Of a stretch of 25,483 nucleotides of DNA, positions 1 through 25,483 are shown piece after piece (within the stretch, counting starts at the first letter, position 1; each line of letters begins with the position of its first letter). The notes beneath the pieces were generated by a model. It saw nothing but the letters and a program-made list of their open reading frames with translations. It was not told the DNA's origin and searched no databases. The DNA comes from a virus. A program made the position numbers and the translations under genes. Location of the stretch: the IMG/VR virus record IMGVR_UViG_3300021959_000347, positions 1-25,483 of that record, one strand, 5' to 3'.

Positions 1-1
1 G

Positions 2-1138
2 CCCGGCGATGAAACAACGCCAGTGCGTTTTACTGCGGTGCCGCAATACCTTGTAAGCATAGAAGAGGGTGCGCACGGCAAGGTCGATAATGTGTATCGC
101 CGGATGCGCCTGAAGGGCGAGGCCATAACACAGCATTGGCAGGACGCAGATATTCCTGACCGCCTGCAACGCATGATCGATGAGAAGCCTACCGAAGAGG
201 TGGATCTTATCGAGGCAACGCTATACGACGCTGAACGCGGCGAATACTGTTATCATGTCATCTGGGCTGAAGGTAAAGCCGAGCTATTAAAGCGCTATAT
301 GAAATCCAGCCCTTGGATCGTGGCGCGATATATGAAGGTGGCTGGTGAGGTGTATGGACGTGGGCCGTTGGTCACTGCTATACCTGATATCAAGACGCTG
401 AACAAAACCCTAGAGCTGTTGCTGAAGAATGCCAGCCTGTCGATTGCTGGCGTTTACACTGCGGCTGACGATGGCGTTCTGAACCCACAGACAATCCGCA
501 TTGCGCCGGGTGCTATTATTCCTGTTGCGCGTAATGGTGGCCCACAAGGCGAAAGCCTGCGGCAGTTGCCACGATCTGGTGATTTTAATGTCAGCCAGAT
601 TATCATTAACGATCTGCGCATGAACATTAAAAAGATCCTGCTAGATGATACGTTGCCGCCCGACAATATGTCAGCCCGATCAGCGACAGAGATATCTGAA
701 AGAATGCGTGAGCTGTCTACAAATCTGGGAAGTGCTTTCGGTCGTCTTATAACAGAAACTATGGTGCCGCTAATTAGTCGCATTTTGTATGTGATGGATG
801 AACAAGGCCTGATTGAAATGCCATTGCGCGTCAATGGCCTTGAGGTTAAGGTCACGCCAGTCAGCCCGATTGCCCAAGCCCAGTCTATGGGTGATATTGA
901 AAAGATTATGCAATGGGTGCAGATGTCAGCCGCGTTAGGGCCTGAAGGTCAGATGTCGGTTCGCACTGGTAGCATATCTGATTATGTGGCTGACAAAATG
1001 GGGATACCTGCCGAGCTACGCACAACGTCACAAGAGCGTCAGCAGATGATGGAACAAGCGATGCAGGCGGCACAAATGCAAGCCGAGCAACAAGCTGTCC
1101 CGGCTGAAGGCGCGGCACCACAAGAGGGAATGGTTTAA
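2..1138 (+). CDS. Portal (head-tail connector) protein, 5' truncated
   Basis: This is the C-terminal part of a podovirus portal, the dodecameric ring at the capsid vertex through which DNA is packaged and ejected. The frame is open to the left edge, so the true start lies outside the window; a GTG at 23 is only an internal codon. About 378 codons are visible against roughly 500-550 for T7-type connectors, so the first quarter to third is missing. The text around VARYMKVAGEVYGRGP, the helix with LNKTLELLLKNAS, and the following SARSATEISERMRELS are typical of the head-to-tail connecting family. The C-terminus is rich in Met, Gln and Ala. The stop overlaps the next ATG (TAATG). The call rests on recognised family sequence and on position before scaffold and capsid genes. 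Confidence 0.9.
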   Translation, partial: PGDETTPVRFTAVPQYLVSIEEGAHGKVDNVYRRMRLKGEAITQHWQDADIPDRLQRMIDEKPTEEVDLIEATLYDAERGEYCYHVIWAEGKAELLKRYMKSSPWIVARYMKVAGEVYGRGPLVTAIPDIKTLNKTLELLLKNASLSIAGVYTAADDGVLNPQTIRIAPGAIIPVARNGGPQGESLRQLPRSGDFNVSQIIINDLRMNIKKILLDDTLPPDNMSARSATEISERMRELSTNLGSAFGRLITETMVPLISRILYVMDEQGLIEMPLRVNGLEVKVTPVSPIAQAQSMGDIEKIMQWVQMSAALGPEGQMSVRTGSISDYVADKMGIPAELRTTSQERQQMMEQAMQAAQMQAEQQAVPAEGAAPQEGMV

Positions 1139-1404
1139 TGGTAGTAGATGGTTGGGAAGGTTTGCAGTCTGCAAACCCAGAACTGACAGAGAAACAAGTA
1201 GATAAAGATGACATAGATCGCCTTTATCTGCGCGTATTCGCCAGCGACGATGGGGCAAGCCTGCTCACTCATCTAAGATCGCTGACGATAGAGCAACCGA
1301 CGTGGTATCCCGGCGAAGAAGCCAGCCACGGCTATGCTCGCGAAGGCCAGAATAGTCTGGTCAGGGAAATTGAGCGGCGAATGAAAAGAGCGAGAAACCT
1401 ATGA
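1138..1404 (+). CDS. Bbp19-like small phage structural protein
   Basis: An 88-aa protein between portal and scaffold. The core LRSLTIEQPTWYPGEEASHG followed by a YAREGQNSLVREIERR helix matches my memory of the small Bbp19 family of podophages, where a short domain with a conserved pattern of Leu, Pro, Gly and REGQ residues sits at this same genomic place. Its biochemical role is not established; a head-completion or packaging-related part is a guess from position. It starts on the ATG overlapping the portal stop and ends overlapping the scaffold start (ATGA), so the three genes are translationally coupled. Confidence 0.7.
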   Translation: MVVDGWEGLQSANPELTEKQVDKDDIDRLYLRVFASDDGASLLTHLRSLTIEQPTWYPGEEASHGYAREGQNSLVREIERRMKRARNL

Positions 1405-2180
1405 GTGAAACAGATGGCCTGTTGGCCGAAGCTCAAATAGAGAGCGACGACAACCAACAGCAAGCACCTGAAGAAACTATACCACACATGCAACCAGATA
1501 CAGATGCGCCTACAGATGCGCAGGCTGTGGAGACAGGCGATGGAGAAGACACGCGACCTGAATGGTTGCCTGAAAAATTCAAAAGTGCCGAAGATATGGC
1601 AGGCGCTTATGCGGAATTGCAGAAAAAGTTTTCTCAAGGCAAGCATAAGGCACCAGATCAATATGATCAGTCTGTCTTTATGGATGCTGGCATTCCAGAG
1701 GACGATGAACTCTATTCCACCTATCGCGACTGGGCTAAAGATAATGGCATCAGCCAAGATGCGTTTGACCAGTTGGCTGGTAAGTTTATCGAAATGGCTG
1801 GAGCCGAAACTCAGCAGGCTGAGATTTCGTACAAAGAAGAGTATGAGAAACTAGGCGCTAATGCTGACATGACCATCAAGTCTATGACGCAATGGGCACA
1901 GAGCCTAGTTAACAAAGGCGTCTGGGGTCAGGATGATTTTGAAGAGTTTAAGATAATGGGCGGCACAGCGCAGGGCATCAGAGCCTTGCAAAAGATCCGC
2001 AGTTATTACGGCGACAAGTCTATCCCGGTTGATGTTGGCAATGTAGATGGCGCACCATCTAAAGAAGAGTTGCAATCAATGATCAGCAAGCCCGAATATC
2101 AAAGCGATCCAGCATATCGTGCCAAGGTCGAAAAGATGTTTGAGACAGTTTATGGCACTGAGCAATACTCAGCAATCTAA
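1401..2180 (+). CDS. Capsid scaffolding (assembly) protein
   Basis: A 259-aa acidic protein directly upstream of the capsid gene, the usual place for a scaffold, which directs procapsid assembly and then leaves. The first 50 residues are Gln/Asp/Glu/Thr-rich and probably disordered. Then comes RPEWLPEKFKSAEDMAGAYA, a motif seen in many podophage scaffold proteins (P.WLP.KF...ED...AY.EL), followed by helical sequence and a C-terminal segment with KEELQSMISKPEYQSDPAYR, also common in the family. It starts at the ATGA overlap with the preceding gene. The terminator lies immediately after the stop. Confidence 0.85.
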   Translation: MSETDGLLAEAQIESDDNQQQAPEETIPHMQPDTDAPTDAQAVETGDGEDTRPEWLPEKFKSAEDMAGAYAELQKKFSQGKHKAPDQYDQSVFMDAGIPEDDELYSTYRDWAKDNGISQDAFDQLAGKFIEMAGAETQQAEISYKEEYEKLGANADMTIKSMTQWAQSLVNKGVWGQDDFEEFKIMGGTAQGIRALQKIRSYYGDKSIPVDVGNVDGAPSKEELQSMISKPEYQSDPAYRAKVEKMFETVYGTEQYSAI

Positions 2181-2183
2181 CAT

Positions 2184-2217
2184 AAGGGCGGGGGCTATTT
2201 ACAGTTCCCGCCTTTTT
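2184..2217 (+). terminator. Intrinsic terminator after scaffold gene
   Basis: GGCGGG (2187-2192) pairs with CCCGCC (2207-2212). The stem is lengthened by G-U and A-T pairs at its base (AAG 2184-2186 with the first T residues), and TTTTT follows at 2213-2217. It sits 3 nt past the scaffold stop. It should reduce read-through from the portal operon so that the capsid gene depends on its own promoter. Confidence 0.8.
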
Positions 2218-2226
2218 GCATATAAT
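2198..2226 (+). promoter_or_regulatory. Sigma70-like promoter for the capsid gene
   Basis: TTTACA (2198-2203), a 17-nt spacer, then a perfect TATAAT (2221-2226). The -35 lies in the loop of the terminator and the spacer contains its 3' arm and U-tract. A start near 2233 would give a leader of about 120 nt before the capsid ATG. Seen by eye only; no transcription data. Confidence 0.6.
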
Positions 2227-2356
2227 CCCCTTGACAGACAATCGTTTTCGACCTGTTGATCCGCTTGGGGGCGTAGCGTATATGCCCAAGCCACAGCCCG
2301 CAAGGATACCTGTAAGGCGTCAAATCGTGTTTTAACTTTTAAAAAGGATTAGGAAA
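2227..2356 (+). promoter_or_regulatory. 5' leader of capsid mRNA with stem-loop
   Basis: This 130-nt gap carries no ORF I can support and no tRNA. It has a 7-bp hairpin, GCTTGGG (2263-2269) with CCCAAGC (2285-2291), around a 15-nt loop. A TTGACA at 2231-2236 has no good -10 behind it. The ribosome-binding region AAAAAGGATTAGGA lies just before the capsid ATG. The leader may stabilise or regulate the most abundant late mRNA; that is inference. Confidence 0.35.
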
Positions 2357-3190
2357 ATGGCAGTAGGCATTTCCAATGCTTTTGTACAGTTGTTCGATGC
2401 AGAGGTTAAGCAGGCGTATCAGGCTTCTCGCAAGCTGGCTGGCGTAACCCGTGAGCGTACAAATGTCGAAGGCAATCAGGTGAAATTTCCGAAGATCGGA
2501 AAAGGCACCGCAACAGTTCGCGTTCCGCAAACTGACGTAACACCGCTAAACGTGACCTATTCACAAGTCACAGCCACAATGTCAGACTACATTGCGGCAG
2601 AGTATAGCGATATCTTCAACCAGCAAAAAGTCAACTTTGATGAGCGTCGTGAGCTTGTTCAGGTTGTCGGTAATGCTATTGGTCGTCGTATGGATCAGCT
2701 TGTCATTGACGCGCTGAATGCCGCATCGTCACCTTCGACTGTTGCTACAACAGTTGGTGGCGCTGGCACAAACATGAACCTTGCTAAGTTGCTTGCGGCT
2801 AAGAAGGCTCTCGACACCAAAAACGTACCATCTGAAGGTCGTTGCATGTTAATCCACGCAAACGGCTTGTCAGCATTGCTTGATGAGACAGAGCTTACCA
2901 GTTCAGATTTTGCGACTGTTAAGGCTCTTACCACAGGTGAGATTGATACGTTCCTTGGCTTTAAGTTCATCACACTAGGTGATCGTGATGAAGGTGGCCT
3001 GCCTCTTCCATCAACCCGCACTTGTTTCGCATTCCACCGCGATGCAATCGGTATGGGCATTGGCATGAACCAAAAGTCTGAAATCAACTACGTTCCTGAG
3101 AAGACGTCGTTCCTCGTTTCTTCAATGTTCTCTGCTGGTGCAGTTGCCATTGATGACGAAGGTATCGTCAAAATCTCAGCGACTGAATAG
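2357..3190 (+). CDS. Major capsid protein
   Basis: A 277-aa protein expected to adopt the HK97 fold and form the head shell. The N-terminus (MAVGISNAFVQLFDAEVKQA), the VKFPKIGKGTATVR strand region, the TATMSDYIAAEYSDIFNQQK segment and the helix with GRRMDQLVIDALNA are typical of capsid proteins of marine and alphaproteobacterial podophages. Length is somewhat short compared with the T7 capsid but normal for this group. The start is supported by a purine-rich Shine-Dalgarno (AAAAAGGATTAGG). It follows a dedicated promoter and precedes a small decoration-like gene. Confidence 0.92.
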   Translation: MAVGISNAFVQLFDAEVKQAYQASRKLAGVTRERTNVEGNQVKFPKIGKGTATVRVPQTDVTPLNVTYSQVTATMSDYIAAEYSDIFNQQKVNFDERRELVQVVGNAIGRRMDQLVIDALNAASSPSTVATTVGGAGTNMNLAKLLAAKKALDTKNVPSEGRCMLIHANGLSALLDETELTSSDFATVKALTTGEIDTFLGFKFITLGDRDEGGLPLPSTRTCFAFHRDAIGMGIGMNQKSEINYVPEKTSFLVSSMFSAGAVAIDDEGIVKISATE

Positions 3191-3205
3191 AAAGGAGATT
3201 TGTAA

Positions 3206-3478
3206 ATGGCTTTCTCTTCAGCAGGATGGAACGTGCTAGGTGCCGCTAAAAAAGGCAACGCACCAAGCATGTACACTTACACATCAGCAGACGCGATTGC
3301 GACTGTTAACACAGCGGGTTATTTCAACGACCTTGCCGATACACTGGCAGTCGGTGACGTGATTTTCTGTTACGACAGCGCAACACCAACAATGTCTATC
3401 GTTGTTGTTCTGTCAAACGCCTCTGGTGTTGTTGATGTATCAGACGGCACGGCTGTATCAGTCGCTGACGCTGACTAA
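3206..3478 (+). CDS. Small virion protein, decoration or head-fibre-like
   Basis: A 90-aa protein with beta-strand character, 15 nt after the capsid gene and preceded by a strong AAAGGAG site. The segment TSADAIATVNTAGYFNDLAD followed by LAVGDVIFCYD is a sequence I associate with small structural proteins next to capsid genes in many tailed phages. It is also found as a domain in larger tail or head-fibre proteins. A role as capsid decoration protein is likely from position and size but not shown by a catalytic or binding motif. Two stop codons follow in tandem. Confidence 0.65.
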   Translation: MAFSSAGWNVLGAAKKGNAPSMYTYTSADAIATVNTAGYFNDLADTLAVGDVIFCYDSATPTMSIVVVLSNASGVVDVSDGTAVSVADAD

Positions 3479-3483
3479 TAATG

Positions 3484-3509
3484 ATGGGGCGGCGCTTGTC
3501 GCCCCATTT
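3484..3509 (+). terminator. Stem-loop after decoration gene, probable weak terminator
   Basis: ATGGGGCG (3484-3491) pairs perfectly with CGCCCCAT (3500-3507) around an 8-nt loop. Only a short T-run follows (ATTTACCCATTTT), so it may act as a partial terminator or as a 3' stabiliser that keeps capsid and decoration mRNA more abundant than tail mRNA. Confidence 0.55.
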
Positions 3510-3529
3510 ACCCATTTTGGAGTAGCACA

Positions 3530-4144
3530 ATGGCGGCTGGTGATACCAAACTATCGATATGTTCTGATGCGTTAATTATGCTAGGTGCCGCCCCGCTATC
3601 ATCATTTGCGACAGGCACTGATGAGGCACAGGTTGCAGACCGACTCTATGACGATGTGCAAGACACGTTGTTGATGCAATACGCATATTCTTGGACATTG
3701 AAAAAAGTTAAGTTAGCCCAACTTGCCGATGCGCCAATCAACGAATGGAAATATAAATACCAGATCCCCGGCGATGTTTTAGGCAACCCGAAAGCTGTGT
3801 TTAGTAGTAGCGCTGTCGGTGCAAACACTGTGCGAGACTATGAGCTTTATGGTGGTGGCTTGTACACCAATCTGGAAGAGGTGTGGATTGATTACCAATA
3901 CCGCCCAGAGCCAGCCATATTCCCGCCATATTTTGTGCGCCTGTTAAAACATGCGCTGGCCGCTGAGTTCGCCGAGCCTATTACAGATCAGATCACTAAG
4001 GCTGACTATTACCACAACAAAGCATATGGTTCGCCATCTGAGAACATGCGTGGCGGTTTGGTTCGCGTTGCGATTAACATAGATGGCGCTGATCGCCCAT
4101 CACAAAATATCCAAGAGTTCCCTATAGCCGATATCAGGTACTAG
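3530..4144 (+). CDS. Tail tubular protein A (T7 gp11-like)
   Basis: A 204-aa protein close to the length of T7 gp11 (about 196 aa), which forms the adaptor ring between portal and nozzle. The N-terminus LSICSDALIMLGAAPLSSFA, the following DRLYDDVQDTLLMQYAYSWT and the later LKHALAAEFAEPITD are family hallmarks. A GGAG Shine-Dalgarno lies upstream. It is followed after one base by the tail tube B gene, its usual partner. Confidence 0.9.
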   Translation: MAAGDTKLSICSDALIMLGAAPLSSFATGTDEAQVADRLYDDVQDTLLMQYAYSWTLKKVKLAQLADAPINEWKYKYQIPGDVLGNPKAVFSSSAVGANTVRDYELYGGGLYTNLEEVWIDYQYRPEPAIFPPYFVRLLKHALAAEFAEPITDQITKADYYHNKAYGSPSENMRGGLVRVAINIDGADRPSQNIQEFPIADIRY

Positions 4145-4145
4145 C

Positions 4146-6353
4146 ATGAGCCGCATCATTCAGATCCAGAATGACTTTACCAGCGGTGAGCTAGACCCGA
4201 AGCTACGCGCAAGGACTGACATAGCGCAGTATAAGTCAGGCTTGACTACAGCAAGAAACGTCAGCATCCAGCCACAGGGCGGCGCTAAGCGTCGTGATGG
4301 CACTAAGTTTATTGCGGCGCTTGATAGCGGTGCAGGCACTGCTGTGCGGATGGTGTCGTTTGAGTTCAGCGTTTCGGACAGCTACATGCTGGTGTTTACG
4401 CCGGGCAGAATGTATGTGTTTAAAAATGGTGCGCAGGTAACAAATATCAATGGTAGCGGCAATGACTTTTTGTCAGTAGCTAGCCTGACTAGCGCAATTC
4501 TGCCGCAAATGAATTGGGTGCAATCAGCCGATACTGTGATTGTCGTGCATGAAGATCTGCCGCCAACAAAGATTGTACGTGGTGCGACTGACAGCACTTG
4601 GACGGCTAGCGTCATTGAGTTCGATCATGTGCCGCAATATGCGTTTGCTCTTGATTTCCATAGCCCACAATTTACGATCACGCCGTCGGCTACGTCTGGC
4701 AACATAACAATAACTGCGTCGTCAGTTACGACTGATAATGGCGTTGCGCAAGCTGGCGGCGCTGACACGATAACACTAAAGTCGGCATCTAGTTTTACCG
4801 CCGATGATCAGCCAAATGGTATGTTTATTGAAATCACTGCTGGCACTGGATCAGGCCAAAAGCGTCACGTTGAAGACTACGTCGCATCCACCAAAGTGCT
4901 TACAGTTTTCCCAGCTTGGGATACAGCCCCTGACGCAACATCACACTATGAAATCAAGGCGTTCAACTCTGCGGCAGTTGGCGAATACGCATCTGCTGTT
5001 AACGGCTTTGGCCGGGCTAGATATATTGAGTTTGTCAGCGACACAGAAATGAAGGCATATGTCGATATTCCATTCTTTGACACCAGCGCCATTGTTGCTG
5101 GTGATTGGAATAGCGAACACGGCTATGAGGATGTCTGGTCAGCTACTAGGGGATATCCAAGATCTGTGACTTTCCACGAAGGCAGGCTGTTCTTTGGTGG
5201 TACGAAAAGCCGACCATCAACGTTGTTTGGATCTCGCGTTTCTGACTTTTTTAACTTTAATCCTGGCGAGGCGTTAGCTGATGATGGCGTTTCAGCAACG
5301 TTGGACACTGGCACGTTTAACGCGATTGTCGATATTTTCTCTGGTCGCCATCTGCAAGTGTTTACGACTGGCGCTGAGTTCTATGTGCCGCAAACACTAG
5401 ATGAGCCGATTACGCCGACAAATCTAATTGTTAAACAGCAAACAGCTTTTGGCATGAAGCCGGGCATCAGATTGCAAAACGTGGATGGATCAACATTGTT
5501 CATTCAACGTCAGGGCAAGGCCATACAAGAATTTATTTTCAGTGATACTGTGCAGGCCTATACATCAGCAAAGATATCGCTGTTGTCGTCTCACTTGCTA
5601 AAGACGCCAGAAGAAATGGCAGTGCGTGTTGCCACGTCCACAGATGAGGGCGACCGCCTTATGCTGGTTAATGGCGACGATGGTAGCATTGCGTGTTACA
5701 CATTACTGCGTAGCCAGAATGTTATTGCACCTACTGAATGGACAACAGATGGCGACTTTTTAAATATTGGCGTGGACGTTGATGACATTTATGTCGTGGT
5801 AAAGCGCACAGTGAATGGCGGCTCAGTTTACTATGTTGAGTTATTTGATGCTGACACGTTGCTTGATAGCGCCAAGACAGGTGGTGCCGCCAGTTCGGTG
5901 ACAATGGATCACCTACAGGCGGCATCTGTTAAGATCATACGCGACGGCATCATTGAGCCAGATCAGACTGTCCCGGCGTCGCCTTACACCATTACGTTTG
6001 CCAGCCCAGCGACTAGTAGCTATCAGGTTGGCCTTAACTTTACGCCAGAGGTAAAGACACTGCCAGTTGAGCCAAACCTTGCCAGTGGGTCTTTAAAGGG
6101 CTTTAAGAAAAGAATATTTGAGGTTAATGCCGAGATCTTTGAAACGCAGGCAATGACTATTGACGGCAAGGAAATCCCTTTCCGCAATTTTGGTGAAGAC
6201 GTGTTTGGCAGGTCTGTTGTTGAATTTACAGGAATTAAGACATTGCACGGCATTTTGGGTTATACTTATGATGGTCAGATTACAATAGGACAAGACGTGC
6301 CATTGAAAATGACTTTACTTGGAATCGATTATAAAGTGAGCGTGGGGCAGTAA
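4146..6353 (+). CDS. Tail tubular protein B (T7 gp12-like nozzle)
   Basis: A 735-aa protein, comparable to T7 gp12 (about 794 aa), the hexameric nozzle closing the tail. The first 50 residues are characteristic: DFTSGELDPKLRARTDIAQY, then NVSIQPQGGAKRRDGTKFI. The middle has FHEGRLFFGGTKSRPSTLFG and SDFFNFNPGEA, standard for the family. The rest is beta-rich. It is tightly packed with tail tube A upstream and the small internal virion gene downstream (1-nt gaps), consistent with one late operon. Confidence 0.92.
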   Translation: MSRIIQIQNDFTSGELDPKLRARTDIAQYKSGLTTARNVSIQPQGGAKRRDGTKFIAALDSGAGTAVRMVSFEFSVSDSYMLVFTPGRMYVFKNGAQVTNINGSGNDFLSVASLTSAILPQMNWVQSADTVIVVHEDLPPTKIVRGATDSTWTASVIEFDHVPQYAFALDFHSPQFTITPSATSGNITITASSVTTDNGVAQAGGADTITLKSASSFTADDQPNGMFIEITAGTGSGQKRHVEDYVASTKVLTVFPAWDTAPDATSHYEIKAFNSAAVGEYASAVNGFGRARYIEFVSDTEMKAYVDIPFFDTSAIVAGDWNSEHGYEDVWSATRGYPRSVTFHEGRLFFGGTKSRPSTLFGSRVSDFFNFNPGEALADDGVSATLDTGTFNAIVDIFSGRHLQVFTTGAEFYVPQTLDEPITPTNLIVKQQTAFGMKPGIRLQNVDGSTLFIQRQGKAIQEFIFSDTVQAYTSAKISLLSSHLLKTPEEMAVRVATSTDEGDRLMLVNGDDGSIACYTLLRSQNVIAPTEWTTDGDFLNIGVDVDDIYVVVKRTVNGGSVYYVELFDADTLLDSAKTGGAASSVTMDHLQAASVKIIRDGIIEPDQTVPASPYTITFASPATSSYQVGLNFTPEVKTLPVEPNLASGSLKGFKKRIFEVNAEIFETQAMTIDGKEIPFRNFGEDVFGRSVVEFTGIKTLHGILGYTYDGQITIGQDVPLKMTLLGIDYKVSVGQ

Positions 6354-6354
6354 T

Positions 6355-6807
6355 ATGGCAGGTGCGGCGGCAGGTTCTATCGGAATGGCACTAGCGGGAG
6401 CTAGCGCCTACATGCAATTAAAAGGTGCGCAGGCGCAGGCAAAGGGCTTGGCGGCACAAGCTGGCTATACAAGAATGCAGGCCAAGCAGGAGTCAATAAA
6501 GTACAAACAGCAGGCTGTGCAAGTGCTTGATAATATCTTGGCTACGTCTGCTGAGACTGTCGCTAGGGCTGGTGCTGGTGGCATAGATCCATTTAGCAAC
6601 ACAGCAGGCGACTTGCAAAATCTGGCTATGGCAAAAGGTGCTATGGAATTGTACACAGTGCAGGACAATGAGCTTCTAGCTTTGCGTGGCGGCGAAATGC
6701 AGGCCAATCAGTTTATGCTACAGGCTAAAGCCGCTAAGCAGGCTGGCTTTGCGTCAGCTATTGGAACGCTTGGTCAGGGCTACATGATGAAAGCGAGTAT
6801 AGGATAA
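6355..6807 (+). CDS. Small internal virion protein (gp14-like)
   Basis: A 150-aa Ala/Gln/Met-rich protein. A hydrophobic glycine/alanine segment at residues 1-25 is followed by helical sequence with AQAKGLAAQAGYTRMQAKQE, typical of the small ejection protein following tail tube B in T7-like phages (T7 gp14, 196 aa). That protein is ejected ahead of the DNA and enters the host outer membrane. The stop overlaps the next start (TAATG). The family match is by pattern and position; the sequence is too simple for a firm call. Confidence 0.7.
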   Translation: MAGAAAGSIGMALAGASAYMQLKGAQAQAKGLAAQAGYTRMQAKQESIKYKQQAVQVLDNILATSAETVARAGAGGIDPFSNTAGDLQNLAMAKGAMELYTVQDNELLALRGGEMQANQFMLQAKAAKQAGFASAIGTLGQGYMMKASIG

Positions 6808-8498
6808 TGGCAAGGCTACCGCGTTACAGACCTTTGGGTATCGGTGTTGCTAGTCTGCCGAGCGTTAACTTTGCGCAGACTGGTCAGGCCCAGGCGCGTG
6901 TGGCAAACACTATTGCATCGAGCTTGGACAGAATGTCGAGCTTTGCATTTCGCGAGGCCGAGGTGCAGGCCAAGCTAGAAGGCGCTGAGTATGGCGCGGC
7001 TAATGCGCCTACAGCGCAACAGCTAGAAGACGCGACAACGCCTGCTGAGCGTGAAGAGCTTGTGCCGGGTGGCAAAGGCACAGTGTATGATCGTGCGGCA
7101 CGTTCTGCGGCGATGGAGACCATAAGCCTGAACCTAGAGACAGCCGCACGTCAGGAAATAACTGCATTGCGCCTGACTGCGTCGGCAAGCAATATGGCAA
7201 CCAGCGAACTGCAAACAAAGATTGACGGCGTTATAAATGGCTACTCAGGTGCGTTGTATGACATTAACCCAACGTCATCAAAGCGGTTCCGCGCTGGCAT
7301 GTCTACAGTCGGCAACAGCGCAGTCGTTGCTCATGCAAACAAGCTGGCAGAATTAAGGGTAAAGCAAGACAAGATTGATGCTATTGCAGGCATTGACTCT
7401 ATTAAGACCAGCCTGTCTGACATTATTGCAAATGGTGACCGCGTTGTTGATGGCGTTGCGGTAACCTTAACAGATTTGCTTGCGGCTGAGCGTAGCAAAG
7501 TCTTTGATCACGCAAAGAAGATTGGCGATCCGGTTTTGCTAAAACAACAGCTAGACGACTTTGACAAAGTTGCAAATGATGCAATTGTTGGTGAAGTAAG
7601 GGACTGGCTTACTACTAGCCCAAATGCGCATAGGCTTGAATTACAAATGGGTAAAATAGAAGACCCTCGCATTAAAAGCATTGTTAACAATATGACCTCA
7701 GAGCAAATGCGAAATGCTGTAGATGCTTCATTTGAAGTGACAAGCAGGGATCTTGCGCTTGAAACTTCTTTGGACAATAAAAACGCAAGAAAACGCCAAG
7801 CAGAATCTGTTGGTGTTCGTGGAGATATAATAAAAGAATTAGCATTTCCCGGTAGCACTGGGAAAAACCTTGATACTTTGCTTGCTGATTTAATGAAAAT
7901 TGATCCAGAGGCTGGGTTGGTAATGCAAAAGTCTATTCTATCTAGTGCGTCGGCAAACAATCCAGATATTATTGTAGGCCTTAACAGAATAGAATCTATA
8001 GGCCAAATGACGCATGAAAATTTGTTAAATGCTCTTGATGAAAACCTCATCACATTTGATGAGTACACAAAACGATATGATCGTTTAGAAGCGTTAAAAG
8101 ATGAGGATATGGTATTAGCCACAAAGATTTTGAGAAACGCTATACAAAAAGAATTTTCTATAATGCCCGGAGCCGCAGAACAGGCGCGTATAAACCAAAT
8201 TGGGGAAATAGAAAACGAACTTATTTACGCAAAAAGAAAAGATCCGGGCATAGATCCTGTCGGTTGGATGCGAGATAGATTAAAAGACCTAAAGCCTGCT
8301 GGCGCAACAGACGCAGAAATTGCAAAAGCTCAAGGCCTTGTTAATGCTTGGGCAGATAGAAACAACAATGGCAATAAAGATTTATCATCTGTTAGAGACG
8401 CACTGTTTGCAACCCAACCTACTGAGGGAATACTTGCGTGGACATCAAAAAATCAATCAATTATTGAGGCGTTAAAAACACTAGAGGGATCGCAATAA
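6807..8498 (+). CDS. Internal virion protein (gp15-like)
   Basis: A 563-aa, mostly helical protein in the second ejection-protein position. The N-terminus (RPLGIGVASLPSVNFAQTGQ, then long helices with AFREAEVQAKLEGAEYGAAN) resembles core proteins of marine podophages. It is shorter than T7 gp15 (747 aa). I see no enzyme motif. From about residue 300 the codon use becomes more A/T-rich than in the first half, which may reflect a recombinant origin of that part or relaxed selection. It overlaps both neighbours by one base. Confidence 0.65.
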   Translation: MARLPRYRPLGIGVASLPSVNFAQTGQAQARVANTIASSLDRMSSFAFREAEVQAKLEGAEYGAANAPTAQQLEDATTPAEREELVPGGKGTVYDRAARSAAMETISLNLETAARQEITALRLTASASNMATSELQTKIDGVINGYSGALYDINPTSSKRFRAGMSTVGNSAVVAHANKLAELRVKQDKIDAIAGIDSIKTSLSDIIANGDRVVDGVAVTLTDLLAAERSKVFDHAKKIGDPVLLKQQLDDFDKVANDAIVGEVRDWLTTSPNAHRLELQMGKIEDPRIKSIVNNMTSEQMRNAVDASFEVTSRDLALETSLDNKNARKRQAESVGVRGDIIKELAFPGSTGKNLDTLLADLMKIDPEAGLVMQKSILSSASANNPDIIVGLNRIESIGQMTHENLLNALDENLITFDEYTKRYDRLEALKDEDMVLATKILRNAIQKEFSIMPGAAEQARINQIGEIENELIYAKRKDPGIDPVGWMRDRLKDLKPAGATDAEIAKAQGLVNAWADRNNNGNKDLSSVRDALFATQPTEGILAWTSKNQSIIEALKTLEGSQ

Positions 8499-11026
8499 TG
8501 AAGCCGCTTGAAGAAACAATAATGGCGACCTACAACCTGTATGAAAGCGGCGCAGATTTAGAAATATCGCGTGATGATGCTGGTAAAGTTTTGCTTGGCG
8601 TTGTGCCTGACCCGGTTGCTGATGAAGCGGCTTTGGGCGTTGGTGCGTATCGTGACCCATACGCATTATCTGAAGCGGCGGGTGCGCCTGTAACTGAAGC
8701 CGAGGTTATGGGTACTGCGGCTGGTGTGTTGCCGGGTGCCGCTATTGGCGCTGTTACTGCTGTGCCTGATATAGCTGGTTTGATTAAGGGCGGTGTGCTT
8801 GCGGCCACAGCAGAGGAAGGCCAGCGCATACAGCAGTTCTTGGATGGGTTCAGCAGTATATCCGGCGTTATCGGATCTGAAAGAGCGTTTGAGCTATATG
8901 AGGCTGGTGTCGATGCGTTGCCTGTTAGCGATGAAGCTAAGCAAGGTATGAAGCAAGGCGCTTTGGTTGGCGAGGTTCTGGGCTTTGGCACAGGCGCTAA
9001 AGCCGCAGGCAAAGGCGTTGCCGACTATGCGGCGGGTGCGCCACAGCGCCTAGAAGACGCACAGAGCGGCGTTACTATGGGTATGGGTGTTGACCCTACT
9101 CAGATGGTTGATGAGGCTATTGTCGCTGGGCAAAAGCTGATGGGTGGCGGTAAAGTCGCTAATGAAGCCGTTACAGAAGTAGCTGTAAATTTACCAAGAG
9201 TTGGCTCAAACGAGTTTCCTGTTGAAACTCTTGCTGGTAAAAAGGTGGTGTTTGTCCCAGCAGATATGCTTGACTTTGGCCGGACATATGAAGGCCTGTC
9301 AGAAGCGCCTATAGAAGGCCGTGCGCTTTTGGGTGGGTCTGGGTATGGGACGCTAAAGTCATCACGAGAACAAGGCCTTGGGTTTGCGTCACTCGATCCT
9401 AAAATCGCAAATAGAATACAAAATAGCAAAGCTGATTACATGCTCATATCGACTATGTCGCCAAAGGCTCATAGGTCAAACATAGACTTTGCAAACATTT
9501 TGCACCGCCAATTAAACGCATATGCTGATGAAGGTTTTATTAGCCCGGAAAATAAAATAGAAATCGCAAGAAAATTATCAAACGATCCAGCATTCCCCAA
9601 CTTGCCAGACATTTTTAGCCCTGAAGGTTTAGCACATTTGGAAAGCAAGTCATTTGAGTATCGCGCCGCCATTGCTGACAAGCTAGATCAAGCTGGGTAT
9701 CAAGAGCTTGGCGTCCCACCAATAGGTCGTCTTATTAGGGAAACAATAAACCCGGTTGAGGCTGGTTATGAAATTGGTCAGGGATCTGTGTTGGTTAAAA
9801 TAAACAAAGATAAGCCGCCAGTTGATATTAGAGAGGTGGAAGGCGGTGTGGCGCACCCATCCTATCCAATAGGTTTGTTTGGTGAGCCTGTTGCGCAAGT
9901 GCCGTTTGGCGTTAAAGCAGACGACATTTTTGATGAGGCTATTAACAAAAAATTGGCTGGCGGAAGCACAAGGGCAAATGCGGCAAGAGCAATATCAATG
10001 CAACTGCCTACAGCAGAATTAACGCCAGAACGGCTTAGTAAAATACCAACGGCAGAACCGGGCTTTATAAAAAGCAAAAGGCAGGCATTGCTTTTACAAG
10101 ACGTAAAGCAGGGTAACTGGCGCATGACTACAAATCCTGTTGGGTCTAAGTCAAATCCAAACCCAACTGGGCTTAGCGGGGCAGAAATTATAAAAGCCGT
10201 AAGGGAAAACCAAATGTCGGCTAGCTTGAGTACATACACAAAATCTGAACTACAGAAAAAAGCTAAAACAGGCGAGCTTGTGTTTTATGGTTTAGGGAAA
10301 CAGGGCAAAGGCGACACAGCCGGAGCAGTTTATTTTGGTCTAAATAAAAACACTGACTATGCAGATATGTATGGCGCAACAAGCCCAGAATTGACACCAA
10401 ATGAAGTATCTATTGTCGGTGTTATGAACAATGAGGCTGGCAATGTCGGCAAGGGGGTAGGATCCGCATCTATCCTAAAGGCGTTACAAGAAGGCGCAAC
10501 AGCACTTGATGCATACGCTGTCCCAACAGCAAAAAACAAAAATGGATTTTTACCTGATTACTACGCCCAGTTTGGGTTTGAAGAGGTTGACAGAATACCT
10601 TATGATGAAAAATATTTGCGCGACCCTAAGTTTGGTGGTAGTGAAGAAAAGTATAAAAAAATTACACGTCAATGGAAAGCGTCTGGATGGGATGAAAGTC
10701 TGGGCAACCCTGACCTTGTAATTATGAAATGGAAAGGTAATGAAAATGTTCGATCAACAGCAACTGAACGATTTATCGCAGAAGGTGTCGGAAGTCTTGG
10801 GGGAACGCCTCTTGGAGTTGTCGCCACCGCAAGAAGGAATCTTGGACAAGGCACTGGGTCGGGTCTTGATGCACAACAACGGCCAAGCGGATCAAGTGAC
10901 GCCAGAGGAAATCGAGGGGGCTTGGGAGATGATAGAGGAAATCTGGGGACAAGCCTTCAACGAGGAGTATCTGAGCTTGAAACAATAGACCCAGTGAGCC
11001 GACGCGCTCTTGGTTTGGAGGGATAA
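8498..11026 (+). CDS. Large internal virion protein with GNAT-like domain
   Basis: An 842-aa protein between two ejection-type proteins. Residues about 60-180 contain hydrophobic Gly/Ala-rich stretches that could interact with membrane. Residues about 235-460 form a globular region I cannot name (contains AGKKVVFVPADMLDFGRTYE). Residues about 592-745 look like a GNAT acetyltransferase: GNVGKGVGSASILKAL fits the acyl-CoA-binding loop-helix, and FLPDYYAQFGFEEV near residue 687 fits the conserved C-terminal Y..FGF motif. The last ~95 residues (from 10740) are Gly/Arg/Ser-rich and overlap another ORF in a different frame, so the true functional end may be near residue 746. A second ATG at 8522 is also possible as start. 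Confidence 0.65.
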   Translation: MKPLEETIMATYNLYESGADLEISRDDAGKVLLGVVPDPVADEAALGVGAYRDPYALSEAAGAPVTEAEVMGTAAGVLPGAAIGAVTAVPDIAGLIKGGVLAATAEEGQRIQQFLDGFSSISGVIGSERAFELYEAGVDALPVSDEAKQGMKQGALVGEVLGFGTGAKAAGKGVADYAAGAPQRLEDAQSGVTMGMGVDPTQMVDEAIVAGQKLMGGGKVANEAVTEVAVNLPRVGSNEFPVETLAGKKVVFVPADMLDFGRTYEGLSEAPIEGRALLGGSGYGTLKSSREQGLGFASLDPKIANRIQNSKADYMLISTMSPKAHRSNIDFANILHRQLNAYADEGFISPENKIEIARKLSNDPAFPNLPDIFSPEGLAHLESKSFEYRAAIADKLDQAGYQELGVPPIGRLIRETINPVEAGYEIGQGSVLVKINKDKPPVDIREVEGGVAHPSYPIGLFGEPVAQVPFGVKADDIFDEAINKKLAGGSTRANAARAISMQLPTAELTPERLSKIPTAEPGFIKSKRQALLLQDVKQGNWRMTTNPVGSKSNPNPTGLSGAEIIKAVRENQMSASLSTYTKSELQKKAKTGELVFYGLGKQGKGDTAGAVYFGLNKNTDYADMYGATSPELTPNEVSIVGVMNNEAGNVGKGVGSASILKALQEGATALDAYAVPTAKNKNGFLPDYYAQFGFEEVDRIPYDEKYLRDPKFGGSEEKYKKITRQWKASGWDESLGNPDLVIMKWKGNENVRSTATERFIAEGVGSLGGTPLGVVATARRNLGQGTGSGLDAQQRPSGSSDARGNRGGLGDDRGNLGTSLQRGVSELETIDPVSRRALGLEG
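10746..10988 (+). CDS. Overlapping small acidic helical protein
   Basis: An 80-aa ORF lying wholly inside the 3' end of the 842-aa gene in another frame. GGAAAGG (10731-10737) stands 8 nt before its ATG at 10746, ideal Shine-Dalgarno spacing; an ATG at 10740 is too close. The product is acidic and amphipathic, with MFDQQQLNDLSQKVSEVLGE at the start and VTPEEIEGAWEMIEEIWGQA near the end. It reads like a real folded protein, unlike the low-complexity Gly/Arg tail encoded in the parent frame. Function unknown. It may be a small virion or chaperone-like protein of the late operon. Confidence 0.6.
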   Translation: MFDQQQLNDLSQKVSEVLGERLLELSPPQEGILDKALGRVLMHNNGQADQVTPEEIEGAWEMIEEIWGQAFNEEYLSLKQ

Positions 11027-11029
11027 ACA

Positions 11030-13939
11030 ATGGCGCGTGGAATATTAGAAAAAATCGATGAGATGGCTGATCAGGCAGATCTGAATGATGTTCTGTTTGC
11101 TGAGCCAGAGCCACGACAGCCTGACGCTGTAGAGACTGAACAGCGGAACGCAGATGTAGCTGAACAGATACTTGAGCCGTCTCAGGTGTCAGCCGTTGAT
11201 GACCCTGATGTCGTGCAAGTGGCTGGCCTTGGCGACATCGTAACAGGCACATCCAAGTGGATTGGAGAGCGTGTCAAAAAAGCTGAGCAAGCGACACATA
11301 TAAAACTACCCGATGATCCTATCCAAAAAATTGGGACACAGACACTTGTTCGCCCTGCGTCTGATGAAGAGGTGCTGGCTCTTGCCGAGGCAACTGGTGG
11401 GGAGTGGACTAAGGGTCTAAATTTCCCAGCTATTGCTGAAGGGTTAGAAGACTTTGATATGGCCGATTATATGGCTCGTATGAAAGATGCTAACAAAGAA
11501 TTGTTTGAAAACGCCCGGCGCGGCACAATGACGTACGATCAAATCAAGGCAGTTGCTGATAAATACAGCCTTGGTGACCAAGTCGCAGAATGGGCAATCC
11601 GCGCACCCGGATCCGGCGCGTCGGCTGAAAAGTTACTTGCTGGTATTATGACCACAGTAAACCTATTCCACGAGACTCGCCGCATGTGGCAGGACATTTC
11701 CGATATGCCAGTAGGTGAGGCAAGAGACGCCGCTACACGGCGCGCCTACCAAATGCAGACATTGACAGCCAACGTTATGGCTAATGTGTCTGGAGAGGCT
11801 TCCGAAGTTGGTCGTGCGTTGGGCGTAGCTGGTGAGGCGCAAAAGCGTTTGGACGTTGACTTTGCCGCACAGGCGTCAGAAATGCGGGGCTTGTTTGGTG
11901 CGGAAACTGTAGAAGATATGGAGTATATGGGTCAGCTATTTTTAGCTTTGCCAACCCCTGCCAAGAAAACATCGTTTATTAAAAACGGCCTTAACAAAAC
12001 AATGGATGTAGTTATTGAGGTTTGGATCAACAGCATCCTAAACGCGCCAACCACACATATGGTAAACGTTATAGGCAACTCTGTTTTTATGGCTAATCGT
12101 ATAGTTGAACAAATCCCAGCGGCGGCGTTTGGTGCAATCCGCACTATGCGTCCGGGGTCAAACCCAGATCGTGCGCGGTTTCGCGACGCCCTTAATTCTT
12201 TACAAGGTATCAGAGCGGGTTTTATTGACTCAGTGGTATTGTCAGGCAAAACCCTTTTTACAGAGGAAGGGTCAGATGCGTTTACTAAAATTGACACAAA
12301 GACTCGTAGAGCAATCGGGACATCTGGCGACCCAAGAGTTGTTTTAGATGAAATTAGGCAGGGTAATGTCTTAGCCGCTAGCACTAATATTCTTGGCATT
12401 AGCGCCAGAATGGGTGGCCGCTTTTTGCTGGCTGAAGATGAATTTTTCAAAGGCATAGGGTTTCGCTCTGAGTTGCATCGTTTGGTTGGCACTAGATCAG
12501 CCAACTACTATGACGAGCTAGTTGCGGCTGGTAAATCCCCTGAAGAAGCACAGTTAAGAGCGGCGGCTGAAGGCGCACGTCTTATGAATAACCCACCAGA
12601 GGGTTTAATTAAGGATGCCAAAGACGCGGCCAGAGCAATGACATTTCAGGGCGACTTGCCCGGCTGGCTGGGCGACATCCAAAACGGCATGTCAAATCCT
12701 ATAGTCAAACTGTTTGTGCCGTTTTACAAAACCCCTACCAACATTATGAAAGAAACGTTAGCTCGTACACCAATGGCATTACTTTCGCCTACAGTGTTGA
12801 AGCAGATAAGGGCTGGTGGCCGTGACGCTGATATGGCTTTTGGAAAAATTTCTACAGGCTCAATGATTATGGGTTACTTTGCTTACACATCTATGGGATT
12901 GGATGACCCAGACAAAGATTTAATTATAATGGGGTCAGGCCCATCTGAGCCGAGGGCAAAACAGGCTATGGCTCGCAAAGGGCTTCAGCCATTTTCTGTT
13001 AACTTTAAAAACGAGGACAGCACTTACACGTCTTTTACTTTTTCTCGCCTAGATCCTATTTCAGGATTGCTGGCGATGTCGTCTGACTTTGCGTATTACG
13101 CACAGTATGAAGACGACGCATCAGTGCTTGATAGACTTGCCTTTGCATCGACTATGGGCTTGGCTGAATACGTTATGGACATGCCGTTTTTACAAGGCGT
13201 CCAAGAGATGGCTGGTGTGTTCACTCATCCAAACCCCAGAATTAGATCGCAGTTAATGCAGGAAATGATTGCCAGCAAAATTACTGGTGCGGGGTTGTCT
13301 CTTGTGCCAAGCGTGTCGTCATTAGGTGCGTCTGTCGAAAGAACGTTTGTTGATCCGGCGCTGTCTAATACAATGTTGCCTGAACGTGGTTTGTTTGGTG
13401 AAGACCCAACGGAACTGCCAGCGTTTATGCGCGGCTTTTATCTTGAGTTACAAAGAGCTAAAGCTCGCAACCCATTCTTTAGCGACACTGTGCCGCCAAA
13501 ATTAAACCTATGGGGCGAGGTTATGAAAGCTGGATCTGGTTCGCCGGGCTATGATTTCTGGTCGCCAATTATGATTAAAGAAACTAAGTATGCGCCAGTT
13601 GATGATGAATTGATGGAGCTTGGTTATGGATTAGCTATGCCACACAAGCGCATCGATGGCGTAATTCTGAACGCCAAGCAGTATAACAAGTGGATTACAA
13701 CAATGAACGATCTTGATGCAAAGGGGAAGATGCCCGGCGATGCAGGGTACAACGTAATGACAACAATGCTTCCCGCTTTAGATCAAGCAATCAAAAGCGA
13801 TTATTACAAAGAACTGCCAACCAAAGAAGACAAGCTAAAAGTTTTGTCCACAATAGTTGGTAATTTTAAGAGCGGCGCGAAGAGAATGTTAATCGATGGT
13901 GACCCAGATCTGGCAGTTAAGATTATGGCTGTGCAGTAA
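11030..13939 (+). CDS. Large internal virion protein (LPD38-type)
   Basis: A 969-aa protein in the gp16 position, last of the ejection proteins. The acidic N-terminus is followed by helices. The middle has INSILNAPTTHMVNVIGNSV, and further on NPIVKLFVPFYKTPTNIMKE and FSRLDPISGLLAMSSDFAYY. These three segments together are the signature I know from large polyvalent-protein-associated domains (LPD38 type) in podophage internal proteins. Hydrophobic stretches such as STGSMIMGYFAYTSMG suggest membrane contact during ejection. I do not see a lytic transglycosylase motif, which T7 gp16 has. GGAGG lies upstream of the ATG. Confidence 0.75.
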   Translation: MARGILEKIDEMADQADLNDVLFAEPEPRQPDAVETEQRNADVAEQILEPSQVSAVDDPDVVQVAGLGDIVTGTSKWIGERVKKAEQATHIKLPDDPIQKIGTQTLVRPASDEEVLALAEATGGEWTKGLNFPAIAEGLEDFDMADYMARMKDANKELFENARRGTMTYDQIKAVADKYSLGDQVAEWAIRAPGSGASAEKLLAGIMTTVNLFHETRRMWQDISDMPVGEARDAATRRAYQMQTLTANVMANVSGEASEVGRALGVAGEAQKRLDVDFAAQASEMRGLFGAETVEDMEYMGQLFLALPTPAKKTSFIKNGLNKTMDVVIEVWINSILNAPTTHMVNVIGNSVFMANRIVEQIPAAAFGAIRTMRPGSNPDRARFRDALNSLQGIRAGFIDSVVLSGKTLFTEEGSDAFTKIDTKTRRAIGTSGDPRVVLDEIRQGNVLAASTNILGISARMGGRFLLAEDEFFKGIGFRSELHRLVGTRSANYYDELVAAGKSPEEAQLRAAAEGARLMNNPPEGLIKDAKDAARAMTFQGDLPGWLGDIQNGMSNPIVKLFVPFYKTPTNIMKETLARTPMALLSPTVLKQIRAGGRDADMAFGKISTGSMIMGYFAYTSMGLDDPDKDLIIMGSGPSEPRAKQAMARKGLQPFSVNFKNEDSTYTSFTFSRLDPISGLLAMSSDFAYYAQYEDDASVLDRLAFASTMGLAEYVMDMPFLQGVQEMAGVFTHPNPRIRSQLMQEMIASKITGAGLSLVPSVSSLGASVERTFVDPALSNTMLPERGLFGEDPTELPAFMRGFYLELQRAKARNPFFSDTVPPKLNLWGEVMKAGSGSPGYDFWSPIMIKETKYAPVDDELMELGYGLAMPHKRIDGVILNAKQYNKWITTMNDLDAKGKMPGDAGYNVMTTMLPALDQAIKSDYYKELPTKEDKLKVLSTIVGNFKSGAKRMLIDGDPDLAVKIMAVQ

Positions 13940-13964
13940 CCTAGCAGGAAAGCGACTTATGGTG

Positions 13965-13970
13965 TATAAT
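13965..13970 (+). promoter_or_regulatory. Candidate -10 element before tail fibre gene
   Basis: A perfect TATAAT in the 56-nt gap between the last internal virion gene and the tail fibre gene, directly preceded by TG. No good -35 is visible 16-18 nt upstream (TAGCAG at 17 nt). The octamer TATAATCC also occurs in the capsid promoter at 2221. It may be a weak separate promoter for tail fibre and lysis genes. Confidence 0.4.
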
Positions 13971-13995
13971 CCGCATAGCAAAATGAGGCAATCAA

Positions 13996-16386
13996 ATGGC
14001 TGATTACAATATTAACGCAGTTACAAGGCGCGTGGTTTATACTGGCTCTGCTGGTGTAGGCCCTTATGCGTTTACGTTTGAGATACTCGATGATGATGAT
14101 TTGGCGGTTTACTTCAACTCGACCAAGCTAACTAAAACGACAGACTACAACGTGACGATCAATGCCAATGGCACCGGGTCAGTTACACTTGTCGTTAATG
14201 CTGGTGGTAATGTGCCGCAAACGCCTGTCGCCTCAGACGCAGTTATCGTGGTTGGTGCGCGTGACATAGAACGCACAACCGACTTTGTGACTGCTGGTGA
14301 TCTGCTGGCATCCAGCCTCAATGAACAGCTAGACAGCCTGACGATATTTGACCAGCAAATTGCCGAAGAGAACCAGCGCGGCATGCGCGCGCCACCATAC
14401 GACCCGGCATTGGTTGAGGATGGCGGTACGCTGGACATGACCCTGCCTGCCAAGGCAGATCGTGCTGGCAAGACATTGCAGTTCAACGCAACGACTGGCA
14501 ACCCAGAGGCAGGCCCTACTATTGATGAGGTGGCTAACGCACAGACCTACGCAAACAACGCGGCGACATCTGCTACTGCGTCGGCAACATCAGCTACAGC
14601 GGCGGCATCTAGCGCCACGTCTGCGGCGGCATCTGCCACATCTGCGACAACAGCAAAGACTGCGGCAGAGACTGCCGAGACTAACGCTGAAACTGCTGAG
14701 ACTAACGCTGAGACTGCCGAGACAAATGCGGCGGCAAGTGCTTTAACTGCCACAACCAAGGCATCTGAAGCATCTACCAGCGCGGCCAATGCCGCTACAA
14801 GCGAAACCAATGCGGCTACATCAGCAACTAATGCGTCAACATCTGAGGCTAACGCGGCATCATCAGCATCTTCGGCATCATCTGCACAGAGTGCGGCTGA
14901 GAGTGCAAGAGATGCAACACTAGCGGCTTACGATAACTTTGATGATAGGTATCTAGGTTCTAAGTCATCAGCACCTACACTGGACAATGATGGCAATGCG
15001 CTAGTAGCAGGGGCTTTGTATTTTGATACAGTCGCTGAAGCTATGTATGTCTATACAGGTTCTGCTTGGGTAGCGGCATATGTATCAGGGACAGGTTTCC
15101 TTGCCTTAACTGGCGGTACTATGACTGGCGACATCAACTTCGGCGACAATGACAAAGCCATCTTCGGTGCTGGGTCTGACTTGCAGATTTATCACGATGG
15201 TTCATCAAGTTTTATCGCTGATGTTGGGACAGGAAACCTTACACTGCTTGCTAATGAGTTTCGTTTAAACAACTCTGGCAACACTGAAAACATGATTACT
15301 GCGGCACCTGACGGCGCTGTGACTTTGTTCCACAATGACAGTGCAAAGATAGCCACCACAGCCACAGGCGTTGACGTAACTGGCACAGTAACAGCCACAG
15401 CATTTGTTAGTGAGACTGCGTTATCAAACAGGAATATTATTGTGAATGGGGCGATGGCTATTTCGCAACGCTCAACCTCAGTTTCTAGTGTCACATCTGG
15501 CGGGTATAAAACTTGTGATAGGTTTAATTTTGGAATTAGCGGTATTGGCACTTACACAATAACACAATCATCAGATGCACCTGATGGGTTTGCTAATAGC
15601 TTAAAAGTAGATTGTACAACAGCAGATGCGTCACCCACTGGTAGTGACAGGCTTTTTGTTAGTACTGCTATTGAGGGGCAGGATGTTCAACATTTGAAAA
15701 AGGGAACATCTGCCGCAGAGCAACTGACACTTTCTTTTTGGGTAAAGTCAAATAAGACTGGCGTTGGTAATGTAAATCTTAGGGATTCTGACAACACCAG
15801 AATGGTTGGTGGCACTTACACGATTAACACAGCTAACACTTGGGAATACAAAACAGTTACTTATCCTGCCGATACTACTGGTGTGCTAGACAATGACAAT
15901 GCCGTTTCATTAAGGGTAGAGTGGTGGCTTGATGGTGGTTCGAATTATAATTCAGGAACCACTCCTACCGCTTGGGAAGCAGAAAGTTCGACAGATTTTA
16001 ATGCTTCTGGGACGCTGGATATTGCTGACAGCACAAGCAATGATTGGCATATCACAGGCGTCCAGCTTGAACTAGGCGAACAGGAAACGCCTTTTGAACA
16101 TCGGTCATTTGCGGATGATTTGGCGGCGTGTCAGAGGTATTATCAAATAGGCTATGTTGCCGCAACTGGCAAGGCCGATGGTGGTACAATGGGTGGAGCC
16201 GCAACATTTGCAACGTCTATGAGGACTTCTGCAACTATGGCGGTGGTCAGCACTGCAGGCGCACATTATGCAGGAACCCCGACATTAACTGGTTTCGCAG
16301 AAGGTGTTACTCTTACAAGTCCTGTTAATGGAACTACCAACAATGCTTATAGACAAATTAAATTCAGTGCTGAAGCGGAGTTATAA
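13996..16386 (+). CDS. Tail fibre protein
   Basis: A 796-aa modular adhesin. Residues 1-140 resemble the T7 gp17 N-terminal tail-attachment domain (INAVTRRVVYTGSAGVGPYA, later RDIERTTDF and LNEQLDSLTIFDQQIAEEN). Residues about 180-310 are an Ala/Ser/Thr-rich repeat rod, including three AETAETN heptads. Then come LYFDTVAEAMYVYTGSAWVA and LTGGTMTGDINFGDN, common shaft motifs. From about 474 a jelly-roll-like, carbohydrate-binding-type domain begins (NRNIIVNGAMAISQRST), ending at VQLELGEQETPFEHRSFADD. The last 80 residues are a short tip domain. The distal half probably recognises host surface sugars. Confidence 0.88.
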   Translation: MADYNINAVTRRVVYTGSAGVGPYAFTFEILDDDDLAVYFNSTKLTKTTDYNVTINANGTGSVTLVVNAGGNVPQTPVASDAVIVVGARDIERTTDFVTAGDLLASSLNEQLDSLTIFDQQIAEENQRGMRAPPYDPALVEDGGTLDMTLPAKADRAGKTLQFNATTGNPEAGPTIDEVANAQTYANNAATSATASATSATAAASSATSAAASATSATTAKTAAETAETNAETAETNAETAETNAAASALTATTKASEASTSAANAATSETNAATSATNASTSEANAASSASSASSAQSAAESARDATLAAYDNFDDRYLGSKSSAPTLDNDGNALVAGALYFDTVAEAMYVYTGSAWVAAYVSGTGFLALTGGTMTGDINFGDNDKAIFGAGSDLQIYHDGSSSFIADVGTGNLTLLANEFRLNNSGNTENMITAAPDGAVTLFHNDSAKIATTATGVDVTGTVTATAFVSETALSNRNIIVNGAMAISQRSTSVSSVTSGGYKTCDRFNFGISGIGTYTITQSSDAPDGFANSLKVDCTTADASPTGSDRLFVSTAIEGQDVQHLKKGTSAAEQLTLSFWVKSNKTGVGNVNLRDSDNTRMVGGTYTINTANTWEYKTVTYPADTTGVLDNDNAVSLRVEWWLDGGSNYNSGTTPTAWEAESSTDFNASGTLDIADSTSNDWHITGVQLELGEQETPFEHRSFADDLAACQRYYQIGYVAATGKADGGTMGGAATFATSMRTSATMAVVSTAGAHYAGTPTLTGFAEGVTLTSPVNGTTNNAYRQIKFSAEAEL
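14665..14727 (+). repeat. Three 21-bp tandem repeats in tail fibre rod
   Basis: Three imperfect 21-bp units, each encoding AETAETN, inside the Ala-rich rod of the tail fibre. Unit copies differ only at third codon positions (e.g. GCC/GCT, GAG/GAA), apart from an AAC/AAT change. Such in-frame repeats can change rod length by slippage or recombination. Confidence 0.75.
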
Positions 16387-16388
16387 AA

Positions 16389-16577
16389 ATGAATATTGCA
16401 AGCGCACAATATGTTGCAATGGCAACGGACGGCACAAACATAAACCCACAAGCATCAATAAAAACAATAATTGATGGTAAAGAAATGTTTGTTCCGATTG
16501 ATAATGGGAATGTTCATTACGCAAAAATCATGCGTCAGGTGGACGCTGGCGAACTAACCATACAGGACGCTGACTGA
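16389..16577 (+). CDS. Small protein following tail fibre
   Basis: A 62-aa protein starting 3 nt after the tail fibre stop. The core IIDGKEMFVPIDNGNVHYAK and the C-terminal acidic end resemble small proteins that often follow phage tail fibre genes (pattern G..MFVP.D..N.HY..I...V). Whether it is a fibre assembly factor, a minor tail protein, or something else is not known. The stop overlaps the next start (TGATG). Confidence 0.6.
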   Translation: MNIASAQYVAMATDGTNINPQASIKTIIDGKEMFVPIDNGNVHYAKIMRQVDAGELTIQDAD

Positions 16578-16732
16578 TGAACGAGTCCGACATCGATTAC
16601 GCATTATCAGGCGCAGGGATAACCAGCCCGATCTGGTTACCCGCGCTGAACGAATGGATCACGCTGGTGCTTGGTGTCGGTGGTCTGGTTTTGCTTGGCA
16701 TCAGGATTTATAAAAACATAAAGCGAGGATGA
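16577..16732 (+). CDS. Putative small holin (51 aa)
   Basis: A 51-aa protein too short for ordinary gene calls. It begins on the ATG overlapping the preceding stop. After a polar N-terminus (MNESDIDYALSGAGITSP) there is one hydrophobic membrane segment, ITLVLGVGGLVLLGIRIY, and a basic end (KNIKRG). One TM helix with a short charged tail in a lysis region fits a small holin or antiholin. It could also be another small membrane protein. Confidence 0.6.
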   Translation: MNESDIDYALSGAGITSPIWLPALNEWITLVLGVGGLVLLGIRIYKNIKRG

Positions 16733-16733
16733 T

Positions 16734-16817
16734 ATGATACCGCTGACGATTATTGACGCTATAATTATCACGCTTTTGATCGTCATTATCATCAAGATAT
16801 GGGGCAATGCTAGCTGA
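16734..16817 (+). CDS. 27-aa membrane peptide
   Basis: A 27-codon ORF: one hydrophobic helix (LTIIDAIIITLLIVIIIK) with a short polar tail. A GAGG Shine-Dalgarno at 16725-16728 lies 5 nt before its ATG, and the ORF ends overlapping the next gene by 11 nt. This tight packing argues that it is translated. It may be an antiholin or a lysis-timing peptide; this is inference from context. I know no family for it. Confidence 0.45.
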   Translation: MIPLTIIDAIIITLLIVIIIKIWGNAS

Positions 16818-17250
16818 GCTAGCGGCGGCAAACGCCGCATTCGCCGTCATCAAACAATGCGTCAGTAATGGCCGTGACCTTGCGTCAGCAGGCAAGGCCA
16901 TCGGTGATTTCGTATTTGCCAAAGAAGAGTTAACGCGCCGCGCGAAGAACAGGAAAAAGCCCGGTCAGGCTAATGCTGATCTTGAAGAGTTTATGGCGCT
17001 TGAGAAAATCAAAGAGCAAGAACAGCACCTGAAAGAGGTTATGATTTGGTCAGGCCGTCCCGGCATGTGGGATGACTGGCAACGCTTCCAAGCCGAGGCT
17101 AGAAAGTCTCGCCGGGTGCAGGAACAGCTTGCCAAGAAAAAGCGCGAAGAAATTTTATATGTATCCAGCATAGTCATAGCTGTTGTTGCTTTGGTCGGCG
17201 GCATCATTGGGCTGGTCTGGTGGGTCATGTTCCTAAAGGCGGGTCAGTAA
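16807..17250 (+). CDS. C-terminally anchored coiled-coil protein of lysis region
   Basis: A 147-aa protein. The N-terminus is an Ala-rich amphipathic helix (MLAELAAANAAFAVIKQCVS), followed by charged helical sequence with IWSGRPGMWDDWQRFQAEAR, and a single C-terminal membrane segment (SSIVIAVVALVGGIIGLVWW, residues about 119-140). I recognise this as a protein recurring in marine phage genomes next to lysis genes, but without a known function. A tail-anchored coiled coil could span or contact the inner membrane, so a spanin-like or virion role is possible. Confidence 0.6.
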   Translation: MLAELAAANAAFAVIKQCVSNGRDLASAGKAIGDFVFAKEELTRRAKNRKKPGQANADLEEFMALEKIKEQEQHLKEVMIWSGRPGMWDDWQRFQAEARKSRRVQEQLAKKKREEILYVSSIVIAVVALVGGIIGLVWWVMFLKAGQ

Positions 17251-17253
17251 GTT

Positions 17254-17484
17254 GTGGTCGATGTTTTCTTACTGCTGGTTTATCTGGGAACAGGCGACGC
17301 AAGGCGGTTAGAGTCAGGCGATATGTACTGGTGGGATCTTAAAACGTGTAACTGGTATGCGTCACAAATCACAAAACGATATGGGAACTATGAACACACA
17401 CAATACATCGATCCGCGTGACAGGGTTACATCATACTGTGTACCGCGCCGGGTCAATACTGACGATGTCAAAATTTATGAGTGA
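17254..17484 (+). CDS. Small protein with hydrophobic N-terminus, unknown
   Basis: A 76-aa ORF with a GTG start 3 nt after, and in the same frame as, the preceding gene's stop. The N-terminus VDVFLLLVYLGTG looks like a short signal or anchor. The rest contains two cysteines and aromatic residues (MYWWDLKTCNWYASQI; later SYCVPRRV), which might form a disulphide in the periplasm. Ribosome-binding sequence is weak, so translation may depend on coupling. No family recognised. Confidence 0.5.
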   Translation: MVDVFLLLVYLGTGDARRLESGDMYWWDLKTCNWYASQITKRYGNYEHTQYIDPRDRVTSYCVPRRVNTDDVKIYE

Positions 17485-17486
17485 CG

Positions 17487-17897
17487 ATGTCCACCACAAC
17501 CGGCCTGATTGGTGAGCATCTAACAATAGCTGTACTGCTAGAGCAGGACGGCTGGTCGGCGGCTCATACGCCAATGGATAGTGTGGACGTGGTCGCTTGG
17601 AAAGACGGCGTCTTTATGCGTGTACAAGTAAAGACGGCCACGTTAAGATCGCAAGGGGATGGCAGGACACCAGGCTACCATTTCCAACTTGGGTCTGGCG
17701 GGGGTAGGAAATTAATAAAGAGAGGCACATATGATATCCTTGCTTGTTGTGCGGCCACCGATAGAGCCGTGTGGTTTCAGGCGCAGTGTTGCGTCAACCA
17801 GTTGTCAATGCGGAAAAGCAGAGGGTTCTTTGCTAACCCAAATTTGGAATCTGATAGCTGGCAACGCGCCGTGTCAATCGTGATGGAAGGTAGATAG
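17487..17897 (+). CDS. PD-(D/E)XK-like nuclease
   Basis: A 136-aa protein from the ATG at 17487 (a GTG at 17481 is an alternative). The order of elements fits the PD-(D/E)XK fold: an N-terminal helix with a glutamate (GLIGEHLTIAVLLEQDGW), then SVDVVAW giving the metal-binding aspartate, then MRVQVKTA, where Q-V-K replaces the usual E-x-K as in several resolvase-type members. It resembles the small group I-intron/PDDEXK_5 type nucleases. It lies between small lysis-region genes and the endolysin, an odd place for a DNA enzyme. Role in DNA processing is inferred. Confidence 0.65.
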   Translation: MSTTTGLIGEHLTIAVLLEQDGWSAAHTPMDSVDVVAWKDGVFMRVQVKTATLRSQGDGRTPGYHFQLGSGGGRKLIKRGTYDILACCAATDRAVWFQAQCCVNQLSMRKSRGFFANPNLESDSWQRAVSIVMEGR

Positions 17898-17898
17898 A

Positions 17899-18270
17899 AT
17901 GGATTGGACTAAGTACCCAAATTTTAGCGAGTCTGAACTGCGATGCAGTGAGACAGGTGAGTGCCGAATGCAGGCCAATTTTATGCAAAAACTACAGGCA
18001 TTGCGTGACGCGTATGGCAAGCCGATGGCTATCACCAGCGGCTACAGATCGCCGCAACACAGTGTCGAGGCCAGCAAGTCTGCACCCGGCACACACACAA
18101 GAGGTCTGGCTGTTGACGTAGCAGTGTCAGGTCAGGACTGCTACGACCTGATGAAGCTGGCAATGGAACACGGTTTCACCGGGATAGGCGTAGCACAGCG
18201 GGGGTCTGGTAGGTTCCTGCACATCGACACTTACAAGGGTAGCCCCCGCCCAAACGTATGGAGTTATTAA
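17899..18270 (+). CDS. Peptidase M15 family endolysin
   Basis: A 123-aa zinc peptidase expected to cleave peptide bridges in peptidoglycan at lysis. The M15 signature is complete: SGYRSPQHS (residues 47-55), then GTHTRGLAVDV with ligands His66 and Asp73, then FLHID with ligand His108. No signal peptide is seen, so it would need a holin to reach the wall. Length is typical of the M15_3 phage group. It starts one base after the nuclease stop and is followed after one base by the holin gene. Confidence 0.88.
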   Translation: MDWTKYPNFSESELRCSETGECRMQANFMQKLQALRDAYGKPMAITSGYRSPQHSVEASKSAPGTHTRGLAVDVAVSGQDCYDLMKLAMEHGFTGIGVAQRGSGRFLHIDTYKGSPRPNVWSY

Positions 18271-18271
18271 T

Positions 18272-18631
18272 ATGCTTGCTATACTTGGTAAAATACTAGG
18301 ATCAGGTGACGTGATTAAACAGGGCATGAGCCTGATCGATGACATGCACACAAGTACCGAAGAAGAGGTTGCCGCAAAGTCTAAGGCCAAGACAGATCTG
18401 CTGTCAGCCTACCAGCCGTTCAAGCTGGCACAGCGATACCTTGCCCTGATGTTTGCTTTTACTTTCCTGCTTTGCTTCGCCATCACGCTAGGCATGACAC
18501 TGGCAGGCAAGGGCGACATCGACGGCGTCAAAGCTATCTTGGGTGATTTCTGGATAGGCGAGATAATGCTTATCATCGTTGGCTTTTATTTTGGTGGCGG
18601 TTTGGCTGAGAGTGTTAAGGCCAAGAAATAA
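18272..18631 (+). CDS. Holin, GTA-type 3TM family
   Basis: A 119-aa membrane protein after the endolysin. The sequence AYQPFKLAQRYLALMFAFTF and its following hydrophobic stretch, plus a second helix (IGEIMLIIVGFYFGGGLAES), match the holin family of gene transfer agents and alphaproteobacterial phages. An N-terminal amphipathic segment (residues 1-25) may be the third helix. Its expected role is to open the inner membrane and release the M15 peptidase. It is the last + strand gene before the convergent junction. Confidence 0.8.
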   Translation: MLAILGKILGSGDVIKQGMSLIDDMHTSTEEEVAAKSKAKTDLLSAYQPFKLAQRYLALMFAFTFLLCFAITLGMTLAGKGDIDGVKAILGDFWIGEIMLIIVGFYFGGGLAESVKAKK

Positions 18632-18658
18632 AAAAGACCCCCGACCGAAGCCGGGGGC
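18632..18658 (-). terminator. Strong terminator of the minus-strand operon
   Basis: Read on the minus strand, CCCCCG (18657-18652), an 8-nt loop, CGGGGG (18643-18638) and then TCTTTTTT form a textbook intrinsic terminator. It stands 28 nt past the stop of the LexA-like gene. On the plus strand the hairpin has no T-run behind it, so it mainly ends leftward transcription, though the stem may also slow read-through from the holin gene. Confidence 0.85.
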
Positions 18659-18685
18659 AAGTTAAGGGAGAAGTCATGAAAGTCG

Positions 18686-18892
18686 CTACTGCAACGGCAT
18701 TAATACTATCGACCTATTGTTCTGGCGTCTAGCAAAACCTAGATCAATTAACTTATTTATTAGAACCTGTGTAGCAGTTTGCGACTTGCCCATAAATCTG
18801 GCTAATTCGCGTGTGGACGGCGTGTAGCCCTTTTCCTGCTGGAATGTGTGCAGGGTATCATAAACCCGCCTCTGTGCCTCTGTAATCGCCAT
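18686..18892 (-). CDS. LexA-like winged-helix DNA-binding protein
   Basis: A 68-aa protein made only of a LexA-type winged helix-turn-helix. ITEAQRRVYDTLHTFQQEKG aligns with LexA helix 1, YTPSTRELARFMGKSQTATQ with the HTH, and LGFARRQNNRSIVLM with the wing. The LexA dimerisation and self-cleavage domain is absent, so RecA-driven cleavage is not possible. It might act as a small repressor of phage or host genes. Its start overlaps the exonuclease stop by one base, and the operon terminator follows. Confidence 0.8.
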   Translation of the reverse strand: MAITEAQRRVYDTLHTFQQEKGYTPSTRELARFMGKSQTATQVLINKLIDLGFARRQNNRSIVLMPLQ

Positions 18893-19818
18893 TAATCCAT
18901 ATCCTTTATTGTTAGAGTCTTAGATCTGATCGTGCGTTCGGCCTTTGCCGGGGTGACCTTTTCAGGTTGAGCCTTGTATGTGCGCATCGGCCATTTAATA
19001 TGGAACCGCGTGTTCCCAACCATACCTACGGCGCGTTCATGCGATCCCATAATTTCCATCAAGCCTGTTGTCATCTCTGAGATGTCTTCTTCAGCCATAG
19101 CCTTTTGCTTTTTGGCGTGAACAAGCTGTTCAAGCATGACAGTCGCATCGACATCTTCAGTCAGATCTATTTCATGTGCGCCATCATCAACCCGGCTGTA
19201 TGCTGTTGCCGCATCTTCAGGCGACAGGGCAGGATACCAGTCAATGTTCTTGCGCCGATCTTCAAAGTCCTGCACAGCCTGCACGATCCGGCCTTGGATG
19301 GCATCGTCAGCCGCGTATAGGAATATGCGCAGTTCTATTGGCGAGGTGTAAAGCACAGCAACGGCACCCCAATTGGCATCAGGCCGGCACATCATCTGGC
19401 CTTGCAGTTGCCAAGGCGCACCCCGGTGCGGTGCTGGCCGAGTTTCTGGCGGTGCGCTGGTGAACTTTGCCTCGATGATGCCAAGCCCTGTCAGATCCAC
19501 CATATCGCTACCCTGCGGCGTGTAAATGCCAATGGCTGGGTCAGCCGCCCAGCGGCGACTGCCTACAGCCGTAGCATCAAGCGACGCGGCCAGTGGCAAC
19601 GTGGCGTGTTGAAAGGCATGATCAAAGTCTAGCTGTAGGTCTTCGCAACCAAGGCGCTTAGCCGCCTCAGTCAAGATTATGTTTTCGGTTAGGTCACCAA
19701 ACAGCATAGCGTCATTTTGCGCTAGCCTGTCTGGCTCTTTACCGCCATCGATAGCTATAAACTCAGCCAGCAAATCGTTTCGGGTAGCCCAAGGTGATGC
19801 GTTCATCAGCGTTGGCAA
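18892..19818 (-). CDS. YqaJ-type exonuclease / recombinase
   Basis: A 308-aa protein (from TTG at 19818) with the YqaJ nuclease layout: a helix with LFGDLTENIILTEAAKRLG, then ATLPLAASLDAT with the metal-binding Asp, GIIEAKF (the E-x-K core), and PWQLQGQMMCRPDANWGAVA with the catalytic-region glutamine. Such enzymes resect duplex DNA for single-strand annealing recombination. The frame is open upstream of TTG and the upstream residues (LSASRLPTLMNASPWATRND) fit the conserved family N-terminus, so the real start is probably upstream. No ATG, GTG or TTG exists there; ATA at 19866 is the best candidate. Confidence 0.78.
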   Translation of the reverse strand: MPTLMNASPWATRNDLLAEFIAIDGGKEPDRLAQNDAMLFGDLTENIILTEAAKRLGCEDLQLDFDHAFQHATLPLAASLDATAVGSRRWAADPAIGIYTPQGSDMVDLTGLGIIEAKFTSAPPETRPAPHRGAPWQLQGQMMCRPDANWGAVAVLYTSPIELRIFLYAADDAIQGRIVQAVQDFEDRRKNIDWYPALSPEDAATAYSRVDDGAHEIDLTEDVDATVMLEQLVHAKKQKAMAEEDISEMTTGLMEIMGSHERAVGMVGNTRFHIKWPMRTYKAQPEKVTPAKAERTIRSKTLTIKDMD

Positions 19819-19862
19819 GCGACTTGCTGATAGCTGATCATTACGAGTTAACTTTCCGACCC

Positions 19863-20192
19863 TTATTTTGTTCCCTTCAAGTTTTCACATTTAGTTTTCC
19901 AGATGCTTGCCTTACGTTCAGCACTTTTTAGCTGTTCGCGCAGGGCAAGTATTGTCTGCCGTTCATGCGCCACTTGTTCGTGGCAAGCGTTGGCATCTTT
20001 TCTAGCCCTGTTAATCCAATCTATTGCCTCAGATGCTCTAGCCCTATGATATTCAATAGCTTCTTTGGCTTCAGCAAGCATAACCCGCATCACAGAACAA
20101 CAGATAGAAAAACGCATCATCCTATGTTTTGTGTTATAGACAATCGCACGATCAAACTCATGCAAAATATCTTCATATTTTTTGTAGTCCAT
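19863..20192 (-). CDS. Coiled-coil protein, unknown
   Basis: A 109-aa protein, mostly helical, with a basic C-terminal coiled coil (HERQTILALREQLKSAERKA). The middle carries two adjacent cysteines (SICCSV) and helical EAKEAIEYHRARA. No family recognised. An AAAGGAAC Shine-Dalgarno lies upstream and its ATG overlaps the preceding stop (TAATG). Its last three codons and stop lie in the sequence GGAACAAAATAA, which is repeated at the end of the preceding gene. Position next to the exonuclease suggests a recombination or replication accessory, but nothing in the protein shows it. Confidence 0.6.
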   Translation of the reverse strand: MDYKKYEDILHEFDRAIVYNTKHRMMRFSICCSVMRVMLAEAKEAIEYHRARASEAIDWINRARKDANACHEQVAHERQTILALREQLKSAERKASIWKTKCENLKGTK

Positions 20193-20365
20193 TATTTTGT
20201 TCCTTTTACAGTTTGATTTAGAATTTCAGTGTAAGCATTAACCAGTGTTTTTATTTTCGCAGACTCGATGTCACTATCTGGCTGTTCGTAAATGTAATCC
20301 ATCAGCGCGTCGATTGCGGCGTGAGCCTGACCCTTGGTCAGTTTGATTGTGACTGTGTCTGACAT
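20192..20365 (-). CDS. 57-aa hypothetical protein
   Basis: A short ORF between the HNH gene and the coiled-coil gene, easily missed. It starts at an ATG with AAAGGGAAA 4-5 nt upstream, overlaps the HNH gene's end by 28 nt, and stops in TAATG shared with the next start. The product begins MSDTVTIKLTKGQAHAAIDA and continues as an acidic helical protein ending VKGTK. No family recognised. Signals at both ends and codon continuity make it likely to be real. Confidence 0.6.
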   Translation of the reverse strand: MSDTVTIKLTKGQAHAAIDALMDYIYEQPDSDIESAKIKTLVNAYTEILNQTVKGTK

Positions 20366-20676
20366 TCGGTTTCCCTTTCTGCTAAAAAATCTTTGTTATC
20401 GTGCGTTTTTCTTTTGTGACAGCTCGCGCACAAAAGTTGAAACAATTTGTTTGGGTCGTCCCCAGCCTTAATCATTCGGTTGATTTGGTTGGTATTTTGC
20501 TGGCCGTTAATTTTGACCAAATTGTTTGATCGCCATTTAATTGCGTCGATATGGTCAAACTCAAGTACAACGTAGTCATTTTCGCCACAAGAAACGCATG
20601 ACCCACCCAGATGATCGATGGCCTGGCGCCTTAATTTCATTCTGGATTTACGCTGGGTATTTGGATTGTGTACCAT
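20338..20676 (-). CDS. HNH endonuclease
   Basis: A 112-aa protein from the ATG at 20676 (an upstream GTG at 20712 is less likely, because the ATG overlaps the preceding stop as TGATG). It has the HNH layout with two zinc-binding Cys pairs: CVSCG, then VVLEFDHID (the catalytic DH), then LLCASCHKRKTH with the final histidine. The N-terminus is basic (KSRMKLRRQ). In phages such proteins are either packaging nucleases or homing endonucleases. Here, embedded in a small-gene early operon away from the terminase, a free-standing homing-type or DNA-processing role is more likely. Confidence 0.82.
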   Translation of the reverse strand: MVHNPNTQRKSRMKLRRQAIDHLGGSCVSCGENDYVVLEFDHIDAIKWRSNNLVKINGQQNTNQINRMIKAGDDPNKLFQLLCASCHKRKTHDNKDFLAERETECQTQSQSN

Positions 20677-20822
20677 CAGCTTGCCCCCCAGATCGACATC
20701 AGATACCACCACGTATAACTGCGTGACGACTCAATGCCGAAGATCCAAGCCCAGTCAAACCAGCCCATCATAAACACTGTTATAATGAACCAACCTATTA
20801 TGTTACCTACGATTGATGTCAT
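20676..20822 (-). CDS. 48-aa membrane protein
   Basis: A small protein from the ATG at 20822, chosen because GGGAG stands 9 nt upstream. Longer in-frame starts (20882) would overlap the preceding gene by 80 nt. One hydrophobic helix (IGWFIITVFMMGWFDWAWIF) is unusually rich in Trp and Phe. A polar C-terminus has more tryptophans (SYTWWYLMSIWGAS). Early phage membrane proteins of this size often modify the host envelope or block superinfection, but here that is only a possibility. Confidence 0.5.
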   Translation of the reverse strand: MTSIVGNIIGWFIITVFMMGWFDWAWIFGIESSRSYTWWYLMSIWGAS

Positions 20823-21093
20823 GTTTTTTTCTCCCATTTGCGTAATTGTTTTTTTTAGGTAATGGCTCAGCGTACCAGCCATTCATTTTAAGGCGCGTTT
20901 CTGAGACGACGATTACACCGCCCACCCATAGTTCTCCATCATATATGCGGATCTTAGGCATCCAAGGCCTCTTGTGAATCTTGTACGCGGCATCAAGTGC
21001 GTCGAATTTGTCCAAGTATGGACGGCTGACACTTTCGCCGCGCGGCGTGAAGGCATGTTGTACGACATACCATAATGGTTTTTGTTCAGGCAT
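20803..21093 (-). CDS. Hypothetical protein, 96 aa
   Basis: A 96-aa basic protein beginning MPEQKPLWYVVQHAF, with alternating strand-like segments (PKIRIYDGELWVGGVIVVSE) and a Lys/Arg/Asn-rich end. GGGGA precedes the ATG. It lies 8 nt after the recombinase stop and overlaps the next small membrane gene by 20 nt. No family recognised. Confidence 0.6.
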   Translation of the reverse strand: MPEQKPLWYVVQHAFTPRGESVSRPYLDKFDALDAAYKIHKRPWMPKIRIYDGELWVGGVIVVSETRLKMNGWYAEPLPKKNNYANGRKKHDINRR

Positions 21094-21101
21094 TTTGTCC
21101 C

Positions 21102-21734
21102 CTATGCGTTGATGATGTTGCTGACGCTAGCGGCGTACCATTTGCCACCAAGCGCCGTTGGAATGCCAGCATCGTTTAGCTTTCCAGCGATAGCCCGGAG
21201 TGACGCACCAGCGTCACGCAGGGCAGAGATGATAGGCATAGCCTGCTTGGCTACAGCCTGTTGTTTTTCGCGCCGAGCGGCACCTGATGCCAGACCACCA
21301 GCGCGTGGGTTAGGACAGCCGAGCTTGATGCCCCGCGCCTTGGCGGCGGCAAGGGCGTCTTTGGTGCGCTTGCTGATCTCTTCGCGCTCATGCTGTGCGA
21401 CAACGGCGCGAACACCGAACTCTAACGTGCCAGCGTTGGGCATGTCGGCGGCGACGATATCAACGCCAGCCTTGCGCAGTGCCAGCAAAAAGGCGGCGTC
21501 GCGTGACAGGCGATCGATTTTTGCAATCAGGATAGATGCGCCAGTATCGCGGCACATAGCCAATGCGGCATCAAGTTGTGGCCGGGCATCAACCTTGCCT
21601 GACTCAACCTCAGTGAAGCTGTGCAGTATGTTGTCAGCGTATGGCTGAACCAGCGCCTGCTGGGCTTCAAGGCCAAGACCTGACTGGCCTTGGCGCTTGG
21701 TTGATACACGATAGTAAGCAATGTACTGGGTCAT
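21102..21734 (-). CDS. Serine recombinase (resolvase/invertase family)
   Basis: A 210-aa site-specific recombinase. The N-terminal catalytic domain starts YIAYYRVSTKRQGQSGLGLE with nucleophile Ser11. SGKVDARPQLDAALA and ILIAKIDRLSRDAAFLLAL carry the conserved Arg/Asp region. A linker helix with QHEREEISKRTKDALAAAKA and a C-terminal helix-turn-helix (AGASLRAIAGKLNDAGIPTA) bind DNA. The size fits resolvases and invertases, not large serine integrases. It could resolve multimers, invert a segment or integrate the phage. I saw no matching inverted crossover sites nearby. A GGGAG site precedes the ATG. Confidence 0.88.
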   Translation of the reverse strand: MTQYIAYYRVSTKRQGQSGLGLEAQQALVQPYADNILHSFTEVESGKVDARPQLDAALAMCRDTGASILIAKIDRLSRDAAFLLALRKAGVDIVAADMPNAGTLEFGVRAVVAQHEREEISKRTKDALAAAKARGIKLGCPNPRAGGLASGAARREKQQAVAKQAMPIISALRDAGASLRAIAGKLNDAGIPTALGGKWYAASVSNIINA

Positions 21735-21751
21735 TTTATTCTCCCTTTCTG

Positions 21752-21774
21752 GGCGGGGCTGTTAAGCCGCCGCC
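21752..21774 (-). repeat. Stem-loop at end of first gene of minus operon
   Basis: GGCGGGGCT and AGCC(G)CCGCC form a 9-bp stem with one bulged base and a 4-nt loop, overlapping the stop of the 87-aa gene and just upstream of the recombinase Shine-Dalgarno. No T-run follows in the leftward direction. It may lower expression of the recombinase relative to the first gene. Confidence 0.4.
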
Positions 21775-22025
21775 TTATATGAATGTAAAAAATCGTATTG
21801 CTCGCGGCAAACCTTAGAAGGGTCTAACCCCAAATCTTCGCAAGTTAAAATTGCCATCTTAGCGTAACCCCTTGCGAGATCAAATGCCTCTGAGCAAGCC
21901 TTGTGGCTGTAACTTCTTGATGGCTTGTTGCACTCATTAATATAAATGTTGTTATGGGCAGTAAACGCTGATGTAAAAAAAACTATGTCTGCAACACTTG
22001 CTTCGACTTGCTTGATGATTGTCAT
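21762..22025 (-). CDS. Hypothetical protein, 87 aa
   Basis: First gene of the leftward operon, 87 aa, with GGGGA before its ATG. The product begins MTIIKQVEASVADIVFFTSA and contains KACSEAFDLARGYAKMAIL and two further cysteines (LTCEDLGLDPSKVC). It is probably an alpha-helical soluble protein. First position behind the divergent promoter suggests early expression. No family recognised. Confidence 0.6.
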   Translation of the reverse strand: MTIIKQVEASVADIVFFTSAFTAHNNIYINECNKPSRSYSHKACSEAFDLARGYAKMAILTCEDLGLDPSKVCREQYDFLHSYKAAA

Positions 22026-22125
22026 TCTATTTTCCCCTTTGTTAAAATAAACTCATATGAACTATATACACACTATACCAGTGTGGTACAAGGGTGGTTG
22101 TCTACTTTTATTGGAAAAAAACACT
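22026..22125. promoter_or_regulatory. Divergent promoter and operator region
   Basis: This 100-nt gap separates the leftward operon from the rightward replication genes. On the + strand TTGTTA (22039-22044), an 18-nt spacer and TATATA (22063-22068) form a possible promoter. On the - strand TATAGT-like -10 sequences occur, with poor -35s. A palindrome CACACT-5-AGTGTG (22069-22085) overlaps the promoter elements and is a good operator candidate, perhaps for the ribbon-helix-helix protein encoded next to it. Confidence 0.5.
22069..22085. repeat. Inverted repeat, candidate operator
   Basis: Perfect 6-bp arms CACACT and AGTGTG flank the 5-nt spacer ATACC. It is the most obvious palindrome in the divergent region. 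It lies where RNA polymerase would bind for either direction. Confidence 0.5.
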
Positions 22126-22326
22126 ATGGCCACCACAAAACAGGTACATTTACGTTTAAGATCAAACGTTTACGACATGCTAAAGTTTGCAGTAAATAAT
22201 TCTGCACACCGCAGTATGTCAGCGTACATCGACGAAATCCTAGAGCAAGAGTTAACGCGGCGCGTTAATAGTCACAGTGATAGAGCCGCAGAGACTATGC
22301 GGTCGCTGGTTAATCGCGATGGGTAA
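22126..22326 (+). CDS. Ribbon-helix-helix (Arc/CopG-like) regulator
   Basis: A 66-aa protein from the ATG at 22126, chosen over an upstream ATG at 22057 because the latter would put the promoter and operator inside the gene. TTKQVHLRLRSNVYDMLKFA supplies the DNA-contacting strand and helix 1, and HRSMSAYIDEILEQEL the second helix, the usual two-helix layout. The C-terminus is a short charged helix. It probably binds as a dimer of dimers to the adjacent palindrome and controls both operons. GGA at 22113-22115 is the likely ribosome site. Confidence 0.7.
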   Translation: MATTKQVHLRLRSNVYDMLKFAVNNSAHRSMSAYIDEILEQELTRRVNSHSDRAAETMRSLVNRDG

Positions 22327-22753
22327 GATCAACAGCAGGTCTAAAGGTGTGCGCGGTGAGATGGAAATAAGAGACATTTACCAGCAAAACCTTGGCCTGA
22401 CATTTAAGCGCGACATAGAACAGTACCGCGCTGGAGACCACGGCGATCTGATCTGCACAGATATGGATTTTCCCTTTGTAACCGAGGTCAAACTGTACGC
22501 GGCTGGATATGGTGCGCGTCCTGACTGGTGGGATCAGGTGTGCAAGGCGGCACAGTCGGCAGGCAAACTGCCGCTACTGGCCTACAGGTTTGACAGGCAA
22601 CAATGGCGCTGGCGCTTTCCGCTTGAAGCAATCGCCAGTCTGCGTGACTACATACCAGCGCCCGGCGACGTGCGATACGACTGGCGCTACGCATCAGAGT
22701 GCGACACAGACACAGCTATGATGATTATCAGGGAAATAATAAGTGATGATTAA
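22319..22753 (+). CDS. Holliday-junction-resolvase-like PD-(D/E)XK nuclease
   Basis: A 144-aa protein from the ATG at 22319 (GTG at 22277 is an alternative), overlapping the regulator gene by 8 nt. GKINSRSKGVRGEMEIRDIY carries the N-terminal basic patch and catalytic Glu. GDHGDLIC gives the Asp and VTEVKLY the E-x-K core, in the spacing of Hjc-type resolvases. A C-terminal half with Trp/Arg-rich strands follows (FDRQQWRWRFPLEAI). Likely job: cutting branched DNA produced in phage recombination or replication, before packaging. It could also be another nuclease of the same fold. Confidence 0.75.
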   Translation: MGKINSRSKGVRGEMEIRDIYQQNLGLTFKRDIEQYRAGDHGDLICTDMDFPFVTEVKLYAAGYGARPDWWDQVCKAAQSAGKLPLLAYRFDRQQWRWRFPLEAIASLRDYIPAPGDVRYDWRYASECDTDTAMMIIREIISDD

Positions 22754-23642
22754 AATGCTCGATCTGTTTAGCGGTATTGGCGGCTTTAGTTACGCTGGAG
22801 AAAAGCTGGTTGGTGGCTTTGAGACAGTCGCGTTTTGCGAGTATGATAAACACGCGCAAAAAGTCTTGCGAAAGCATTGGCCTGACACTGAGATAATTGA
22901 TGACGTAAGGGAACTAGCAAATGACGCAGAAAGATTCAGAGGATCAGTTGACATTATTTGCGGCGGCTATCCTTGCCAGCCCTTCTCGCTTGCCGGGGTC
23001 AGACGAGGCGATAAAGATGACCGACACCTCTGGCCAGAAATGCTTAGAATTATCCAAGCTGTCAGGCCGACTTGGGTCATTGGAGAAAACGTTGCTGGCC
23101 ACATCTCTATGGGCCTCGACGAGGTGCTATCTTCGATGGAAGCCGCAGGCTACCAAGCAAGGTGCTACGTTATTCCGGCTGTCGCCGCAGACGCCCGCCA
23201 CCGCAGAGACAGATGCTGGATTATTGCACACGCCGACCGCGAAGGCGAACCAGCTAGCGCCGTCGATGAACAGCGGTTGGCACGAGCCTATGTGGGCGAC
23301 GCCCAACACGATGGATCATTTGCCAGCGGGGATATCGGGCGCGTACAAAGAAAGCCTGACAGGCAGACGCAAAAGATCGAGCAATCTGAGGGATCAGGTG
23401 ATGCAGGAACCAGCAATGCACCCAACACCGCAAGCACACGATGCGAAAGTGGGCAAAAATGGTCGAGGCTTGGGAGCGAAATATCAAGATGGCAATGGTG
23501 GGAACCTGAACCCGCAGTGGGTCGAGTGGCTAATGGGGTACCCGGTCGGGTACACCGAATTAGACAATTAGGGAACAGCATCGTGCCACAAGTGGCGGCG
23601 CGTATATTGTATGCGATAAAGGAAGCACATGAGCAGGCCTAA
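22746..23642 (+). CDS. DNA cytosine-5 methyltransferase
   Basis: A 298-aa C5-MTase from the ATG at 22746 (GTG 22743 possible). Motif I LDLFSGIGGF binds AdoMet. Motif IV is GGYPCQPFS with the catalytic Cys near residue 77, motif VI ENVAG, motif VIII RRDRCWIIA, and motif X RQLGNSIVPQ. The target-recognition part (residues about 170-265) is short and low in complexity. It methylates cytosine in a short sequence I cannot predict, probably to shield phage DNA from host restriction. It overlaps the genes on both sides. Codons about 59-275 also encode a second long ORF in the +1 frame. Confidence 0.93.
   Translation: MIKMLDLFSGIGGFSYAGEKLVGGFETVAFCEYDKHAQKVLRKHWPDTEIIDDVRELANDAERFRGSVDIICGGYPCQPFSLAGVRRGDKDDRHLWPEMLRIIQAVRPTWVIGENVAGHISMGLDEVLSSMEAAGYQARCYVIPAVAADARHRRDRCWIIAHADREGEPASAVDEQRLARAYVGDAQHDGSFASGDIGRVQRKPDRQTQKIEQSEGSGDAGTSNAPNTASTRCESGQKWSRLGSEISRWQWWEPEPAVGRVANGVPGRVHRIRQLGNSIVPQVAARILYAIKEAHEQA
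22921..23571 (+). CDS. Overprinted ORF inside the methyltransferase gene
   Basis: A 216-codon ORF lying wholly within the methyltransferase gene, shifted +1. AAGGGA (22907-22912) stands 8 nt before its ATG, ideal spacing. The protein reads like a known phage protein type, recalled from memory: LPGSDEAIKMTDTSGQKC, LGSLEKTLLATSLWAS, repeated TP motifs (LLHTPTAK, WATPNTMDH, MHPTPQAHD), and the end LNPQWVEWLMGYPVGYTEL. Similar proteins, I believe, occur near phage cytosine methyltransferases. Function unknown. Conservation might be real dual coding or a passive shadow of the conserved enzyme frame. Confidence 0.5.
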   Translation: MTQKDSEDQLTLFAAAILASPSRLPGSDEAIKMTDTSGQKCLELSKLSGRLGSLEKTLLATSLWASTRCYLRWKPQATKQGATLFRLSPQTPATAETDAGLLHTPTAKANQLAPSMNSGWHEPMWATPNTMDHLPAGISGAYKESLTGRRKRSSNLRDQVMQEPAMHPTPQAHDAKVGKNGRGLGAKYQDGNGGNLNPQWVEWLMGYPVGYTELDN

Positions 23643-24066
23643 GTATGAAAGCGACCTAGATAGGCGCAACGAACAGATCGTAGCTGATGCCCTCAAAGGC
23701 ATCGGCTTTGATCTGGTCAAGTTGCCGCCACACTATCGCTTGGATTACGTGCTGATCAAAGAAGGCAAGCCCAAGGCATTCATTGAGGTGAAGGCCAGAA
23801 CATTTGGGATGAACAAGTACGACACAGCACTGGTAAACCTACACAAGGTTATGGCGGCAAGGGCGTTGACCTTTGAAACTAACTTGCCAAGCTTTATGGT
23901 TGTGCTGTATCAGGATGCCCTCGCGCGGGTTTCATTCGCCGAGGAATTTGAATTGGGGTTTTTAGCAGGCGGTAGAAAAGATCGTAATGATCCAATGGAT
24001 AGAGATCTGGTTTGCTATTTCCCAATAGAGCGGTTCACAGTTGTGAGCCAAAACGTCAAAACGTGA
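23629..24066 (+). CDS. PD-(D/E)XK nuclease next to methyltransferase
   Basis: A 145-aa protein whose ATG overlaps the methyltransferase end by 14 nt. N-terminal RRNEQIVADALKG offers the first catalytic Glu. HYRLDYVLIKEGKPKAFIEV plus KAR supplies the Asp and E-x-K core, separated as in VRR-NUC and related small nucleases. The C-terminus is beta-rich (LVCYFPIERFTVVS). Tight coupling to a methyltransferase raises a restriction-modification pair, but surrounding replication genes make a recombination or DNA-processing nuclease equally likely. Confidence 0.72.
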   Translation: MSRPKYESDLDRRNEQIVADALKGIGFDLVKLPPHYRLDYVLIKEGKPKAFIEVKARTFGMNKYDTALVNLHKVMAARALTFETNLPSFMVVLYQDALARVSFAEEFELGFLAGGRKDRNDPMDRDLVCYFPIERFTVVSQNVKT

Positions 24067-24081
24067 AAAAGGAAAAACGTT

Positions 24082-24705
24082 ATGTATGAATATCAGAGTG
24101 CCGGGAACGGCGGCGGTGGTGACAGAACACCAATTCTTAAATTTTCTGCAAAGGATGGTAGCTTTGTCTGCGCTGACCGGGTCAATGTCGATGGGGCTTG
24201 GCAAACGCAGGAACGTGAAATCGATGCGCCGTTTAAGGCAGTATTCGATATGGCCGAGGTTGAAATGGGTTGGATGGCATTCAATCCAGCGCCAGATTTC
24301 GTAATGGTAAAGTCAGGCGCACAACGCCCAGAAAAACCAAGCGACGAGCATAAGTGGGGCTTCCGCATACGGCTGGCAAACAAAGACATTGGTGTTCGCG
24401 AGCTATCGAGCAGTTCAAAGAATGTGTACACCCGCATGATTGACCTGTTTAAGGCCTATGAGGCTGGCAAGGCAAGCAACCCTGGCAAAGTGCCAGTCGT
24501 TGAGGTGACAGGCACTGAGCGAGTCGTGCAGACCTTGTCAGATGGCAAGACACAGACTTGGCGCGTACCTGCTTGGACTTTGTCCGGTTGGGCAGATCGT
24601 CCTGAAATGCTGGACGGCGCAACAGAAACCACCCCGGATGTTACGGCACCCACAGCACCAGAGACTCCGGCTGGATCTGTGCAGGATGACGACATCTTTA
24701 AATAG
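24082..24705 (+). CDS. Putative single-stranded DNA-binding protein
   Basis: A 207-aa protein just before the primase gene. The body is beta-rich (ILKFSAKDGSFVCADRVN; HKWGFRIRLANKDIGVREL). The C-terminus is a Thr/Pro-rich linker ending in the acidic tip QDDDIFK, like the DDDIPF tail of SSB and the acidic tails of T7 gp2.5-type proteins, which recruit replication partners. I cannot confirm an OB fold by eye. Position between nuclease and primase supports an SSB role. AAAAAGGAAA precedes the ATG. Confidence 0.6.
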   Translation: MYEYQSAGNGGGGDRTPILKFSAKDGSFVCADRVNVDGAWQTQEREIDAPFKAVFDMAEVEMGWMAFNPAPDFVMVKSGAQRPEKPSDEHKWGFRIRLANKDIGVRELSSSSKNVYTRMIDLFKAYEAGKASNPGKVPVVEVTGTERVVQTLSDGKTQTWRVPAWTLSGWADRPEMLDGATETTPDVTAPTAPETPAGSVQDDDIFK

Positions 24706-24711
24706 GGTGGT

Positions 24712-24744
24712 GGGGCGGCAGGGTTCCCCTTGCCCTGCCGTCCC
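24712..24744 (+). repeat. Long GC-rich stem-loop between SSB and primase genes
   Basis: GGGGCGGCAGGG (24712-24723) pairs with CCCTGCCGTCCC (24733-24744), 12 pairs with one G-U, around a 9-nt loop. No T-run follows, so it is not a standard intrinsic terminator. It could protect the SSB mRNA 3' end, attenuate primase expression or be a DNA element. Confidence 0.55.
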
Positions 24745-24774
24745 AACTATTCAAGGGGGAAAGGGGTAATACAA

Positions 24775-25483
24775 ATGACTAACATAGCGGCATATATGGA
24801 GGCAGTTGCGCGTCACTACTTAGGTGAGCCAACTAGTGTGCGCGGAACAGAAATGCGTTTTGGACAGCACGGCAGTATGTCGGTGGATCTGCGTAAAGGA
24901 ACTTTTTTTAGCCACGAGGCCAATGTTGGCGGGGGCGTGGTGGATCTTGTGCGGATGTATGAGCCAGCCAGTCTGAACGGCTCACTGCCTGACATAATGG
25001 AACAGCAGTTCGGCATACCAAAGCGAACACAAGAGACTATGAAACCATCGAAATACCTGTCAAAGCAGTACGACTATTACGATCAAGACGGCGCACTGCG
25101 CTATCAGATCCAACGCTTTGAGCCGAAGACATTTAGACAGCGTCGGCCTGATGACAAGGGCGGTTGGCTGTACAATATGGATGGCGTAGAGGCAGTGCCG
25201 TACAACCTGCCAGCTATATTGCAGAACCCGGACGCACCGATATTTATCGTCGAGGGCGAAAAGTGTGCTGAGCGGCTGAACAGGCTAGACCTGATTGCAA
25301 CGACTAACCACGGCGGGTCGAAGAGCTGGAAGCCAGAGCTGAACAAGCACTTTGCGGGGCGTAACGTCATCGTGATACCCGACAACGACGAGGCTGGGAA
25401 GGCACATGCTGATGTTGTAGTCAGCCAGCTATACGGCGTTGCCAAGGCCATCAAGCGCATCGAGCTAGAAGGCGTCAAAGAAA
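24775..25483 (+). CDS. TOPRIM primase / primase-helicase, 3' truncated
   Basis: The gene runs off the right edge; 236 codons are visible. The start is an ATG with AAGGGG 8 nt upstream. The N-terminal part (RFGQHGSMSVDLRKGTFFSH, then NVGGGVVDLVRMYE) matches phage primase N-domains of the DnaG-like type, without a Cys zinc finger. The TOPRIM domain follows: FIVEGEKCAERL with Glu160 and Glu162, then VIPDNDEAGKAHA with Asp203, Asp205 and Gly208. A RecA-type helicase domain is likely beyond the edge, as in T7 gp4-like proteins, but is not visible. Confidence 0.85.
   Translation, partial: MTNIAAYMEAVARHYLGEPTSVRGTEMRFGQHGSMSVDLRKGTFFSHEANVGGGVVDLVRMYEPASLNGSLPDIMEQQFGIPKRTQETMKPSKYLSKQYDYYDQDGALRYQIQRFEPKTFRQRRPDDKGGWLYNMDGVEAVPYNLPAILQNPDAPIFIVEGEKCAERLNRLDLIATTNHGGSKSWKPELNKHFAGRNVIVIPDNDEAGKAHADVVVSQLYGVAKAIKRIELEGVKE

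What the first reader, a model, noticed from the sequence alone, without database searches (positions are those of the whole stretch)
22921..23571. 216-codon ORF overprinted on the cytosine methyltransferase gene
Two reading frames of the same strand both look like proteins over 650 nt. The methyltransferase frame carries motifs IV-X. The +1 frame has its own AAGGGA Shine-Dalgarno 8 nt before ATG, no stop for 216 codons, repeated TP-containing motifs and the ending LNPQWVEWLMGYPVGYTEL, which I recognise from phage proteins. The methyltransferase target-recognition part is low in complexity exactly where the second frame looks most structured. A dual-coding gene that pairs a methyltransferase with a partner would be a notable system. 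The caution is that a well-conserved enzyme frame can cast a conserved shadow in other frames.
Basis: partly seen in the sequence, partly recalled or inferred. Interest (0 to 1): 0.85.

Follow-up and report, generated by a model that had tools for sequence, protein, structure and literature searches.

The report
Methyltransferase subunit hidden in second frame
One stretch of phage DNA encodes two proteins in different reading frames, and the hidden one most likely supplies the missing DNA-recognition part of the methyltransferase written over it, an arrangement shared by hundreds of phages and prophages but usually annotated as one gene.

Summary
The 216-codon +1 ORF (22921-23571) lies wholly inside a C5-cytosine methyltransferase gene (22746-23642) and has its own Shine-Dalgarno site. 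In 128 distinct relatives collected by the methyltransferase frame, every one has a long +1 ORF ending in the same motif. None has that motif in its own frame or in +2. Shuffling synonymous codons predicts about 6 stops in this overlap; there are none. Both frames are under purifying selection (+1 frame dNN/dNS 0.47-0.48 in two clades, against 0.8-1.0 in the non-overlapping part).

The partner is identifiable. Its ending LNPQWVEWLMGYPVGYTEL aligns to motif IX of M.HhaI. The methyltransferase frame has motifs I-VIII and X but no IX, and its target-recognition region is predicted disordered. Actinophages carry the same module in frame in one chain, or as an adjacent non-overlapping gene. Best reading: a two-chain methyltransferase, with catalytic alpha and nested beta (target recognition plus motif IX). 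M.EcoHK31I, a two-polypeptide enzyme with motif IX in its small chain, is the precedent. What is new is the breadth and that beta probably carries the recognition region. Activity is untested.

The parts
22746..23642 (+). alpha: C5-cytosine methyltransferase catalytic subunit, about 298 aa (GTG 22743 or ATG 22746 as start); motifs I, IV, VI, VIII and X, no motif IX
   Evidence: PF00145 4.6e-41, aligned only to model position 182 of 324; phrog_363 8.6e-79; TIGR00675 110.9 bits; catalytic domain predicted mostly with pLDDT above 90 and closest in PDB to M.HhaI
22921..23571 (+). beta: overprinted 216-aa protein in the +1 frame; conserved N-terminal region, TP-repeat variable region, C-terminal motif IX
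   Evidence: phrog_1008 1.1e-28; open in relatives; purifying selection
22907..22912 (+). Shine-Dalgarno AAGGGA of beta, inside alpha codons GTA AGG GAA
   Evidence: in 24 related genes the overlapping Arg codon is AGG in 23, against 116 of 702 Arg codons overall; in a distant clade Arg is replaced by Lys (AAG) and the site becomes AAGGAG
22761..22787 (+). alpha motif I, DLFSGIGGF
22962..22988 (+). alpha motif IV with catalytic Cys, GGYPCQPFS
23199..23213 (+). alpha motif VIII, HRRDR
23292..23573 (+). alpha residues 182-275: low-complexity stretch where a monomeric enzyme would have its target-recognition domain; predicted disordered
   Evidence: pLDDT below 50 throughout; hardly any conserved columns between motif VIII and the W.EPxVGRVA stretch
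23506..23562 (+). beta motif IX, LNPQWVEWLMGYPVGYTEL
   Evidence: aligns to M.HhaI LHPRECARVMGYPDSY in a composite profile; invariant L196 N197 P198 V201 E202 L204 M205 G206 P208 T212
23565..23591 (+). alpha motif X, QLGNSIVPQ, starting in the last codons of beta

Best explanation
The locus is one dual-coding gene for a two-chain DNA C5-cytosine methyltransferase. The outer frame makes alpha: cofactor binding, catalytic Cys and motif X. An internal ribosome-binding site inside the alpha codons makes beta in the +1 frame: an N-terminal region, a variable TP-repeat region that is the likely target-recognition region, and motif IX. Beta would dock on alpha and complete the small domain that a monomeric enzyme such as M.HhaI has in one chain. 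Neither chain alone would be expected to be specific or active. Shown here: both frames are conserved and selected; motif IX is only in beta; beta's module is in frame with the enzyme in some actinophages. Inferred: internal initiation, complex formation, that beta sets the target site, and methylation itself.
For: Dual coding: none of 400 synonymous shuffles leaves the window's +1 frame open. Methyltransferase-anchored loci with strict boundaries: 31 of 31 open, 0 stops against 338 in +2 over 6,408 codons. In 128 distinct methyltransferase-anchored viral genes, a motif-IX-like string is in frame 0 in 0, in +1 in 113, in +2 in 0; the other 15 also have a long +1 ORF, with a diverged but recognisable form at or near its end. 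The same holds for 64 bacterial or prophage genes (56 by pattern, 8 by eye), which were however chosen by beta. Selection: +1 dNN/dNS 0.478 (0.33-0.69) and 0.468 (0.34-0.63) in two clades; 1.03 and 0.82 in the non-overlapping control. Divergence at codon positions 1/2/3 is 0.032/0.019/0.291 before the overlap and 0.129/0.080/0.185 inside it. Own start: SD and ATG conserved. Subunit: a composite alpha(I-VIII)+beta(IX)+alpha(X) profile aligns IX and X collinearly to M.HhaI at 10.5 bits, against -0.7 for alpha's X alone. Alpha 182-275 is disordered while its catalytic core and motif X are confident. The beta profile matches the C-terminal half of actinophage enzymes, probability 95.8, E 7.5e-9: one chain in Daenerys gp70, two non-overlapping genes in PhluffyCoco gp42/gp43, partly overlapping in Firecracker gp6/gp5. 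In L210 beta carries both IX and X.
Against: No expression, binding or methylation data. Beta alone folds poorly in prediction (pLDDT 53), expected for an obligate partner but no positive support. No complex could be predicted. The motif IX alignment is short (10.5 bits, independent E about 3 on its own). hhalign aligns beta to the actinophage module only over the TP and IX region; the first ~85 residues of beta have no identified relative outside the family, so they may do something more.
Confidence: 0.88

Rival explanations
1. The +1 ORF is a conserved shadow of a constrained enzyme frame and is not translated.
For: A conserved protein can hold a second frame partly open, and part of the +1 N-terminus lies over conserved motifs IV-VIII.
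Against: Synonymous shuffles predict about 6 stops and never give an open frame. Selection acts on the +1 frame itself in two clades. The +1 frame stays open through the hypervariable region where alpha is hardly conserved. Homologues of the +1 protein exist out of overlap.
Confidence: 0.01
2. Ribosomes shift from the alpha frame into the +1 frame, making one fused chain (motifs I-VIII plus target region and IX), rather than starting beta internally.
For: In some loci the +1 product carries both IX and X (L210), and the single-chain arrangement exists in actinophages (Daenerys), so a shift would rebuild a monomer there.
Against: In the window the +1 frame ends before motif X, so a single shift would lose X. 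The SD and start at 22907-22923 are conserved. The first 100 residues of beta, which a late shift would skip, are under purifying selection. Slippery sites were not searched for.
Confidence: 0.04
3. Beta is a real protein but a separate partner (regulator, anti-restriction or host-interaction factor), not part of the enzyme.
For: The N-terminal ~85 residues have no relative of known function; Pfam and NCBIfam give no match.
Against: Beta ends in the motif IX that alpha lacks, in every locus examined. Its TP/IX module occupies the target-recognition position in single-chain relatives. In the loci examined it was not found without an alpha: even FoX4, annotated only for beta, has an unannotated alpha frame.
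Confidence: 0.07

Closest known systems
M.EcoHK31I (and M.EaeI), two-polypeptide C5-methyltransferase
   Same: Larger chain has motifs I-VIII and X; smaller chain has motif IX (PMC3404938). From memory of Lee, Kam and Shaw 1995, not held here: the small chain is read from an alternative frame inside the large chain's gene.
   Different: In M.EcoHK31I the predicted target-recognition domain is placed in the larger chain; here alpha has only a disordered stretch there and beta carries the conserved TP repeats. This is a phage gene with no cognate restriction enzyme identified next to it (two predicted PDDEXK nucleases flank it). Sequence relationship not tested.
M.AquI, split C5-methyltransferase
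   Same: Two chains split within the variable region.
   Different: M.AquI's small chain carries IX and X (PMC3404938); here X stays in alpha and the genes are nested. L210, Firecracker and PhluffyCoco are closer to the AquI division.
Actinophage cytosine methylases (Daenerys gp70; Firecracker gp6/gp5; PhluffyCoco gp42/gp43)
   Same: Same TP-repeat plus EWMMGxPxGW module after motif VIII.
   Different: One chain, or two genes with partial or no overlap; motif X follows motif IX in the same frame.
Paenibacillus larvae phages Bloom and Lily
   Same: Both frames annotated: BLOOM_56/57 and LILY_62/63, the latter noted as 'g62 internal gene'.
   Different: Annotated without a function for the inner frame beyond 'DNA cytosine methyltransferase' or 'hypothetical protein'; related records list only one frame.

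Membership tests
C5-cytosine DNA methyltransferase (PF00145, TIGR00675) | Motifs I, IV (PCQ), VI (ENV), VIII and X in the catalytic chain | tested here: met
   core residues invariant or nearly so across 36 alpha sequences
C5-cytosine DNA methyltransferase, monomeric type | Motif IX and target-recognition domain in the same chain as motifs I-VIII | tested here: not met
   no motif-IX-like string in the alpha frame in 128 genes; it is in +1; alpha 182-275 disordered
Two-polypeptide C5-methyltransferase of the M.EcoHK31I type | Large chain with motifs I-VIII and X, small chain with motif IX | tested here: met
   definition from PMC3404938
Two-polypeptide C5-methyltransferase of the M.EcoHK31I type | Small-chain gene nested in the large-chain gene in another frame | tested here: met
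   window 22921-23571 inside 22746-23642; that M.EcoHK31I itself has this is recalled, the paper is not held
Two-polypeptide C5-methyltransferase of the M.EcoHK31I type | Target-recognition domain in the large chain, as predicted for M.EcoHK31I | tested here: inconclusive
   alpha has only a poorly conserved disordered stretch there and the TP repeats are in beta, but no complex was modelled
Two-polypeptide C5-methyltransferase of the M.EcoHK31I type | Sequence homology of beta to the M.EcoHK31I small chain | not tested
   its sequence could not be located in the collections searched
Two-polypeptide C5-methyltransferase of the M.EcoHK31I type | Both chains needed for methylation | not testable with these tools
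   needs an enzyme assay
M.AquI-type split methyltransferase | Small chain carries motifs IX and X | tested here: not met
   in the window X is in alpha; met in L210 and Firecracker
PHROG 1008 | Profile match over most of the length of beta | tested here: met
   1.1e-28, residues 5-178 of 216 in the best stretch; the family is labelled 'DNA methyltransferase', though this frame has no catalytic motif

The most novel reading that the evidence does not exclude
A large, mostly unrecognised class of phage and prophage methyltransferases keeps its specificity subunit overprinted on its catalytic subunit across several bacterial phyla. New target specificities arise by exchanging and expanding TP modules that stay open in two frames at once, so catalytic and recognition chains always travel together.
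Probability: 0.55. Interest if true: 0.75.

Novelty: new variant of a known kind. Interest (0 to 1): 0.64.

Why it matters
Long same-strand overlaps in which both proteins are conserved over large distances are rare (general knowledge). This one recurs in hundreds of phage and prophage loci, in hosts or genomes from Firmicutes, Proteobacteria, Bacteroidota, Acidobacteria and others. Databases list the pair as one methyltransferase, as a methyltransferase and a 'hypothetical protein', or as the inner frame alone (FoX4), so methylome predictions, and cloning of the outer gene with recoded codons, would go wrong. It would give a natural family of split methyltransferases, useful for engineering, and a clean system for studying how two frames evolve where one is hypervariable.

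Tried and rejected
Conserved-shadow reading: rejected by shuffles, dual-frame selection and non-overlapping homologues. Beta by Pfam and NCBIfam: no match. Beta by PDB sequence profile: only weak matches to Csf1 at E about 0.02, taken as chance. AlphaFold of beta alone: pLDDT 53, not searched further because a low-confidence model gives meaningless matches. PF00145 on the L210 and Firecracker beta chains, to see motif IX by Pfam: no match, so the composite profile was used instead. Looking for M.EcoHK31I itself: paper not held; E. coli genomes gave only a prophage copy whose alpha has an internal stop; Klebsiella aerogenes plasmid LR134256 is a prophage-like region, not an obvious EaeI system. 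Counting stops across representatives is partly circular, because each beta was bounded by its own stop; the counts, bounded by the methyltransferase motifs, are the ones to rely on, and only the window's shuffle result and the codon counts are quoted. In one search, 19 bacterial loci show +1 stops; in those checked this is because beta ends further upstream of motif X there.

Full report
What is there. The methyltransferase ORF runs from GTG 22743 or ATG 22746 to 23642. The +1 ORF 22921-23571 (216 codons) is wholly nested in it, with AAGGGA at 22907-22912, 8 nt before its ATG. The window is a virus record of 25,483 bases. The outer protein (alpha) is a C5-cytosine methyltransferase: PF00145 4.6e-41, phrog_363 8.6e-79, TIGR00675 110.9 bits. 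Pfam aligns it only to model position 182 of 324. The inner protein (beta) matches phrog_1008 at 1.1e-28 and nothing in Pfam or NCBIfam.

Is the inner frame real? tblastn of beta finds 72 phage records; pattern scans find 353 related stretches in IMG/VR and, with a profile, 305 in bacterial genomes. In nearly all loci fetched, beta is uninterrupted and alpha is open over it, in the same register. Because these were chosen by beta, I also collected loci by alpha, from the window and from two other clades. Of 133 full-length distinct alpha genes, 119 have a complete beta by profile, 13 a partial match and 1 none. A pattern count on 128 distinct genes puts a motif-IX-like string in frame 0 in none, in +1 in 113 and in +2 in none. 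The remaining 15 all have a long +1 ORF whose end reads as a diverged form of it (judged by eye). With strict boundaries, 31 of 31 window-anchored genes are open in +1, with 0 stops against 338 in +2 over 6,408 codons. Synonymous shuffling of the window gene gives 5.9 stops on average and no open frame in 400 trials.

Selection. In 24 aligned relatives, divergence at alpha codon positions 1/2/3 is 0.032/0.019/0.291 before the overlap and 0.129/0.080/0.185 inside it. That is the pattern expected when alpha's wobble base is beta's second base and beta's wobble base is alpha's first. An OLGenie-style count gives beta dNN/dNS 0.478 (0.328-0.691) in this clade and 0.468 (0.340-0.629) in a second of 21 sequences. 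The non-overlapping control gives 1.03 and 0.82, with intervals spanning 1. The alternative ratio dSN/dSS is 0.42 and 0.44 in the overlap. In the second clade its control is also low (0.53), from very few SS sites, so I rely on dNN/dNS. The tested part is roughly the first 100 residues of beta, before the variable region.

Own translation start. The Arg codon carrying the SD is AGG in 23 of 24 genes, against 116 of 702 Arg codons in the same genes (binomial 2e-17, but the sequences are not independent). In the second clade the residue is Lys and the site is typically AAAGGAG.

What beta is. Its nearly invariant end L-N-P-x-x-V-E-x-L-M-G-x-P-x-G-x-T resembles motif IX. Alpha's profile matches M.HhaI only over motifs I-VIII, with motif X at -0.7 bits. 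A composite of alpha I-VIII, beta's end and alpha's X aligns LNPQWVEWLMGYPVGYT to M.HhaI LHPRECARVMGYPDSYK and X directly after it, 10.5 bits. That is short and weak alone, but it is collinear and in the expected place. Predicted structures agree: most of alpha's catalytic domain and its motif X helix have pLDDT near 90 or above, residues 182-275 are below 50, and PDB neighbours include M.HhaI and M.HaeIII. Beta alone is poorly predicted.

Intermediates. In mycobacteriophage Daenerys gp70 the TP-repeat region and EWMMGWPAGW motif follow motif VIII in the same chain. In Arthrobacter phage PhluffyCoco they form a separate, non-overlapping gene (gp43) after a short methyltransferase (gp42). In Firecracker the two genes overlap by about 200 nt. 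The beta profile matches this set at probability 95.8, E 7.5e-9, over the TP and IX region. In bacterial locus L210 alpha stops soon after motif VIII and beta carries IX and X. One enzyme module therefore exists fused, adjacent, partly overlapping and nested. The direction of evolution was not tested by a tree.

Known precedent. PMC3404938 states that M.EcoHK31I has two polypeptides, the larger with I-VIII, X and the predicted target-recognition domain, the smaller with motif IX. I recall that its small chain is also read from an alternative frame within the large gene; that paper is not held. My searches of the paper library found no description of the phage family. Some annotators saw the inner frame: LILY_63 'g62 internal gene', BLOOM_57. 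In phage FoX4 only the beta frame is annotated, as 'DNA methyltransferase', while an alpha frame with the expected motifs lies unannotated over it.

Verdict. Dual coding is established by comparative evidence (about 0.98). That beta is the recognition/motif IX subunit is the best explanation (0.88). It is a new variant of a known kind. Methylation, complex formation and specificity remain to be shown.

Noticed in passing
L210 2778-3311 and 2971-4077: Alpha ends after motif VIII and beta carries both motif IX and motif X in one frame, an AquI-like division of the same module. L207 and L216 show other frame switches near the 3' end that could be real or assembly errors.
   Followed up: partly
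L225 1945-2838 and 2132-2854 (Xanthomonas phage FoX4): Only the beta frame is annotated, as 'DNA methyltransferase'; the catalytic alpha frame over it is missing from the annotation.
   Followed up: yes
L220 2367-3128 (E. coli PCP07014 prophage): A nested pair whose alpha has an internal stop and is flagged as a pseudogene; the +1 frame around the motif IX end is open.
   Followed up: no
L265, L275, L220, L224: A second kind of beta N-terminal region (LPKWGMTRNG.. / WPRSGIMQNG..) replaces the window's kind in front of the same TP and motif IX end; it resembles the actinophage type.
   Followed up: no
L021, L022, L097: Beta residues 121-216 match in a second place within the same ORF, suggesting duplication of a TP module inside the overlap.
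   Followed up: no
L167, L168, L170, L171, L172 (Roseovarius MAG chromosome OX638333.1): Five matches to the nested pair with the same score in one chromosome, probably related prophages or repeated elements.
   Followed up: no
window 22319-22753 and 23629-24066: The pair is flanked by two different predicted PDDEXK nucleases (PF24608, PF24579), each overlapping an end of alpha by a few bases. Whether they act with the methyltransferase is unknown.
   Followed up: partly
window 21102-21734 (-): Serine recombinase of the DNA invertase family (phrog_125, 6.8e-29) on the minus strand.
   Followed up: no
L232 163-1872 (Gordonia phage Bibwit): Methylase gene annotated as two joined pieces with an HNH endonuclease gene inside, perhaps the kind of hidden homing element described in PMC11855218.
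   Followed up: no
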